The notes below the pieces were generated by a model, which saw only the letters and a program-made list of their open reading frames with translations, searched no databases and was not told where the DNA came from. A DNA stretch of 64,000 nucleotides from Micavibrio sp. GTDB lineage: Bacteria; Pseudomonadota; Alphaproteobacteria; Micavibrionales; UBA9664. The DNA lies in NCBI GenBank assembly GCA_002699085.1, contig PAAR01000009.1:133725-197724 (forward strand). Reading direction: 5' to 3'. Shown here piece after piece: positions 1 through 64,000 of this stretch; the stretch's first letter is position 1, and the number at the start of each line of letters is the position of its first letter. The translations under genes were made by a program, and so were the position numbers.

Positions 1-27
1 TTGATATCAAAACCAGCGGGCCAGTAA
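1..27 (+). CDS. C-terminal end of a TolR-like protein (partial)
   Basis: Reading from base 1 gives LISKPAGQ and a TAA stop at 25-27, ending 10 bases before tolA. In alphaproteobacteria the gene before tolA is tolR, and TolR proteins often end in a short hydrophobic strand like this. Only eight residues are visible, so the call rests mainly on position. The last bases of this gene and the next few carry the AAAGG that serves as ribosome binding site for tolA. Confidence 0.45.
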   Translation: MISKPAGQ

Positions 28-37
28 AGGTTCTTTT

Positions 38-979
38 ATGGCGTTGAAAGCAGATAAAAAGCAAAGTGCCGGAGTTGATTATAGCTCTACAAAAAATGCA
101 ATGACCGCATCATTGCTGCTGCATTTTGCTGTTATCGTTGTTTTCACTGTTGGTGTCTCATTTTCCGACCCGATTGAAATAGAAGAAAACCAGCCTATTA
201 GTATTGAGTTTGTAGATGCTGAGGTGGCGGAACATACTGCCGCCCCACCAAAGCCTGTTGAGAAAAAAGAAGAACCTAAGGAAGAGCCAAAACCTGAACC
301 AGTAAAGCCTGAACCTGTGAAATCGGTTGAGCCGCCTAAATCAGTAGACGTGCCAGATCCAATAAAGACACCTGACCCACAAACACCGATTGAGGACTTT
401 GTCGAAGAGCCTAAACCTGAGCCGGTTGCCGAGAAAAAGCCTGAACCGAAAAAGCCGCCTGTAAAACCAACGCCACCTAAGCCCAAGCAAGATCCTAAAA
501 AGGTGATTGAGAAAGCAAAGGAAGAGAAAGAAAAACCAAAAACTGATTTTTCCTCTGTGTTAAAAAATTTGGCAGGTAAAGAGCGACCACAAGTTGAGCA
601 AGAAGTGACAGAAGACACCAATAGTGAGACACAAGTGCCTGATGCGGTGTTGACTCGTATCGGAACCACTCTAACTATTAGTGAGCAGGATTTGGTGCGC
701 CAACAGCTTGCAGGCTGTTGGAATGTTGTGCCAGGTGCTAGAGACGCCCAAGACTTGGTGGTGACGGTCAAGATGCGTATGGCACCAGATGCAACGGTTC
801 AATCGGCAGAGATTGTGAATAAAGGCCGCTACGGTAGTGATCCTTTTTTCAGAGCGGCAGCGGATAGTGCTTTACGAGCTGTGCGAAATCCGCAATGCTC
901 TCCTTTGAAGCTGCCATTGGACAAATATGAACAATGGAAAACGATTACGATTAACTTTGACCCTAAGGATATGTTCTGA
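38..979 (+). CDS. tolA: TolA, trans-envelope energy-transducing protein
   Basis: This 313-residue protein links the inner-membrane TolQR motor to the periplasmic and outer-membrane side, supporting outer-membrane constriction at division. A short cytoplasmic N-terminus is followed by one membrane helix at about residues 21-42. A long Pro/Lys/Glu-rich arm at about 65-170 would span the periplasm. The globular C-terminal domain runs from about 215 to 313 and resembles the TolA/TonB C-terminal fold. AAAGG lies 7 bases before the ATG. The stop TGA overlaps the tolB ATG by one base, so the two are probably translationally coupled. The arm is Pro/Glu/Lys-rich rather than the Ala/Lys-rich helix of E. 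coli TolA, which is common in alphaproteobacteria. Confidence 0.93.
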
Positions 980-2298
980 TGAAAAAACTTTTTACCGTGC
1001 TTTTTGTAATGATGAGTTTTGTGAGTGTACCATCTCATGCAGAATTAACGATCAATCTTACTAAAGGACAAGTTGAAGCTTTACCGACAGCTATACCAGA
1101 TTTTTATAGTGAAACATCTGCATCTCAAACAATTGCTACGCAAATGACTTCGGTTATTAAGAATGATCTTAAATCATCAGGCCTTTTTAGAATGATTTCT
1201 GAATCGACATATTTGCAATCAAGTGAGTCTGTTGCTAAAGAAGGTCCACGTTTTTCTGAATGGGGCAGTATCGGCACACAAGCACTTATAACTGGTGTCG
1301 TTAAAGATAATGGCCCAGGCAGTGTACGCGTAGAATTTCGTTTATGGGATACACTTACACAATCTCAGTTAATTGGCACAGCTTATACGACTGAAGTGAA
1401 TAATTGGCGTCGTATAGCACATATTATCGCCGATGCAATTTTTGAGCGTGTAACGGGGGAGAAAGGCTATTTTGATAGCCGTATTGTCTATGTCGCAGAA
1501 GAAGGCCCAGCAAATCGCCGTATTAAGCGTTTGGCGATCATGGATCAAGATGGCCAAAACCATAAATTCCTGACCAATGGCCAGAACCTTGTTTTGACTC
1601 CACGTTTCTCACCGTCTCAACAGCAAATCACGTATTTAGCTTATGTGAACAACAAGCCACGTGTATATCTTTATAATATCGATACAGGCCAACAACAGGT
1701 TCTAGGCGATTTCAAAGGTATGACGTTTGCGCCACGTTTCTCACCAGATGGTAATAGTGTTGTGATGTCATTATCGCAAAATGGGAATAGTGAAATTTAT
1801 GACCTTAATTTACGCTCACGCAAGGTAACACAGCTAACAAATAACCCAGGGATTGATACAAGCCCATCTTATTCGCCAGATGGCAGTCAAATCGTTTTTG
1901 AATCAGACCGTGGCGGCACACAGCAGCTTTATGTGATGAGCGCTAATGGTGCTAATCCACATCGTATTACATTTGGAGATGGTCGCTATGCGAACCCTGT
2001 ATGGTCGCCTCGTGGTGATATGATTGCTTTTACACGTATGTATAAAGGACAGTTCTATATTGGCGTTATTCGTCCAGATGGGACAGGAGAGCGCTTAATC
2101 ACAACTGCTTTCCATGTTGAGGGCCCAAGTTGGGCGCCAAATGGCCGTTACCTTGTGTATTTTAAAGAGAAACCATCTGGTCAAGGTGGCACACAACGTT
2201 CGGCTAATCTTTATACAATTGATCTGACAGGTCATAATGAGAGATTGTTACCGACACCATTAGGTGGCTCTGACCCTGCTTGGTCGCCTTTAAACTAG
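979..2298 (+). CDS. tolB: TolB, periplasmic beta-propeller of the Tol system
   Basis: This 439-residue periplasmic protein of the Tol-Pal system has a signal peptide at residues 1-21 ending SHA. An N-terminal domain spans about 22-165. A six-bladed propeller follows, marked by FSPDG-type blade motifs near residues 214, 254, 298 and 343. The length matches the family. It starts inside the tolA stop codon. The expected pal, cpoB and tilS genes do not follow. Instead tolB runs directly into the convergent rppH gene, and the two stop codons share the tetranucleotide CTAG at 2295-2298. Confidence 0.96.
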
Positions 2299-2783
2299 AC
2301 TAAGCTGTTACTAATATCATTAAATTCTGTGATTAAAGCATCGTAGATGTGCTTTTTGAACGGAACGATCGTCTCGGCAATGTCGCTTAAATCAGCCCAT
2401 TTCCAGTTACAAAATTCTTTTTCGAAATGGCAGTTAAGATCAATGTCTTTGTCATTTCCTAAAAAGCGCATTGCTACCCATTTTTGCTTTTGTCCTTTAT
2501 ACATGAGGTAGATATCTTTATCGACAAGGTAAATAGGGAAGTCGTAGGTCAGGTAGCCGTCCATTAAGCGGATAATTTCGGCATTTTGGATGCCAGTTTC
2601 TTCAAATAGCTCACGTCTAGCAGCGGCTTCATAATCTTCTCCATTATCAATGCCGCCTTGCGGGAGTTGCCAACTACCAGCGCTATCAGAGCGTTCACCC
2701 ATAAAAACTTTTCCGTCTTTATTAAATAGAATGACACCGACATTTAATCGGTAAGGTTTTTCTTCTTGGGGAGTGTTAGACAT
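2295..2783 (-). CDS. rppH: RNA pyrophosphohydrolase RppH (Nudix)
   Basis: This 162-residue Nudix hydrolase is predicted to remove pyrophosphate from the 5' end of triphosphorylated transcripts and so prepare them for decay. The Nudix box lies at residues 43-65 and matches GX5EX7REUXEEXGU, with the metal-binding glutamates at 58, 61 and 62. The WQLPQGGID lead-in is typical of RppH/IalA. Its ATG overlaps the stop of the upstream deacetylase-like gene by one base (TAATG). It is the last gene of the nadD-to-rppH string, an order common in alphaproteobacteria. Its stop overlaps that of tolB on the other strand. Confidence 0.93.
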
Positions 2784-3928
2784 TATTCCTCAGCTTGTGA
2801 TGACGTGAATGTCCCTTTTGTAATAGATGATGCAGGAACAAGCAAGATTCCTCTTTCAGAAAGTGTGGAATTCCAGTTCTCTAATGTTTTAAGCGTTGTG
2901 TCATAAAGATGCGCATACCCAATGGCATAGCCTGTATTTTGTGCAATTGTTTCCAATTGAACAAGGGTGTTAGCGATATCCTTTGGTTTGGCAGAGCTAT
3001 CAATAACGATATCTTTCTCTGCATAAGGTATGGCTTGGGCAACATCTCCCTGCACAGAAATATCATTGACACCATGTATATAGGCAAAGCCGATATTATT
3101 AAGAAAGCTCGATACGATTGCTCTTCGGCTCTCGTTATCCATAAACAGTGTATCAGTATAGCCCAGCATACCGATTACATAGGGCGCTTTGTAGGCAATG
3201 GCGGCCAACTTAGTTTGAATAATGTCCTTTTTATCATTTGTGAGCAATGAAAGAGGACCTCTGTCATTATAAGGATAATTTGTTGGTTCTGTTGGAAGCA
3301 TAAGCCAACTTTCAAAACCATTTTCATGACTCAGTTTTGTCTTTTCTTCTAAGGCTTGATCGTATGGATTAAAGCCGAATGAATATGTTTTTGATAGTGT
3401 TTCTTGTGCCTTTTTTAGCGCTTCCGTTTTAGCATCTACATCAATAAAGATAATCGCTATTTTGGGCTTTTGTGCGGAATTCACCGCTATATTTGCAGGT
3501 AGATCTGCCTTGTATGCTCCAAAGACTGTTTCACCTGAAGGTGCTTTGCGTGGCTGCCATTTATTTTCGCTACGATCATATAGAAGGTCATCTATATCAA
3601 TTGTTGAAAACGCAGGCTGTTCTTCAGTCTCAATTTCTGTTTGTTGTTCTTCGGGTGCGGATTCAATTACATCTTGGACAAGTTGTTCTGCGGTTTCATC
3701 AACATCTACCGTTTCAAGCGAAATATCAGTCTCAGCACGTTCAACATGTGCGACAGTAGCTGCTAGATTTTCAGTTCTTAATTGATATGCTTGTCCGTTA
3801 AGGGTTGCGCCATATCCCAGAAAGAAGATAAAAGGCAGCAAAATAATGCCCAATGAGATGAAGAATGCTTTTGACTCAAACTGAGCAGAGACTTGTAGAT
3901 TAGCAATTTTATCAAATAGGCCTGCCAT
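2783..3928 (-). CDS. Divergent polysaccharide deacetylase family protein (YibQ-like)
   Basis: This 381-residue protein has one N-terminal membrane helix at about residues 21-41, an acidic linker to about 125, and a C-terminal domain resembling the divergent polysaccharide deacetylase family (PF04748). Recognisable pieces are the KPKIAIIFIDVD start strand, the WLMLPTEP block and the YNDRGPLSLL segment. A NodB-like envelope hydrolase role is inferred from the fold. Whether it is catalytic is unclear, because the first strand has FIDVD where relatives usually have an IDD pair. It sits between ctpA and rppH, next to the envC-like gene, which suggests a job in cell-wall remodelling. Confidence 0.78.
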   Translation of the reverse strand: MAGLFDKIANLQVSAQFESKAFFISLGIILLPFIFFLGYGATLNGQAYQLRTENLAATVAHVERAETDISLETVDVDETAEQLVQDVIESAPEEQQTEIETEEQPAFSTIDIDDLLYDRSENKWQPRKAPSGETVFGAYKADLPANIAVNSAQKPKIAIIFIDVDAKTEALKKAQETLSKTYSFGFNPYDQALEEKTKLSHENGFESWLMLPTEPTNYPYNDRGPLSLLTNDKKDIIQTKLAAIAYKAPYVIGMLGYTDTLFMDNESRRAIVSSFLNNIGFAYIHGVNDISVQGDVAQAIPYAEKDIVIDSSAKPKDIANTLVQLETIAQNTGYAIGYAHLYDTTLKTLENWNSTLSERGILLVPASSITKGTFTSSQAEE

Positions 3929-3937
3929 TATTATATC

Positions 3938-5263
3938 TTATCTACTTGCATTATAAAGACTAACACCCCTCAGAAGATCAACGGCTCTAAGAAGTTGGTA
4001 GTCTTCAGGTTTTTCTTCAGCATCTGATTTATCAGCGGCATCATTATCTTCTGGCATAATGACAACAGGTTTTTTGGTATCATTTTGTCCATTCTCAAGG
4101 GCACCTTTTAAATCAGCCTCTTTAATATTAAAACCTTTTAACGTTTCTAAACGGGCTTGTTCTACTTCAATGTCCGGTGTGATACCTTTCGCCTGAATAG
4201 ACCGACCCGATGGCGTGTAATAACGGGCTGTTGTAAGACGCATAGCACCATGTCCAGGGATAGGGATGATCGTTTGTACTGACCCTTTACCAAAGCTTTG
4301 AGTGCCCATCAATACGGCACGGTGATGGTCTTGTAAGGCACCTGCAACAATTTCAGAAGCGGAGGCAGAGCCACCATTAATCAAAACCACTAATGGCTTA
4401 CCATCAGTCATATCACCGGCGGTAGCATTATCACGACGTGTATCGTTTTCATTACGGCCACGTGTTGAGACAATCTCACCTTTATCAAGGAAAGTATCTG
4501 CGACAGAAATTGCTTGATTCAAAAGGCCACCCGGATTATTGCGAAGATCAATAACATAGCCGATAAGTTTATCACCTGTGTCTTTTTTAATCTCAGCAAT
4601 AGCTTTTTCTAAATTAGTTTGCGTATTTTCATTAAATGTCGTTATACGAATATATCCGACATCATTATCTTCCACATGGCTTCTAACAGCTCTTATTTTA
4701 ATAATATCGCGTGTGATTTTTACATCAAAAGGATTAGGGTCATCTTCACGTTTGATTGTAACTTTTATATCTGTACCAACTTTGCCACGCATCATATCAA
4801 CAGCTTCGCTAAGGTCTAAACCCATAACTGGCTTATCATCAATGGAGATGATTAAATCACCGGGTTTTAAACCAGCTTTAGCAGCAGGTGTATCATCAAT
4901 TGGCGAAACAACTTTTACAACACCGTTTTCCATGGTTACTTCGATACCAAGGCCGCCAAACTCACCTTTGGTTTGAACGCGCATATCGTCAAAGTCCTCT
5001 TCATTTAAATAAGAAGAGTGGGGATCTAGGCTTGTGAGCATGCCGTTGACAGCATTTTCGATAAGCTCTTTATCAGTTATATCGGGGTCAACATATTGCG
5101 ATCTAACACGCTCAAAAACATCACCAAAGAGGTTAAGTTGGCGATATGTATCTGCAGGATCGCTCACTTTTTCTGCCCATAAAGGAGATGTAATAAAAAC
5201 CGTAGAAAGAGTGAGGGCTAGAAAAGCAAAGAGGACTCGTAATTTCATAACTGATATATCCAT
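3938..5263 (-). CDS. ctpA: Carboxy-terminal processing protease CtpA (S41)
   Basis: This 441-residue exported serine protease of family S41 trims or degrades periplasmic proteins, including cell-wall hydrolases. It has a signal peptide (best from Met6, ending LWA near residue 30), a PDZ domain at about 105-170 and the protease core at about 200-370. The catalytic Ser-Lys pair is probably Ser301 in GGSASASE and Lys326 in GKGSVQT, with the family's usual 25-residue spacing. The reading frame opens at ATG 5263, but the signal peptide looks more natural from the ATG at 5248. The next gene downstream is the YibQ-like deacetylase, 9 bases away. The acidic tail is low complexity. Confidence 0.93.
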   Translation of the reverse strand: MDISVMKLRVLFAFLALTLSTVFITSPLWAEKVSDPADTYRQLNLFGDVFERVRSQYVDPDITDKELIENAVNGMLTSLDPHSSYLNEEDFDDMRVQTKGEFGGLGIEVTMENGVVKVVSPIDDTPAAKAGLKPGDLIISIDDKPVMGLDLSEAVDMMRGKVGTDIKVTIKREDDPNPFDVKITRDIIKIRAVRSHVEDNDVGYIRITTFNENTQTNLEKAIAEIKKDTGDKLIGYVIDLRNNPGGLLNQAISVADTFLDKGEIVSTRGRNENDTRRDNATAGDMTDGKPLVVLINGGSASASEIVAGALQDHHRAVLMGTQSFGKGSVQTIIPIPGHGAMRLTTARYYTPSGRSIQAKGITPDIEVEQARLETLKGFNIKEADLKGALENGQNDTKKPVVIMPEDNDAADKSDAEEKPEDYQLLRAVDLLRGVSLYNASR

Positions 5264-5281
5264 TATTGTTATTAGATTTTA

Positions 5282-6406
5282 TTATTTTAGAGGATCAACA
5301 GGATGCCCCTTATACCGTAATTCATAATATAGTACAGATGAGTTAGTTTGACTATCACCAATTACACCTAATGGCTCTCCAGCTAGTACAGATTGCCCAA
5401 GTTCGACAGATATATTTTCCAATCCTGAGATAAGTGAATGATATCCATTTTCATGTTCAATAATCATTAGGTTTTTATATGTTTTAAATGAACCTATAAA
5501 GCGAATGCGCCCGCCCATAGGTGCTACCGCAGTCGTGCCTTGACGTGCAGCGATTTCCACGCCTTGGCTTTTTGCACCAATATCATTGTTGCCACCATAA
5601 CTTACTTTTATGGCACCCGCTACAGGTAGGCGTTTTTGTCCTCTGGCGGGTAATTTTTCAGTATATTGAGGTTTTCTTGAAAGGGTAGGTTTTGTTGTTT
5701 GTAGTTTTGCTAGTAAATCTTCCATCGTTTTTGCCTGAGAGGCAAAAAGAGCAGCCTGCTTCTTAGATGCAGCCAGTCGTTCTTTATTCTCAGTATATAT
5801 GCTTTTACGCTGAGCGATTAATTTTTTTAATTGTGATTGATTACCTGCAAGCTTTTCTTGCTCAATCTCAATTTGTTTTTCTTTTTGGGTGAGTGATTTT
5901 TTTACGCTGTTTAGTGTCTCTAAATCCTTCTGAACTGCTTTTGCTTCGTCAATAATGTCGGGTACCATATGTTTAAAGCTAGCGTTAATGAGCACCTGTT
6001 TTTGATGCTGTTCTTCAGCAAAAAGATAAAGAGCATTGGGCTTTAATTGCATCTTTGATAGCGATGTGACTAGAAAGGCTATTCTTTCCTTATTGTTACC
6101 TAATTTTTGTGTGAGAACTTTTTCTTGTAAAGATAATGTCTCTTTTTTGTTTTCCAAGTCTTGTAAATTGTTTGAAATTTTCCGTTCTTCTTTTGCTGTT
6201 GTGACAAGTTTTTCACGGAGGTTTTTTAAGCTTTTCTCTGTTTGTTTTATTTCAGTCTCTAGTTTTTTCTGCTGGGACTTCTCATGCTCAGCCGCTGATT
6301 TTAGAGTCTGTAGGGATAATTGTTTACGTTCTGGCGTAGGTACTGGATCTGCTGCTTGCACAGAAACTGAAAAGAGAAAAACGATGATAAAAGTAAAATG
6401 TCTCAT
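5282..6406 (-). CDS. EnvC-like murein hydrolase activator with degenerate LytM domain
   Basis: This 374-residue protein has a signal peptide ending VQA, a long coiled coil at about residues 25-225 and a LytM (M23-like) domain at about 265-372. Active M23 enzymes keep His-x3-Asp and His-x-His zinc ligands. Here the first site reads SQGVEIAA and the last reads YYELRY, so key ligands are missing, as in E. coli EnvC. It is therefore more likely an activator of a cell-wall amidase at the division site than a hydrolase. Its ATG overlaps the rlmH stop by four bases. It lies between rlmH and ctpA, the usual alphaproteobacterial place. Confidence 0.86.
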   Translation of the reverse strand: MRHFTFIIVFLFSVSVQAADPVPTPERKQLSLQTLKSAAEHEKSQQKKLETEIKQTEKSLKNLREKLVTTAKEERKISNNLQDLENKKETLSLQEKVLTQKLGNNKERIAFLVTSLSKMQLKPNALYLFAEEQHQKQVLINASFKHMVPDIIDEAKAVQKDLETLNSVKKSLTQKEKQIEIEQEKLAGNQSQLKKLIAQRKSIYTENKERLAASKKQAALFASQAKTMEDLLAKLQTTKPTLSRKPQYTEKLPARGQKRLPVAGAIKVSYGGNNDIGAKSQGVEIAARQGTTAVAPMGGRIRFIGSFKTYKNLMIIEHENGYHSLISGLENISVELGQSVLAGEPLGVIGDSQTNSSVLYYELRYKGHPVDPLK

Positions 6407-6861
6407 TCTTTGTGATAAGGATGTCCGCTTAAGATTTGCTGTGCTCGATAGAGTTGTTCAAGTAGCATAACACGGGCAAGTAAGTGAGGCCAAGTCGCTT
6501 GACCAAAAGAAAGAGTCATATCCGCAGCCTTTTTTATATCTTCTGAAAGACCTTCTGCGCCACCAATGATGAAGCATAGCTGCTGTACAGATTGATTTTT
6601 TAACTGCTGAAGATATGTGGCAAAGTTTGGGCTCGTCATTTCTTTGCCTAAAGGATCAAGGGCAATGATTGTTGCGCCTTGTGGTAAGAGGGTTTTTATT
6701 TTGTCATTTTCTAATTGATTGAGACGTGTAGGGTTCTTTTCACCTTTGATATAGATTTCTTCAACCTGCACAGCAGGATTGAGACGTTTTAGATACATTT
6801 CTATTGCATCATGGTAAGGGCTTCCCTTACTACGTCTAGGACAAACAACAAATATTTTCAT
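6403..6861 (-). CDS. rlmH: 23S rRNA pseudouridine-1915 N3-methyltransferase RlmH
   Basis: This 152-residue SPOUT methyltransferase is predicted to methylate pseudouridine 1915 in helix 69 of 23S rRNA on assembled ribosomes. The trefoil-knot core shows FIIGGAEGLSEDIKK near residues 105-119, and the C-terminus LLEQLYRAQQILSGHPYH is diagnostic of RlmH. The length matches the family. It follows rsfS by 7 bases and overlaps the envC-like gene by four bases, so it is part of a tight operon. Confidence 0.95.
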   Translation of the reverse strand: MKIFVVCPRRSKGSPYHDAIEMYLKRLNPAVQVEEIYIKGEKNPTRLNQLENDKIKTLLPQGATIIALDPLGKEMTSPNFATYLQQLKNQSVQQLCFIIGGAEGLSEDIKKAADMTLSFGQATWPHLLARVMLLEQLYRAQQILSGHPYHKE

Positions 6862-6868
6862 GCATTAA

Positions 6869-7264
6869 TTATGCATGAATCATTTCTGTTGTGTAGGCTT
6901 TATCATTATCAATCATGCATTCTTGCCATAGTTTATCTAGGTCATAAAAACTACGTACTTCGTCACGGAACAGGTGAACAATAACGTCACCTGCATCAAG
7001 AAGAACCCAATCACCTTGCGCTTGGCCTTCTGAACGAATTTTACGGATATTATGATCCTTACAACTTACAATGATTTTATTGGCAAGTGCTTTGATATGC
7101 GTTGAAGAGCGACCCGTTGCGACAATCATGTAGTCTGCCATGGGTGTTTTATTGCGTAAATCATAGATAGCAATGTCTTCAGCTTTTTCGTTGTCGAGAC
7201 AGGCTCCAATTAGATCCAATCTCAATTCAGGACTGTCGTCCTTGTTATGCGTATATGAAGAAAT
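6869..7264 (-). CDS. rsfS: Ribosomal silencing factor RsfS, probable AUU start
   Basis: This protein binds ribosomal protein uL14 and blocks subunit joining when nutrients are short. The core shows ADYMIVATGRSSTHIKALA and GDWVLLDAGDVIVHLFRD. The only conventional start is TTG at 7225, which has no ribosome binding site. An in-frame ATT at 7264 lies 7 bases after AAAAGGAGG (7272-7280), with no stop between. Starting there adds (M)SSYTHNKDDSPE and gives 131 residues, closer to the usual N-terminal length. No ATG occurs between the binding site and the TTG. I therefore prefer the rare AUU start. The gene precedes rlmH by 7 bases. Confidence 0.85.
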   Translation of the reverse strand: MSSYTHNKDDSPELRLDLIGACLDNEKAEDIAIYDLRNKTPMADYMIVATGRSSTHIKALANKIIVSCKDHNIRKIRSEGQAQGDWVLLDAGDVIVHLFRDEVRSFYDLDKLWQECMIDNDKAYTTEMIHA

Positions 7265-7547
7265 GTGTAAACCTCCTTTTTAGGTTACGTTTATGGTCGA
7301 CCTTCGCATAGTGTAACGCATGAGCGCAAAGGTCGTTCCCTATGCTTAATATAAGCATATTCTGTGCCATAGCGGCTATCTTTATCAAAATAGTAGGAAA
7401 TAGAGAAGAAAAATATTTTATGTTTTTTGGATAGGTGTAAAAACCAATCAAAAGCATACTCCTATAATTATATTCTTTTTATATCTCATATCTCTATTAT
7501 ACATCAACTTTACAAAAAGTGACAAGATTTCCGCATTGTGCAGTGTA
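7265..7547 (-). promoter_or_regulatory. Structured 5' leader of rsfS
   Basis: This 283-base gap holds no convincing gene. On the minus strand it contains a perfect 8-base palindromic hairpin with a three-base loop (7341-7359), a second hairpin whose outer 7 pairs are CGACCTT/AAGGTCG (7298-7335), and the strong AAAAGGAGG before rsfS. It is likely a leader or promoter region. I see no clear -35/-10 pair and no U-tract that would make either hairpin a standard terminator. Confidence 0.5.
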
Positions 7548-8186
7548 TTATACTTTACCCTCAGCTCCACGTATGGCGGAGGAAGATGCTTTGAGCGTTG
7601 ATCCTTGTAATGCCCAGTATATATGGTTTTTCTTAAATAAGGATGCCGCTTTAGGTAGGTGATATATATGCTTAACGCTCTGCAATATTTTTATAGGAAT
7701 ACGCTTTAATGTGCCTTTATAGGGCGGACGCTTAAAAAAGACGATAGGAAAGCTCCTAATAACGGATTTCCATTTCCCCCAATGGTGAAACTGCTCAGGT
7801 AAATCCATGCCACCAACCCATATAAAACGGGTGTTTGGGAAGTAATAGGCAAGTGCTTTTCCGAACTCATGGGTGCGTTGCACACCCATTTGTGCCTCAA
7901 TATCTGTTAAAATTATGCGAGGATCATCAACTTGTTCGGCCGCTTGCGTGATTCGCTGGTCAATGGAGGGCATGCTTATATGTGTTTTAAATGGATTGCC
8001 CGATGTAAAGCTCCACCACAATGCATCAATAGGCAGATTAGCTAAGGCTTGCTTGGAGATATGGACGTGCCCCTCATGGACAGGATTAAACGACCCACCG
8101 AGAATGCCAATGGTTTTTCCAGCCCATAAACGTGATGATTTAACGTTTGGGGCAGGGAATAAGCTGTTATGTGAGGTATTGCCCAT
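7548..8186 (-). CDS. nadD: Nicotinate-nucleotide adenylyltransferase NadD
   Basis: This 212-residue enzyme joins ATP and nicotinate mononucleotide to give deamido-NAD. The nucleotidyltransferase signature GGSFNPVHEGHVH lies at about residues 30-42, and the second motif SSSAIR is near the C-terminus. The C-terminus ends only a few residues after SSSAIR, slightly short for the family but with the motif intact. It follows the ATP synthase b gene by 22 bases on the same strand, so it may be read from the F0 operon. The proB and proA genes often found beside it are absent. Confidence 0.94.
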   Translation of the reverse strand: MGNTSHNSLFPAPNVKSSRLWAGKTIGILGGSFNPVHEGHVHISKQALANLPIDALWWSFTSGNPFKTHISMPSIDQRITQAAEQVDDPRIILTDIEAQMGVQRTHEFGKALAYYFPNTRFIWVGGMDLPEQFHHWGKWKSVIRSFPIVFFKRPPYKGTLKRIPIKILQSVKHIYHLPKAASLFKKNHIYWALQGSTLKASSSAIRGAEGKV

Positions 8187-8208
8187 TCATATGGCCAAAC
8201 TGCGCTCT

Positions 8209-8715
8209 TTAAGAGGCTTTTTTCATTGTTGTCGGAATAGACTGAATCGTTTGCGCTATTAACGCATCATTTTCTTTTTTGCCTAGCTGGTTTGTGATGA
8301 TCTCTAATGTTGCTGTTGTTGCAACATCTGTAATTTGCTGACGGATTTCAGTAACAGCTTTTTCTTCAATACGAGCAATACGTTCTTTTAGCTGATGGTC
8401 ACGCAATGTAATCGTGCGTTCGGTTTCAATGGCAATGTTTTTGGTGAGTTCTTCTGCTTGTTTTTTAGAAGAGGCAATCATCGCATCTGTTTCTTTGATG
8501 ATGTCTTTTTGCTTACGTTTATATTGAGCAACAAGCTCTTGTGCTTCAAAGCGCAGATTTTCAGCTGTTTGAATGTCTGTTTTAATTTCTTCAATACGGC
8601 CATCAATCATCCCTAGAAGAGCTGTCTTTGCATGTTTGAAAGCAAAAACCACAAAAATGACAAAGGCCAATGCTACCCAAGTTGTTGTACTTTGGAAAAT
8701 GATAGATAAATCCAT
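8209..8715 (-). CDS. atpF: ATP synthase F0 subunit b
   Basis: This 168-residue subunit of the peripheral stalk has one N-terminal membrane helix at about residues 10-27 (TTTWVALAFVIFVVFAF). A long charged helix follows that would reach along F1 to the delta subunit. It is paired with a second, different b-type gene immediately upstream (b'), the arrangement of alphaproteobacteria and phototrophs, where a b/b' heterodimer replaces the b homodimer. The gap to the b' stop is two bases. Confidence 0.92.
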   Translation of the reverse strand: MDLSIIFQSTTTWVALAFVIFVVFAFKHAKTALLGMIDGRIEEIKTDIQTAENLRFEAQELVAQYKRKQKDIIKETDAMIASSKKQAEELTKNIAIETERTITLRDHQLKERIARIEEKAVTEIRQQITDVATTATLEIITNQLGKKENDALIAQTIQSIPTTMKKAS

Positions 8716-8717
8716 GA

Positions 8718-9332
8718 TTATGCCGCTTTCTTCGTTGAGCTCGTTTGTGCGCTGATCGCTGCACGTGCGGTTTTAGCGTCAATTGTTAGACCTGTAAGTT
8801 TTTGGACAGAGGCAACAACAACATCAACAGCGATATCATCAATCTCTTTAAATACCGCCTGTTTTGATTCTTCAATACGCACGATGGCAGCATTCATTTC
8901 TTTCTCAGCCTTTAACTGGAAGGCGTTAAATTTCTTATCGGCAGATTTCTTAGAGGCTTCTTCGGCTTGTTTTAATGTCTCAGCCGCAGCATGACGAGCG
9001 TCATCAATGCTCTTTTCATATGTTGCTTGGACATTTTCAGCTTCCGCCTGAAGTTTTTCAGCTTCTAAAAGATCTGATTCAATAGATTTTTTACGTTTTT
9101 CTATAACAGCAGAAATATCAGGTAAAACACGGCTTGAGAACAGCACATATAAAAGTGCAAAGGCCACAACAAGCCAGAATATCTGTGATGGAAATGTTGT
9201 AATATCAAATTGAGGTAGGCCAGCTTGCTTTTCGTGACCAGACGCAGCCAAAGCCGCTTCACTATTTAATAAAACGAAACCGCAGGCCAATAGAGCGTAA
9301 GAAATCTTTTTCATGGGAAGATTAAATAGCAT
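8718..9332 (-). CDS. ATP synthase F0 subunit b'
   Basis: This 204-residue second stalk subunit has an N-terminal stretch that looks like a cleavable signal (ending AALA near residue 29). A membrane helix at about 50-68 (IFWLVVAFALLYVLF) and a long coiled coil to the end follow. The chosen ATG at 9332 has AGGA seven bases upstream; Met7 is an alternative. The extra N-terminal hydrophobic segment is common in b' but not in b. Its neighbours are the c-subunit gene before it and b after it. Confidence 0.9.
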   Translation of the reverse strand: MLFNLPMKKISYALLACGFVLLNSEAALAASGHEKQAGLPQFDITTFPSQIFWLVVAFALLYVLFSSRVLPDISAVIEKRKKSIESDLLEAEKLQAEAENVQATYEKSIDDARHAAAETLKQAEEASKKSADKKFNAFQLKAEKEMNAAIVRIEESKQAVFKEIDDIAVDVVVASVQKLTGLTIDAKTARAAISAQTSSTKKAA

Positions 9333-9372
9333 GTTTTGTCCTGCGGATTCAAATTTACTTTAATTTAATCAA

Positions 9373-9597
9373 TTAACCGAAAAGGATAATCAAAGAAATA
9401 ACCAATGCGAAAATCGCCAAAGCCTCTGTCAAAGCAAAGGTAAGGAAGAATTTCTTGTCCAAAACCTGTACAGATGATGGGTTACGACCCACTGCATGGT
9501 TGTATGATGAGAAGATCATACCAAGACCAATACCCACACCAAAAAGTGGTAGTAGGGCCAAAGCTGCCGCTAATAATTTTACTGATTCGAGTTCCAT
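9373..9597 (-). CDS. atpE: ATP synthase F0 subunit c
   Basis: This 74-residue protein is the rotor-ring hairpin: two hydrophobic helices joined by the polar loop GRNPSS. The ion-binding carboxylate is Glu57 in LTEALAIFALV. Helix 1 lacks the Gln and helix 2 lacks the Ser/Thr after the Glu that mark sodium rings, so the ring is predicted to carry protons. It lies between subunit a and b' genes. Confidence 0.96.
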   Translation of the reverse strand: MELESVKLLAAALALLPLFGVGIGLGMIFSSYNHAVGRNPSSVQVLDKKFFLTFALTEALAIFALVISLIILFG

Positions 9598-9662
9598 AGT
9601 TTGTAGCCTTTCTTAATATGTTTTTCGTTTATACAGCCAATGATTTGCACTCTACATAATTC

Positions 9663-10412
9663 TTAGTGTAAATCAATGGAATCCTTCAAATAAATGCAGC
9701 TTAAAACAGCAAAAACGTAAGCATGTAAAAGTGCGATTAAAATTTCAAATGCAATAAGTACAGAGTTAAAGAGTAGGGGTAACATGCCCATAGCAACACC
9801 AACCGCACCCATACCAATCATACCAACGCTGAAACCTGCAAATACTTTAAGCATTAAGTGACCTGCCATCATATTCGCAAAAAGACGAACAGAAAGCGTT
9901 ACAGGACGAATAAGGAATGATAAAACCTCAATCGGGATAATGATAGGCCATAGCGGCCAAGGCACACCCGCAGGTAAAAAGAATGAGAAGAAATGCAGGC
10001 CGTGACGCACAAAGCCAATGATTGTGCAGATAAAGAAAACGATCAATGCAAGTGCACCCGTGACAATGATATGGCTCGTATAAGTGAATGATCCTGGTAC
10101 CATACCCAATAAATTACCGAGCAAAATAATCATGAAGAGAGTGAAGACGAATGGAAAATATTTGCGGCCTTCAAGACCCATGTTTTCTCGTACCATATTG
10201 GCCACAAAGCTATAAAGCATCTCTGCAAACATTTGAAGACGTCCAGGTACAACGGCTTTTTTCTGGAGGGCTAGTGTGAAGAAACAAAAGGACATCACAA
10301 CGGCAATCATCATCCAAAGTGCAGAATTTGTGAACGAAATATCAACACCACCGACAATTAACGGGTTTTGTGTGATCGGCGTTACTTCAAATTGATGAAT
10401 AGGATTGGCCAC
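9663..10412 (-). CDS. atpB: ATP synthase F0 subunit a
   Basis: This 249-residue membrane subunit forms the two proton half-channels against the c-ring. The essential arginine is Arg176 in VTLSVRLFANMMAGH. Five or six hydrophobic helices are visible. The family's LLGNLLGMVPG segment is present at about residues 97-107. It begins 6 bases after atpI and is followed by atpE. The F1 genes (alpha, beta, gamma, delta, epsilon) are not in the window, as is usual for alphaproteobacteria. Confidence 0.97.
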   Translation of the reverse strand: MANPIHQFEVTPITQNPLIVGGVDISFTNSALWMMIAVVMSFCFFTLALQKKAVVPGRLQMFAEMLYSFVANMVRENMGLEGRKYFPFVFTLFMIILLGNLLGMVPGSFTYTSHIIVTGALALIVFFICTIIGFVRHGLHFFSFFLPAGVPWPLWPIIIPIEVLSFLIRPVTLSVRLFANMMAGHLMLKVFAGFSVGMIGMGAVGVAMGMLPLLFNSVLIAFEILIALLHAYVFAVLSCIYLKDSIDLH

Positions 10413-10418
10413 GTTGTA

Positions 10419-10766
10419 TTACTCTCCGTTGTTCTTTTTCGACTTGTCTAACTCTGCCTGACTTTTACCGATCCCTACTGAGGTTCCCATACCTTGCGAT
10501 ACACGCCAAACATTTATAAACCCTGTTATAACGCCCAAAATCAAAAGAACAAGTAAAAAAAGCGGTTTTGTGTCAAATTTTTCATCTAAAAAATAGCCAA
10601 TCAAACCACCTGCAGCAATAGCTGCAACAAGCTCTGTCCCTGCGCGCAGACCAACCCGTAAATTTTCTTGGTCTTCATTAGGCTCAGTCGGTTCAGCACT
10701 CTTTTTTCTGAAGGCGTCAATTTTATCTTCAAGATCTTGAAGTTTGTCTGGCTCGGATTCTGACAT
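10419..10766 (-). CDS. atpI: ATP synthase protein I (AtpI)
   Basis: This 115-residue protein has an acidic N-terminal half and two membrane helices at about residues 48-66 and 69-90. The helices contain AAIAAGGLIGYFLDEKF and LLVLLILGVITGF, typical of AtpI/F0F1 assembly protein I. The family helps c-ring assembly and is linked to magnesium transport in some bacteria. Its ATG overlaps the smc stop by one base (TAATG), tying the F0 operon to smc. Confidence 0.88.
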   Translation of the reverse strand: MSESEPDKLQDLEDKIDAFRKKSAEPTEPNEDQENLRVGLRAGTELVAAIAAGGLIGYFLDEKFDTKPLFLLVLLILGVITGFINVWRVSQGMGTSVGIGKSQAELDKSKKNNGE

Positions 10767-13700
10767 TACTCAGCAGCCAATTGGTCTAAGAAGCTTTGCT
10801 GTAAATCTACAGATACGAGTTGTGAAATCCCACGTTCAGCCATGGTAACACCGTAGAGACGATCCATGCGAGCCATTGTCATACGGTGGTGCGTAATGAC
10901 CAAGAAACGAGTTTGTGTCGTTTCGGCAATTTGTTCTAAAAGGGTACAGATACGGTCAACATTTGCATCATCAAGTGGCGCATCAATCTCATCAAGTACA
11001 CAGATAGGCGAGGGATTAGTTAGGAACATTGCGAAAATAAGAGCAATAGAGGCCAGTGTCTGCTCACCACCTGAAAGAAGGCTAAGGCATTGCAGTTTCT
11101 TACCTGGTGGCTGTGCAAAGATTTCCAGACCTGAATCAAGGATGTCATCTGATTCGATTAACTCTAAATGCGCTTGCCCGCCGTCAAAAACTTGAACAAA
11201 TAGTCTTTGAAAATGTTGGTTGACGACATTAAACGCTTCGTTCATGCGTTCTCTCGCTTCTTTATTAAGCTTTTGAATAGCGCCCCGCAATTTTTGGATC
11301 GCTTCAACAAGATCGCCACGTTCTTTAGTCATGGTGTCAATTTCTTGTGCTGCTGCCTCGGCTTCTTCAGCGGCCATAAGGTTAACGGCACCGATTGATT
11401 CACGCTCACGTTTCAATTTTTCGAGCTTTTGACGACTATCATCAGCCGTTGGCAATGCTTCATCTTCTGGCCAATCAAGGTTGTTAAATATGGTTTGTGG
11501 GTCATCTAACCCTTCTGTTTCAACTTGTGTCTGTATACGCTCTAAACGTTCTTCACAGCTTGTGAGGTGGGCGGTGATAGAGGCACGCTGTTCTTTTGCT
11601 TCTGAAAGGGCTGTTTCTGCCAATTTGAGAGATTTGGTGGCTTCATTATAAGCTGTTTCAGCAATCTCTAGTTTTTCGACCGTTGCGCTACGCGTGGTCT
11701 CGAAAGAGGCGATATTGCTTAATAAGTCTTCGAGTTTATCGCTCAGCGTTTGTGGCTGCGCTTCAAGTGCTTGTATTTTTTCCGTTGTTTCAGTGCGACG
11801 TGCGGTAAAGGCATTAATGCGGCTTTGCGTTGTCTCTATACGCTGCTGAATAGCGGCAATATCGCTATTCAAAACGTCAATACGATTACGACGTGTCTCT
11901 TGCTCGTAAGAAATACGGTTAATGATTGATTCAGTTTCTGATGCTTTGGCTCGTTTAGTCTGAATATCATTAGAAAGGGCAGTGATCTCTTTTTCTTGAT
12001 CTTGTTGCTGTGTTGTTGCTTTGGCTCTTTCAATAGCAGTCTTTGCTTCTTCAAGAGCTTGTTCAGTCGTGGTTTGGTCTTGTGTTAAATTTTGTAGACG
12101 TTCTTCAAGGCGGATAATGTCCGTTTGTTTTGAAAGACTCTCTTGTTTTAAGCTTTCAATTTCTGAGGTCTTTGCGTTTAATTCAGCACTGGTTTCGCTT
12201 AATTGTTCACTGACAACATCCAATTGAGCTGTAATCTCAGCTGATTTGTCTTTTTCTTTACATAAAGAGTTTGCGGCTTTTTCAAGCGTAGTCTCTAAGG
12301 TCTTCAGTTCTTTTGTTAGTGTTTCCAGTTGCGATTTTTGCTCAAAATGCTTGGCGGTGGCGCTTTGCGAACGGCTTGTGATGATATAGCCATCCCAACG
12401 ATACACATCACCTGATTTGGTGACGGCCATTTGTCCTGGTTTAAGCGCTTTTAAAATAGTTTCAACGGGAAGCTCATCAATCACAACACCAATTTGTGAG
12501 AGACAAATTGTTAGTGCTTCTGGCGCATCTACTTTTGAAGATAACGGCTCCATAATAGCCGATAATTCAGGTAAATCTTGTGGTGTATATGAAACCATTT
12601 GCCAATATTGGTTAGCTTCTGGATCTTCCAAGGCTGCGAGCAGGGTATCTCCCATTGCCTTAGCGAGAGCGATCTCATACCCTGTCTTAGGTTTAATCGA
12701 TTCAATGACAGAAATTGCTGTTTCTTTAGTTTCTACTTTAAGTATATCTTTTAAAATATTGATTTCACTTAATATTTTTTCTTTTTTAGTGTTGCTTTCG
12801 TGCCATGCTTGCTGTGCGGTATTCTGCGCTTGGCGTGTTTTATCAAGCGCATCTGTTAAACGTTGTTTCTCTGCTTCAAGCTTTGTTTTGTCAGCTTTAA
12901 GTCCAGTAATAGCTTGCTCAAGAACAGCAATAGCGGGACGTGTGTCTTGATCGGCCAAGGCGGCAAGTTTTTGTTTGCTGTCAGCCATTTGATCGGTAAT
13001 TTGTGTAAGTTTTTGCGTATATTCATTAAAACGTGATTGAGCGGTCTCTAATGCCGCAGATGATTGAGCAGCTTGTTGTCTGGCAGTATTTAACTTTTGC
13101 TCCAATGCAGCGATATCAGCCTTTAATAAGCTTAGTTCGGCTTGTTTTTCTTCTAAAGTTTTAAGTGCTTGTTCATTGCTGTCAAAACCTTCTAGCTCTA
13201 CCTTACGTAGCGAAAGCGTTGTTTGCATAGCCGTAAGATTTTCTTTCTCAAAAATTTCATCTTCATCAATCTGTACAAGGCTTTGACGAGCATTTTCTAA
13301 ATCAGCGTCAATGCGCTTTAAGGCATCCTCGGTTGAGCGGCGCTCAATGAGTAATGATTGTAGCTGAGCCGCCAAAGTTGCATCTTCTTTACGCAATTCA
13401 GGCAGCGTAGACGCTGTTTCTGTTTGCTTTGTCGTAAGCTGTGTGACTTTGACCATTACCTCACGAATAATGCCTTCTACCTCATCAAAGCGTTGTTTTA
13501 GGCTGGTCTGCATTTCTTTGGCAGTACGCCATTCAAGATAGAAAATAAGACCTTCTAGCTCACGAATACTTTGGCTAACATTTTTATAGCGATTTGCTTG
13601 TCTGATTTGCTTTTGTAATGAAGCATAGCGTGTGCTAGCACCGCCCATGATATCGTCAAGGCGCACAAGATTTGTTTCGGCGGCTTTTAAGCGAATTTCA

Positions 13701-14242
13701 GCTTCATGACGACGGGCGTATAGCCCCGCAACACCAGCAGATTCTTCCAATACTTTACGTCGCTCAGACGGTTTGGCATTGATAATCGCACTAACACGGC
13801 CTTGTGAGACGAGTGCAGGGGAATTTGCGCCAATAGAAATGTCAGCAAAAAGTGTTTGCACGTCTCTGGCACGCACTGCCTTACCATTAATGCGGAAGAC
13901 AGAGCCTTGGTCCCGCTCAATGAGACGAGAGACTTCTAATGTGTCAAAGTTTTGGAAAGGAGCTGGCGCAGATTTGTCACTGTTATCAAGTGTAAGTACA
14001 ACTTCAGCACGGTTTTTTGAGGTGCGGTTTGATGTACCAGCGAAGATAACATCTTCCATACCAGCACCACGCATACGCTTGGCAGAAGTTTCACCCATAA
14101 CCCAGCGCAATGCTTCGACAAGATTAGATTTCCCACAGCCATTAGGCCCAACAATACCTGTTAGGCCTGCCTTAATCTCAACCTCTGCAGAATCTGCAAA
14201 AGATTTAAAGCCACTAAAATTTAATTTAGAGAAATGGACCAC
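10766..14242 (-). CDS. smc: Chromosome segregation protein SMC
   Basis: This 1158-residue condensin ATPase organises and segregates chromosomes. The head has Walker A GPNGCGKS at residues 32-39. Coiled-coil arms flank a globular hinge at roughly 495-640. The C-terminal head has the signature LSGGEQTLASIAL and Walker B VLDEIDAPLD. Translation starts at GTG 14242. A DsbA-like gene ends 4 bases upstream, and atpI overlaps its stop. The partners scpA and scpB are not in the window. Length and domain order are normal. Confidence 0.97.
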   Translation of the reverse strand: MVHFSKLNFSGFKSFADSAEVEIKAGLTGIVGPNGCGKSNLVEALRWVMGETSAKRMRGAGMEDVIFAGTSNRTSKNRAEVVLTLDNSDKSAPAPFQNFDTLEVSRLIERDQGSVFRINGKAVRARDVQTLFADISIGANSPALVSQGRVSAIINAKPSERRKVLEESAGVAGLYARRHEAEIRLKAAETNLVRLDDIMGGASTRYASLQKQIRQANRYKNVSQSIRELEGLIFYLEWRTAKEMQTSLKQRFDEVEGIIREVMVKVTQLTTKQTETASTLPELRKEDATLAAQLQSLLIERRSTEDALKRIDADLENARQSLVQIDEDEIFEKENLTAMQTTLSLRKVELEGFDSNEQALKTLEEKQAELSLLKADIAALEQKLNTARQQAAQSSAALETAQSRFNEYTQKLTQITDQMADSKQKLAALADQDTRPAIAVLEQAITGLKADKTKLEAEKQRLTDALDKTRQAQNTAQQAWHESNTKKEKILSEINILKDILKVETKETAISVIESIKPKTGYEIALAKAMGDTLLAALEDPEANQYWQMVSYTPQDLPELSAIMEPLSSKVDAPEALTICLSQIGVVIDELPVETILKALKPGQMAVTKSGDVYRWDGYIITSRSQSATAKHFEQKSQLETLTKELKTLETTLEKAANSLCKEKDKSAEITAQLDVVSEQLSETSAELNAKTSEIESLKQESLSKQTDIIRLEERLQNLTQDQTTTEQALEEAKTAIERAKATTQQQDQEKEITALSNDIQTKRAKASETESIINRISYEQETRRNRIDVLNSDIAAIQQRIETTQSRINAFTARRTETTEKIQALEAQPQTLSDKLEDLLSNIASFETTRSATVEKLEIAETAYNEATKSLKLAETALSEAKEQRASITAHLTSCEERLERIQTQVETEGLDDPQTIFNNLDWPEDEALPTADDSRQKLEKLKRERESIGAVNLMAAEEAEAAAQEIDTMTKERGDLVEAIQKLRGAIQKLNKEARERMNEAFNVVNQHFQRLFVQVFDGGQAHLELIESDDILDSGLEIFAQPPGKKLQCLSLLSGGEQTLASIALIFAMFLTNPSPICVLDEIDAPLDDANVDRICTLLEQIAETTQTRFLVITHHRMTMARMDRLYGVTMAERGISQLVSVDLQQSFLDQLAAE

Positions 14243-14246
14243 TCAG

Positions 14247-14864
14247 TTATTTTTCCTTATCAACCTGACTTAGTGCATAGTCCACTGCTGTTTCAAAAAC
14301 CGCATAAGGCTTATTGCCTGAGATATGCTCATCTGTTTCAGCAATAATAATAGTTGGTGTAGAGCGCACATCTTTGATTTCTCTGATTTGCTGTACTTTG
14401 GCAACAAAGGCATCTTGATAACCCTCAGTTTTCATACAGCTATCTAACTCTTCTGAGCTAAGACCTAATAAACGGGCATTTTGCGCTAAATAAGGACGAG
14501 GGTCTTGTGTGTGTGCCCAATTTTCCTGTGTTTCAAATAGAAAGTCGATATATTCAAAATACAAATCGTCATTGGTAAAGCAACGTGCGATTAGGCTGCC
14601 TTGTAGCGCAGGCGCGTTTAAAGGGAAATCACTAAAAACAAGTTTTGCTTTACCTGTATCAATCAATTTTTCTTTAATCATTTTTAAAGTAGATGCATGA
14701 AAGGCGGCACAATGCGGACAGGTCAGCGAACTGTGTTCAACAAGTGTTATTGGCGCATTTGGGTCGCCCATAACACGATCTTTTAACATAGGTGCATAAG
14801 CGTCTTCGGCATAAGCCAGTGACCATGACATCGTTAGTATAAGTGCTAGAAAGAATAATCTCAT
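14247..14864 (-). CDS. DsbA-family thiol oxidoreductase
   Basis: This 205-residue periplasmic protein has a signal peptide (about residues 1-19) and a thioredoxin/DsbA fold with the redox pair Cys49-Pro-His-Cys52. The CPHC active site and the arrangement resemble the BdbD/DsbA-like group that commonly lies beside smc in alphaproteobacteria. It probably forms disulphides in exported proteins. It is the first gene of the smc-F0 operon, preceded by GAGGAC and a TTGACA-type promoter. Confidence 0.9.
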   Translation of the reverse strand: MRLFFLALILTMSWSLAYAEDAYAPMLKDRVMGDPNAPITLVEHSSLTCPHCAAFHASTLKMIKEKLIDTGKAKLVFSDFPLNAPALQGSLIARCFTNDDLYFEYIDFLFETQENWAHTQDPRPYLAQNARLLGLSSEELDSCMKTEGYQDAFVAKVQQIREIKDVRSTPTIIIAETDEHISGNKPYAVFETAVDYALSQVDKEK

Positions 14865-14886
14865 ATTGTCCTCAATTTCTGGGTTT

Positions 14887-14916
14887 ACTATTCACGATAA
14901 GCCTTCAGTTTGTCAA
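14887..14916 (-). promoter_or_regulatory. Predicted promoter for dsbA-smc-F0 operon
   Basis: On the minus strand a perfect -35 TTGACA (14911-14916) is followed after 18 bases by AATAGT (14887-14892). Transcription would start near 14880, about 15 bases before the dsbA-like ATG. Confidence 0.45.
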
Positions 14917-14968
14917 ACAAACTAGGCATAAATAGGGCGTTTTTCCACAAAATAAGCGGATTTGATGA

Positions 14969-15748
14969 TTATTTTACTATTTTAAGCAGTTCTGCCTGCA
15001 TGAGACTATTGCCAGCCACACAGTTATCGCTATTTAGAACGTCGGGTTTGTTCTCTATAGTCGTGATTACACCGCCAGCCTCTCTGATCAGCAAAATACC
15101 TGCTGCGCAATCCCATGGTTGAAAACCTTGACACCAATAAGCATCAAATTGTCCTGCTGCTACATAGGCTAAATCAAGAGCTGATGCGCCAAAGTTACGA
15201 GATTTAGCAAAACGTGCTTCTATTTTTTCTAATTTGCCGTAATAATTCTCAATAGGTGTAGCGGGCATATTGTCACCAACACCAATCGTCGCCAGTTTCG
15301 CATCTTTAGTGCCAGAAACACGAAGACGTTGAAAACGTTTATAAGCACCAACACCTTTTTCAGCCCAAAATAGCTCATCACTGATAGGGTTATAAGTTAC
15401 ACCAGCTGTAATTTCACCATCTTGTTCTAAAGCAACTGTTGTGCACCAATAAGGGATACCTTTAATAAAGTTTGCTGTGCCGTCTAGCGGGTCAATGATC
15501 CATCTTGCGTTTTCACGACCTTTTATCTCGCCGCCTTCTTCCATAAGAAAGCCAAAACCTGGGCGTGCATGGCTTAACTCTTCCTGAAGAATGCTCTCAG
15601 CACGTTTATCAGCAGCGGTTACGAAGTCACTAGGGCCTTTAACAGAAATTTGTAATTGCTCGACTTCGCCAAAATCACGCACCAAATTACGAGCGGCTTT
15701 TTCAATCGCCTTAATCATCACATTTACATTTGCAGAATAACGAGCCAT
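14969..15748 (-). CDS. suhB: Inositol monophosphatase family protein (SuhB-like)
   Basis: This 259-residue magnesium-dependent phosphatase of the inositol monophosphatase fold has the metal-binding motif DPLDGTANF at about residues 106-114. A second motif, WDCAAGILLIREAGG, lies near 213-227, and the glutamates MEEGGE are near 69-74. SuhB relatives hydrolyse inositol-1-phosphate and in some bacteria also act with Nus factors on rRNA transcripts. Substrate cannot be told from sequence. It is 21 bases downstream of efp, on the same strand. Confidence 0.9.
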   Translation of the reverse strand: MARYSANVNVMIKAIEKAARNLVRDFGEVEQLQISVKGPSDFVTAADKRAESILQEELSHARPGFGFLMEEGGEIKGRENARWIIDPLDGTANFIKGIPYWCTTVALEQDGEITAGVTYNPISDELFWAEKGVGAYKRFQRLRVSGTKDAKLATIGVGDNMPATPIENYYGKLEKIEARFAKSRNFGASALDLAYVAAGQFDAYWCQGFQPWDCAAGILLIREAGGVITTIENKPDVLNSDNCVAGNSLMQAELLKIVK

Positions 15749-15769
15749 AAAAATTAATTCCTGTTTTGT

Positions 15770-16339
15770 TTAGTCTTTTGCACGCTCAACATAAGAGCAG
15801 TCTTCTGTTTTAACAACAATGCGTGTGCCTGTATCAACGAAAGGCGGTACCATAACCCGCACACCATTATCCATAGTGGCTGGTTTGTATGAAGATGAAA
15901 CTGTTTGACCTTTGATAACGGGTTCTGTCTCAACAACTTCTAGTATAACTGTTGAAGGAAGCGTTACGCCAATAACACGCTCATCATGCATTTCTAACTC
16001 GACGGTCATGCCATCTTGTAGAAATGGCGCAAAGTCTTCCCCAATCGTTTCTAAGTCAATTTCAAACTGAGCAAATGTTTCGTTATTCATGAAGTGATAT
16101 TTTTCATCAGCTTCATATAAGAATTGCGCTTTATGTTGTTCTAATGTTGCACGTTCAATTGTTTCATCTGTGAAGTGACGAGATACGTCCTTACGACCTG
16201 TCATCAAGTCACGTAATTCAAAATGGATAAGGGCACGGCCTTTACCGGGTGTAACAATTTCATGCTTTACGATTTTAAAAACTTTGCCGTCTAATTCAAT
16301 GACATGGCCTGCACGAGCGCTCCCTGCATTTACTTTCAT
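15770..16339 (-). CDS. efp: Translation elongation factor P
   Basis: This 189-residue factor relieves ribosomes stalled on proline runs. Three beta-barrel domains are expected. The tip loop of domain I reads VTPGKGRA with Lys33 where E. coli EF-P has the modified Lys34, so lysylation is plausible. No epmA or epmB gene is in this window. The length is normal. The proline-rich TolA made in this same window is an obvious client. Confidence 0.97.
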   Translation of the reverse strand: MKVNAGSARAGHVIELDGKVFKIVKHEIVTPGKGRALIHFELRDLMTGRKDVSRHFTDETIERATLEQHKAQFLYEADEKYHFMNNETFAQFEIDLETIGEDFAPFLQDGMTVELEMHDERVIGVTLPSTVILEVVETEPVIKGQTVSSSYKPATMDNGVRVMVPPFVDTGTRIVVKTEDCSYVERAKD

Positions 16340-16368
16340 GTTTAATTCGCTTTCTTAAACTTAATTTA

Positions 16369-16833
16369 TTACTGATGTGCTGCTGTTATATAGCGAGACA
16401 GGCGTAGTTGTAAATCCTTATCCTCTATGCCGTCAATCATTTCCTTTAAATCAGGTGAGATTTCTTTATTTTCTCGCTTAAAGGAGGATTGTTCATTTTC
16501 AGATATTTTGAACTGTTGAGGGCTTTGATGTTCAAAGAGCATATCTGTAAAGCGTGGTTTGCCGATAAGTTGGTTGATACGCTCAATCATCAGCATTTTC
16601 TGATAAGCAAAGGTGGTTGCCGAAGCACTAGGCACTGCTACTTTTAGAATAGCGGTTGGGGCGCCATCTTTGTTTTTACGATAACGTACAGCTAAAGGAG
16701 CGGATTGCTTTGAAAGGGTTTCCCCTGTAATCTGCTCCCAATTATCAAGAATGCGGCCAAAAGCCACATGTTTTTTATCAAACATTACTTTTGATAATTG
16801 CCTAACCAGTGATGAACTATGCTTAACACCCAT
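16369..16833 (-). CDS. DUF721/DciA-like protein
   Basis: This 154-residue protein matches the DUF721 pattern: an N-terminal segment with FGRILDNWEQITGETL at about residues 27-42 and a strand region LKVAVPSASATTFAYQK. DciA proteins of this family load the replicative helicase in bacteria that lack DnaC or DnaI. The C-terminal part is charged and probably disordered. It is divergent from mutY, and the two coding starts overlap or nearly touch. Confidence 0.78.
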   Translation of the reverse strand: MGVKHSSSLVRQLSKVMFDKKHVAFGRILDNWEQITGETLSKQSAPLAVRYRKNKDGAPTAILKVAVPSASATTFAYQKMLMIERINQLIGKPRFTDMLFEHQSPQQFKISENEQSSFKRENKEISPDLKEMIDGIEDKDLQLRLSRYITAAHQ

Positions 16834-17922
16834 AAAATGACAGTAGAGAAAAACATAATAAAAAGCAATTTTATCGATACATTCAGGTCAAGTATTTTAC
16901 ATTGGTATGACAGACACCACCGTACACTACCATGGCGTGCGCCTATAGGGACAAAACCTAACCCTTATCATGTATGGTTATCAGAGATAATGCTGCAGCA
17001 AACCACTGTTCCTACCGTTATTCCTTATTTTTTGAAATTTATCGGACTATGGCCCTCCGTAAAAGATATGGCTGCCGCGGATCAAGAAGATATTATGAAA
17101 GAATGGGCAGGGCTCGGTTATTATGCTCGAGCACGTAACTTACATAAATGTGCCCAAACTGTTGTGAATGAATATAGCGGGGTATTCCCCAATAATTATG
17201 AAGCATTAAAGCAATTACCAGGCATAGGAGATTATACAGCTTCAGCGATTACCTCCATTGCGTTTGATTTACCCTCAACCGTTGTTGATGGCAATGTTGA
17301 GCGCATCATGTCACGTGTTTTTAAGATAGAAACACCCTTTCCCGAAGGAAAGAAACAGACAAAAAAATTTGCAAAAGTATTATCAGAAAACCGTGATGAT
17401 CGCCCGAGTGATTATGCCCAGGCGTTAATGGATTTAGGGAGTATGATTTGTACGCCGACCTCGCCAAAATGCACTGAATGCCCTGTGTTAGCACAATGTA
17501 ATGCCTACAAGGCAGGGAAGAGTGCTTTGTATCCCATTAAAGCGCCTAAAAAGGAACGCCCTAAACGCTATGGAGCGGTCTATTGGATTACTGATAGGCA
17601 AGGTAATGCATTGTTTGAAAAGCGTCCTGAAAAGGGGCTTTTGGGTGGTATGATAGCGCTACCTACATCATCTTGGGAGACTGAACCAAAGACACCCCCA
17701 ACATTTAAAAAATTTAAACTCAAGCCTACAAAACAACATATTAAGCACGTCTTTACGCATTTTGAATTAAGACTGGATATTTATATCGCAGAATGCAGCG
17801 ATCTATTAAGTCTTCCTTTACAATCATCTTATACTATTTATCCTATAAAGGAGGGTGTTCAGTTAGGGTTACCAACTGTCTTTAAAAAAGCCTATCTTTT
17901 GGCCAAGGATTTAACGTTATGA
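16819..17922 (+). CDS. mutY: Adenine DNA glycosylase MutY
   Basis: This 367-residue enzyme removes adenine paired with 8-oxoguanine. The catalytic Glu56 lies in SEIMLQQT. The helix-hairpin-helix LPGIGDYTASAI is at 133-144 and the catalytic Asp157 in VVDGNVERI. The iron-sulphur cysteines are 211, 218, 221 and 227 (C-x6-C-x2-C-x5-C). A Nudix-like 8-oxoG recognition domain follows from about 235. The frame opens at 16819, but Met7 (16837) avoids overlap with the divergent DUF721 gene and may be the true start. The stop overlaps the next gene by four bases. Confidence 0.95.
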   Translation: MLNTHKMTVEKNIIKSNFIDTFRSSILHWYDRHHRTLPWRAPIGTKPNPYHVWLSEIMLQQTTVPTVIPYFLKFIGLWPSVKDMAAADQEDIMKEWAGLGYYARARNLHKCAQTVVNEYSGVFPNNYEALKQLPGIGDYTASAITSIAFDLPSTVVDGNVERIMSRVFKIETPFPEGKKQTKKFAKVLSENRDDRPSDYAQALMDLGSMICTPTSPKCTECPVLAQCNAYKAGKSALYPIKAPKKERPKRYGAVYWITDRQGNALFEKRPEKGLLGGMIALPTSSWETEPKTPPTFKKFKLKPTKQHIKHVFTHFELRLDIYIAECSDLLSLPLQSSYTIYPIKEGVQLGLPTVFKKAYLLAKDLTL

Positions 17923-18647
17923 AATATGTCTTTATCATCGTCGTTTTCTTAATGAGCTTTTCTGTTCAAGCGCAGGAAAAGCCAGAAATTCGTGATGACT
18001 ATATAAAAGTAAGTTTCAAAGACCTTTCAAAAACCTATTGGTGGTTGTCTTTGCATGATATTTCTGAACAAAAGGCAGTTGATGAATTTGCCCGTATCCA
18101 TGATTGTGATGTTTATAGGCGGTATTATCGTAATGATTTTCAGTGGGAGCGGATCAGGCAGGGTATTGCTGAAGAGTTAAAGCGTAACAGAGCGAGCTTT
18201 CCTAATCGTTACTATGTAGTTATTCCTTTGTTTTTAAATAGATATGATTTTGAAAGTCAGGCGTTCGAATTCAAAGATAACAGCAAAATGGACAATGTTA
18301 ATTTCATTAATATTCTCGATAAAAGTGACTTTGAAGGGTATTGCGAACTTAAAGACTCTGTTCTTGAGTACCCTGATGTTGTGAATGTTAGCTTTAAGGA
18401 TGCTTTTAATTTACCGAATTTGCCTTTATCGCAGGGGCGTGCGAATGATCTTGTGATGAATATGAATGATAACAACAACAAAAATCGTGCAGTGTTTTTA
18501 AAGCTTAACTTCCGTATTTCTGGTTATGATGGTTTGGTAGCTAGTGCAACGTATAACACGGCCAATCTGAAAGGTGTGGTTGAGTCTTACGAAATTTTTG
18601 AAGATCCTGACCTAAAGATACTGTTGTTATCTAACAAAGTTAGATAA
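17919..18647 (+). CDS. Exported protein of unknown function
   Basis: I do not recognise this 242-residue protein. It has a signal peptide at about residues 1-18 (MKYVFIIVVFLMSFSVQA) and no later membrane helix, so it is probably periplasmic. The mature part is rich in Asp, Asn and aromatic residues, has two cysteines (in HDCDVY and GYCELK) and ends in the strand-like LKILLLSNKVR. Its ATG overlaps the mutY stop (ATGA), so it is co-translated with mutY. That gives no functional clue beyond position. Its last codons form a 12-base-pair hairpin. Confidence 0.7.
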   Translation: MKYVFIIVVFLMSFSVQAQEKPEIRDDYIKVSFKDLSKTYWWLSLHDISEQKAVDEFARIHDCDVYRRYYRNDFQWERIRQGIAEELKRNRASFPNRYYVVIPLFLNRYDFESQAFEFKDNSKMDNVNFINILDKSDFEGYCELKDSVLEYPDVVNVSFKDAFNLPNLPLSQGRANDLVMNMNDNNNKNRAVFLKLNFRISGYDGLVASATYNTANLKGVVESYEIFEDPDLKILLLSNKVR

Positions 18648-18650
18648 CAA
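18624..18650. terminator. Hairpin between convergent genes, possible bidirectional terminator
   Basis: A perfect 12-base-pair stem (TTGTTATCTAAC / GTTAGATAACAA) with an AAA loop covers the stop codon at 18645-18647 and ends one base before the folB stop. It has no U-tract on either side, so it may block RNA decay rather than stop transcription. Confidence 0.4.
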
Positions 18651-18651
18651 G

Positions 18652-19098
18652 TTATCTGCGGCTATAGCTGGCTGAAAAACCTAATGCTTGCGCTTCACAG
18701 CCTGTTTCAATTTTCTCAACCGTAATATCAAGCATCTCAATACGTGACTCAACAAAGCATTTACGCGCTAAGCTATCGGCAAAGTTTTCGAGTAATGCGA
18801 AATGACCTTCATTGGCAACATTGCGCGCATATTCAATAAATTGCTCAGGATAGACCGTGTCTTTAACTGTCACAACGTTACCAAAGTCTTCGGCAGCAAT
18901 GTCTGCCGCAATGTTAATACGGACTTGTTGTTTTACATCACGCTCATGTGCATAAAAACCAATTGAGCAGGGGATGATAAAATCTCTGACAAAAACAGTG
19001 TTGTCTTCACGAATAAGTGTTTGGTTTGTGTTGGCCGCTAGGTCGGCATATGTCGTTGGCTTCTTTTGAGAAGTAATCTTGGTCAATAAATTGTTCAT
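18652..19098 (-). CDS. folB: Dihydroneopterin aldolase FolB
   Basis: This 148-residue folate-pathway enzyme is predicted to cleave dihydroneopterin to 6-hydroxymethyl-dihydropterin. The family start FIIPCSIGFYAHERDVKQ is at about residues 41-58. The lysine in ITVEKIE corresponds to the conserved catalytic position. About 35 extra N-terminal residues precede the domain, so the true start may be internal, but no better start is obvious. It is a lone gene with no folP or folK beside it, running convergent to the mutY pair. Confidence 0.87.
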   Translation of the reverse strand: MNNLLTKITSQKKPTTYADLAANTNQTLIREDNTVFVRDFIIPCSIGFYAHERDVKQQVRINIAADIAAEDFGNVVTVKDTVYPEQFIEYARNVANEGHFALLENFADSLARKCFVESRIEMLDITVEKIETGCEAQALGFSASYSRR

Positions 19099-19157
19099 AT
19101 TCTGGCTTTAGCAAATAAACGCTATTTGTTGCAAGAAAAATAAATTTACTTATCCAC

Positions 19158-20285
<1,128 letters not shown>

Positions 20286-20303
20286 TTATTTCCTCAGACA
20301 CGA

Positions 20304-20332
20304 ATCATGAATCATTTGAGAGTCTGGGTCAA
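20304..20332 (-). promoter_or_regulatory. Predicted ccrM promoter containing GANTC
   Basis: On the minus strand TTGACC (20327-20332) is followed by 17 bases and CATGAT (20304-20309). One GANTC lies in the spacer (20320-20324) and two overlap the -10 element. This resembles GcrA/CcrM-controlled promoters of Caulobacter. A start near 20297 leaves a 24-base leader. Confidence 0.55.
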
Positions 20333-20421
20333 GGAATTAATTCATTTTAAAGTTAAAAAGAGTCATAAGAGTCAATATCTTATCATAATATCTTCATAAG
20401 TGACTCAAATGCTTATAGTTT

Positions 20422-20450
20422 TTGATTTTACTTAACTTATCGGGTATGAT
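20422..20450 (+). promoter_or_regulatory. Predicted promoter of the solute-binding protein gene
   Basis: TTGATT (20422-20427), a 17-base spacer and TATGAT (20445-20450) precede the ATG at 20480. GGAG at 20467-20470 is the ribosome binding site. Confidence 0.6.
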
Positions 20451-20479
20451 TTCGCTTAAATAAATTGGAGAGAGTCTTT

Positions 20480-21298
20480 ATGAGAGCATTTTTTATCGCA
20501 GTATTTCTGTTGTCATTCTTGAGTTTGCCTGTATGGGCCGCCGACAATGAGCACAGAGCTTATGACCGCATCATGCAAAGCAATGAAATTAAATGCGGCT
20601 ATGCTGTCTGGCCTCCCTTTGTTGAAAAAGATCCGAATACGGGTGAGATGTCAGGTATCCTCGTTGATATCGTTGGTGAAATTGGTAAAAGCTTAGATTT
20701 AAAGATTAACTGGGCTTATGAGACTGGCTATGGCACATATACTGAAGACCTGAATACAAACCGCATGGATGTTATGTGTGCGACATTATGGGCTGATGCA
20801 GGCCGCATTCGTAATTCACTCTTAATTGATCCTTTCCTTTATTCTGGTGTTTACCTGGTCGTAAAAGATGGGGACGACCGCTTTAACGATGATTTTTCAA
20901 AGCTTAACAGTGAAGAATATACGATAGCGGGCATTGAGGGTGATATCACACAAACTTTGGCAAATCGTCTCTTTCCGAAAGCGAAGAAGATTACGCTGAC
21001 CAATATTTCACAAGCTTCTGAATTGGCCGAAAATGTTAAAACTGGCAAAGCAGATGCTACTTTTTCTGATCTAGGTTTCTTCAATGACTATAATCTCAAG
21101 AACCCGAATACAGTGAAAGTGCTTACGAATAATCCAGCATGGATATTCGGGGAACGTATGGCTGTGAAAAATGGCGAGACAAAGCTTAAATATCTTCTCG
21201 ACACAGCAATTAGCGAATTGGTGAATAGCGGTAAAATTGATGAAATCATCAAAAAATACCCAGATACCAGCACTATGCCACCTAAAAAATCCTATTAA
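20480..21298 (+). CDS. Periplasmic solute-binding protein (family 3-like)
   Basis: This 272-residue exported protein has a signal peptide ending VWA (about residues 1-20) and a single bilobed type-II binding domain. Visible pieces are KCGYAVWPPFVEKD and SGILVDIVGEIGKSL in the first half and IAGIEGDITQTLANRLFP in the second, as in amino-acid/polar solute binding proteins. No permease or ATPase gene is nearby, so the transporter is elsewhere or the protein is an orphan sensor. I chose ATG 20480 over an upstream TTG because GGAG lies 9 bases before it. Its stop overlaps the convergent rnhB stop. Confidence 0.87.
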   Translation: MRAFFIAVFLLSFLSLPVWAADNEHRAYDRIMQSNEIKCGYAVWPPFVEKDPNTGEMSGILVDIVGEIGKSLDLKINWAYETGYGTYTEDLNTNRMDVMCATLWADAGRIRNSLLIDPFLYSGVYLVVKDGDDRFNDDFSKLNSEEYTIAGIEGDITQTLANRLFPKAKKITLTNISQASELAENVKTGKADATFSDLGFFNDYNLKNPNTVKVLTNNPAWIFGERMAVKNGETKLKYLLDTAISELVNSGKIDEIIKKYPDTSTMPPKKSY

Positions 21299-21924
21299 GC
21301 ATGTTGTTTTAATAGCAAAGATTTAACTGGCTCGAAGCTGCGGCGGTGATGCGGTGTGATGCCATGCTCATGGATGGCCTCTATATGTGTTTTTGCGCCA
21401 TAACCTACATTGCTATGCCAGCCATATTGCGGATAATCCTTGGCCAATTCAGCCATGAGAGTGTCTCGCGTTACTTTAGCGACGATTGATGCTGCGGCAA
21501 TTGATACGCTTTTGCTGTCACCCTTAATAACAGTTGCAACAGAGCAGGGCAATTTGGGCGCTTTATTACCATCCACAAGCGCATGCGCTATTGACTCAGG
21601 GCATTTTGCTTGAAAGGTATTAAATGCATTACTCATAGAGCGTAAGGTGGCCTGTAAAATATTTATTTGGTCGATGACTTCAATATCAAGGATATCAATA
21701 CCGCATATACAATTTTCCTGAATTAAAGTATTAAGAACCTCACGTTTTTTTGCAGAAAGCTTTTTGCTATCGTTCAATTCTTTGACCCATGCCGTCTCGC
21801 GTATCATTTCAGGAATATAAACACAAGCGGCAACAACAGGGCCAGCCAGAGGGCCTCGGCCAACCTCATCTATGCCGCAGACAATGCCGTTTATATTGTC
21901 TTCTAGGCTAAAATCAGGCCGCAT
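21295..21924 (-). CDS. rnhB: Ribonuclease HII
   Basis: This 209-residue enzyme cuts RNA in RNA-DNA hybrids and single ribonucleotides in DNA. The DEG-type motif is at Asp19-Glu20 in GIDEVGRGPLAGPVV, with later acidic residues in HALVDGNK and AKVTRD. A longer frame starts at 21993 but runs 80 bases into the upstream gene. The ATG at 21924 gives normal RNase HII length and an 11-base overlap (ATGCGGCCTGA) with the oxygenase stop, which suggests translational coupling. Confidence 0.94.
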   Translation of the reverse strand: MRPDFSLEDNINGIVCGIDEVGRGPLAGPVVAACVYIPEMIRETAWVKELNDSKKLSAKKREVLNTLIQENCICGIDILDIEVIDQINILQATLRSMSNAFNTFQAKCPESIAHALVDGNKAPKLPCSVATVIKGDSKSVSIAAASIVAKVTRDTLMAELAKDYPQYGWHSNVGYGAKTHIEAIHEHGITPHHRRSFEPVKSLLLKQHA

Positions 21925-22855
21925 CTTTGGCTGATTTGTAACTTTCTGTTTTTGTCGAATAAGGGTCATTAAAGGTTTTACGGTAGATTGCATATTCAGT
22001 GACTGTCATTGGCTTATCTGGATAGCCTTCAACAGGCGTTCTGTCCGCAAATTTTGATTGTGGCTGTAGCATAAAATCTGCGTTCATATGTCCAAAGTAA
22101 ACAATACTCATACGCCCATCATTTTTCGCTTCTGCCCAATGATTACAGGGCAATACAGCATCATTGGTGAGCCAACCGAGCTGGTAACCATTATTTTTTA
22201 ACCCCATGCCTTCTTCAGCAATCACAGAAACCTGCTCACCTTTACGACTTTCAATCGTTAATCCAGGCTGCCTTGGGAATAGAATAGTCTGGCGAGAGCG
22301 GTCACGATGCGGTGCAATCGAATTACCTTTTTGCGCGCCAAAGGTCACCCGCAATTTATGGTTGCCGTGAACAGAGCCATCCCAGATTGTTTTTTCGTCA
22401 CCAAAAATATATAGCGATAAGGGCACTGACAGGCGGTAATCCAACTGTTGGAAGGCTTCGTACATATTGGATAATGTTTTATCAAAGACAGTTTCAACTT
22501 GAGGGCGAGGACAGAAAACTTCTTTCAACGCCTCACTTGTTGCCTCTTTAGGGCCAATCATAAAATATTCTAGCGTATCAGCTTGTGTGCCATGCGCTGA
22601 TTTCTCGCCCCCCTTAGGGAAGTAACCACCATCATGGTCATATTGCGCATAATCAAAGCGCATTTTGTCTTCCAGAGGACGCTCAAAGAAAGCACGGGCA
22701 ACTTTTTGTGTTTCAAGCAAACAGGTTTCAATTTTTGGATCATAGCCTGTAAACAGATAGGCGCCATATTCTTCTTCGGCGGCAATAATGTCGCTTTGAA
22801 GAGCTTTGTCTGTTTCTATATTGGCGATGTCAAAGACAGGCAGATCGTGTTTCAT
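21914..22855 (-). CDS. Fe(II)/2-oxoglutarate-dependent dioxygenase (isopenicillin N synthase-like)
   Basis: This 313-residue non-haem iron enzyme has the double-stranded beta-helix. Its ligands are His183-x-Asp185 in APHRDRS, His239 in CNHWAEA, and Arg248-x-Ser for the co-substrate. The N-terminal FDIANIETD and the mid-region FFERPLEDK are typical of the isopenicillin N synthase superfamily. The substrate is unknown; plant-like hormone or antibiotic roles should not be assumed. I chose the ATG at 22855 because GGAGG lies 7 bases before it; a longer frame from 22903 lacks this. It is coupled to rnhB. Confidence 0.85.
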   Translation of the reverse strand: MKHDLPVFDIANIETDKALQSDIIAAEEEYGAYLFTGYDPKIETCLLETQKVARAFFERPLEDKMRFDYAQYDHDGGYFPKGGEKSAHGTQADTLEYFMIGPKEATSEALKEVFCPRPQVETVFDKTLSNMYEAFQQLDYRLSVPLSLYIFGDEKTIWDGSVHGNHKLRVTFGAQKGNSIAPHRDRSRQTILFPRQPGLTIESRKGEQVSVIAEEGMGLKNNGYQLGWLTNDAVLPCNHWAEAKNDGRMSIVYFGHMNADFMLQPQSKFADRTPVEGYPDKPMTVTEYAIYRKTFNDPYSTKTESYKSAKDAA

Positions 22856-22944
22856 AATGTGGCCTCCGTGGATGGTGAATATGTTCTGTTCAACTCCATC
22901 CACGGTAGCCAGTGAAATCTAATTGGTCAAGCCAAGCCTCTTAT

Positions 22945-23364
22945 TTACTTTGGTACGATGTTCATTTTGAGTGTGACGCTTGTGCTGTGGCCTGTATATG
23001 AGTTTGCCAGTCGCCCTTCAAATTCTACATTTTGAACACCCACACCCATCTCACTGATTTTTTCAATGATCTTTTGATATAGCGGGTTGACCAATAATTC
23101 ATCTAGTTTAAGTGTTGGAATAGCCACTTTTTTGGCGACTGGGTAAAATTGAGCTGTAATGCATTTCTTAAACTCAGCTTTTTTAATGAGTTCGCCGTTT
23201 AATGCTTCAATTTTTGCCTTTGTATAGCTGTCCAGTTTAACGGGACCATCATAAGATGACGGATCATTCTTTGCCTGCTTTCGGTATGAACGTGGGACAA
23301 AACCGCTTGCTAATATTGCTGTTAGCAGTGCTTGTCTTGAGTCTGTTGTTTGTGTCGCTTCCAT
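22945..23364 (-). CDS. Small soluble protein of unknown function
   Basis: I do not recognise this 139-residue protein. It has no signal peptide or membrane helix. The N-terminal third is basic (SYRKQAKND), and the rest alternates strands and a helix (LVNPLYQKIIEKISEMGVGV) and ends in a strand LKMNIVPK. AAGGTT precedes the ATG, and a TTGACA promoter lies just upstream. It stands alone between pepN and the oxygenase gene, all on the same strand. Confidence 0.65.
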   Translation of the reverse strand: MEATQTTDSRQALLTAILASGFVPRSYRKQAKNDPSSYDGPVKLDSYTKAKIEALNGELIKKAEFKKCITAQFYPVAKKVAIPTLKLDELLVNPLYQKIIEKISEMGVGVQNVEFEGRLANSYTGHSTSVTLKMNIVPK

Positions 23365-23399
23365 GACTGTAACCTTTCTTAATATTTAATTAGAAGAGG

Positions 23400-23428
23400 A
23401 AAATAACACAGATTAATTATTATGTCAA
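23400..23428 (-). promoter_or_regulatory. Predicted promoter of the 139-residue gene
   Basis: Perfect TTGACA (23423-23428), a 17-base spacer and TATTTT (23400-23405) on the minus strand. It lies between the pepN stop and the next gene, giving a leader of about 30 bases. Confidence 0.5.
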
Positions 23429-23433
23429 TTAAT

Positions 23434-26028
23434 TCAGGAAAGCGCTTTACTAACTACCTCAAAAGTATTTGCAGACAAGCCATCCTTAGCGGCGATATCC
23501 TCAAGTGCTGTTTTGATAAGAGAGCTATAAGGCTCGGCCAATTTCTTCCACTGCAAGAAAGGCCCCATCATACGGGCTGTTACCTGTGGATTGATTGTAT
23601 CAAGCTCAAGCAGCATATCCTTTAGTAATGCATAGCCTGATCCATCTTTTTGGTGAAAACCAAGAGGGTTTGAGCCAGCAAAACCACTATAGACCGAACG
23701 TAAACGGTTAGGGTTTTTCATGGTGAAGGCCTCATGTTTTGTAAGACGTTTTACGATCTCTGTTGCATCGGCACGTGAAGCCATTGTTTGCAGTGAGAAC
23801 CATTTATTGACAACGAGTTCATGCTTTTTGAAACGGTCATAGAAATCAGCAAATGCCGCTTCTTTTTCAGCTGTCTCACGCTCGGCTAAATGACGAAGGG
23901 CTGCGACACGATCCGTCATATTATTAGCATTGTCATATTGGGCCTTGGCTATATCTGTTGATTGCTCTGGCAATGCCATTAAGTAATTAAGAGCCGTATT
24001 CTTAAGGGCACGACACGCCATGCTGTCTGGATCAGGACTATAAGCACCTGTTGATTGGTTAGATTGATAGATAACCAAAAACTGATCGTAATACGTGCCA
24101 GCAATATCTTTTTCTACTTGCGCTAGAACTTTATGAATAGCCAGAGGATCGATCTTCTCACGAAGTTGTGAGATATAAGATTGCGACGGCAAAGATAGGG
24201 CTCTTGAAAGTAAAGAAGGGCTCTTTTCAGTTTCCAATAAAGTACCAATCGCTTCTAAAAATGTTTTATCTGTTTTAAAGCCTTCATCTTTCTCAGCTTT
24301 ATAGATGTCAGGCAGTATAGAAGAAAGTGCCAATTTCTGACCTGCTTCCCATTTGTTAAAGCCATTTGTGTCATTTGCCATTAGGAACGCTAATGTATCC
24401 TTATCCAACCGAGCGTCCATTTGTACGGGTGCTGAGAAATTACGCAACACAGACGGGTAGGGCTGCTCTTTTACACCTTCAAATGAGAATACCTGTACAG
24501 GGTCACGTAAATAAAGCGTTTGCGTGCCGATCAAGTCCTTACCTTGTTCATTAAGTAAACCAACTTGTACAGGAATATGCATTGGTTTTTTGTCCTTTTG
24601 ACCTGCCGTGTCTGGAATATTTTGGTAAAGTGTGAAGCTATATGATTGCTTGGCTGCGTCATATTCGCCTTTGCACGTCAGTTGCGGTGTACCTGCTTGT
24701 GAATACCATAAGCGGAATTGAGCTAAGTCAATCTTTGACACTTCTTCCATGCAGTTAACAAAATCGTCACAGGTGACGGCTTGACCGTCAAAACGTGAAA
24801 AGTAAAGATCGCACGCCTCACGGAAAGTTTTCTCACCCATCAATGTATGCATCATACGAATGACCTCAGCCCCTTTTTCATAGACGGTTGAGGTGTAGAA
24901 ATTATCAATCGCAATGTAATTGTCTGGACGAATAGGATGTGCCATAGGCCCTGCATCTTCTGCAAATTGACGTCCTCGTAGATCGCTAACATCATCGATG
25001 CGTTGGATTTCATGGCCATATTCATCGCCGCAATATTCTTGTTCACGGAATACTGTGAAGCCTTCTTTTAGAGACAGCTGAAACCAGTCACGGCAAGTTA
25101 CACGGTTACCTGACCAGTTATGGAAGTATTCATGCGCTACAACGGCGTCAACTCGATAATGGTCTATATCTGTCGCCAAATCAGGATGCGCTAAAATAAG
25201 CTGGGTGTTAAAGATATTGAGAGATTTATTCTCCATTGCGCCCATATTGAAATCAGAAACCGCCACAATGTTAAACAGATCAAGGTCATATTCACGCCCA
25301 AAACGCTTTTCATCCCAAGCCATACATTTTTTCAAGCAATGCATGGCGAAAGCTGTCTGGTCTAAATCACCTTTTCTGGTGTAAATACGAAGATCAACAT
25401 TACGCCCAGACATCGTTTTAAACTTATCTTTACGCACTTCTAAATCTCCAGCGACAAGCGCAAAAAGGTAGCAAGGCTTATTGTGCGGATCTTCCCACAC
25501 GGTAAAGTGGCGACCTTCAGGTAGCTCACCTGTGTCGATTAAATTACCGTTAGAAAGGAGAATAGGGAGTTTTTGTTTGTCGCCCTCAATTCGTACGGTG
25601 AATTTAGTCATCACATCAGGACGGTCTTGAAAATAGGTAATACGACGGAATCCATGTGCTTCACATTGCGTAGCGTACATATCACCTGACTTATAAAGAC
25701 CTTCAAGCGCTGTATTCTTTTCAGGTTCAATACGATTTTCAACTACGAGGGTAAAATTATCTTTGTCTGTTTCAATGCTAAGCGTTTTATTATCCACATC
25801 GTGTTTACAATCCGCCCCATCAATCTGAACAGATTGTAGTGTCATATGTTCGCCATTTAAGGTAAGCGCATTTTTATGCGTACCGTTTCGTTTGTAAATA
25901 GTTTTGGCGACAATATCTGTGTAGCCGTCATAAAGTTTGACGGTCATATCAAATGACTCAACCCAAAAATCAGGTTGCTTATAATCTTTAAGATAAATGG
26001 CTTTTGGGGCTTGTTCGTTGTGACGCAT
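23434..26028 (-). CDS. pepN: Aminopeptidase N (M1)
   Basis: This 864-residue zinc aminopeptidase removes N-terminal residues from peptides in the cytoplasm. The substrate-binding GAMEN is at residues 263-267 and the zinc motif HEYFH at 299-303. The third ligand is the glutamate in LKEGFTVF downstream. The alpha-helical C-terminal half matches E. coli-type PepN, including the length. It has no signal peptide. It stands alone between obg and a small unknown gene. Confidence 0.96.
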   Translation of the reverse strand: MRHNEQAPKAIYLKDYKQPDFWVESFDMTVKLYDGYTDIVAKTIYKRNGTHKNALTLNGEHMTLQSVQIDGADCKHDVDNKTLSIETDKDNFTLVVENRIEPEKNTALEGLYKSGDMYATQCEAHGFRRITYFQDRPDVMTKFTVRIEGDKQKLPILLSNGNLIDTGELPEGRHFTVWEDPHNKPCYLFALVAGDLEVRKDKFKTMSGRNVDLRIYTRKGDLDQTAFAMHCLKKCMAWDEKRFGREYDLDLFNIVAVSDFNMGAMENKSLNIFNTQLILAHPDLATDIDHYRVDAVVAHEYFHNWSGNRVTCRDWFQLSLKEGFTVFREQEYCGDEYGHEIQRIDDVSDLRGRQFAEDAGPMAHPIRPDNYIAIDNFYTSTVYEKGAEVIRMMHTLMGEKTFREACDLYFSRFDGQAVTCDDFVNCMEEVSKIDLAQFRLWYSQAGTPQLTCKGEYDAAKQSYSFTLYQNIPDTAGQKDKKPMHIPVQVGLLNEQGKDLIGTQTLYLRDPVQVFSFEGVKEQPYPSVLRNFSAPVQMDARLDKDTLAFLMANDTNGFNKWEAGQKLALSSILPDIYKAEKDEGFKTDKTFLEAIGTLLETEKSPSLLSRALSLPSQSYISQLREKIDPLAIHKVLAQVEKDIAGTYYDQFLVIYQSNQSTGAYSPDPDSMACRALKNTALNYLMALPEQSTDIAKAQYDNANNMTDRVAALRHLAERETAEKEAAFADFYDRFKKHELVVNKWFSLQTMASRADATEIVKRLTKHEAFTMKNPNRLRSVYSGFAGSNPLGFHQKDGSGYALLKDMLLELDTINPQVTARMMGPFLQWKKLAEPYSSLIKTALEDIAAKDGLSANTFEVVSKALS

Positions 26029-26070
26029 CGTAATTCCTTCTTATGTATTTCTACTAAGATAGGCGATGCC

Positions 26071-27078
26071 TTAGCTTTTGTCAGCCCTGTTCTTTTTTAT
26101 TTTCTCAAAAAGAGCAAATAGAAGAGGGCGGACACCTTCACCAGTGACACCTGATATAAGATGTGTTTTTTTGCCAGTGGCTTCTTCAAATAATCTTTGT
26201 TGATCTTCTGCAAGCTCTTTACCGAGCGCATCAGCCTTATTAAGAGCGATTATTTCTTCACGCTTAGCAAGATTAGAGTCATAAGCCTTTAATTCTTTAC
26301 GAATTGTTTTATAGGCTGCAACAGCATCGTCTTGAGTGATGTCAATAACATGTAGTAAAACGGCAGTGCGCTCTATGTGGCCTAAGAAACGGTCTCCTAA
26401 ACCTTGTCCTTCATGGGCTCCTTCGATTAAACCAGGGATATCAGCAATTACGAAATCTACACCTTCATCAAGACGAACAACACCTAGATTAGGTGCTAAA
26501 GTTGTGAAAGGGTAATCGGCTATCTTTGGTTTTGCGGCGGAAGAGGCTGCCAGAAATGTTGATTTTCCTGCATTTGGTAAACCAACAAGACCAACATCTG
26601 CGATTAGCTTCAAGCGAAGCCATACAGCCAGCTCTTGCCCAGGCCAGCCTGGTGTTGACTTTTCTGGGGCTTGGTTTGTTGCGCTCTTATAATGAAGATT
26701 ACCAAAACCGCCATCGCCACCTTTTAACATGGTAATGGTTTGACCTTCCTCGAGCATATCAGCTAGAACGGTTTCTTTGTCTTCGGCTAAGATGACTGTG
26801 CCAACAGGGACTGTAATAATTAAATCTTCACCACTGCGGCCTGTGCGTTGACGACCTGCGCCACCTCGGCCTTTTTCTGCACGGAAGTGTTGAGTATAGC
26901 GAAAATCAATAAGGGTGTTCACGTCACTGACGGCCGTAAAGATAATATCACCACCTTTACCGCCATTGCCGCCATCTGGACCGCCGTATTCAATATATTT
27001 CTCACGGCGAAAGCTGGAACTACCTGCACCACCAGCACCTGACTCTAAATATATCTTTGCTTCATCTAAAAATTTCAT
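26071..27078 (-). CDS. obg: GTPase Obg/CgtA
   Basis: This 335-residue ribosome-associated GTPase has a glycine-rich Obg domain at about residues 1-155 and a G domain with G1 GLPNAGKS and G3 DIPGLIEG. The family sense is 50S maturation and stress or cell-cycle control. I start at ATG 27078 ([10 protein letters not shown], the usual family start); an in-frame GTG lies three codons upstream. The rpmA terminator ends only about 13 bases before this ATG, leaving no room for a separate promoter downstream of it, so expression likely depends on read-through or a promoter inside rpmA. Confidence 0.95.
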
Positions 27079-27090
27079 TTTTTTCACTTA

Positions 27091-27119
27091 ATAAAAAAGG
27101 AGGGATAGACCCTCCTTTT
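27091..27119 (-). terminator. Intrinsic terminator after rplU-rpmA
   Basis: On the minus strand a perfect 10-base-pair stem AAAAGGAGGG / CCCTCCTTTT with a 5-base loop runs into a T-rich tail (27091-27098). It stops the ribosomal protein transcript but lies right before obg, so it may act as an attenuator. Confidence 0.8.
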
Positions 27120-27146
27120 AATTCTTAATATAGGGTTGTTTAAAGC

Positions 27147-27419
27147 TTATTCAGCCGCAACAGCATCAGTTGCAACAACATTTACATATGTTTTGTTATT
27201 GCGGTGCTTTGTGAAGTTCACTTGACCTTCTTTAAGGGCGAAGATTGTGTGATCCTTACCGATATCAACATTGTGACCTACATGGAATTTTGTACCACGT
27301 TGACGCACGATGATGTTACCTGGAACAACAAATTCACCACCAAATACTTTAACGCCTAGGCGTCTACCAGCTGAGTCACGTCCGTTTCTTGAACTACCGC
27401 CTGCTTTTTTATGAGCCAT
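27147..27419 (-). CDS. rpmA: 50S ribosomal protein bL27
   Basis: This 90-residue protein reaches the peptidyl-transferase centre. It starts [16 protein letters not shown] and contains [12 protein letters not shown], both hallmarks of the family. The N-terminus begins directly with the mature sequence and shows no cleavable extension. It follows rplU by 27 bases and is terminated by the hairpin at 27091-27119. Confidence 0.97.
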
Positions 27420-27446
27420 GAGATTTTCTCCTTAAATATTATTAAA

Positions 27447-27764
27447 TTATGCTGCAGCTTTAATCGCTGTGATTTTAACCAATGTTTTATGCTGTTTGTG
27501 TCCAGCCTTACGTCTGTAATTCTGACGACGTTTCTTTTTGAAAACAATGATTTTATCTTCACGGTACTGATTAATGATCTCACCAGTAACAGACGCACCT
27601 TTAACCAAAGGCTCACCCATTGTTTGCTTCTTGTCATCGCCTAAAAATAACACCTCATCAAATGTTACTTTCGCACCAGCATCACCTTCGATTTTTTCAA
27701 TCTGAATAGTGTCATCTTTTGATACACGGTATTGTTTTCCACCAGTTTTTACGATCGCATACAT
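27447..27764 (-). CDS. rplU: 50S ribosomal protein bL21
   Basis: This 105-residue protein starts MYAIVKTGGKQYRV, the family signature, and has the basic KKKRRQNYRRKAGHKQ stretch that binds 23S rRNA. It is the first gene of the rplU-rpmA pair and is driven by a predicted TTGACA promoter upstream. Confidence 0.97.
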   Translation of the reverse strand: MYAIVKTGGKQYRVSKDDTIQIEKIEGDAGAKVTFDEVLFLGDDKKQTMGEPLVKGASVTGEIINQYREDKIIVFKKKRRQNYRRKAGHKQHKTLVKITAIKAAA

Positions 27765-27808
27765 AATATAAATTCCGTCTTTTTTGCTTATAATTAATTT
27801 GAATAAGC

Positions 27809-27838
27809 TTAATAACGCTAAGCAAGGGGGTTTGTCAA
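27809..27838 (-). promoter_or_regulatory. Predicted rplU promoter
   Basis: On the minus strand a perfect TTGACA (27833-27838) is followed by 18 bases and TATTAA (27809-27814). It gives a leader of roughly 40 bases to rplU. Confidence 0.5.
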
Positions 27839-28017
27839 GAAAATCATCTGTCTTTTTTATAGAAAAAATAATGTCAGAATTTGATATAAATACAACTAAG
27901 AGATGTAAAAATTTACTTTTTATTAAATTTATTAATGTAGCATTGTCATATTCGCAGGGGTGTGCGGGTGTGAAGGAAATAAAAAATAGCCTATTTAGGT
28001 TTATGGGGAAGAAGACA

Positions 28018-28464
28018 ATGCAAGACGTAAGTGCCGATCAACAGGCAACGCTTAATGATGCGCAGATGTTGCAAAACAAACCGCGTGCCCAAAAAATTCT
28101 TTTAGCTGATGATGATCTGTTTATTCGCTCGCTTATTAAAAAAATCATTGGCAATCATGTTGAGATAGAAGTTATGACCGATGGTAAAGGGGTTGTAGAT
28201 CAATATCGTCGATATCGTCATGCAATGGTATTGCTTGATATTCATTTACCATCAACGCCTGGCTTTAAAGTAGCTGAGGAAATATTGGGGTATGATCCAG
28301 AAGCCCACATAGTAATGCTAAGTAGCGATTCTACACGTGAAAACGTACTGAAAACTAAAAAAATTGGCGCTAAGAGCTTTATCGGCAAACCATTTCATAA
28401 AGTCAAATTGATGCGCTTGATGGATGAGTGCCCATATTTAAGGTACAGCTGTTATAAATATTGA
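28018..28464 (+). CDS. Stand-alone response regulator receiver
   Basis: This 148-residue CheY-like protein has one receiver domain. The acidic pocket is ADDD at residues 30-33, the phospho-acceptor is Asp74 in LLDIHLP, the switch Ser is in MLSSDS and the lysine in FIGKPF. A 25-residue Gln/Asp-rich N-terminal tail precedes it and there is no output domain. GGGGAAG lies just before ATG 28018, so I prefer that start; ATG 28003 is an alternative. No histidine kinase is adjacent, so its partner is unknown. The 250 bases upstream are AT-rich and carry the divergent rplU promoter. Confidence 0.86.
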   Translation: MQDVSADQQATLNDAQMLQNKPRAQKILLADDDLFIRSLIKKIIGNHVEIEVMTDGKGVVDQYRRYRHAMVLLDIHLPSTPGFKVAEEILGYDPEAHIVMLSSDSTRENVLKTKKIGAKSFIGKPFHKVKLMRLMDECPYLRYSCYKY

Positions 28465-28522
28465 AATCTCATAATTAATTGCTATGTTACATCTTGTTTC
28501 ACAATAACAAGGTGTAGTGTCT

Positions 28523-30391
28523 ATGAAATTACTTATGAAGCTTTTAGGCGTATTTTTTGCGCTCATATTAATCATAACAGTTGGCGTAGCGATCTTTGCC
28601 CTAACGTTTAATCCAAACGATCATAAAGATTTCATTATTCAAAAAGTTGCTGAAGCAACGGGCCGCACATTAACATTAGAGCAAGATTTAAGCTTAACGA
28701 TTTTTCCGACATTAGGTGTTGTTGTAAACAAAGCCAGTCTTTCAAATCCAAAAGAAGGCTTTAAGGCTGCGAATATGATTTCCTTTGATCGTGCTGAAAT
28801 TGGCGTCAACGTCTTACCTCTTTTAAATAAGAAAATTGAAATCTCAACAATTAACTTAGATAAAGCTGTTATTAATCTTGAAGTTAATAAACAAGGTCAG
28901 GAAAACTGGGTTTTTGATACGCCACAAAAGGATAGTGCTGATGCAGACGCCTCCTCGCAAGATAACAAGGCGGAGAGTTTTTCTCTTAACGACTTTTCGG
29001 TTGGAGAGTTAAACGTATCAAATACTGTACTTAACTATAGTGATGCCCAATCTGGACAAACAGTTAGCTTAAATCCTTTTAATTTAAGCATGAAAAATCT
29101 TCGCAATGCTTCAGATATTCCAACACAAACTGACTTCACCTTTAAAGATGGCAAAGATATGAATCTAGAGGCTTCCATTAGCAGTACCGTCAATGCTGAT
29201 ATGGGCACACAAGTTTTCGCCTTAAAAAAATCAGATATCAAGGCAAAGATTAAGAGTAAAAATGCTGAGCCAATGTCTATTGAGGCGAAATCAGATATTT
29301 TAGCGAAGCTCGCAACGCAAGAAATCTCGTTAGATAACCTTGCTTTAGCTGTTAATTCTTTAAACCTACAAGGCAATGCCGCAGTTAAAAACTTTGCAAA
29401 GCCAGCAATTACTTTCAATTTACGTAGCGATGAATTGGATTTAAACCCTTTCATGGTTAAATCTGATGCGTCTAAGCAAAAAGATACCCAGAAAAAGGCA
29501 GCAAAAGAAACGCCAATTGATTTAACCTTCCTTAAAAACTTAAAGCTAGATGGACAATTTTCGACTAATATGCTGAAAGCCGATAAATTGGAATTAGCCG
29601 ACTTTAAAGCTGATATCGGCGGCCCTTATGGTACATTAACGCTAAAAGATATGTCGTTTAAAGCCTTTGACGGCGCATTTAAAGGGCAGGGTCTAGTTGA
29701 TGGGCGCAATGCCGTACCTGCTTTCACATTCAAAAGCGAAGTTATCAAGGCAAATGTTGCTGATATTATCACAACATATATGGGTGATGATTTTGTAAGT
29801 GGGCTACTTGATGCACAACTTAACATCAACACGCAAGGTCGTACAAATCAGGCATTGGTCAATAATCTAACAGGTACAACAAGTTTTAATTTAGGGCAGG
29901 GTGTCATTTCAAAATGGGCACTGTCAAAGCGCCTTAATCAAGTGTTGAGCTTTATAAAGACAGGCTCCTTGGCGGAAACAAGTGACAGCGAATTTAAATT
30001 TACTTCGGCTAAAGCGACAACAAATATTGCTAATGGCGTTATTCGCAATGATGATTTGAATGTTACAGGGGTTGGGATGGATTTTCTAGGGAATGGCTTT
30101 GTTAATCTTGCTCAACAGACAGTTGATTATACATTGGAGACAAAATTAGGAGAAGGCTTGTTGGAAAAAAGCTCTGTCAGATCTGTACCTATTCGTGTGT
30201 CTGGACCACTTTCTGCGCCTTCTTATAAAATACAAATGACAGATGTTGTTAAAGATAAAATTAATGAGACTATTTCTACAAAAGCCAATGAATACCTGGA
30301 AAGCGACAAAGGCAAAGCATTGAAAGAAAAGTTAGATAAATCTCTTGGTGAAGGTGCTACAGAACAGCTTAAAAACATTTTGCCCTTTTAA
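28523..30391 (+). CDS. AsmA family protein
   Basis: This 622-residue protein has an N-terminal membrane anchor at about residues 5-28 and a large periplasmic region with the AsmA domains, including the C-terminal repeats FLGNGFVNLAQQTVDYTLETK. AsmA-like proteins form long hydrophobic grooves that help move phospholipids to the outer membrane. AAGGTG precedes ATG 28523; a GTG two codons upstream is less likely. nuoH starts 22 bases after it, so it may supply the promoter for nuoHI, an unusual partner. Confidence 0.88.
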   Translation: MKLLMKLLGVFFALILIITVGVAIFALTFNPNDHKDFIIQKVAEATGRTLTLEQDLSLTIFPTLGVVVNKASLSNPKEGFKAANMISFDRAEIGVNVLPLLNKKIEISTINLDKAVINLEVNKQGQENWVFDTPQKDSADADASSQDNKAESFSLNDFSVGELNVSNTVLNYSDAQSGQTVSLNPFNLSMKNLRNASDIPTQTDFTFKDGKDMNLEASISSTVNADMGTQVFALKKSDIKAKIKSKNAEPMSIEAKSDILAKLATQEISLDNLALAVNSLNLQGNAAVKNFAKPAITFNLRSDELDLNPFMVKSDASKQKDTQKKAAKETPIDLTFLKNLKLDGQFSTNMLKADKLELADFKADIGGPYGTLTLKDMSFKAFDGAFKGQGLVDGRNAVPAFTFKSEVIKANVADIITTYMGDDFVSGLLDAQLNINTQGRTNQALVNNLTGTTSFNLGQGVISKWALSKRLNQVLSFIKTGSLAETSDSEFKFTSAKATTNIANGVIRNDDLNVTGVGMDFLGNGFVNLAQQTVDYTLETKLGEGLLEKSSVRSVPIRVSGPLSAPSYKIQMTDVVKDKINETISTKANEYLESDKGKALKEKLDKSLGEGATEQLKNILPF

Positions 30392-30413
30392 ACGAACGTG
30401 CTATCCATAGATC

Positions 30414-31415
30414 ATGTTTACTGAACTCATATCATCTGTTTGGCCAGTTTTATGGATCATTATTAAGATAATGGCGATTATCGTGCCGTTACTTATTGGT
30501 GTTGCTTATATGACATATGCGGAACGCAAAGTTATGGGTGCAATGCAATTACGCCACGGCCCAATGACTGTAGGGCCTTTTGGGTTATTACAGCCCTTGG
30601 CTGATGGTATAAAACTCTTTTCAAAAGAAATGATTATTCCGACTCAGGCAAATAAGGCTGTGTTCTTATTAGCACCGATGTTGACATTCGCCCTTAGTCT
30701 TATTGCTTGGGCGGTTATTCCTGTCGAAAAAGGGATGGTTTTAGCCAATATTAATGTCGGTATTCTTTATTTGTTTGCGGTTTCATCTATGGGTGTTTAC
30801 GGCGTTTTGATGGCTGGTTGGGCCTCTAACTCACGATATGCTTTCCTTGGTGGCCTTCGTTCAGCGGCTCAAATGGTATCTTATGAAGTCTCTATGGGGT
30901 TGATTATTGTTTGTGTACTTTTATGCGTAGGCTCACTAAATCTAACGGATATCGTTCTAACGGAGCGCCCATGGTGGATTAGTGTTTTGTTGTTTCCAAT
31001 GTTCATTGTCTTTCTAATTTCCATTTTGGCAGAAACAAATCGTGCGCCTTTTGATTTACCTGAAGGTGAATCTGAATTATCAGGTGGTTTCTTAGTTGAG
31101 TATTCAGCGATGGCCTATGCGTTGTTCTTCTTAGGAGAATACGCCAATATGATTTTAATGTCAGCGATGGCAACGATTCTTTTCTTGGGCGGTTGGTTGG
31201 CACCTATTGCAGCCTTAGCCTGGATACCAGGTATCATATGGTTTGGTTTAAAAACAGCAGGGGTGTTGTTCTTCTTTATATGGGCACGTGCAACTTTACC
31301 ACGCTTCCGTTATGACCAGCTTATGCGCTTAGGTTGGAAAATATTTTTACCATTCACATTAGCTTGGGTTGTCTTAATTGCAGGCTGTCTTGTTTACTTT
31401 GATGCATTACCATAG
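30414..31415 (+). CDS. nuoH: NADH-quinone oxidoreductase subunit H
   Basis: This 333-residue membrane subunit of Complex I sits at the junction with the hydrophilic arm and helps form the quinone tunnel. The loop [13 protein letters not shown], its strongest signature, is present at about residues 212-224. About eight helices are visible. The preceding nuoA-G genes are not upstream; an AsmA gene is there instead. nuoI follows after 9 bases. Confidence 0.97.
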
Positions 31416-31424
31416 GGTTTAATT

Positions 31425-31910
31425 ATGTTACTTGATCGTGCGAAATATGGATTTTTATTAGAGGAGCTTGTACAGGGCTTCTGGTTGACGTTGAAATATT
31501 TCTTTAAAGAGAAATATACGATCAATTACCCCTTTGAGAAAAACCCTATCAGCGTCCGTTTTCGCGGTGAGCACGCTTTACGCCGTTACCCAAATGGTGA
31601 AGAACGCTGCATTGCATGTAAGCTTTGTGAGGCTATTTGTCCTGCTCAGGCCATTACGATTGAAGCAGAAGAGCGGGCAGACGGCTCACGCCGCACAACA
31701 CGTTATGATATCGATATGACAAAATGTATTTATTGCGGACTTTGCCAAGAAGCATGTCCCGTTGATGCTATTGTTGAAGGGCCTAATTTTGAATTTGCCA
31801 CAGAGACTCGTGAAGAGCTTTTCTATGATAAAAGCAAATTACTTGATAATGGTGACCGTTGGGAAGCGCAAATAGCGGCGAATTTGGCCAAAGATGCGCC
31901 TTACAGATAA
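31425..31910 (+). CDS. nuoI: NADH-quinone oxidoreductase subunit I
   Basis: This 161-residue iron-sulphur subunit carries clusters N6a and N6b. The eight ligands are Cys62, 65, 68 and 72, and Cys101, 104, 107 and 111, in [12 protein letters not shown] and [12 protein letters not shown]. It is the last gene before an opposite-strand gene interrupts the nuo cluster. Confidence 0.97.
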
Positions 31911-31921
31911 TTAGCAAAGAG

Positions 31922-32428
31922 TTAGTCTGCTACTTTGCCAAAGAAATTAAACGGCATGCGATAATGTACGCTTAACACTTCTGTGCCTTCATTTGTGTCA
32001 CCGAGATCAGCATTGGATAAATGACTCAAGCCAACACCAACATGGCCACCCGTGTCTAAGCGGTAATTCACTTCAAGTTGTGTGCGAAACTCAATAGGGT
32101 AATCCAAATCTTTATCAGAGCTGCCTTTAGCATATAGGCCCGCACCGATCGAAGGGCTGAGAAACACACGATCATTTAAATCAATATCAGTGTACAAGCC
32201 ACCGCCTGCCCATACAGATGCATCATTCGTGGCTTCAATACCTGCCCATGGCTTAATCTGAAAAATAAGTGGCTTATCAAAGCGGGCGTCAATACGTATA
32301 TCAGCGGCTCGATCTTGGTCAAAGACGTCATAAACACCCAAGCCAACACCTAACGTGTCTTGTGCATGTGCAATTGGCGTAATAAAAAGCGTTGTGGCTG
32401 TTATGACAGCTAAAGATAATTTTTTCAT
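31922..32428 (-). CDS. PagL-like outer-membrane lipid A deacylase
   Basis: This 168-residue protein has a signal peptide ending AHA (about residues 1-22) and amphipathic strands of a small beta barrel. GLSHLSNADLG resembles the PagL catalytic His-x-Ser-Asn signature, with a downstream glutamate in NEGTEVL. PagL removes the 3-O acyl chain of lipid A. The C-terminus lacks the usual terminal Phe (it ends GKVAD), so barrel export is less certain. I chose ATG 32428, five bases after GAGAAG. It lies opposite to and between nuoI and nuoJ. Confidence 0.72.
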   Translation of the reverse strand: MKKLSLAVITATTLFITPIAHAQDTLGVGLGVYDVFDQDRAADIRIDARFDKPLIFQIKPWAGIEATNDASVWAGGGLYTDIDLNDRVFLSPSIGAGLYAKGSSDKDLDYPIEFRTQLEVNYRLDTGGHVGVGLSHLSNADLGDTNEGTEVLSVHYRMPFNFFGKVAD

Positions 32429-32576
32429 AGTCACTTCTCTACATGAAATATGGTTATTGATATCAAAAGCCTATGGTATTCGTTTTTTTCTGGCAAGCTC
32501 TCAAGCTAAAAATACCTTTGGAATAATCAAAAAGCTGTCTTGAACTTGACGCATGATAGAAGTAGGCTTGTGCCAA

Positions 32577-33170
32577 ATGATTGAGACACTAACTTTTTAT
32601 CTATTCGCTTTTATACTGATTTTCAGTGCTGTTGCAGTGATTTCCATGCGCAATCCTGTGCATTCTGTTCTGTTTCTGATTCTAGGTTTTTTTAATGCTT
32701 CAGGATTATTTATTTTAATAGGTGCCGAATTTGTCGCCATGATTCTGGCGATTGTCTATGTCGGTGCTGTTGCTGTTCTTTTTCTTTTTGTTGTGATGAT
32801 GCTCGATGTACGTTTCAATGATTTACGCAAAGGGGCAATGCAATATGTGCCTTTAGGTCTTATTATTGGTGCTGTGCTATTGGCTGAATTTATATATTTA
32901 TTCTCTGGCTGGGTTTTACCTGATAACACCAATGAGATTCTAGTCAGCGGCATGACCAATACTCAAGAGATTGGCCATATTCTTTATACCGATTATGTGT
33001 TTCCGTTCCAGTTGGCTGGCCTTATTTTATTTGTGGCTATGATCGGGGCAATTGTCCTGACCCATAGAAAGCGAGCAGGGGTTTTACGCCAGAATATTAA
33101 AGAACAAGTAACGCGTACAAAAAAAGACGCCATAGAAATCAAAAAAGTAGCAAGCGGGACAGGGGTTTAA
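32577..33170 (+). CDS. nuoJ: NADH-quinone oxidoreductase subunit J
   Basis: This 197-residue membrane subunit has five helices; the conserved third helix is [19 protein letters not shown], whose bulge takes part in the coupling mechanism. I prefer ATG 32577 ([10 protein letters not shown]); the frame also allows ATG 32553. The charged C-terminal tail is about 25 residues. Because a reversed gene separates it from nuoI, nuoJ-N needs its own promoter in 32429-32576, which I could not identify with confidence. Confidence 0.95.
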
Positions 33171-33174
33171 TCAG

Positions 33175-33492
33175 ATGGTGGATACAGTTCTTTCATTGCA
33201 ACATTATCTTATCCTTGCCGGCATTGTTTTTACGATTGGCGTGTTCGGCATCTTCTTAAACCGCAAAAATGTGATTATTATTTTAATGTCCATTGAGCTA
33301 ATGCTCTTGGCCGTTAACATTAACTTTGTTGCCTTCTCAGCCTTTATGGGTGATATCACAGGGCAAATATTTACAATGTTTATCCTAACAGTAGCAGCCG
33401 CTGAGGCAGCAATCGGCTTAGCTATTCTTGTGGTGTTCTTCCGTAACAAAGGTTCTATTGCCGTAGAAGATATTTCGGAGCTTAAAGGGTAG
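33175..33492 (+). CDS. nuoK: NADH-quinone oxidoreductase subunit K
   Basis: This 105-residue three-helix subunit has the two conserved membrane glutamates of the proton path, one in [11 protein letters not shown] and one in [11 protein letters not shown]. It follows nuoJ by 4 bases and precedes nuoL by 5 bases. Confidence 0.96.
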
Positions 33493-33497
33493 TACAT

Positions 33498-35462
33498 ATG
33501 ATAATTTGGGCAATCTTCTTACCGCTTATTGGTTTTTTACTATCCTTTTTTGGTGGTAAAGCATTTGGTGACCGTGGTGCCCAAATCATTACCTGCACAG
33601 GTCTAATATCAGCAGCGATTTTGTCGTGGTTTATCGGTTATGATGTTATTTTTAATCATAATCCAAGCGTTGTTTTTTTAGGGCAATGGATATCTGTTGG
33701 CGACTTTATGGTTGATTGGTCTTTGCGTGTTGACCAGCTAACCGCCGTTATGTTGATCGTTATTACGACCGTATCGGCTTGTGTGCATGTATATTCTGTT
33801 GGTTATATGAGCCATGATGCAAATCAAGCACGGTTTATGAGCTATTTAAGCTTATTTACCTTCGCAATGCTTATGTTGGTAACGGCAGATAACCTGATAC
33901 AGCTGTTCTTTGGCTGGGAAGGGGTTGGTTTAGCGTCTTACTTATTAATCGGTTTCTGGAATACAAAAGACTCAGCCAACCGTGCGGCGATGAAAGCTTT
34001 TATCGTCAACCGTGTCGGTGACTTCGGTTTAGCTCTTGGTATTTTTACAGTGTTTATGGTGTTTGGCTCAGTGCAGTTTGATGAGATTTTTGCTCAAGCG
34101 GCTGATCTGGCCTCAACCAATTTTAATTTTCTTGGCTTTCAGGTTCACGCATTAACACTGTCTTGCTTATTGCTTTTTGTAGGCGCCATGGGTAAGTCGG
34201 CACAACTTGGGTTACACACATGGCTGCCCGATGCGATGGAGGGCCCAACACCTGTGTCAGCTCTTATTCATGCTGCAACGATGGTGACTGCAGGGGTGTT
34301 CCTTGTTGCTCGTTTCTCACCACTTTATGAATATGCACCAATCGCTTTAGAAGTTGTCACCTATGTTGGTGCGGCCACCGCTATAGTTGCTGCAACGATT
34401 GGTATGACGCAATTTGATATTAAACGTGTCATTGCTTATTCAACAATGAGTCAGCTTGGTTATATGTTCTTTGCACTCGGCGTTTCTGCCTATTCAGCGG
34501 CCATGTTTCATTTAATGACACATGCTTTCTTTAAAGCCCTATTATTCTTAGGGGCGGGCTCTGTGATTCACGCTATGTCCGATGAGCAAGATATGCGCAA
34601 TATGGGCGGTATCTGGAAAAAAATTCCAATGACTTATGCGCTTATGTGGATTGGCTCTTTGGCATTGGCTGGGATGCCATTCTTTGCGGGTTATTACTCG
34701 AAAGACTTAATCTTAGAATCTGCTTTTGCAGATCATTCACAGCAAGGCATGATCGCTTTCTGGCTTGGTATTGCCGCAGCTCTTTTAACAGCGTTTTATT
34801 CATGGCGTCTAATCTTTATGACGTTCCACGGTAAGCCCCGTGCAAGCAATAAAGTTATGTCGCATGTACATGAATCACCTCAAATTATGTTGATCCCATT
34901 ATATGTTTTAGCGGCGGGTGCTATCTTTGCAGGCTATGCGGCCTATGAGTATTTTGCAGGACATCACCGTGCTGAATTCTGGGGCGAAAGCATAAAGGTA
35001 TTGCATGATAACGACACAATAGAAGCCGCACATCACGTTCCTTGGTGGGTCAAGAAGCTGCCTATTGGTATTGGATTGCTGGGTATCTTCTCTGCGTATC
35101 TTTGCTACATTCTTTGGCCAAAAATTGCTGAGGTATCAAAATCTATTTTCAAACCTATCCATGCGTTATTTTTCAACAAATGGTATTTCGATAACATCTA
35201 TGACACAGTCTTTTTGAAATCTGCTTGGGGGTTAGGGTTATTTTTCTGGAAGCGTGGTGACGGGACTGTCATTAATGGTATGGGGCCAGATGGCATTGCC
35301 TCATTATCAAATAAGTTTTCTATGAAATTAAAATCGGCACAATCGGGCTATGTTTTTCATTATGTGTTCATCATGGTGATTAGTGTAGTGGCTCTGATTG
35401 CTTGGGTTTTGTATCGCAGCGGTTTGATTGATACCGCATTTTTAGGGGGTATGTTGCCGTGA
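33498..35462 (+). CDS. nuoL: NADH-quinone oxidoreductase subunit L
   Basis: This 654-residue antiporter-like subunit has the proton-channel glutamate in [14 protein letters not shown], the central lysine region [18 protein letters not shown] and the long C-terminal horizontal helix expected of NuoL. Length is normal. Its stop overlaps the nuoM GTG start (GTGA). Confidence 0.97.
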
Positions 35463-37009
35463 TTGAATTTCCTTTATTGTCACTCTTAACATTTCTGCCA
35501 TTAATTGCAGTATTGTTTATCATTACCATTCAAGGTGATGAAAAGACTGTGGCGAAAAACGCACGTAATGCTGCACTTTTTGCGTCTATGTTTACATTTG
35601 GTTTATCACTGTTTTTATTAGCCCGTTTCAACCCTATGTCACCTGATTTTCAATTTGTTGAGCAGATTGAGTGGTTCCCCTCACTTGGCTTAACCTACAA
35701 GATGGGTGTTGATGGTATATCGCTTTTCTTTGTCGTTTTATCAGCGGCTTTAACGCCTGTATGTATCATTGCAAGCTGGAAATCTATTAGCAAACGTTTC
35801 AAAGAATACATGATCGCTTTCTTGGTACTTGAAAGCTTAATGATCGGGACGTTTTTGGCACTCGATTTATTCTTGTTCTATATTTTCTTTGAAGCAGTAC
35901 TTATCCCAATGTTTATCATTATTGGTGTTTGGGGTGGCAAACGTCGTGTTTACGCATCTTATAAGTTTTTCTTATTCACGCTCCTTGGTTCTGTTTTGAT
36001 GCTAGTTGGTATGATCGCTTTGTATATCAAAACAGGCACGACAGATATTGTGTCATTGATAGGGCCTAAGAGTGAGTCTTTGCCCTATAACATGCAAATA
36101 TGGCTATGGCTTGCTTTCTTCGCTAGCTTTGCCGTGAAGATGCCGATGTGGCCAGTACATACATGGTTACCAGATGCTCATGTGGAAGCACCTACGGCGG
36201 GCTCTGTAATACTTGCTGGTGTTCTTCTAAAGATGGGTGGTTACGGGTTCTTGCGTTTCTCACTGCCAATGTTCCCAGAAGCCTCTGAGTTTTTCCAACC
36301 GATGGTTTTTGGCCTTAGTATTATAGCCATTGTGTACACATCTCTTGTGGCACTTGTGCAAGATGATATGAAGAAATTGATCGCTTATTCATCTGTGGCG
36401 CATATGGGCTATGTGACGCTTGGCTTGTTTTCAATGACAGAGCAGGGCGTGCAAGGTGGTATCTTCCAGATGATCTCGCATGGCGTTGTGTCAGCAGCAC
36501 TCTTTCTTTGTGTTGGTGTTGTTTATGATCGCCTACACACAAGAGAGATTAGTCGTTATGGCGGGCTGGTAAAAAATATGCCGCATTATGCCGTTGTCTT
36601 TATGGTCTTTATGTTAGCTTCTGTTGGCCTGCCAGGTACATCGGGTTTCGTCGGTGAGTTCTTAGTGTTAATTGGCACATATCAAGTTAGCGTTTTGACA
36701 ACACTCTTTGCTGCAACAGGGCTTATTCTTGGTGCGCCATATATGTTGTGGTTGTACAGAAAAGTTGTATTTGGCGCACAAATTAATAAAGATGCCGCCA
36801 AATTAAAGGATATTAATAATAAAGAGCGTGTGCTGCTCATTCCAATGGCCGCAATGGTGATCGTATTAGGTGTGTGTCCTAATCTTATTTTAAATGTAAC
36901 AGGCCCTTCAGTTGTAAAGCTTATCAGTACATATCAATTGAAAATAGAAAAAGCAGCGGATCAACCTTCGCTTCTTGACGAGGAAAAAACGGAGGTTTCA
37001 CCCTCATGA
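35459..37009 (+). CDS. nuoM: NADH-quinone oxidoreductase subunit M
   Basis: This 516-residue antiporter-like subunit starts at GTG 35459 inside the nuoL stop. It keeps the glutamate helix [17 protein letters not shown] and the lysine-region [17 protein letters not shown]. Its stop overlaps the nuoN ATG by four bases. The C-terminal acidic tail is slightly longer than usual. Confidence 0.97.
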
Positions 37010-38460
37010 TGATTTTATCATACGATATATATAATATAATCCCTGAGCTGTTTTTAACGCTGAGTGCCATGATACTCTTAATGTTCGGTGCATATTCAAA
37101 GAATATGGATTCTAAAATGGTCTTTAAAGGGGCTATTGGTTTACTAGCACTAACAGGTATCTTATTGCTATATTCATTTAATGGATATATCGGCACAGCC
37201 TTTAGCGACATGATTAAAACCAATCCATTTAGTCAGTTTTTGAAAGTTTTGATTTTAGGCTCGGCTTTGGGTGTCATGGCTATCAGCTATTCTTATGCGC
37301 ATCAAATAAAAACAGCTATTTTTGAATACCCCGTTTTGTTAATGCTCTCTGTTGTCGGTATGTTCATTATGGTATCAAGCAATTCCTTACTTAGTCTTTA
37401 TATGGGTTTAGAGCTACAATCTTTATCTTTATATATCCTAGCCTCAATTCGACGTAACAATGCCTTATCTTCAGAGGCAGGTCTTAAATATTTTGTGTTA
37501 GGAGCACTATCGTCTGGATTGCTGCTCTTTGGTATTAGCTTTATATACGGTGCCACAGGTGCAATTTCCTATGACGGCATTGCTGACTTTATATCTATGA
37601 GCCTAACTATATCGCCAGGCATTATTGTAGGTATGGTCTTTATGCTGGCAGCAATTGCCTTTAAAATTTCTGCAGTGCCTTTTCACATGTGGGCACCAGA
37701 TGTCTATCAGGGTGCACCAACATCTGTGACAGCGTTTTTCGCTACAGCGCCAAAGATCGCAGCCTTTGGATTACTGATACAGTTACTTTACGGCCCATTC
37801 GCACAATTATCGGCCGATTGGACACAGATATTATACTTTGTATCAGCAGCCTCTATGGCACTTGGTGCATTTGCGGGGCTGGTACAAAGCAATATTAAAC
37901 GCTTATTGGCATATAGCTCTATTGGTCATGTCGGTTATGCGCTTATTGGTTTAACAACAGGCTTATCGGGTGGTCTTAATGCTACATTGACTTATTTAGC
38001 CATTTATCTTGTGATGAGCTTAGGTATGTTTGCCTGTATCTTGAAAATAAACAAAGACGAACAAAATATTGAAAGCATCGAAGATTATGCAGGGCTTTCT
38101 AAATCAAATCCATTAATCGCCTATGCTATGGCAATTTTCTTGTTCTCAATGGCAGGTATTCCGCCCTTTGCCGGTTTCTTTGGTAAGCTAGTTATATTTA
38201 AGGCAGCTATAGACGCTAGCTTAATTTATTTAGCGGTCTTTGGGGTTATCACAAGTGTAGTTGGGGCGTATTACTACCTTAAAATCATTAAAGTCATGTT
38301 CTTTGATGAGGCAGATCTCGTGCTAGATCAACACAAGTCAAAAGGCAGTCTAGCTGTTATAAGTCTATGCTTACTCTTCGTCGTTTTTTATATCGTTAGC
38401 CCTGAATATTTAGCTAATATTATTCAATCTGTGAGCAGCTGGCTGTTTGTTAATGGCTAA
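37006..38460 (+). CDS. nuoN: NADH-quinone oxidoreductase subunit N
   Basis: This 484-residue third antiporter-like subunit has the glutamate-containing [16 protein letters not shown] and the [17 protein letters not shown] block. It ends the nuo run and overlaps birA by eight bases, an order seen in many alphaproteobacteria. Confidence 0.97.
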
Positions 38461-39181
38461 GACAATAGACTTACCAGATATTAATTTAACAATCTATGAT
38501 GAGTTAGGCAGTACCAATAGCTATCTTATTCAAGCCGCTGAACAGGATGCAAATTTACCTTCTGGCACAGCTGTGCAAGCATTAAAACAAACATCAGGCC
38601 GAGGTCGTTATGATAGGCATTGGCTGTCTCAACAAGGTAATTTAGCATTATCTATCTTTTTAAAACCTATGCTGCCTATAGACCAGCAATCACAACTTGC
38701 CTTTGTAACAGGTTTAGCCGCCGCAGAAACATTTGCTGATTCAGGCGTAGACCCTAAGAAAATTAATCTTAAATGGCCAAATGATGTATTGGTCGATAAG
38801 CAAAAAATATGTGGCATCCTTATTGAACGGGCGGCTGAGGGGCTTGTACTGGGGTTCGGGGCAAATCTTGTTTTTGCGCCAGAGGAACGTACTTCTTTGC
38901 ATATGCATAGTGATATGGCGATCAGCCTTGACGATTTTCGCGAACTCTTTATCAAACACTTGATACATTACTATGAACAATGGCAATCAAACGGATTTCC
39001 CGCCATACATAAAGAATGGATGGGCTATGCGTGGCATTTAGGTGAAGAAATTACGATAAAACTGCGCCATGAGCATTTTAATGCTATATTTAAAGACCTT
39101 GATAAAGATGGGGCTCTTGTTGTAGAAGAATGCTCTTCGGGTCAATTAAGAAAAATAACCTCTGGCGACATTTTCGCATAA
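38453..39181 (+). CDS. birA: Biotin-[acetyl-CoA-carboxylase] ligase (monofunctional BirA)
   Basis: This 242-residue enzyme attaches biotin to carrier protein. The biotinyl-AMP loop GRGRYDRHWLSQQGNLALSI and KWPNDVLV are clear. There is no N-terminal DNA-binding domain, so it cannot repress transcription like E. coli BirA. I use ATG 38453, overlapping the nuoN stop by eight bases; an upstream TTG is also in frame. Confidence 0.94.
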   Translation: MAKTIDLPDINLTIYDELGSTNSYLIQAAEQDANLPSGTAVQALKQTSGRGRYDRHWLSQQGNLALSIFLKPMLPIDQQSQLAFVTGLAAAETFADSGVDPKKINLKWPNDVLVDKQKICGILIERAAEGLVLGFGANLVFAPEERTSLHMHSDMAISLDDFRELFIKHLIHYYEQWQSNGFPAIHKEWMGYAWHLGEEITIKLRHEHFNAIFKDLDKDGALVVEECSSGQLRKITSGDIFA

Positions 39182-39196
39182 AAGAAAAGAGACTAT

Positions 39197-40876
39197 GTGA
39201 GCAAAGCTCAAGTAAAATTTGATAAGAAATCTGTTTATTTCGTCCCGCTTGGTGGGTGCGGTCATTTTGGTGCTAATCTTAATTTGTACCACTATGACGG
39301 TCAGTGGCTCGCCCTTGATTGTGGTATGGGCTTTGCTGATGAGCGCTACCCTGGGGTGGATATATTGCTCCCTGATCCTTCTTTCATTGAAAAACAACAA
39401 GATAAACTTGCAGGCCTTATTATTACTCATGCGCATGAAGATCATATTGGCGGCGTTGTACAATTATGGCCGCAATTAAAATGCCCCGTCTATGCCACAC
39501 CATTTACGATGGAGGCATTGAAGAGAAAATTAGATGAAGCGCCTTATGGCAAGGATGTGCCTTTGATTGAAATTCCTAATATGGGTAAGGCTGATATCGG
39601 GCCGTTCAAAACTGAATGGGTAAATATGGCTCATTCAATTCCTGATACATCTTCAATTATTATAAAAGCAGGTGATGTTACCATCTTTCATTCTGGAGAT
39701 TGGCATTTTGATCCTAAGCCCACTGTAGGGCACAGCTGTGATGAGGCACGTCTCACACAACTTGGTAAAGAAGGTGTGCATGCTTATGTGGGTGATTCAA
39801 CCAATGCGGGTGTGCCAGGTGTGTCTGGATCTGAAAGCGATCTGCATGATGATTTTCTAAAATTATTCAAGCGTGCAAAAGGCAAAATAGGGGTCACACT
39901 CTTTTCTTCTAATATCGGCCGCTTACAAACAGTGTTGACAGCCGCCGAAGAAACAAAGCGTTATGTATGTCTTGTGGGTCGCTCATTGAAAAATATGGCG
40001 GACATCGCCACTCAGTTTGATTTGATTGATACAAGCCATATTCTCACCGAAGACCAAGCGGCGCATATGTCGAACAATCAAATCGTTTACGTGATGACCG
40101 GTTCTCAAGGCGAAGCCCGTGCCCAATTACCTAAAGTTGCCAAAGGTGAGCACCCTACGGTGTCATTAGGGCAGGGCGATATGCTGATTTTCTCAGCCCG
40201 TGCGATACCAGGTAATGAACGGGCGATCACAGATATGCGTAATCAATTAACGATTTCAGGGGTAGAGGTCGTTACCCCGCGCGATCATCATATTCATATA
40301 TCAGGCCATCCTGCTCAAGACGAAGTCTTGAAAATGTTTGATCTTATTAAGCCAAATGCCGTTATTCCTGTTCACGGTGAATATGCAATGCAATTAGCGC
40401 ATCAAAATTTAGCTAAAAAAAATAAAGTACCTTTTTCAATTCTACCTGAAAACGGGACAGTTGTTAAAATTACGAAAGATAAAATAGAGCAGGTAGGGCA
40501 GGTAGAGGCCAATCTTTTAGCCTTTGACCAAAAACGCATATTGCCATTGGATCACCCCTCTATCAGAGAACGTCGTAAACTGAGCTTTAACGGCACAGCT
40601 TTTGTGACGGTGCTTATTGGTCACGCCTTACATGATATTTTTGATATACAGCTATCAACGCTAGGGCTTCTTGATGAGGAAAGTGATGAAGGGGTAGAGG
40701 TTTTGGAAGAAATTATCGATACTATCGGTCAAGACCTTTTGACGTTGTCAAACAAAGAATGGCAAAATGATGCGATGGTAGAAGAAAAAATTCGTGTATC
40801 TACACGTCGTTATTTCCGTGATTGGCTCGGCATTAAACCAATCATAATCGCCCATCTTGTAAGGGATAGCGACTAA
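39197..40876 (+). CDS. rnj: Ribonuclease J
   Basis: This 559-residue metallo-beta-lactamase RNase has HAHEDH at residues 78-83 (zinc ligands), the beta-CASP domain in the middle and the HISGHPAQDEVL motif near residues 370-381. RNase J has 5'-3' exonuclease and endonuclease activity and takes part in rRNA and mRNA processing. Translation starts at GTG 39197, 15 bases after birA. Together with rppH in this window it would give a 5'-end-dependent decay pathway. The gene is followed by a 675-base gene-free stretch. Confidence 0.95.
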   Translation: MSKAQVKFDKKSVYFVPLGGCGHFGANLNLYHYDGQWLALDCGMGFADERYPGVDILLPDPSFIEKQQDKLAGLIITHAHEDHIGGVVQLWPQLKCPVYATPFTMEALKRKLDEAPYGKDVPLIEIPNMGKADIGPFKTEWVNMAHSIPDTSSIIIKAGDVTIFHSGDWHFDPKPTVGHSCDEARLTQLGKEGVHAYVGDSTNAGVPGVSGSESDLHDDFLKLFKRAKGKIGVTLFSSNIGRLQTVLTAAEETKRYVCLVGRSLKNMADIATQFDLIDTSHILTEDQAAHMSNNQIVYVMTGSQGEARAQLPKVAKGEHPTVSLGQGDMLIFSARAIPGNERAITDMRNQLTISGVEVVTPRDHHIHISGHPAQDEVLKMFDLIKPNAVIPVHGEYAMQLAHQNLAKKNKVPFSILPENGTVVKITKDKIEQVGQVEANLLAFDQKRILPLDHPSIRERRKLSFNGTAFVTVLIGHALHDIFDIQLSTLGLLDEESDEGVEVLEEIIDTIGQDLLTLSNKEWQNDAMVEEKIRVSTRRYFRDWLGIKPIIIAHLVRDSD

Positions 40877-40955
40877 ATCACCTGAGTCAAACCAGTCTGT
40901 CTATACTGTTCATTTTGAAAGTGCAATAGCGAATCGAGAAAGTTTTTTTATTACC

Positions 40956-40964
40956 TGTGGATAA
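40956..40964 (-). promoter_or_regulatory. Perfect DnaA box
   Basis: The plus strand reads TGTGGATAA, i.e. TTATCCACA on the minus strand, the consensus high-affinity DnaA box. GANTC sites flank it at 40884, 40931 and 40999. A weak TTTAAA-N17-TATACA promoter (40966-40994) starts two bases downstream, so DnaA could regulate it. Confidence 0.6.
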
Positions 40965-41035
40965 CTTTAAAAAGTTTTTTATAGGGGGTATACAAAACGA
41001 ATCACTTGCCCTAGATTAAAATTATATTCTTTGTA

Positions 41036-41475
41036 GAGAGTTACAAAAAGATAGAAAGCCTTAAAACTTCACTAATTTATGTAACTTTAGTTCATACAGA
41101 GTTTCGGCTTTGTGTCGTCAAACAAAGAATATAGAAACCTAAGCCTAGAGCTTAAAACGATATTTTACCAAGAATTTTATATCTTCGGATATATAAGAGG
41201 AGGTTAAAAAGAAAGCTCACTGAACTTCGGTTCTCTCTTTGCCCTTAGAAGCAAAGTAGTGTGAAAGGATTATAGAGACGACGCTGATTGCCATTCTTGG
41301 ATGGCACCTTGAGCAAGCCTCTTATAAATAGGATAGATGAATCGCTTCACGGCCTTTAAATCGCCTTTTATAAGAAAGATGTAAAAAGTTTATCAGCCTA
41401 TGACGCTATAATATGTTGGTTTTGATTTGGAAAAGCACTTTTCGTTCACTCGGAAAGTGCTTTTCTGCTTTTTGA
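41036..41475 (+). ncRNA. Unidentified highly structured RNA candidate
   Basis: The 675 bases between rnj and the next gene (40877-41551) hold no convincing protein gene but many stems. These include AGTTACA/TGTAACT (41039-41086), a hairpin at 41094-41115, TAAGC/GCTTA (41140-41154) and two cUUCGg tetraloop hairpins (41178-41193 and 41222-41233). CTTTGC/GCAAAG (41237-41256), TGCCAT/ATGGCA (41289-41306) and an 11-12 pair stem at 41321-41374 follow, with a strong terminator last. CTTTGT at 41108 can pair either upstream or perfectly with ACAAAG at 41122, so alternative folds are possible. I found no conserved RNase P, tmRNA or SRP RNA signature. It could be a long ncRNA or a leader with attenuator. 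Confidence 0.5.
41430..41473 (+). terminator. Strong intrinsic terminator of the RNA candidate
   Basis: A perfect 12-base-pair stem (GAAAAGCACTTT / AAAGTGCTTTTC) that can extend to 15 pairs, with a 6-base loop, is followed by TGCTTTTT. It lies 79 bases before the next ATG, so upstream transcription should end here unless antiterminated. Confidence 0.85.
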
Positions 41476-41551
41476 AGTATTTTCCTTGTGTTTTAGCGGA
41501 ACTTTAATTACATAAAGAGTGTTGATACAGTGAAACAAGAGGAGTAATAAA

Positions 41552-42358
41552 ATGAAATCATTAAGAATAATACTAGCAGCCACTGCTGCACCAATCGCAC
41601 TCGGTTCTTTAGCCTGTTGTTCAGCAGAAGAGGGGAAACAAGTATTTGCAGCCATAACGCAGCACGGACAAGAAAGAGCATCCACAGAGTATGGCACTGA
41701 AATGCCAGCAGAGACAAAAGAATACTCATTTATTGTTGGCCTCAATCAACCTCTAAATGAATTAGAGCCCTTATGCCAAGCTACTGGTGCCGTTTCTTGC
41801 TCGGCACAAATGTCAGATGATAACAATGAGGCTAAATTAACGCTGGCCTTTGACACTAATGATGCTGTTACACCTGCAGATGTGGCTCATATATTGGAGG
41901 CAGAAAAAAGTGTTGCATATGCAGAACAGCTTACTGATGGACAAACTGAAGTAATTATACGCTCATCGTCAACATCATCAGAAGTACTACCTGTATTAGC
42001 ACAAGAAGCAGTTGTTGGGCCTGAAATTTACTGTGAATTCCCTGAAAATACTGCTGAATACAAAGCATGTATAACGCCTAGAAATGTTAGCTTAATTGTA
42101 GGGTGGAAAGAGCCATTAAATGCAGAAGAGAAAGCTAAGGTAGCAACGGATTTATGTTGGCATATAGGTAATCAAGGTGAGTGTACGCTTACTACAAGCT
42201 ACAATCCTACGGAAATTACTTTTACCGCACTAACCAACATGCCGAACGATCAGATATTAGCAACGCTAAAAAACATGACATCCGTTCGTTATGTTGACTT
42301 GAATTCAGATGACGCCAAACCAGCCAAGAGGCTTCAGAGAGTTTTAACGCCTCAGTAA
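41552..42358 (+). CDS. Exported protein with two tandem cysteine-containing repeats, unknown
   Basis: I do not recognise this 268-residue protein. A signal peptide of about 21 residues ends at ACC; the site is a poor lipobox (S-L-A-C), so lipoprotein status is doubtful. Two similar domains follow at about 57-128 and 177-251. Each begins with a strand (FIVGLNQPLN, LIVGWKEPLN), has a cysteine pair (Cys75/Cys83 and Cys202/Cys211) and ends in a helix plus strand. This looks like an internal duplication with one disulphide per copy. GAGGAG precedes the ATG, and a terminator follows. Confidence 0.75.
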   Translation: MKSLRIILAATAAPIALGSLACCSAEEGKQVFAAITQHGQERASTEYGTEMPAETKEYSFIVGLNQPLNELEPLCQATGAVSCSAQMSDDNNEAKLTLAFDTNDAVTPADVAHILEAEKSVAYAEQLTDGQTEVIIRSSSTSSEVLPVLAQEAVVGPEIYCEFPENTAEYKACITPRNVSLIVGWKEPLNAEEKAKVATDLCWHIGNQGECTLTTSYNPTEITFTALTNMPNDQILATLKNMTSVRYVDLNSDDAKPAKRLQRVLTPQ

Positions 42359-42383
42359 AAAATAAAGATTGTAGAATAATAAG

Positions 42384-42412
42384 AACAGCGAACATAGTTT
42401 CGCTGTTTTTTT
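42384..42412 (+). terminator. Intrinsic terminator after the repeat protein
   Basis: A 9-base-pair stem AACAGCGAA / TTCGCTGTT with a 6-base loop runs into seven Ts, 26 bases after the stop codon. Confidence 0.85.
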
Positions 42413-42447
42413 ATAGGTAAAGAGTAGGGAATTAATTAAAGGTGTTA

Positions 42448-42522
<75 letters not shown>

Positions 42523-42540
42523 ACATAACAACAGGATAAA

Positions 42541-42570
42541 GAGATACAAGAAACCCTTATCCATTGTCAA
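42541..42570 (-). promoter_or_regulatory. Predicted tRNA-Asn promoter
   Basis: On the minus strand a perfect TTGACA (42565-42570), an 18-base spacer and TATCTC (42541-42546) end 18 bases before the tRNA. Confidence 0.5.
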
Positions 42571-42610
42571 TTGTAAATATATAAATAGTCCATATTTATT
42601 AAGGAAATAT

Positions 42611-42642
42611 AAAAAAACCCAGCTCAGTGGCTGGGTTTTTTA
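42611..42642 (-). terminator. Intrinsic terminator of the membrane-protein gene
   Basis: CCCAGC / GCTGGG with a 6-base loop is flanked by A-run and T-run on both sides, so the minus-strand gene that stops at 42644 ends here. The symmetry would let it work in both directions. Confidence 0.85.
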
Positions 42643-42643
42643 T

Positions 42644-43588
42644 CTATTTTAATTCCAATCTGACTTCAGGCCCAAATTGAGCAGGCACATAATTAGCACC
42701 TGTTCTATCAAGACATTGGAAAACTCTTTCACGACCCTCGCCAGTGTCAATTAATTGAGCACCACGGACTTTGAAGCCTTCTTCAATACTTCTTGTTTTA
42801 AGCTCACATTGGCCTTGATCTTTTAACTCCCATGCACCTGAAAGAAACGGAATGTTAATTAATCCAAATGAATCAAGTCTTGTGTTTTTAAAGTTAGGGA
42901 ACAATGTGTCTGATATCCCATCAATAGGCTTCATGATGACATCATCAGGATTTGTTGCGGCCCATTTGATGCTATTAAGATAATCATCGCCATACTGATT
43001 ACCAAAAGCACTTAACATGGTAGAAACCAGCATACCAGCTAGAACACCACCTCTACGCCAGTATCTATGCGTAAAGTTTTTGTTCATAGCGCCATTGACG
43101 GCATGTCCACCCCAGTAGCCTGCAGAAGCCAATACGGCTGTTGGTAAACTCCAGATAAAGAAGCCTGACGCACCGGTTGCTGCAATGTTGAATTGATTCA
43201 GATTACCGCCATCCAATACTAATCCACCAACGGCAGCGCCTAACGCTGCGCCCACTGATGTTAAAACGATCTCAACGCCATTATCCTTTAAAAGTCTACC
43301 CCATTGCTTGCCATAGTTTGTTAATGGCTTTTCTTGTCTAAATACATTCACAGGTAATGCAACTGTACTTGCTACTACTCTTGCAATATTCACAACAAGC
43401 TCAACAGGATCTATAATTTCTAAGAAATCTCTTTTAGCTTTACCTTTTTTTGATCGAAGAGATGCTCTCTCTCTATCCGCTAATATATCAGACGCACCTG
43501 TATGATCTAAGTCTTCTGCACTACCGCTTAGGTCTGCACTACCTTCATCCATTTCAATCATGTGCTCCATATCTTCATCACCAGCCAT
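42644..43588 (-). CDS. Multi-pass membrane protein, unknown
   Basis: I do not recognise this 314-residue protein. The first 45 residues are acidic and probably disordered. A basic stretch (SLRSKKGKAKRD) and an amphipathic helix follow, then three hydrophobic helices at about 105-125, 136-160 and 180-196. The second is Gly/Ala-rich (SGFFIWSLPTAVLASAGYWGG). The last 110 residues are soluble and contain two cysteines (GQCELK, FQCLDR). AAGGAG precedes the ATG. It lies alone between tRNA-Asn and tRNA-Cys with its own promoter and terminator. Confidence 0.75.
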   Translation of the reverse strand: MAGDEDMEHMIEMDEGSADLSGSAEDLDHTGASDILADRERASLRSKKGKAKRDFLEIIDPVELVVNIARVVASTVALPVNVFRQEKPLTNYGKQWGRLLKDNGVEIVLTSVGAALGAAVGGLVLDGGNLNQFNIAATGASGFFIWSLPTAVLASAGYWGGHAVNGAMNKNFTHRYWRRGGVLAGMLVSTMLSAFGNQYGDDYLNSIKWAATNPDDVIMKPIDGISDTLFPNFKNTRLDSFGLINIPFLSGAWELKDQGQCELKTRSIEEGFKVRGAQLIDTGEGRERVFQCLDRTGANYVPAQFGPEVRLELK

Positions 43589-43630
43589 TTATATCTCCTT
43601 AAAAATTATATGTGTGTTGTATATATTCAC

Positions 43631-43659
43631 ATAAGTAAACATTAAAGATATTCTGTCAA
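43631..43659 (-). promoter_or_regulatory. Predicted promoter of the membrane-protein gene
   Basis: On the minus strand a perfect TTGACA (43654-43659) is followed by 17 bases and ACTTAT (43631-43636), a weak -10. Confidence 0.4.
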
Positions 43660-43678
43660 GAAAAAACAAGGTTACTTC

Positions 43679-43707
43679 TTGTACTTATAAAGAAAAGATA
43701 TTATATA
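43679..43707 (+). promoter_or_regulatory. Predicted tRNA-Cys promoter
   Basis: TTGTAC (43679-43684), a 17-base spacer and TATATA (43702-43707) end 15 bases before the tRNA-Cys gene. Confidence 0.5.
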
Positions 43708-43722
43708 TTTCTCTCACCCAAA

Positions 43723-43796
43723 GGCGCGATGGCAGAATGGTGATGTAGCGGATTGCAAATCCGCGTATGCCGGTTCGATTCCGGCTCGTGCCTCCA
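43723..43796 (+). tRNA. tRNA-Cys (GCA)
   Basis: A 74-base tRNA: acceptor GGCGCGA / TCGTGCC with one G-U pair, anticodon loop TTGCAAA with anticodon GCA, T arm GGTTCGATTCC, the U73 discriminator typical of tRNA-Cys and encoded CCA. Confidence 0.95.
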
Positions 43797-43898
43797 CTCA
43801 ATTTACTACGCACATATGTGGTTTTATACGACAAAGCTATTGAGCCTTTGTGCAAACCGTTTTATGCTTTTACCAAGAACCAGAATAAAGGACATGTT

Positions 43899-44558
43899 AT
43901 GGATTTTGCGCTTGCTCGCACAAATATGATTAAATCTCAAATCAAACCGAATGATGTTTATAACGAAGATCTAATTGAAGCTTTGGACACTGTTTACAGA
44001 GAAAATTTCATTCCAGAAGAAAAACGTGAAGTTGCTTATCTTGATGAAGACCTCAAATTAACGGCTGATGGCCGCTATCAAATGGAGCCTGTTGTATTCG
44101 CAAAACTCATGCAAGCAGCGCTAGATGGCCCTAAAGACTATGTTTTAGTCATAGGCTGCACAATGGGATATAGCGTGGCTGTATTATCTCGATTATGCGG
44201 CATGGTCATTGGTATTGATTCGCATAAAGAGTTTACTGATTACGCTGAAAAGAAATTAGCGAGAGCCGAGTGTTCTAACGCTGCTGTTTTTTGTGCCCCT
44301 ATGTATGAGGGCTACCCAGCACAGGGGCCTTATAATTTAATTATTATTGAAGGCGGTGTAGGCACAATCCCAAATGAAATATTTTTGCAGCTTCAAGATA
44401 ATGGTCGCTTATTAACAATCGAAAGACGTGACGCAAACAAAGCAGGGCAGGCGGTTTGCTATCTAAAACAAGGCGATATTATTTCAAGACACGTACTATT
44501 TGATGCCAACACACCTTATCTTCAGGGTTTTGCCCCAAAAACAAAATTTTCCTTCTAA
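43899..44558 (+). CDS. Protein-L-isoaspartate O-methyltransferase-like protein
   Basis: This 219-residue protein resembles the PIMT-like group of alphaproteobacteria. The N-terminus MDFALARTNMIKSQIKPNDV is typical, and a Rossmann-type methyltransferase domain follows. The SAM motif reads VLVIGCTMGYSVAVL, where active PIMTs usually have GTGSGY, so activity is uncertain. AAAGGA precedes ATG 43899; a longer frame reaching back into the tRNA is not credible. popZ comes next. The tolC gene usually found between these two is absent. Confidence 0.82.
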   Translation: MDFALARTNMIKSQIKPNDVYNEDLIEALDTVYRENFIPEEKREVAYLDEDLKLTADGRYQMEPVVFAKLMQAALDGPKDYVLVIGCTMGYSVAVLSRLCGMVIGIDSHKEFTDYAEKKLARAECSNAAVFCAPMYEGYPAQGPYNLIIIEGGVGTIPNEIFLQLQDNGRLLTIERRDANKAGQAVCYLKQGDIISRHVLFDANTPYLQGFAPKTKFSF

Positions 44559-44677
44559 AAGTATCTTTTCCCTTCAAAACATTTTATTTTTGTGTAAGAA
44601 GTGGGGATAAGGTTTTGACATACCTTCCAAAATACGACAATCTTGTTATAAATGATCTGTAAAAACTAAAAGAATAT

Positions 44678-45214
44678 ATGGCAGAAGAGCAAACAAAAAG
44701 CGATGAAGACTTATCAATCGAAGAAATCCTTTCTTCGATTAGAGATATTATTTCTGAAGATGATGACGCACCAGAAGAGGTTGCTGCAGCACCTGAACCT
44801 GAAGTTGTGGAAGAAGAACCAGAAGAGATTGAACCTTTAACAGAAGAAGAAAGCGACGCCGTTGTTGTAGAAGCTGTTGAAGATGACGATGAAATATTAG
44901 AATTAAGCGATCCTATAGATGAGCCAGAGACAGAGCCCGTTGATTTTGAGGCTGCCTTGGATGCTGTTGAAGATGATGAGAATCTTTTATCAGAAAATAC
45001 AGCGAGCGCTAGTCTTGCTGCATTAGATAAGTTAAGTCGCAGCTCAGCTATTGATAACCGTCGTAATATTAATGATGCAGTTACTATAGAAGATATTACA
45101 CGTGAAATGCTGCGTCCAATGCTTAAAGCATGGCTAGATAAAAATCTGCCTGATATTATTGAACGTACTGTTCAAAAAGAGATTCGTCGTCTTTCATCAA
45201 AATCAGACGATTAA
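44678..45214 (+). CDS. popZ: PopZ-like polar organising protein (DUF2497)
   Basis: This 178-residue protein has the three-part PopZ layout. A short N-terminal helix (LSIEEILSSIRDIISEDD, about residues 11-28) binds client proteins. A long acidic, disordered linker runs from about 29 to 105. The C-terminal oligomerising helices contain MLRPMLKAWLDKNLPDIIERTV. PopZ forms polar condensates that hold the chromosome's ParB/parS end. The linker has few prolines compared with Caulobacter PopZ. The patatin-like gene converges 19 bases downstream. Confidence 0.88.
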   Translation: MAEEQTKSDEDLSIEEILSSIRDIISEDDDAPEEVAAAPEPEVVEEEPEEIEPLTEEESDAVVVEAVEDDDEILELSDPIDEPETEPVDFEAALDAVEDDENLLSENTASASLAALDKLSRSSAIDNRRNINDAVTIEDITREMLRPMLKAWLDKNLPDIIERTVQKEIRRLSSKSDD

Positions 45215-45232
45215 TAAACTTTTTATATAAAT

Positions 45233-46222
45233 TTAATAAACGGAACCATCATCTTCAGAATATGAGAAGACAGATTGTGCAGCCAAAATATCTGGCAAAG
45301 CACGCTCAACAGCCGCCTCTCCTTCAGCAATTAGCTCTTCAGCGCGCTGAAATTCCATCAAGCCGATATGACCAACATGTGGTTTAATATGGATATCAGG
45401 CGGATCACCTGCCAAACGTGAGCGTGTAATACGATCTTGAATAATCCCTAATGATGAAATCATAATACCGAAAAGGCTGGGCTGACTCTTATCTTCACGC
45501 TTAAAGATACTGCTTTTTATAGGAGAGCTTTTAATCTTGCGCTTGTTGCTTTCTGACATACCTTCTTCATCAAGTAAATCATAACCCATGACACGGGGCA
45601 CACGCTCACCTTTTTGTGTCGCCTTACCGATAAGATCGGCGTTTAAATCTACAGCAATAGTCATGCGTGCGCCAAAAGCTTGGCACACTGATACAGGAAC
45701 AGGGTTGACTAATGCGCCGTCAATTAAAAAGCGATTATTTTTTTCTACAGGTGGGAATAAGCCGGGTAAAGAAAAAGAGGCAACCATTGCATCAACCAAA
45801 TTACCTTTACGAAGCCAAACTTCATGTCCTGTAACCAAATCTGTTGCCACGGCCGTAAAAGGATGAGGGAGATCTTCAATATTGATATCACCCAACTGGT
45901 CTTCCATTAAACGGCGCAATCTTTTACCGCCAATAATGCCCGATCCCTTAACCTTGAAATCCAAATAAGTAAGTGTTTTTAGTGAGGTGAGGGATCGCCC
46001 CCATGTCTCAAGAATATCTAACTTTCCCGCTAAATAACAACCGCCAACCAATGCGCCAAAAGATGTGCCTGCCACAATTGTCGGTTCAATGCCGTGTCTA
46101 ACCAACGCTTTTAAGGCGCCGATATGTGAAAATCCACGTGCCACACCACCGCCGAGAGCTATACCGATCCTAGGTTTTGAAGAATTTTGATTTGAGGCTT
46201 GGTCTTTTGTGTTTTCTGTCAT
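45233..46222 (-). CDS. Patatin-like phospholipase (RssA family)
   Basis: This 329-residue serine lipase-fold protein has the oxyanion segment LGGGVARG at residues 23-30, the nucleophile Ser54 in GTSFG and the dyad Asp168 in DGALVNP. Known RssA/patatin relatives hydrolyse acyl lipids, but the substrate is unknown here. It has no signal peptide and is likely cytoplasmic or membrane-associated. Only 44 bases separate its start from the divergent transporter gene. Confidence 0.91.
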   Translation of the reverse strand: MTENTKDQASNQNSSKPRIGIALGGGVARGFSHIGALKALVRHGIEPTIVAGTSFGALVGGCYLAGKLDILETWGRSLTSLKTLTYLDFKVKGSGIIGGKRLRRLMEDQLGDINIEDLPHPFTAVATDLVTGHEVWLRKGNLVDAMVASFSLPGLFPPVEKNNRFLIDGALVNPVPVSVCQAFGARMTIAVDLNADLIGKATQKGERVPRVMGYDLLDEEGMSESNKRKIKSSPIKSSIFKREDKSQPSLFGIMISSLGIIQDRITRSRLAGDPPDIHIKPHVGHIGLMEFQRAEELIAEGEAAVERALPDILAAQSVFSYSEDDGSVY

Positions 46223-46266
46223 ATTTTAAATGCTAATTATAAAAGTAGTATAACACAAAAAATCTT

Positions 46267-48054
46267 ATGGCTTTAAAAAAAATATCAGAACCACTCGCAG
46301 ACAAAGAAAAGGTTTGGCCTGTTCTAAAAAGACTTTTTCACGACTATATGAAGGCTCATATCTTTACTATCATTATTGCGCTCATATGCATGATTGCTGC
46401 GGCTGGAACAACAGCCGTATTTGCTAAGCTCTTACAACCAATATTTGATGATGTTTTGATTAACAGTAAAAAAGGACACATTATCCCAATTGCGCTTGCT
46501 GCCTTTTTTTGCATTTCGTTGCGGGGTTTAACAACATATGCCCATGTCGTTTTAATGAATAATGTAGGGCAAAACATCATCGCTAAAATTCAAAACGATC
46601 TGTTCACTCACCTCATTAATGCCGACATCAATTTTTACCAAAAGAACCCTACGGGTACACTTATAACACGTATGGTTTCAGACGCTACGGTCGCGCGTAT
46701 TGCAATGAGCGATAGTATTACAGGTATTATCAAAAGCCTTATTACCTTACTTTTTTTAATTATTGTCATGGTTATGCAAGACTGGAAATTATCTATTTAT
46801 GCTTTAGTAATATTTCCTGTTGCTGTTTTTATGGTGGCGCTAGTCGGTAAACGTATTCGTCAAATCTCTACAAGAACACAAGCAGGTTTGTCAGATTTAT
46901 CTGATAAACTAATGCAGATATTTCAGGGCATCAAACAGGTAAAAATGAACAACAGAGAGCGCTTTGAAATTGAACGCATGGCAGGAACAGTTGACTATAT
47001 GTGCAAGCTTTACCGCAAAGTTGTTCGAACCAACACCTTAACAACCCCTATAAATGATGGCCTTGTCGGTATAATTTTATTCGCTCTCATTACATATGGT
47101 GGTTTTTCTGTTTTAAACGACACACTCAGTCCGGGAGGACTTGTATCATTCATTGCTGCTTTTTTATTGGCCTACGAGCCTATAAAAAAAATATCAAATC
47201 TTTATGCTGTTTTTAATATGGGGTTAGGTGCAGCCGACAGGATTTTTGAAGTCCTGGATACAAAGCCTACTGTTGAAAACACCAATATTGATAAAAAATT
47301 AAATGAAGAGGTAGCTTCACTCAGTTTCAAAAATGTATCCTTTACGTACCATGATAACAAGGAACCATCACTCGATGACATCAGTTTTGAAGCAAAGCCG
47401 GGTCAAACTATTGCTTTTGTAGGCCCATCAGGCAGCGGTAAATCAACTATTGTTAATCTTGTTCCCCGTTTTTTCGACCCCGTTTCTGGTAGCATTTGCA
47501 TCAACAATAAAAATATAAAAGAATTTTCTATCAAAAGTTTGAGAGAGCATATTTCTTACGTACCACAAGATGCTGTTATTTTTGATGAAAGCGTTTCTTA
47601 TAACATTGGATATGGCAAGACTGGTGCAACACAGGAAGAAATAGAGATGGCTGCTAAAGATGCGTTTGCGCATGATTTCATTAATGATCTATCAGAAGGT
47701 TATGACACAAAACTTGGTGAAAATGGCTCAAAACTCTCTGGTGGACAAAAGCAACGTATCGCTATTGCACGGGCGCTAATAAAAGACGCCCCCATTTTTT
47801 TACTAGATGAAGCGACCTCAGCACTCGACAATGAATCGGAAGAATATATCCAACAAAGCATAGAAAAAATAGGTAAACAAAAAATATGCTTGGTTGTTGC
47901 GCATCGTTTATCCACAATTAAGAATGCCGATCATATTATTGTTATAGATAGAGGCCGTATTACTGAACAGGGGAAACACGATGAACTGATCGCACGAAAA
48001 GGGTTGTACAACAGTCTGTATAACCTATCCTCTAATACATCGATTACTGGCTGA
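46267..48054 (+). CDS. ABC exporter, MsbA-like (half transporter)
   Basis: This 595-residue half transporter has six membrane helices in the first 320 residues and an ATPase domain with Walker A GPSGSGKST at 386-394. The signature LSGGQ is at 490-494, Walker B FLLDE at 511-515 and the switch His546. Such proteins flip lipid A or other lipids and act as homodimers. The lipid A role is inferred from similarity; a multidrug or peptide role cannot be excluded. Confidence 0.88.
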   Translation: MALKKISEPLADKEKVWPVLKRLFHDYMKAHIFTIIIALICMIAAAGTTAVFAKLLQPIFDDVLINSKKGHIIPIALAAFFCISLRGLTTYAHVVLMNNVGQNIIAKIQNDLFTHLINADINFYQKNPTGTLITRMVSDATVARIAMSDSITGIIKSLITLLFLIIVMVMQDWKLSIYALVIFPVAVFMVALVGKRIRQISTRTQAGLSDLSDKLMQIFQGIKQVKMNNRERFEIERMAGTVDYMCKLYRKVVRTNTLTTPINDGLVGIILFALITYGGFSVLNDTLSPGGLVSFIAAFLLAYEPIKKISNLYAVFNMGLGAADRIFEVLDTKPTVENTNIDKKLNEEVASLSFKNVSFTYHDNKEPSLDDISFEAKPGQTIAFVGPSGSGKSTIVNLVPRFFDPVSGSICINNKNIKEFSIKSLREHISYVPQDAVIFDESVSYNIGYGKTGATQEEIEMAAKDAFAHDFINDLSEGYDTKLGENGSKLSGGQKQRIAIARALIKDAPIFLLDEATSALDNESEEYIQQSIEKIGKQKICLVVAHRLSTIKNADHIIVIDRGRITEQGKHDELIARKGLYNSLYNLSSNTSITG

Positions 48055-48069
48055 TTTTAAGGAGAGTAT

Positions 48070-48543
48070 ATGTCTAAAAAACCAGATTGCATCTCAAATT
48101 ATATGATAACAGATGTCATCACACTGAATAAGAATGATGACTTTGAACAAGCTGTTGATATTTTTGAAAAACATAAGATACGTTGCGTACCAGTTATTGA
48201 TGATGCAGGTGTTTTCTGTGGTACATTTTCTTTACATACGGTTATAAAAAAAATATCACCCTTAGCCGCACAAAGTGAATCCGCTATGTCATTAAACTTT
48301 TTCACCACAGGCATAGATTTTATTAGAGACAAATATCAGAGCATTAAAGATCAAAAAATTGATATTTTCTTAGATAAGGAAGCACCAAAGATAAAAGCAG
48401 ATGTTCATTTTATGGAAGTTTTAAATGTCCTCATTCATGGCGGCAGTCCTGTTTCGGTGGTTGATCCAAAAACACATAAGTTATTAGGAATTTTTACATA
48501 TCAAGAAGCCTTCAAACTAATGAGAGCACCTAAAAAAAAATAA
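48070..48543 (+). CDS. Two-CBS-domain protein
   Basis: This 157-residue protein is essentially a tandem CBS pair: CBS1 at about residues 10-65 (MITDVITLNKNDDFEQAV) and CBS2 at about 100-155 (FMEVLNVLIHGGSPVSVVD). Such modules bind adenine nucleotides and sense energy state. It follows the exporter by 15 bases, with AGGAGA before ATG, and precedes an ion permease by 32 bases. It may regulate that permease, which is an inference from position. Confidence 0.82.
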   Translation: MSKKPDCISNYMITDVITLNKNDDFEQAVDIFEKHKIRCVPVIDDAGVFCGTFSLHTVIKKISPLAAQSESAMSLNFFTTGIDFIRDKYQSIKDQKIDIFLDKEAPKIKADVHFMEVLNVLIHGGSPVSVVDPKTHKLLGIFTYQEAFKLMRAPKKK

Positions 48544-48575
48544 GTTAAAAACGAAATCAATAGAGAGTTTTTTAT

Positions 48576-49937
48576 ATGTCAGCACCAACACATGGAAGCC
48601 TTACTGAATATGTACCACACGTAGTTTTTGGTTGGGATCCCATGATTACAGCAACGGTCATTATGCTCATGGCTTACGCGTTTATTACAACTGAGCGCAT
48701 TAATCGTGCAATTGTATCGCTTCTTGGCGCAGGGCTGATGATTTTTCTAGGCGTCATAAACCAACGCCTTGCAATTCAAGGGATAGACTTCAATACAATT
48801 TTCTTACTTATAGGCATGATGGCTATAGTTAGCATCACAAGTAGGACAGGGGTGTTCCAGTATGTTGCCACATATGCTGCCAAAGCTGTTAAGGCAAATC
48901 CACGCGCTTTACTAATCGTTCTTGCTTTTATCACAGCTATTTTTTCTGCACTTCTTGATAATGTCACGACCGTCATGCTCATTGTGCCAATCACACTTCT
49001 ATTAACAGACCAATTAAAATTGCCAGCATATCCTTTTTTATTCTCGCAAATATTTGCTTCCAATATCGGCGGCACAGCTACGTTAATTGGTGATCCGCCA
49101 AATATTTTAATTGGTTCAGCTGTGGGTCTTAGCTTTACAGATTTTTTAATAAATGTTGGCCCAGTATCGTTAATGTTAATGGTTATTATGACTTTCGTTT
49201 TTGATTTTATTTGGGGTCGACACATGAAGGTTAAAGTAAAAGATCAAGCCATTATAATGCAGTACCAACCAAGAGAGGCTATTTCAGATTTATCACTTCT
49301 TATAAAATGTTTATTCACACTAACCCTTGTGATTGGTGGCTTCGTATTTGGCCATGGTCATGGTTTTGAGCCTGGGACAATTGCTTTAACAGGTGCTGCA
49401 TTCTTAATGCTACTTGAGTGTTATAAATACTCTGCGGAGGAACAATCTCATAAAGTCCACCGTGTGTTTAAAGATGTTGAATGGGAAACTATCTTCTTCT
49501 TCATTGGTTTATTCATCATTGTTTATGGTGTCGAAAAAGCTGGCCTATTAGAATTAATGGGCAAAGAATTACTAAAACTAACGGCAGGAGATATTGGGAT
49601 GACTGGTTATGTTGTCCTTTGGTCATCCGCTATTTTATCAGCCATTGTTGATAATATCCCGTTTGTTGCAACAATGATCCCTCTAATTGATTCAACAAAA
49701 GAAGCCTTTGGCGGAGAATCACACATCACCTCTTTATGGTGGGCACTCTCCCTTGGTGCTTGTTTAGGTGGTAATGGCTCTCTTATAGGCGCAAGTGCTA
49801 ATGTCATGGTGGCTAGTTTTGCTGAGCGAGCAGGGCAACGCATATCCTTTATGAAGTTTTTAGCCTTAGGATTTCCGCTGATGCTATTCACAATTTTAAT
49901 AGCGCATATTTATTTCATGTTGGCCTTTGTTAAATAA
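48576..49937 (+). CDS. Ion transporter superfamily permease (ArsB/NhaD/SLC13-like)
   Basis: This 453-residue permease has about eleven to twelve helices. It has the two inverted-repeat signatures of the ion transporter superfamily: DNVTTVMLIVPI with SNIGGTATLIGDPPNIL in the first half, and VDNIPFVATMIPLID with GNGSLIGASANVM in the second. It is close to the P-protein/NhaD/ArsB group, which moves anions or exchanges sodium and protons. The substrate cannot be set from sequence. It is in line with the CBS gene upstream and a DUF192 gene 11 bases downstream. Confidence 0.86.
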   Translation: MSAPTHGSLTEYVPHVVFGWDPMITATVIMLMAYAFITTERINRAIVSLLGAGLMIFLGVINQRLAIQGIDFNTIFLLIGMMAIVSITSRTGVFQYVATYAAKAVKANPRALLIVLAFITAIFSALLDNVTTVMLIVPITLLLTDQLKLPAYPFLFSQIFASNIGGTATLIGDPPNILIGSAVGLSFTDFLINVGPVSLMLMVIMTFVFDFIWGRHMKVKVKDQAIIMQYQPREAISDLSLLIKCLFTLTLVIGGFVFGHGHGFEPGTIALTGAAFLMLLECYKYSAEEQSHKVHRVFKDVEWETIFFFIGLFIIVYGVEKAGLLELMGKELLKLTAGDIGMTGYVVLWSSAILSAIVDNIPFVATMIPLIDSTKEAFGGESHITSLWWALSLGACLGGNGSLIGASANVMVASFAERAGQRISFMKFLALGFPLMLFTILIAHIYFMLAFVK

Positions 49938-49948
49938 ATCACTACCAT

Positions 49949-50431
49949 ATGAAAATGAAAAAAATTACAAAATTTATAAGCTTTATTCTTCTCAACGCTG
50001 CACTTTTTGCTGTAGTTTACGGCGGATTATATTATTTTGAAGTTGGCGTAACACCTTCAGTTACAATTATTTCAAAAGAAAAAAACACAGAAAACAAATT
50101 CTTTGTAAGGCTGGCAAAAACATCAGAAGAGCAGGCAAAAGGTCTGATGAATGTAGAAAGTATGCCAAAAGATGAAGGTATGTTCTTTATTTTTGAAGAT
50201 GTTGGCATGCGGGCTTTTTGGATGAAGAACACCTATATTCCTCTGGATATTATTTTCATTAATGAAAATGGCGATATCGTTCATATTGATAAAAACAGAC
50301 AGCCACTGGATGAAACACCTAAAGGGGCAAAAGTTCCTGTTAAGGCAGTTTTAGAAATAAATGGCGGGTTATCAGATGCACTCGGCATTAAAAATGGTGA
50401 CAACGTTAAACATAAAATCTTCAAAAAATAA
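49949..50431 (+). CDS. DUF192 family exported protein
   Basis: This 160-residue protein has an N-terminal membrane anchor or signal at about residues 8-27. The DUF192 core contains AKTSEEQAKGLMNVESMP and MRAFWMKNTYIPLDIIF. The family is widespread, small and beta-rich, with no settled function. It is probably periplasmic. It ends 94 bases before pdhA, and I see no clear terminator between them. Confidence 0.85.
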   Translation: MKMKKITKFISFILLNAALFAVVYGGLYYFEVGVTPSVTIISKEKNTENKFFVRLAKTSEEQAKGLMNVESMPKDEGMFFIFEDVGMRAFWMKNTYIPLDIIFINENGDIVHIDKNRQPLDETPKGAKVPVKAVLEINGGLSDALGIKNGDNVKHKIFKK

Positions 50432-50525
50432 TCTGCTGCAGTGCAAAATCATTGTTACTGGCAAAAGGCAGTCAAATCCCTTATTAAAAGGCAAGAATAT
50501 TCATTAACGAAAGAGGGTTATCTTC

Positions 50526-51515
50526 GTGTCTAGCAAAAAGAAAAATACGGCTTTTAAACCGACAAAAAAGGACCTCCAAAAATTTTATTACGACATGCTC
50601 CTTATCCGCCGCTTTGAAGAAAAAGCAGGACAGCTTTACGGTATGGGATTAATTGGCGGTTTTTGCCATCTTTATATTGGGCAAGAAGCGGTTGTAACAG
50701 GCATTCAGACGGCACAATTACCTCAAGATTCTGTTATCACCACTTACCGTGACCACGCGCATATGCTCGCCTGTGACATGGATCCTAAAGGCATTATGGC
50801 CGAGCTAACAGGTCGTATTGGTGGATATTCTCACGGCAAGGGTGGCTCTATGCATATGTTCTCTCGTGATAAGAACTTCTATGGTGGCCACGGGATTGTA
50901 GGGGCTTCTACAGCACTTGGAACAGGGTTGGCCTTCTCACATCAATATAAGAATGATGGTGGGGTCTGTGTGGCCTATATGGGTGACGGCTCTGCCAATC
51001 AGGGACAGGTAGCTGAATGCTATAATATGGCCGCCCTTTGGAAACTACCTGTACTTTATGTGATTGAGAACAATAAATACGGCATGGGTACATCTTGTGC
51101 ACGCCATGCAGCAGGCACACTTTATAAACGTGGTGAAGGTTTTGGCATCCCAGGTGAGCAGGTTGATGGCATGGACGTTTTAAAAGTCCGTGAAGCCGCA
51201 GAGCAAGCCCTTGATTATGTGCGCTCAGGCAATGGACCTTATATCTTGGAGGTTATGACCTATCGTTACCGTGGGCACTCTATGTCTGACCCTGCGAAGT
51301 ACCGCACAAAAGAAGAGCTTGAAGAGCAAAAAGAAAATGATCCGATTGAAAAAGTGAAAAAACTTTTAATGAAAGAGGGCGTTTCTGAAGCTGATCTTAA
51401 AAAAGTTGATAAGGACATTCGTGAGATCGTTAAAGAAGCTGCAGAATTTGCACAAGAATCACCTGAGCCAGACGAATCTGAACTTTGGACAGATGTTTTG
51501 GTTGCTGCACAATAA
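50526..51515 (+). CDS. pdhA: Pyruvate dehydrogenase E1 component alpha subunit
   Basis: This 329-residue thiamine-diphosphate subunit decarboxylates pyruvate with PdhB. The TPP-binding motif GDGSANQGQVAECYNMA is at about residues 159-175, and the phosphorylation-loop segment YRGHSMSDPAKYR is present. Translation starts at GTG 50526 with GAGG about 10 bases upstream. A 90-residue unknown gene follows and separates it from pdhB, which is unusual. Confidence 0.96.
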   Translation: MSSKKKNTAFKPTKKDLQKFYYDMLLIRRFEEKAGQLYGMGLIGGFCHLYIGQEAVVTGIQTAQLPQDSVITTYRDHAHMLACDMDPKGIMAELTGRIGGYSHGKGGSMHMFSRDKNFYGGHGIVGASTALGTGLAFSHQYKNDGGVCVAYMGDGSANQGQVAECYNMAALWKLPVLYVIENNKYGMGTSCARHAAGTLYKRGEGFGIPGEQVDGMDVLKVREAAEQALDYVRSGNGPYILEVMTYRYRGHSMSDPAKYRTKEELEEQKENDPIEKVKKLLMKEGVSEADLKKVDKDIREIVKEAAEFAQESPEPDESELWTDVLVAAQ

Positions 51516-51527
51516 GGAGAATTGAAG

Positions 51528-51800
51528 ATGGCCGTTACAGCTGATCCAGAATACGCAGAGTTATCTAGGGATTCTGCAGATAATAATCTTAAGAGATGTT
51601 TCGAAATTTATATAAAGACCTATGGCGTTGAAGGAGGTATAAAACGTGTTATTCTTTTGAGCAACATCTTCCGTCAAAAAATGGTTAAGAATGACGAGAC
51701 ACCCGCAGAAACAAAACAAGATAGTTTAGAAAGACATGCCCGTATTGCAGGAGAAGTAATCGGTGACACTGACAGAGCAAGGAAACTAATATGCCAATAG
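51528..51800 (+). CDS. Unknown 90-residue protein inside the PDH operon
   Basis: I do not recognise this protein. It is soluble and mostly helical, with a central segment [20 protein letters not shown] and a charged C-terminal helix. AAGGAG lies 8 bases before ATG 51528, as good as for any neighbour, and its stop overlaps the pdhB start by 10 bases. It is therefore translated with the PDH subunits. A regulator or assembly partner of E1 is possible but unproven. Confidence 0.72.
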
Positions 51801-53221
51801 ATATTTTAATGCCAGCCCTAAGCCCTACTATGGAAGAGGGCAAGCTTGCCAAATGGATTAAGAAAGAAGGGGACTCTGTCTCTGCAGGCGATGTCATTGC
51901 CGAAATTGAAACCGACAAAGCCACCATGGAAGTTGAAGCCGTTGATGAAGGCATTATTGGCAAAATCGTGATTGCTGAAGGGACTGAAAACGTCAAAGTA
52001 AATGAATGTATTGCTATTCTTTTGGAAGAAGGTGAAAGCAAAGACGCTATTAATGATAATGATGTCCCTGCACCTAAAGCAAAGAAATCAAAAGCATCTA
52101 AAGAAGATGCAGCAGCGGCAGTTTCTCAAAGCGATGCGTCTCAACCTGAAGGCGAAGAAATCAAAGATCGTGATATTTTATATGCACAAGGTCATGTCTT
52201 GCCGCCTGAGCCATTTGATGAAGCGTCTTTCATGGCCGATACGGTTAATCAAACAGTGCGTGAAGCATTACGAGATGGTATGGCGGAAGAAATGCGCCGT
52301 AATGGGAATGTATTCCTTATGGGCGAAGAAGTTGCTGAATATCAAGGTGCTTATAAGGTATCTCAAGGCTTATTAGAAGAATTCGGACCTAAGCGTATCA
52401 TCGACACACCAATCACCGAGCACGGTTTTGCTGGTATTGGGGCGGGAGCGGCATTCCGTGGTCTTAACCCTATCGTTGAATTTATGACGATGAACTTTGC
52501 CATGCAGGCGATCGACCATATTATCAACTCTGCCGCTAAAACACTTTATATGGCTGGCGGCCAACTCGGTTGCCCAATCGTGTTCCGTGGGCCAAATGGT
52601 GCGGCTGCACGTGTGGGTGCTCAACACTCACAATGTTATGCCTCATGGTATGGTCATATCCCAGGATTGAAAGTTGTCTCCCCTTGGAATGCGGCGGATG
52701 CAAAAGGTTTAATGAAGGCAGCAATCCGTGACCCAAATCCTGTACTTATTCTAGAAAATGAAATTATGTACGGACAAAGCTTTGATGTGCCAACGTCTGA
52801 AGATTTCGTATTGCCAATTGGGCGTGCCAAAATCGAACGTGAGGGTAAAGACGTTACTCTTGTGGCGTATTCAATCATGGTTGGTAAATCACTACAAGCC
52901 GCCGAAGAATTGGCTGAAATGGGTATTGATGCAGAAGTTATCAATCTTCGTACAATCCGTCCGATTGACCGTTGGACAATCATTGAGTCAGTGAAGAAAA
53001 CAAATCGTATTGTTTCTGTTGAGGAAAGCTGGCCATTTGCTGGCATAGGCTCGGAAATTGCTGCTCTTGTAAATGAGCACGCTTTTGATTATTTAGATGC
53101 GCCTGTAGCACGTGTATGCGCCAAGGATGTGCCATTGCCTTATGCCGCTAACCTAGAAAAGCTTGCGATCCCACAAGTGCATGATATCATCGAAGCAGCC
53201 AAAAAAGTTTGTTACAAATAG
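51791..53221 (+). CDS. pdhB: Pyruvate dehydrogenase E1 beta subunit with N-terminal lipoyl domain
   Basis: This 476-residue protein begins with a lipoyl domain (residues 1-80, lipoate Lys43 in [10 protein letters not shown]). An Ala/Lys linker to about 140 and the E1-beta domain (from about 150, with [17 protein letters not shown]) follow. The extra lipoyl domain on E1 beta is typical of alphaproteobacteria. The domain is nearly the same as that of the next gene, PdhC, even at the DNA level, suggesting duplication or gene conversion. Confidence 0.96.
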
Positions 53222-53233
53222 GATCAAATAATT

Positions 53234-54505
53234 ATGCCCATAAACATTACGATGCCAGCCCTAAGCCCAACCATGGAAGAGGGGAAGCTTGCCAAATGGC
53301 TAAAAAAAGAAGGCGACACGGTTGAAGCTGGTGATGTAATCGCTGAGATAGAGACAGACAAGGCGACGATGGAAGTTGAAGCCGTTGATGAAGGTACGAT
53401 TGGCAAAATCGTTGTTGAGGCTGGTACCGAAGGCGTTAAAGTAAATGCTGTTATTGCCATTCTTTTAGAAGAAGGCGAAAGCAAGGACGCCATTAAAGAG
53501 GCAACAGCAAAAACAGCTAATAATGCGCCAAAAAATACTGTCATGCCCGCCCCCGAGCGGGCATCCAGTGAAAAACCTTCTGGATCCCCGATCCAGTCGG
53601 GGATGACTAATGCTGGCTCTTCTGGCGACCGTGTCTTTGCCTCACCTTTGGCAAAACGCATTGCGGCGGATAAAGATGTAAATCTTTCAAACATACAAGG
53701 CTCTGGTCCACATGGTCGTATTGTAAAAGCAGATGTTGAAAATGCTAAGGCAGGCGGGGCAGTTTCTATGCCAAAAGGCCCAGCAACAGGCGCTCGTAAA
53801 CTCGCCGATCAGTTGGGTATGGAATATGAAATGCTGCCGAACTCTAGCATCCGTAAAGTGATTGCTAATCGCTTGCTTGAGAGTAAGCAAACAATTCCAC
53901 ATTTCTACCTTTCTATAGAATGCCAGATCGACAATCTTTTAAGCACACGTAAGCAAGTTAATGACATGTCAAATGGTGCGTTCAAAATATCAGTGAATGA
54001 CTTTGTTATTAAAGCCGTTGCCAACGCATTAAAAGCCTATCCAGCGGCCAATGTTGCATGGACAGATGAGGCTATCTTGCAATTTAAACATGCTGATATT
54101 GCCGTTGCCGTTGCGACAGATAATGGCCTTATTACACCAATCATTAAACAGGCTGAAGATAAAAGCCTTGTTGATATTTCTAATGAGATTAAAGAACTTG
54201 CTGGCCGTGCCCGTGAAGGTAAATTAAAGCCTGAAGAATTCCAAGGCGGTACATTCTCGATCTCTAATCTTGGTATGTTTGGTGTTCAAACATTCTCAGC
54301 CATTATCAACCCACCACAATCATGTATTTTGGCAGTGGGTGCGGGGCAAGAAAAACCTTATGTTGATAATGGACAAGTCAAAATCGGTAACTTTATGACA
54401 TGTACATTATCTGTGGATCACCGCTCGGTGGACGGCGCAGTAGGTGCCGAATACCTGCAACATTTCAAAAACTATATTGAGAATCCAGCGTCTTTATTGC
54501 TATAA
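53234..54505 (+). CDS. pdhC: Dihydrolipoamide acetyltransferase E2
   Basis: This 423-residue core of the PDH complex has a lipoyl domain (Lys43 in ETDKATM), a linker, the E3/E1-binding domain at about residues 133-170 ([20 protein letters not shown]) and the acyltransferase domain with the catalytic HRSVDG near the C-terminus. The linker at about residues 103-125 is encoded by a 68-base palindromic repeat element, which adds residues such as [13 protein letters not shown] without breaking the frame. It starts 12 bases after pdhB. Confidence 0.96.
53540..53607. repeat. Palindromic repeat element inserted in frame within pdhC
   Basis: The 68 bases begin GTCAT and end ATGAC. They contain two perfect 8-base-pair hairpins, ATGCCCGC/GCGGGCAT (53543-53564) and ATCCCCGA/TCGGGGAT (53584-53604), plus ATCCAG/CTGGAT joining them. 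The GC content is far above the flanks. This layout resembles dispersed palindromic elements of alphaproteobacteria, some of which (Rickettsia palindromic elements) sit in coding genes. I saw no second full copy in this window. Confidence 0.75.
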
Positions 54506-54511
54506 AGAAAC

Positions 54512-55147
54512 ATGCGGATTGAATTACTCGGAGGTATGGGCGTGGGGAAGACAACCCTTTGCCGTGTCTTTGAAGAAATCGGCTATAATTGCATCTATGA
54601 GAATCTTGGTGACAATCCATTTTTGGCACAAATGTATGAAGATTTTGATGGCTATAAATTTCCTGCACAAATTTCTTTTATGCTGTCTAAATTCGCCGAA
54701 ATACAAATGAAATGCCTGCCAACTGAGATTAACGTCTTAGATCAAGCCACAAATAATTATAAAGCCTATTCCCGCATGCTGTTTAAGGATGGCTCTGATC
54801 CCGCAGGCTATGAGATCGTATGTAAATTATTCGACTATATAGAGAACCGTTTTGGTCATCCTGACCTACTTATTTACTTGCAAGTATCGCCAGAAACCCA
54901 GCTTAAACGTATCAGATCACGTAAAAGAAGCTTTGAAAACGGTGTTGATCTTCAATATCTTACAAATCTCAAAAATGAGCTCGATCAGATCGTTGAAGAA
55001 AACAAAGAAAAGGGTGTCAATGTCGTTGAAATTGATACTGAAACGATCTTTTTACCCGATCACCATCTTTTTGCGGCTGATTTAGCGCAAGACATTGCAA
55101 AACGGCTCAATTTCTGTATAAATCCTTTAACACAAAAGACTGGATAA
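54512..55147 (+). CDS. Deoxynucleoside kinase-like protein
   Basis: This 211-residue P-loop protein has GGMGVGKTTL at residues 7-16. A helix with YEDFDGYKFPAQISFMLSKF resembles the substrate region of deoxynucleoside kinases, and the arginine-rich lid LKRIRSRKRSFE lies near 131-142. The family phosphorylates deoxynucleosides for salvage. The substrate is not predictable. It lies 6 bases after pdhC and 7 before lpdA, so it is co-transcribed with PDH, a surprising place for nucleotide salvage. Confidence 0.82.
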   Translation: MRIELLGGMGVGKTTLCRVFEEIGYNCIYENLGDNPFLAQMYEDFDGYKFPAQISFMLSKFAEIQMKCLPTEINVLDQATNNYKAYSRMLFKDGSDPAGYEIVCKLFDYIENRFGHPDLLIYLQVSPETQLKRIRSRKRSFENGVDLQYLTNLKNELDQIVEENKEKGVNVVEIDTETIFLPDHHLFAADLAQDIAKRLNFCINPLTQKTG

Positions 55148-55154
55148 TAAGCTT

Positions 55155-56543
55155 ATGACTGAACAAAAATTTGATCTCGTAGTAATTGGTGGTGGCCCAG
55201 GTGGTTACGTTGCGGCTATTCGTGCAGCACAGCTCAAAATGTCTGTGGCACTCGTCGAAAAAGAACATTTAGGCGGTATCTGTCTTAATTGGGGCTGTAT
55301 ACCAACAAAGGCGTTATTACGCTCTTCGGAAATTCATCATTTACTAAAACATGCCGATCAATTTGGATTTAAAATCAAAGGTATAGAAGTTGATTTTAAG
55401 AAAATAGTTGAACGTTCTCGTGCGGTTTCAAAACAGCTTACTGGCGGTATCGCACATTTATTGAAGAAAAACAAAGTCACTGTTTTTAATGGCGAAGGAA
55501 AATTATTAGGCGGCGGCAAGCTCTCTGTTAATGGTAAAGATACGCTCTCAGCTAAACATATTATCGTCGCTACGGGCGCGCGGGCGCGTGTGTTACCAGG
55601 GATGGAACCGGATGGGAAACTGATCTGGAGCTATAAAGAAGCACTTGTGCCGTCTGAAATGCCGAAGAAACTTCTCGTTGTTGGTTCTGGGGCTATTGGT
55701 TCGGAATTTGCCAGCTTCTACCTCAATATGGGTGCAGAAGTAACACTCGTTGAAGTGATGGATCGCATTCTACCTGTCGAAGACGCTGAAATCTCTGCTA
55801 TGGCCAAGAAAGCCTTTGAAAAGCAAGGCATGAAAGTTATTGTAAACGCCAAAGTAAGCAAGCTTGATAAGCAAAAAGACACCGTTAAAGCCACTATCGA
55901 AGCTGACGGTAAATCATCAGTTCAAGAATTTGACAAAGTCATTATGGCCGTTGGTATCGTTGGTAATGTTGAAAATGTTGGCCTTGATAAAACCAAAGTC
56001 AAAGTGGATCGTAACCAAATAAAAGTGAACCAATGGTGTGAAACTGATGAAAAGGGCGTTTATGCTATTGGTGATGTTGCAGGGGCACCATGGTTAGCCC
56101 ATAAAGCCTCACATGAAGGCATTATTTGCGTTGATAAAATCGCCGGTCAAAAGCACGTTCACCCATTAAATGTGTCTAATATCCCAGGCTGTACGTACTG
56201 CATGCCACAAGTCGCCTCTGTTGGCCTCACCGAAGCTAAAGCCAAGGAGCAGGGCTACAAAATCAAAGTCGGTAAATTCCCGTTCATAGCTAATGGTAAA
56301 GCCATCGCTTTGGGTGAACCTGAAGGTATGGTTAAAACCATTTTTGATGAGAAAACAGGCGAGCTTTTAGGGGCACATATGATCGGCGCTGAGGTGACAG
56401 AAATGATCCAAGGCTATGTGCTTGGTAAAACGCTTGAGGCCACAGAGGCTGAGTTCATGCACACCATCTTCCCACACCCAACACTGTCGGAAATGATGCA
56501 TGAGAGCGTGCTTGATGCTTATGATCAAGCCATACATTTTTAG
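55155..56543 (+). CDS. lpdA: Dihydrolipoyl dehydrogenase E3
   Basis: This 462-residue flavoenzyme reoxidises dihydrolipoamide and reduces NAD. It has the FAD motif GGGPGGY at residues 12-18, the redox disulphide Cys43/Cys48 in GICLNWGCIP, the NAD motif GSGAIGSEFASF and the C-terminal His-Glu pair in FPHPTLSEMMHE. It is normal in length and follows the kinase gene. Confidence 0.97.
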   Translation: MTEQKFDLVVIGGGPGGYVAAIRAAQLKMSVALVEKEHLGGICLNWGCIPTKALLRSSEIHHLLKHADQFGFKIKGIEVDFKKIVERSRAVSKQLTGGIAHLLKKNKVTVFNGEGKLLGGGKLSVNGKDTLSAKHIIVATGARARVLPGMEPDGKLIWSYKEALVPSEMPKKLLVVGSGAIGSEFASFYLNMGAEVTLVEVMDRILPVEDAEISAMAKKAFEKQGMKVIVNAKVSKLDKQKDTVKATIEADGKSSVQEFDKVIMAVGIVGNVENVGLDKTKVKVDRNQIKVNQWCETDEKGVYAIGDVAGAPWLAHKASHEGIICVDKIAGQKHVHPLNVSNIPGCTYCMPQVASVGLTEAKAKEQGYKIKVGKFPFIANGKAIALGEPEGMVKTIFDEKTGELLGAHMIGAEVTEMIQGYVLGKTLEATEAEFMHTIFPHPTLSEMMHESVLDAYDQAIHF

Positions 56544-56546
56544 AAA

Positions 56547-56834
56547 ATGACAAAAGAAAAGTTTGTAAAAGCCTTACTTCATATACTTACAGTAGGAGGG
56601 TTATTAGCTTTTATTGCATTATTTTGGCGCATAAGTGTCTTGCAAAAAGATAAGATGGCGCAAAGCGAAACATGCAGAAGAATAAATCAAGCGATTCAAC
56701 ATAATAATGCACTTGATAACAACGAACTCTATGACTATGCCAATACACCAAAACAACCGATAAAGAACCTTTCAGAAAAATTAGAAAAATGCATCATACA
56801 AGTGCCAAAGCAAGGCGATGAAAAACCATTGTAA
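56547..56834 (+). CDS. Small single-pass membrane protein, unknown
   Basis: I do not recognise this 95-residue protein. One helix spans about residues 10-29 (LHILTVGGLLAFIALFWRI). The rest is soluble and polar, with two cysteines (ETCRR, EKCII), and likely periplasmic. It starts 3 bases after lpdA and ends 41 bases before lipA, so it is part of the same transcript. The start has little ribosome binding sequence and probably relies on coupling. Confidence 0.65.
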   Translation: MTKEKFVKALLHILTVGGLLAFIALFWRISVLQKDKMAQSETCRRINQAIQHNNALDNNELYDYANTPKQPIKNLSEKLEKCIIQVPKQGDEKPL

Positions 56835-56875
56835 AAAGCTGGCCTTATCTTATATAACTAAGCTAGAGTATTGAT

Positions 56876-57841
56876 ATGACTTATAACCCAGATTTATTAA
56901 AGCCGGAAATACGGCACCGTGAGAAACAAAAGAACCCTGATCGTCCGATGGGGAAAAAGCCTGAGTGGATTAAGGTTAAAGCACCGCAATCTAAAGGCTA
57001 TTTGGAAACACGTGAGATCGTTAAAAAAATGCACCTGACCACGGTGTGTGAAGAAGCAGGTTGTCCAAATATTGGTGAATGCTGGACACAAAAACACGCC
57101 ACTTTCATGATTATGGGTGAGATTTGCACCCGTGCTTGTTCATTTTGTAATGTTGCAACAGGTAAGCCTGATGCGTTGAATGAAATGGAGCCGAAGAAAA
57201 TCGGTATTGCTGTGCGTGAGATGGGCTTGAAGCACGTTGTTATTACCTCCGTTGATCGTGACGATTTAAGGGATAGTGGGGCGCAGCATTTTGTGCAAAC
57301 AATTAAAGAAATTCGTGACCGTTGTCCTGACACAACGATTGAGATTTTGCCAGGTGATTTCCGTGGAAAGATTGAACATATTGATACAGTGATCCATGCA
57401 CGACCTGATGTGTTTAATCACAATTTAGAAACTGTACCACGTCTTTACCCAACAATCCGCCCAGGGGCACGTTATTTCCGCTCTCTAAGACTGTTGCAAC
57501 GTGTGAAGGAAGTTGACCCAAGCCAGTTCACAAAATCAGGTATGATGGTTGGTCTTGGCGAAACAAGAGAAGAAGTAGGCCAAGTAATGGATGATTTACG
57601 GGCAGCAGATGTCGATTTCATCACAATTGGTCAGTATCTACAGCCAACACCGAAACATGCACCTGTAATGCATTTCTGGACGCCAGATGAGTTTAAAGAG
57701 TTAGAAAAAATGGCTAAGGGTAAAGGCTTTTTAATGGTTTCTGCAACACCACTAACACGCTCTTCTTATCACGCTGGTGATGATTTTGAGAAGATGCGTA
57801 CAGCCCGTAATGAGCGCTTAGCCAAAATGGCTGCGGAGTAG
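56876..57841 (+). CDS. lipA: Lipoyl synthase
   Basis: This 321-residue radical-SAM enzyme inserts two sulphurs into octanoyl carrier domains to make lipoate. The radical-SAM cluster is Cys84, Cys88 and Cys91 in CTRACSFC. The auxiliary cluster is Cys58, Cys63 and Cys69. Its products modify Lys43 of PdhB and PdhC made from this operon. The final gene overlap leaves 4 bases to the COQ10-like gene. Confidence 0.97.
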
Positions 57842-57845
57842 GGCT

Positions 57846-58283
57846 GTGGCGACAACCCACACTGAAACAAAAACGCTTCCATATACTCAACAACAATTAT
57901 TTGATGTTGTGGCATCTATTGATAAATACCCAGAGTTTTTACCGTGGTGCGTTGGCGCTCGCATTATTGAACGATCCGACACACACGCTATTGCAGATCT
58001 TATTATCGGCTATAAATTCATTCGTGAAAAATTTCGCTCCAATGTACATTTTGATGCACCAAAGCTGATTAATGTTGATTATGTATCGGGGCCATTAAAA
58101 AACCTTAATAATCGCTGGCGGTTTATTGATAATGGTGACGGCACAACGACCATTGATTTCTATGTATCGTTTGAGTTTAGCAATCCGCTACTTAAACAGC
58201 TCGTTAAAATATTCTTTGATGAGATCATTAAACGTATGGTCAAAGCCTTTGAAGACCGAGCCGCCAGTATCTACAACATGTGA
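57846..58283 (+). CDS. COQ10/RatA-like START domain protein
   Basis: This 145-residue protein has a single START/polyketide-cyclase fold: LPYTQQQLFDVVASIDKYPEFLPWC at the start (quoted only in part, residues 11-30, with more following) and WRFIDNGDGTTTIDF later. Relatives bind quinone (COQ10) or have been called RatA. A quinone role suits the respiratory context. Translation starts at GTG 57846, and it follows lipA as is common in alphaproteobacteria. Confidence 0.88.
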   Translation: MATTHTETKTLPYTQQQLFDVVASIDKYPEFLPWCVGARIIERSDTHAIADLIIGYKFIREKFRSNVHFDAPKLINVDYVSGPLKNLNNRWRFIDNGDGTTTIDFYVSFEFSNPLLKQLVKIFFDEIIKRMVKAFEDRAASIYNM

Positions 58284-58351
58284 GTTAACATAATTTTAAA
58301 AGTATTTTAGTACTATTTAGCAATGTAATGGTTAAATAGTGTAGGTGTGAC

Positions 58352-59245
58352 GTGGCTATAAATTTAAGTAAAAGTTTTACTTTCGCTGTTACGGCTTTTG
58401 CGGTCGGCTCTCAAAATATAGCTAATGCTGAAAGCTTTTATTCTTTAGAGGCCAATGGTAGAGACGCCCTAAAAGTTGTTGAACTAACACACTCTGATAT
58501 CATTGAAGATAAATTAAAGGCAGAACAAGAGGGGATAGAAACTAGAGTTATTATCTTTGAACGATATCAGGAAATAGGTGTAGATGACACGTATATTGAA
58601 AATGCCGTAGGGAGCACGGATGTATTTATGTACAATTTTGGTGGCATAGATCCTCATAAAGAAAGCAATGTGACAAATGGCTCTGCATCATCAACACAAG
58701 TTTACGGCTCCGACGAAAATTACGAAGCCAAAGAAGCTGCATTTTGTGTTCTAAAAATGCCTGATGAAGGGGCAACTGCGGCAGAATGGACAGAATATCT
58801 CTCAAACGGAAAAGTGAAACTCGAAGAAGGGTATCCTGACATTTACGATCAAATGTTTAATGATTACGTACGATTTCATGAGCAAGCCCATTGTTTTGAA
58901 GCCGATGAAACTCAAGCAGATTTTATGGCCATTCAACATATGAATATAGACTATGGCAATTCTAATCCAATGGAACTAAATGGTTTATTAGAGAAAGTGA
59001 AAGAAATAAGAGAGGCAACAAATGAAGGTAAATACAAAGGCTCACCAAATGCTATTCGAGCATCTATGCAAGAAATAGCTAATGGAACTGCCCCAACAAC
59101 ACATGAAGCTATACGCGGCAACATGGTAGATGGAAAAATATCTAGTTATCATATAGATGATTTCGAAAACACCAGACAAGAAGCCCTAAAAAAAGAAAAC
59201 ACGAATACCTCTAATTTTTGGTGGAGAAAATCCGATCCAAAATAG
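58352..59245 (+). CDS. Exported protein with HExxH motif, possible zinc metallopeptidase
   Basis: This 297-residue protein has a signal peptide of about 26 residues (ending ANA). It has HEQAH at residues 176-180 followed closely by DETQAD (185-190), the arrangement HExxH then ExxxD of gluzincin-type proteases. The N-terminal domain before it is unfamiliar, with one cysteine at 132 and another at 181. I cannot assign a peptidase family. Translation starts at GTG 58352. It is separate from the lipA run by 68 bases and convergent with pncC. Confidence 0.68.
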   Translation: MAINLSKSFTFAVTAFAVGSQNIANAESFYSLEANGRDALKVVELTHSDIIEDKLKAEQEGIETRVIIFERYQEIGVDDTYIENAVGSTDVFMYNFGGIDPHKESNVTNGSASSTQVYGSDENYEAKEAAFCVLKMPDEGATAAEWTEYLSNGKVKLEEGYPDIYDQMFNDYVRFHEQAHCFEADETQADFMAIQHMNIDYGNSNPMELNGLLEKVKEIREATNEGKYKGSPNAIRASMQEIANGTAPTTHEAIRGNMVDGKISSYHIDDFENTRQEALKKENTNTSNFWWRKSDPK

Positions 59246-59254
59246 TCATTATTT

Positions 59255-59719
59255 TTATAGATAATCACTTATCTGCTTAAAGGCGGCCTTAACGGCTTGC
59301 TCTCTGACTTTTGATCTATCGCCACTAAAGACATACTTGTTTACAAGTACAGGCATATCACGACCTGCCACGCCGATAAACACAAGACCAACAGGCTTAT
59401 CTACTGTACCGCCAGAAGGACCAGCAATACCCGTAACAGAGACGGCCAGATCAGCCAGTGAGTTACGTAAGGCGCCAAACGCCATTTCCTCCGCCGTGTC
59501 GGCACTAACAGCACCAAAACTATCAAGTGTTTGCGGGGGCACACCAAGGCAATCCATTTTAGCTTGATTAGAGTAGGTAACAAAACCACGCTCAAAGACT
59601 TCTGATGAGCCAGCAAGCTCAGTTAATTGCATAGCAATCATACCGCCTGTACAAGATTCAGCTGTAACCAACATCTTGCCTTTAGTCTTTAGCAACTCAA
59701 ATATTGTCTTTGCGTCCAT
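59255..59719 (-). CDS. pncC: Nicotinamide-nucleotide amidohydrolase PncC/CinA C-terminal domain
   Basis: This 154-residue protein matches the CinA C-terminal domain: LVTAESCTGGMIAMQLTELAG near residues 17-37 (only part quoted) and SVTGIAGPSGGT near 93-104. It recycles nicotinamide mononucleotide by deamidation. It lacks the N-terminal MoeA-like part of full CinA, as is usual for stand-alone PncC. Its product feeds the same NAD route as NadD in this window. Confidence 0.92.
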   Translation of the reverse strand: MDAKTIFELLKTKGKMLVTAESCTGGMIAMQLTELAGSSEVFERGFVTYSNQAKMDCLGVPPQTLDSFGAVSADTAEEMAFGALRNSLADLAVSVTGIAGPSGGTVDKPVGLVFIGVAGRDMPVLVNKYVFSGDRSKVREQAVKAAFKQISDYL

Positions 59720-59766
59720 AACAGGCTAATTATAAGGGGTAAATTCAAGATGAAAAGAGTGCTCTT

Positions 59767-61995
59767 TTGCTACTAACACGAAAAAATCGAAATTGGCGAA
59801 AATTGCGTTTTTGGTTAAGACGCCGGAGTCCTAGCACAAAAGCCGATCTTTTTATCGTTATTCTTTCTATTCTAATTGGCGTTTTAACCTATGTGGCTTT
59901 AGCCACAAATAGCCCATTTAGCAAAGATCCTAACTCAATTATATGGATATTGAATATTGATATCGTCATGCTTTTGCTACTGATCGTTGTAGTGGGGCGG
60001 CGTATCCTTAGTGTCTGGAGTAATCGCCGTAAAAGAGTAGCCGCTTCTAAGCTACACACACAGCTCGTTTTTACCTTTGGTATATTAGCCGCAGTGCCCG
60101 CAATTTTAATGACGACTTTTTCGGCCGCGTTTTTCTATTTTGGGATACAAGCTTGGTTTAGCGATCGTGTAAAAACAGCCATTGATAACTCTTTAACTGT
60201 GGCGGAGGCCTATTTAAGTGAACATCAACAAGTTATTAAAGCTGACACACTTGCATTAGCCTCTGACTTTGACAGAAGCACTGCGCTTTTACTTTCCGAT
60301 GAGAGCAATCTTCAACGATTTATCCAAACACAAAGCTATTTAAGAAACTTGCCTGAAATGGTGCTGTTTGATGCGGCACAAGATAAAGTCATAGCGAGAA
60401 CAGAACTCGCTTTTGATTTTAACGCAGATGAATTTGAAAATCGTTGGGTTTCTCAACCGTGGCGTGAACAAGCTGTTTTAGTAGACTCAAATGATAATGA
60501 ATCGGTTCATGCGATTGTAAAACTAAAATCAGCAGACAACCTGTTTTTCTATGTTGGACGTCCAGTTGATGAAAGGGTTTTGCAACATTTGGAAGAAACC
60601 CGCTCAGCAGTCGATCAATATTCAGAATTACAGGACCGATCTTCTGACTTTCAACTCGGTCTAACCTTTATCTTTATTACCGTATCATTACTCCTTGTAT
60701 TAATAGCTGTATGGATTGGTTTATTGATCGCACGGCGATTAGTAAAACCTATTGCACAGTTAATATCGACAACAGAACGCGTTTCACAAGGTGATTTAAG
60801 CGCGCGTGTTACTGATAATGTTTCAGATAAAGTAGAAGAGTTCAGGACATTGGCTAGGGCTTTCAACCATATGACCGAGCAATTAGACAAACAACACCGT
60901 GCGTTGATTGATGCCAATAGCCAATTAGATGAAAGACGTCGTTTTACTGAAACCATCCTTTCGGGTGTTTCATCTGGTATTTTAGGCATTGATGAAAATT
61001 ACCAAATATCATTGGTAAACGATAATGCCGCTGACCTTTTCCAAATGACTAAGAAAAGCCTTCTCAAAAAGAATGTTTTAAGTATTTTTCCTGAAATTTC
61101 AGCCGCATTAGACCACGCCTTTGAGGATAAGGATTTATTAAGCAGAGATCATTTACAGTGGCTACGTCCTGATGGATCAAAGCGTACATTCCTCGTCCGC
61201 ATCGCCATTACTTTTATTGGTGATAAGGACATGGGCGCCGTCATAACTTTCGACGACATTACTGAACTTGAAGCAGCGCAACGTAAAGCCGCTTGGGGTG
61301 ATGTTGCTAGACGTGTTGCCCATGAAATCAAAAATCCTTTAACACCTATACAGCTAGCCACTGAGCGTTTACGCCGCAAATATCAAGATAAATTCAAAGA
61401 TGAAGAGTTGACGATTTTTAATAGTTGCACAGAGACTATTATCAAACATGTTGGAGATATCCAAAATATGGTGAATGAGTTTTCTTCTTTTGCGCGGATG
61501 CCACAAGTTAAGATGGTCAAGACAAACCTTGAAAATTTATGTAGAGAAATTGTCGTGTTCCAAAAGGAAGCCCATCCAGAAATAAACCTTGAAAGCCAAG
61601 TAAAATTAAAAGAAAAATCTGTTACCATTGATCCAAATCTCATACATCAAGCACTTACTAATATTTTAAAAAATGCCATTGAATCTGTACAAGAAACACA
61701 TAAAAAAGGTGGGGAAGTAAAATTAGTCGTTAACGAGAAAAAAGATGTTATTTCTATCGCTGTCTACGACAATGGTGCGGGTATTAGCGAGAAGATTAAA
61801 GAAAAAATATCAGAACCCTATATCACCACAAAGGAAAACGGCAGTGGACTAGGTCTAGCCATCGTTAGACGTATCGCTGAAGAACACAAAGGCACATTAA
61901 CAATCCAAAATATCAAAAAAACAAAATTAAAAGAACTAGGGTTCACATCAGGTGCTGTTGTTACCATACAAATTCCTCGTGAATATGATATATAG
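59767..61995 (+). CDS. ntrY: Sensor histidine kinase NtrY
   Basis: This 742-residue kinase has four membrane helices (about 28-47, 60-77, 100-125, 299-322) enclosing a periplasmic region from about 130 to 298. A HAMP domain (about 322-375), a PAS domain (390-500), the phospho-acceptor His519 in VAHEIKNPLTP and a C-terminal ATPase domain with NAIES and GSGLGLAIV follow. It senses nitrogen or redox state in other alphaproteobacteria. The start is TTG 59767. No ntrB or ntrC is upstream; pncC is there on the opposite strand. Confidence 0.94.
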   Translation: MLLTRKNRNWRKLRFWLRRRSPSTKADLFIVILSILIGVLTYVALATNSPFSKDPNSIIWILNIDIVMLLLLIVVVGRRILSVWSNRRKRVAASKLHTQLVFTFGILAAVPAILMTTFSAAFFYFGIQAWFSDRVKTAIDNSLTVAEAYLSEHQQVIKADTLALASDFDRSTALLLSDESNLQRFIQTQSYLRNLPEMVLFDAAQDKVIARTELAFDFNADEFENRWVSQPWREQAVLVDSNDNESVHAIVKLKSADNLFFYVGRPVDERVLQHLEETRSAVDQYSELQDRSSDFQLGLTFIFITVSLLLVLIAVWIGLLIARRLVKPIAQLISTTERVSQGDLSARVTDNVSDKVEEFRTLARAFNHMTEQLDKQHRALIDANSQLDERRRFTETILSGVSSGILGIDENYQISLVNDNAADLFQMTKKSLLKKNVLSIFPEISAALDHAFEDKDLLSRDHLQWLRPDGSKRTFLVRIAITFIGDKDMGAVITFDDITELEAAQRKAAWGDVARRVAHEIKNPLTPIQLATERLRRKYQDKFKDEELTIFNSCTETIIKHVGDIQNMVNEFSSFARMPQVKMVKTNLENLCREIVVFQKEAHPEINLESQVKLKEKSVTIDPNLIHQALTNILKNAIESVQETHKKGGEVKLVVNEKKDVISIAVYDNGAGISEKIKEKISEPYITTKENGSGLGLAIVRRIAEEHKGTLTIQNIKKTKLKELGFTSGAVVTIQIPREYDI

Positions 61996-62004
61996 ATAAG
62001 TAAT

Positions 62005-63402
62005 ATGTCTGAAACCATACTCATTATTGATGACGAAGAAGATATTAGAGGGTTACTTTCTGATATTTTAACCGATGAAGGCTATAAAGTGCTTCAGGCA
62101 GCGCACTCAATGCAAGCTGAACATCTTATAAAAACATCGAAGAAAATAGACCTTATCATTTTAGATATCTGGCTGGAAAACAGCGAGAAAGATGGGTTAG
62201 AGCTTCTCGATAGTATAGATGTTATCAATACGCCCGTCTTAATGATTAGTGGCCATGGTAGTATTGATACAGCCGTGCAAGCTATCCGCAAAGGTGCTTA
62301 TGACTTTATCGAAAAGCCATTTAAGACTGAACGCTTACTAATCACTATCAAGCGTGCAATTGAGGCCACCCGTCTAAAAAAAGAAAACCAGACCTTAAAG
62401 CAACGTAATACAGATGATAGCTTTCAAACTGATTTAAGTGGTGAATCTGATGTGGTGCAAAAGCTGCGCAAACTTATAGATAAAGTAGCGCCTACCGATA
62501 GCCGCATTCTTATTTCAGGAGAAGCGGGCACAGGCAAAGGCCTGCTGGCCCATCTTATACATAGAAAAAGTCAACGTGCGGATCAAAACTACACAGCCCT
62601 TAACTGTGCTGTATTAAATCCAGACAACATAGAGGCTGAATTATTTGGTACAAAAAAGCAATCTGGCCTGATTGAAAACGTAAATGGCGGCACTTTATTT
62701 TTAGATGAAGTCTCTGATATGCCTCTTGAAACACAAAGTAAATTTTTACGTGTTTTACAAGATCAAAAACTAGATGAAACAACGATTGATATCCGAGTTA
62801 TTGCCTCTACAACATTCGATTTAGAAGAGTTAATCCGCAAAGGCAAATTCCGTGAAGACCTTTATTATCGCCTGAATGTTGTGCCTATAAAAATGCCTTC
62901 TTTAAGAACAAGAAAAGAAGACATTCCTATACTTATAGACCAAATTACGCAGCAATTATCAGAAAAAGGCGGTATGCCGAAACATATATTTCACGATGAA
63001 CTAAAAAGTGCTTTATCTGGCCTTTCTTTGCCTGGGAATATTCGTGAACTTAGAAATATAGTTGAATGGATTGTTATTATGGCACCTGAAAAGAAGGATC
63101 GTATTATTACAATCAATGATCTACCAGAAGATGTAAAAAGACGTTTAGACAAAACAATTCCTGCTAATGCGAATATCGTCCCTAACAATGCGAGCAATAA
63201 CAATCATATGGATATACAAACAGTATCTCTACCTTTGAAAGAAGCAAGAGAAGCTTTTGAAACACGTTATCTAACCACCCAGCTTAAACGTTTTGATGGT
63301 AATATTTCTAAAACCGCTGATTTTGTTGGTATGCAACGCACTGCGCTTCACCGAAAATTAAAAACACTTGGCATAGCCGACAAGGATAGCGATAATACAT
63401 AA
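62005..63402 (+). CDS. ntrX: Response regulator NtrX
   Basis: This 465-residue NtrC-family regulator has a receiver domain (Asp54 phosphorylated), an AAA+ domain with Walker A GEAGTGKG (172-179) and GGTLFLDEVSDMP, and a Fis-type helix-turn-helix at about 427-458. The GAFTGA loop for sigma-54 contact is absent: ELFGTKKQSGLIENV stands in its place. This is known for NtrX, so sigma-54-independent action is likely. It follows ntrY by 9 bases. Confidence 0.95.
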   Translation: MSETILIIDDEEDIRGLLSDILTDEGYKVLQAAHSMQAEHLIKTSKKIDLIILDIWLENSEKDGLELLDSIDVINTPVLMISGHGSIDTAVQAIRKGAYDFIEKPFKTERLLITIKRAIEATRLKKENQTLKQRNTDDSFQTDLSGESDVVQKLRKLIDKVAPTDSRILISGEAGTGKGLLAHLIHRKSQRADQNYTALNCAVLNPDNIEAELFGTKKQSGLIENVNGGTLFLDEVSDMPLETQSKFLRVLQDQKLDETTIDIRVIASTTFDLEELIRKGKFREDLYYRLNVVPIKMPSLRTRKEDIPILIDQITQQLSEKGGMPKHIFHDELKSALSGLSLPGNIRELRNIVEWIVIMAPEKKDRIITINDLPEDVKRRLDKTIPANANIVPNNASNNNHMDIQTVSLPLKEAREAFETRYLTTQLKRFDGNISKTADFVGMQRTALHRKLKTLGIADKDSDNT

Positions 63403-63421
63403 AGAAAATGGGAAGTAGTTT

Positions 63422-64000
63422 ATGAAGGTTATTATCTGTGGCGGTGGACAAATTGGCTATAATATCGCTGATTACCTTAGCCGTGAAAAAAATGACGTTA
63501 CTGTTATTGACCCAAATCCTGACCGTATTGCTGCAATTAATAATGCCATGGACGCCAATGGGATTATTGGTTTTCCTTCACATCCAGACACACTAAAAGA
63601 AGCAGGACTTGCCGATGCTGATGTCATTATTGCAGTCACAGATGTTGATGAAGTCAACATGATTGCCTGTCAGGTCGCACATTCTCTTTTTGGCGTACCT
63701 AAAAAAATTGCCCGAATTCAGACGACTAATTATCTTGATCCAACTTGGGCCAACCTATTTGCCAGAGCGCATATGCCGATTGATGTCATTATCTCACCAG
63801 AAACAGAAGTCGCTGAAGCTATCTTGAGACGCGTTAAAGTACCTGGAACGTCAGATATTATTCCAATGGTTGATGGGGAAGTATATTTAGTAGGGGTACA
63901 TTGTGAAAAGAACTGTCCGATTATTAACACACCACTCAGACAGCTCCGTACACTATTTCCTGACATTAACGCCCAAATTTTAGCCATTATCCGAGGTAAA
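63422..64000 (+). CDS. trkA: Trk potassium transport regulator TrkA (partial)
   Basis: The reading frame starts MKVIICGGGQIGYNIADYLS at 63422 and runs off the end of the window (193 residues seen, about 450 expected). The N-terminal RCK domain has GGGQIG and the acidic VIDPNPDRI strand end, fitting NAD binding. It gates the TrkH/TrkG potassium channel. The ntrY-ntrX-trkA order is standard in alphaproteobacteria. Confidence 0.94.
   Translation, partial: MKVIICGGGQIGYNIADYLSREKNDVTVIDPNPDRIAAINNAMDANGIIGFPSHPDTLKEAGLADADVIIAVTDVDEVNMIACQVAHSLFGVPKKIARIQTTNYLDPTWANLFARAHMPIDVIISPETEVAEAILRRVKVPGTSDIIPMVDGEVYLVGVHCEKNCPIINTPLRQLRTLFPDINAQILAIIRGK

Follow-up and report, generated by a model that had tools for sequence, protein, structure and literature searches.

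In Caulobacter crescentus the gene of the cell cycle methyltransferase CcrM carries GANTC sites in its transcribed leader. It is known to be activated by CtrA, and methylation of the GANTC in its own control region probably affects the gene, as far as the accessible parts of the literature go. A second group of related systems are sigma70 promoters governed by GcrA and CcrM, such as Caulobacter ctrA P1, podJ, and mipZ, where GANTC is found near or between the -35 and -10 elements. At such promoters GcrA is described, in the accessible text, as a sigma70 cofactor which activates them when they are methylated. The third system is the gcrA promoter of Agrobacterium tumefaciens, which drives a cell cycle regulator and has six GANTC in 250 bp; according to the accessible part of PMC11514494 methylation lowers its activity, and does so also in E. 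coli, where alphaproteobacterial factors are absent.

The locus described here, the upstream region of ccrM in a Micavibrio sp., resembles Caulobacter ccrM in having GANTC in the control region of the gene itself, but whereas Caulobacter has leader sites and CtrA as activator, here the sites of a predicted sigma70 promoter lie in the spacer and on the two boxes flanking it, and a conserved CtrA box is absent. With ctrA P1, podJ, and mipZ it has in common the position of GANTC and a genome encoding both CcrM and GcrA; in contrast to these promoters it has two to three sites at fixed spacing, it belongs to ccrM, and its layout also occurs in families lacking a detectable GcrA. The likeness to the Agrobacterium gcrA promoter, which serves a different gene, lies in the dense array of GANTC. 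That ccrM probably senses its own methylation, that promoters can be sensitive to methylation, and GcrA itself are known elements. The literature covered, which included the accessible parts of PMC7987155, PMC3667746, PMC3973325, PMC8116508, and PMC7403470 and left most subscription papers outside, yielded no recognisable description of GANTC sites arranged in a conserved way at ccrM; within this coverage neither a base-pair-fixed layout shared by many families nor its occurrence in the absence of GcrA was found. One study from 2010 had counted GANTC upstream of cell cycle genes, its accessible text drawing no conclusion from the counts (PMC2877005).

The ccrM locus and its GANTC array

The window, i.e., the whole 64-kb stretch of DNA analysed, contains ccrM on the minus strand from position 19158 to 20273. 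The gene encodes an orphan GANTC adenine methyltransferase of 371 amino acids with a C-terminal RAMA domain (Pfam N6_N4_Mtase 1e-71, RAMA 1e-17). Its identification as CcrM is based on a strong match over its length to CcrMI in the protein data bank (6pbd_A, phmmer 8.6e-152), the score of 607 bits with the NCBIfam CcrM model being below the curated cut-off of 830.

All seven GANTC sites reported upstream of the gene by an earlier, sequence-only reading were verified in the sequence. Counted from the promoter outwards these are site 3 (20302–20306), site 2 (20309–20313), site 1 (20320–20324), site 4 (20360–20364), site 5 (20369–20373), site 6 (20402–20406), and site 7 (20472–20476). An eighth GANTC, which had been overlooked, occupies 20264–20268 in codons 2 to 4 of ccrM and occurs at the same place in several relatives of the same order. 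In an alignment with the congener locus L003 five of the seven sites match, namely sites 1 to 5, including the upstream pair GACTC-N4-GACTC formed by sites 4 and 5. Site 6 reads AAGTC in the congener, and site 7, located in the leader of the neighbouring divergent gene, has no counterpart there.

This neighbour, a plus strand gene for a family 3 solute-binding protein (20480–21298, Pfam SBP_bac_3 1e-18), is followed on the minus strand by rnhB, encoding RNase HII (21295–21993, Pfam RNase_HII 6e-42). It is rnhB which is the ancestral upstream neighbour of ccrM, being found there in the same direction in 25 of 30 same-order loci and in 71 of 86 loci from the class. The solute-binding protein gene was absent from this place in the other 29 same-order loci as well as in all 86 class loci sampled. 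It is thus a late private insertion, and the conserved unit is the spacer between rnhB and ccrM. That the array also times the divergent gene, as had been suggested, is therefore unlikely, all the more as site 7, the one nearest to this gene, is not shared with the congener. As the sequence-only reading had proposed, the array is that of ccrM and is located in the core promoter of this gene.

GANTC is scarce in the window, which has 99 sites, whereas 100 dinucleotide shuffles gave 188 on average. The enrichment of the array is consequently stronger than the roughly tenfold density estimated before, seven sites in 175 bp being about 26-fold the local density and about 14-fold that of the shuffles. 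A sample of the genome was then used, consisting of 40 stretches plus the window, which together cover 829,596 of 1,886,490 bases (44%) and contain 1207 sites. The ccrM array was the densest 175-bp stretch in this sample, the runner-up having four sites, at three places, and uniform placement of the 1207 sites yielded seven per 175 bp in one of 300 runs. Many equally dense intergenic regions, which had been named as evidence that would speak against a special role of the array, were not found in this 44% of the genome. Clusters of three GANTC with gaps of at most 30 were not generally enriched either (16 places versus 29 in the reversed control), two of the 16 being the ccrM array itself. As a separate observation, a crude mask of open reading frames left a noncoding gap of 675 bp at 40877–41551 of the window which holds four GANTC.

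Layout of the core promoter and its conservation

The predicted ccrM promoter on the minus strand, TTGACC-N17-CATGAT, lies where it had been placed, with the -35 element at 20327–20332 and the -10 element at 20304–20309. In the numbering used here position +1 is 20297, a predicted start deduced from the spacing. Three of the GANTC sites are indeed contained in the core promoter: site 1 from -27 to -23, within the spacer and at a distance of 8 nt counted from the first base of TTGAC, site 2 from -16 to -12, at a distance of 19 nt counted likewise and with its C as the first base of the -10 box, and site 3 from -9 to -5, overlapping the -10 box. Target sites of CcrM hence overlap the core promoter elements of its own gene, which is one feature of an autogenously methylation-regulated promoter, and GANTC is present in the sigma70 promoter from -35 to -10, which is one feature of the GcrA/CcrM type. 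Between the predicted start and the ATG of ccrM the window sequence contains no GANTC.

We consider it improbable that this is a CtrA-controlled promoter of the Caulobacter type in which GANTC would merely provide fine-tuning. Besides the role of CtrA in Caulobacter, a TTAA-N6-TTAA at 20337–20350, just upstream of the -35 box, could be taken to point in this direction, but a CtrA box of the form TTAA-N7-TTAA is missing from 20201–20560, the stretch with the N6 variant is partly absent from the congener, so that the element is not conserved, and TTGACC already provides the promoter with a good -35 box.

Relatives which had been found by similarity of the CcrM protein alone repeat the layout TTGAC-NNN-GANTC-N6-GANTC-AT. 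The common arrangement consists of TTGAC as -35 element, a 17-bp spacer, CATNNT as -10 element, one GANTC from -16 to -12 touching the -10 element, and usually a second one around -27 to -23, which is one helical turn upstream of the former. Distances from TTGAC to GANTC accordingly peak at 8 (103 counts versus 1 in a background of 2.17 million strand-bases, i.e., 2.17 Mb) and at 19 (111 versus 6, the highest peak). A third peak at 26 (28 counts) corresponds to the third site of the triad, and the 58 counts at distance 2 are overlaps of the type TTGACTC, which are found likewise in the background (12). When families were chosen only by TTGAC-N14-GANTC, position -11 was A and position -7 was T in 20 of 20, although these bases had not been selected for. 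As they are positions 2 and 6 of the -10 box, this indicates a real sigma70-type promoter. The triad GANTC-N6-GANTC-N2-GANTC is frequent in the order to which the organism belongs and is present in family f112 as well; its strict three-site form occurs once in the organism's own genome and not at all in the control.

These fixed distances bear on a further explanation, that the sites are kept for some other reason, be it a replication-linked methylation clock, sequestration of the locus by hemimethylation, or compositional bias. The number of GANTC upstream of ccrM varies widely among the loci, and sites beyond the core promoter have no fixed position, as such an explanation would lead one to expect, but the core sites are locked to the -35 and -10 boxes, and the otherwise GANTC-poor genome has no general intergenic excess of the motif (1.78 versus 1.42 per kb with a crude mask of open reading frames). 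We therefore give it little credence.

At least three GANTC in 250 nt upstream of ccrM were found in 47 of 70 alphaproteobacterial families, as compared to 19 of 3341 background windows. Array size was rejected as a remarkable feature, since at least three per 250 nt is the rule in front of this gene; the array is not unusually large, as had been claimed, at least seven in 250 nt being present in six of the 70 families and in five of the 30 same-order loci, this one included. For the arrangement TTGAC-N13..15-GANTC about 0.001 occurrences per 250 nt are expected by chance. In the 250 nt preceding ccrM it was found in 24 of the 70 families, each represented by a single genome and several of these genomes being incomplete, in 35 of the 86 genomes from the class, in 22 of 30 same-order loci, and in 69 of 80 named loci. 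Rhodobacterales make up most of the named loci, which should not be counted as 80 independent cases; the remainder includes two Micavibrio, a Kiloniella, and a Marinicaulis. The 86 class loci come from 281 genomes with ccrM and comprise 26 loci plus 60 stretches, the latter selected mainly as one per family from the better-scoring matches, so that weak CcrM homologues are under-represented; the ccrM starts were set by homology, and the 250 nt were counted from the matched region. In 46 of the 70 families this form is missing, some having other spacings and some no GANTC at all. A blind search of 385 class genomes for the strict pattern yielded 59 matches in 58 genomes, compared to three in the reversed control, and 47 of the 59 lay directly upstream of ccrM, with variable letters in the spacer. 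The layout of the ccrM promoter is conserved across many alphaproteobacterial families far beyond chance.

Two observations were made beside these counts. In many families a recurrent taacNNattGANTC element is found a short distance upstream of the ccrM -35 box, and a similar cccattGAATC precedes the organism's own divIC promoter. In a genome of family f121 without GcrA, tandem 15-bp units each containing GATTC stand before the region homologous to CcrM (L270:483–578); they may be coding.

Twelve strict matches in the class are located away from ccrM, and four of these precede genes: two ftsK genes of family f19 (L179:1501–1563, where an open frame also crosses the site, and L181:1501–1551), the gene of a ribonucleotide reductase large subunit (L180:1239–1524, with the chosen start codon 286 nt away), and an M23 peptidase gene (L177:1413–1524). 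The other eight have no convincing gene start, seven of them being situated in open frames of at least 375 nt. The organism's own genome contains TTGAC-N14-GANTC six times, one of them at ccrM. A wider set of promoters in this genome was tried as a candidate and rejected, as four of the other five matches lie in open frames of at least 666 nt and the fifth (L277) in one of 360 nt. The next-densest class of GANTC cluster in this genome includes one at C8 near 212131 (L309:14407–14548), which consists of TTGAC-N5-GAATC-N6-GATTC and an upstream GAATC; it precedes a septum gene of the DivIC/FtsB type (PF04977, 4e-17), which has enolase as its divergent neighbour.

Genomes with and without GcrA

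One candidate for reading the sites is GcrA. The methylated GANTC in the spacer would recruit GcrA, which would bind to domain 2 of the sigma factor and aid opening of the promoter, and CcrM would then activate its own gene by positive feedback. The genome encodes a GcrA of 151 amino acids with both domains (3e-30 to 7ye1_G), site positions near -24 to -29 are also those of Caulobacter ctrA P1 and podJ P2 according to the accessible part of PMC4287350, and the pattern is shared, strictly, by the above ftsK, ribonucleotide reductase, and peptidase genes and, more loosely, by the organism's own divIC/ftsB. Apart from this, a second GcrA-like open reading frame of 218 amino acids was noticed at C31 of the genome (L190:722–1378, PF07750 4e-9); it covers profile positions 66–146 only, including the C-terminal sigma-interacting part.

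Among the 385 class genomes GcrA (PF07750) was detected in 245 and ccrM in 281. No PF07750 match was found in 64 of the 281 genomes with ccrM, and 28 genomes had GcrA but no ccrM match at an E value of 1e-40. The strict promoter was present in 13 of the 64 genomes without GcrA and in 34 of the 217 with GcrA (Fisher p 0.45, to be taken as a guide only, as related genomes are not independent). An association of the promoter with GcrA was accordingly rejected, 13 of the 47 genomes that carry the strict promoter having no PF07750 match. A profile built from 16 GcrA sequences was run on these 13 genomes, three relatives, and four positive controls. It found all four controls with E values of at most 5.3e-22 and nothing convincing in the 16 test genomes: 13 gave nothing at E values up to 1, and three had hits at 0.006, 0.03, and 0.3, of which two are in frames with stops. 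No GcrA was found in the four sampled genomes of family f120 (three genera) and the three of family f142 (one genus), all seven of which have the promoter, or in the four sampled genomes of family f121, two of which have it. Assembly gaps explain some of the ccrM genomes without GcrA but not whole families; a gap is possible for G124, G246, and G377, whose family relatives do have GcrA.

As some families have the promoter but no detectable GcrA, and as it is equally common in genomes with and without GcrA, GcrA cannot be the only reader, nor can it be what keeps these GANTC sites in all lineages. Of the proposal that GcrA reads the ccrM sites, its presence in the genome thus stands, but its standing as the obvious reader is not supported; in the families concerned GcrA may have been missed, or another reader may take its place. 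Taken together, we regard a ccrM promoter depending on GcrA as rather unlikely.

Proposed methylation sensing by the ccrM promoter

The reading we favour, to which we would give an even chance, is that the array represents an autogenous methylation-sensing core promoter of ccrM at which methylation acts directly on sigma70-RNA polymerase. The class-wide conserved spacing provides strong indirect evidence for methylation-based self-control, so that the earlier proposal of ccrM being controlled by its own product is retained without its unusually large array. The simplest reader common to all would be sigma70-RNA polymerase itself. The adenines of the GANTC sites would be methylated by CcrM, which would place N6-methyladenine at -15/-13 and near -26/-24. 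Binding of the polymerase or opening of the promoter would change with the methylation state of the two strands. After replication the promoter would be hemimethylated and active, and newly made CcrM would then methylate it again and probably turn it down, yielding a self-limited pulse after passage of the fork. Where present, as in this genome, GcrA may additionally read the same marks. The sites farther upstream (-63 to -76 and beyond) are probably accessory, and sites 6 and 7 may be without importance.

By analogy, shut-off by methylation is more likely than activation. The Agrobacterium gcrA promoter favours this sign as an earlier case in which GANTC methylation represses directly and independently of GcrA, and Caulobacter ccrM is described in the accessible part of PMC2217572 as active only from the hemimethylated chromosome, which also counts for repression. 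For activation count those Caulobacter promoters which have GANTC between -35 and -10 and which, according to the accessible part of PMC4287350, are associated with activation at 40–60 min. Positive control would fit the Caulobacter timing and the activation of methylated sigma70 promoters by GcrA just as well.

A more general proposal is put forward tentatively, with less than even confidence: the alphaproteobacterial ccrM promoter might be a self-contained methylation sensor read directly by sigma70-RNA polymerase, its feedback loop working without GcrA, and GcrA might be a later or optional reader which took over a design already present in front of ccrM and of a few genes for division and replication. 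The self-limited pulse of CcrM has been worked out mainly in Caulobacter, where CtrA and GcrA dominate. With a layout fixed to the base pair and kept without GcrA, the core of this loop may be the promoter DNA itself. For mutagenesis in easily grown Rhodobacterales the layout defines two exact target sites, an in vitro test would be simple, and the layout can serve as a sequence signature in the search for further genes controlled in this way.

Follow-up and report, generated by a model that had tools for sequence, protein, structure and literature searches.

A probable family-specific gene for a structured non-coding RNA downstream of rnj in Micavibrio

The window analyzed here is a 64,000-nucleotide stretch of a Micavibrio sp. 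genome (contig PAAR01000009.1). Within it, rnj (39197-40876), whose product carries Pfam RNase J domains, is separated from an ORF at 41552 by an intergenic span of 675 bases. A sequence-only reading had placed a structured RNA at 41036-41475, with no clear protein gene, and the coding analysis agrees: no ORF of at least 40 aa overlaps 41036-41445 on either strand, and the only ORFs of at least 40 codons in the span are minus-strand frames entering its right end, from 41446 on. The strong terminator claimed at the 3' end is borne out as well (Table 1), and this bound of the RNA stands. The 5' bound does not: because the 5' strand of helix P2 precedes 41036, we place the start near 41001, and a conserved block extends back to 40989. 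The transcript, which would end at the terminator, is expected to be about 470 nt long. A DNA search finds the gene in a single copy in the genome.

We found a counterpart in Micavibrio sp. SAT33 (contig PALX01000034.1), the only genome of the same genus or family among the genomes of the order examined; the comparison rests on two sequences. In this congener, rnj (66% identical) is followed, in the same orientation, by a diverged RNA of similar length with its own terminator. The RNA gives way to a 15-bp terminator, which differs in sequence from that in the window and has a T6 run, and tRNA-Asn comes next; in both species the T run lies on the + strand only. The longest ATG/GTG/TTG frame inside the RNA is 31 codons in the window and 65 codons, elsewhere in the RNA, in the congener; no reading frame is common to the two. 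Two shared blocks are 94% and 79% identical between the species: the first holds TTACCTGTGGATAACTT, and the second, which is gap-free, corresponds to TATACAAA.CGAATCA....CCTA...TAAAAT.ATATTCTT.GT (BLASTN E = 6e-10). In the body of the RNA the helical parts are only 38-42% identical, the better-conserved segments being 41122-41155, which holds CCUAAGCC (71%), and a linker (Table 1).

Table 1. Features of the proposed RNA gene and its upstream region (window coordinates; p refers to the fold of the window sequence).
Feature	Position	Strand	Evidence and remarks
Upstream element TTACCTGTGGATAACTT	40951-40967	+	Conserved in congener, same place
Perfect DnaA box TTATCCACA, within upstream element	40956-40964	minus	Pattern match; putative DnaA binding
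Start of conserved 5' block	40989-41003	+	TATACA 40989-40994 (likely -10) and GANTC 40999-41003 kept in congener; putative promoter
Proposed structured ncRNA gene	41001-41473	+	Syntenic in two species, with helices and terminator in common; non-coding; unmatched in Rfam; predicted 5' end
P2, closing three-way junction	41022-41034 with 41122-41134	+	13 bp; p = 0.97; congener: one double change, one mismatch
P2a hairpin	41037-41045 with 41080-41088	+	Window fold and congener comparison
P2b hairpin	41094-41102 with 41107-41115	+	Congener: hairpin in place, sequence changed
Conserved sequence CCUAAGCC	41138-41145	+	Identical in both species
P3	41148-41153/41213-41218	+	Forms in congener with changed pairs: GAGCUU/AAGCUC vs GGGCG/CGCCU
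P4	41163-41169/41202-41209	+	Congener, changed pairs: UUUUACC/GGU(U)AAAA vs CCUUAC/GUGAGG
P5 inner UUCG hairpin	41175-41196	+	Window sequence only
P6a and P6b hairpins	41222-41233; 41237-41256	+	Two hairpins, same place, in congener
Linker, conserved, mostly unpaired	41257-41288	+	66% identical, gap-free; ~40% in adjoining helical parts
P7 hairpin	41289-41295 with 41300-41306	+	p = 0.95; congener counterpart
P8 arm	41320-41328/41367-41375; 41330-41332/41364-41366; inner hairpin 41338-41349	+	Congener: double changes
Intrinsic terminator	41430-41473	+	15-bp stem 41430-41465, p = 1.00; T run 41469-41473; congener: terminator of other sequence, same place

The first alternative to weigh, also raised by the sequence-only reading, is a cis-acting leader that attenuates the exported-protein gene at 41552. 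The RNA does lie 80 bases upstream of this gene, on the same strand, and ends in a strong terminator. However, neither the congener nor any of 53 further genomes of the order has a homologue of this gene. The congener still carries the RNA and the terminator, ahead of tRNA-Asn; the helix strands beside the terminator offer no conserved anti-terminator. The conserved link to a downstream gene by which an attenuator or riboswitch is recognized was not found, and we give this reading very little credence.

The downstream neighborhood has features of its own. The ORFs at 41552-42358, with an apparent signal peptide, and at 42644-43588 flank tRNA-Asn, and neither belongs to a Pfam or NCBIfam family; the site beside tRNA-Asn looks variable. 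Both tRNA-Asn and tRNA-Cys (42448-42522 and 43723-43796; 8502-8576 and 11834-11907 of locus L041 in the congener) are downstream of the RNA in both species, with opposite orientations in the two, which resembles the outcome of an inversion of the intervening segment. The congener has two copies of the tRNA-Asn 3' end together with the next bases (GGGTTCGAATCCGGCCCGGGGAGCCACTATCTCAAAAAGACAGAACTCTGCAC) in a span of about 120 bases (L041 8550-8725), a repeat that resembles the attachment-site scar of an integrated element.

Helices P2, P2a, P2b, P3, P4, P6a/b, P7 and P8 correspond in place and order in the two species. For P2 the congener reads UCAUAUUCUUCGU/GCGAAGGAUAUAG, which includes one C-G/U-A double change; in either species this helix closes a junction that holds two hairpins. 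P7 is UGCCAUU/GAUGGCA in the window and UGCUUUGUU/GACAGAGCG in the congener; P8 is UCUUAUAAA.AGG/CCU.UUUAUAAGA in the window and CUUAU.UCAGG/CUUGG.AUAAG in the congener. The two cUUCGg tetraloops described earlier are found again, in UUCG-loop hairpins at 41178-41193 and 41222-41233. The alternative pairing proposed for CTTTGT at 41108, with either 41096 or 41122, dissolves into two separate helices: this CTTTGT pairs with 41096 in P2b, and in P2 the partner of ACAAAG at 41122 is another CTTTGT, at 41029. A conformational switch is not needed, since in the congener, too, those two places are taken by a hairpin and a closing helix. An outer helix, 41012-41022/41419-41429 (p = 0.78 in the window), was left out of the model, the congener having no equivalent.

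Folding energy is a poor guide to this structure. The 440 bases first proposed fold at z = -1.77 and their reverse strand at z = -2.00; the stretch without the terminator is no better than its shuffles (z = 0.01). The window sequence alone would not justify calling a structured RNA. The congener RNA folds at z = -3.96, and none of its 100 shuffles reaches this stability. Compared with the predicted minimum, the comparative fold is 7-9 kcal/mol less favorable in each species, which leaves room for alternative conformations or tertiary contacts. A structure beyond chance is not established by energy alone; it emerges only through comparison with the congener.

That comparison was made in two ways. 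In model-fitted alignments of the two sequences, pairs changed on both sides number 5 of 23 in the 3' domain (2.5 in shuffles, sd 1.1) and 6 of 31 in the 5' domain (2.9 in shuffles, sd 1.1), and sliding the register lowers every measure. Because model-fitted alignments lean towards structure, we added a structure-only, sequence-blind alignment, with terminators removed. Here the real pair scores 201.2, and the highest of 138 controls 188.7 (means of 151 and 158 for 30 circular rotations, 154 and 157 for 108 dinucleotide shuffles). The shared fold is beyond chance, resting on two sequences. A covariation test lacks adequate power, as only two sequences exist; the compensatory changes with kept secondary structure that characterize a structured ncRNA gene are present in these two, with modest power.

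The Rfam search proposed with the sequence-only reading matched no family. At gathering score, the only Rfam families in the window are two tRNAs, away from the ncRNA stretch. A permissive scan of this stretch (E <= 10) gave nothing credible: its sub-threshold matches, of which the highest in bits is PyrR (26.8 bits, E = 0.18; cut-off 54), were taken as chance. At curated score, none of 4227 Rfam 15 families, including OLE, GOLLD, ROOL and SRP, matches this RNA or that of the congener. The sequence-only reading had noted no conserved RNase P, tmRNA, SRP or 6S features.

A highly diverged RNase P, tmRNA or 6S RNA might nevertheless be considered: the length is RNase P-like, and the words GUGAAAGG, GAGCAAG, AAAUAGG and UAGAUGAAU resemble parts of known RNAs. 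However, canonical copies of all three are encoded elsewhere in the genome: RNase P RNA on contig C29 (RF00010, 298.7 bits), alpha-type tmRNA on contig C12 (RF01849, 201 bits) and 6S RNA on contig C8 (RF00013, 66 bits). The ncRNA does not reach the gathering score of any of these covariance models, and RF00010 is not matched even at E <= 10. The look-alike words are mostly absent from the congener, whose RNA likewise scores with no Rfam model. A degenerate RNase P RNA, suspected from these words (GAGCAAG...AAAUAGG among them), was rejected on the same grounds, and the chance that a known RNA hides here is practically negligible. As a side observation, NCBI taxonomy places Micavibrio in Bdellovibrionota, and the genome carries an alpha-type tmRNA and a CcrM-like methylase. 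Both are typical of Alphaproteobacteria.

Does the RNA have its own promoter? The promoter scan detects no consensus sigma-70 promoter upstream of it; what speaks for one is the conserved upstream blocks. A second alternative is that the RNA belongs to the rnj mRNA as a long, structured 3' UTR, which perhaps autoregulates RNase J by processing. In both species the RNA immediately follows rnj in the same orientation; rnj encodes an RNase; and no terminator between rnj and the RNA was found by the scan. Yet the strongly conserved blocks between the two resemble an upstream control region, the spacer separating them from rnj is unconserved in sequence and in length (76 vs about 220 bases), and other families have rnj without the RNA. 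A 3' UTR is, on balance, unlikely.

The upstream region also hints at regulation. GANTC sites are depleted about two-fold in the window (99 vs 188 expected, sd 14), and a CcrM-like methylase is encoded at 19158-20273 on the minus strand (607 bits to the CcrM model, below the cut-off of 830); for these reasons the conserved GANTC at the putative ncRNA promoter may matter. In Caulobacter, GcrA is drawn to promoters that carry CcrM marks (PMC3667746). Taken together, the DnaA box and the CcrM site, both conserved, suggest that expression of the ncRNA may depend on replication or the cell cycle.

Two further observations concern such motifs away from the RNA. Eight GANTC sites lie within about 210 bases (20264-20476; at 20264, 20302, 20309, 20320, 20360, 20369, 20402 and 20472). 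This cluster, the densest in the window, falls mostly in the intergenic stretch upstream of the methylase gene and suggests methylase autoregulation. An ORF some 33 kb away from the ncRNA contains two DnaA boxes TTATCCACA spaced 12 bases apart (L043 1490-1510, contig C8 near 207869).

The same DnaA box and GANTC site, which fall within the best conserved parts, could be taken to mean that the locus is a DNA element, such as a replication or segregation site, rather than an RNA gene. Against this, helices with paired changes are conserved over about 400 nt, and an oriented terminator is present in both species. A replication origin in particular was rejected: both a cluster of DnaA boxes and a GC-skew minimum are absent here. 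We find a DNA element hardly credible.

How far does the RNA extend among relatives? An rnj relative is encoded in 54 of the 55 genomes of the order searched and, outside the family, is usually closely followed by a small protein gene. The order's other 140 genomes yielded no homologue of the ncRNA. A DNA search of 142 genomes of the order returned, besides the window's own copy, two short chance-like matches (E = 3e-4 and 8e-4 per genome), which were rejected as short, AT-rich, in unrelated surroundings and unmatched by the RNA models. The upstream double motif occurs exactly once each in the window genome and the congener, and in no other genome of the order. We built two covariance models, R1 for the 3' domain and R2 for the 5' domain, with the congener as a training sequence. 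They find the window genome and the congener (E of 3e-24 to 2e-43; for the congener, a match is built in), and neither the order (R1, R2) nor 385 genomes of the class (R1) gave a credible third member. Among weak model matches in other genomes (E of 0.02-0.6), the three inspected (L052, L053 and L056, out of a set that also comprises L057 and L060-L062) look unrelated and mostly coding. Contig scans of genomes gave the same congener only. The ncRNA has no match in plasmids or phages, nor did a pattern scan of viral contigs give any; a mobile copy was rejected, the genome having just one. The RNA would appear to be family-specific, or elsewhere too diverged to recognize.

OLE, GOLLD and ROOL are orphan large structured bacterial ncRNAs that came from comparative genomics (PMC12286853), and intergenic-region screens have been described (for example, PMC8632094). 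Like them, the Micavibrio RNA is long, non-coding and multi-helical, occupies a long intergenic region and is conserved more in fold than in sequence; unlike them, it matches no Rfam model and is known from two species only, too few for a consensus of their quality. In Caulobacter crescentus, the cell-cycle ncRNA CcnA is encoded at the replication origin, with CtrA as its presumed activator (PMC8959179). The present RNA is likewise alphaproteobacterial and possibly under cell-cycle control, here suggested by the DnaA box and GANTC; however, by synteny, the one basis of this comparison, it is placed behind rnj, where nothing points to an origin. With class A RNase P RNA (RF00010) it shares a similar length and some short words, but it does not match the covariance model and a canonical copy resides elsewhere. 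A text search of one literature collection found no large structured RNA described from Micavibrio-like bacteria. The ncRNA is in all likelihood an uncatalogued member of the known kind of orphan structured bacterial ncRNAs.

We consider that the locus quite probably holds a free-standing, lineage-specific ncRNA gene whose product, about 470 nt long, is structured and keeps its fold in both known species of the family. As expected of such a gene, it has its own terminator, a conserved orientation and no conserved reading frame. The suggestion of a new ncRNA in the sequence-only reading is supported by the lack of an Rfam match, the syntenic, structurally conserved counterpart and the conserved upstream element. 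Transcription would run rightwards from a promoter just upstream of 41001 to the terminator. The predicted layout comprises a three-way-junction 5' domain, the conserved CCUAAGCC segment, a central hairpin arm, a hairpin pair, a conserved, mostly unpaired linker and a 3' hairpin domain.

The RNA may act in trans, as no downstream neighbor is conserved. Upstream block, RNA and terminator form a unit common to both species, what lies downstream of them differs, and a trans-acting RNA with its own promoter is therefore most likely. Since the fold has outlasted changes in most of the helical sequence, and two weakly paired segments are conserved in sequence, the RNA would work through its shape, most likely as a protein-bound scaffold with the linker and CCUAAGCC as putative contact sites. 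Among the large structured RNAs of bacteria there are ribozymes, RNP cores and self-assembling particles. If this is an RNA gene, a scaffold is a plausible function, though short of an even chance; a large base-pairing regulator is only slightly less likely, and anything else is less likely again. Given a culture or a metatranscriptome, the presence, size and structure of this single-copy target are directly testable from its coordinates, the comparative fold and the two covariance models. We may also hypothesize, as a rather improbable reading, that it represents a new class of large structured RNA in one Micavibrio-like family, whose transcription would be timed by DnaA and CcrM methylation and which would serve as a protein-binding scaffold in the cell or predatory cycle.
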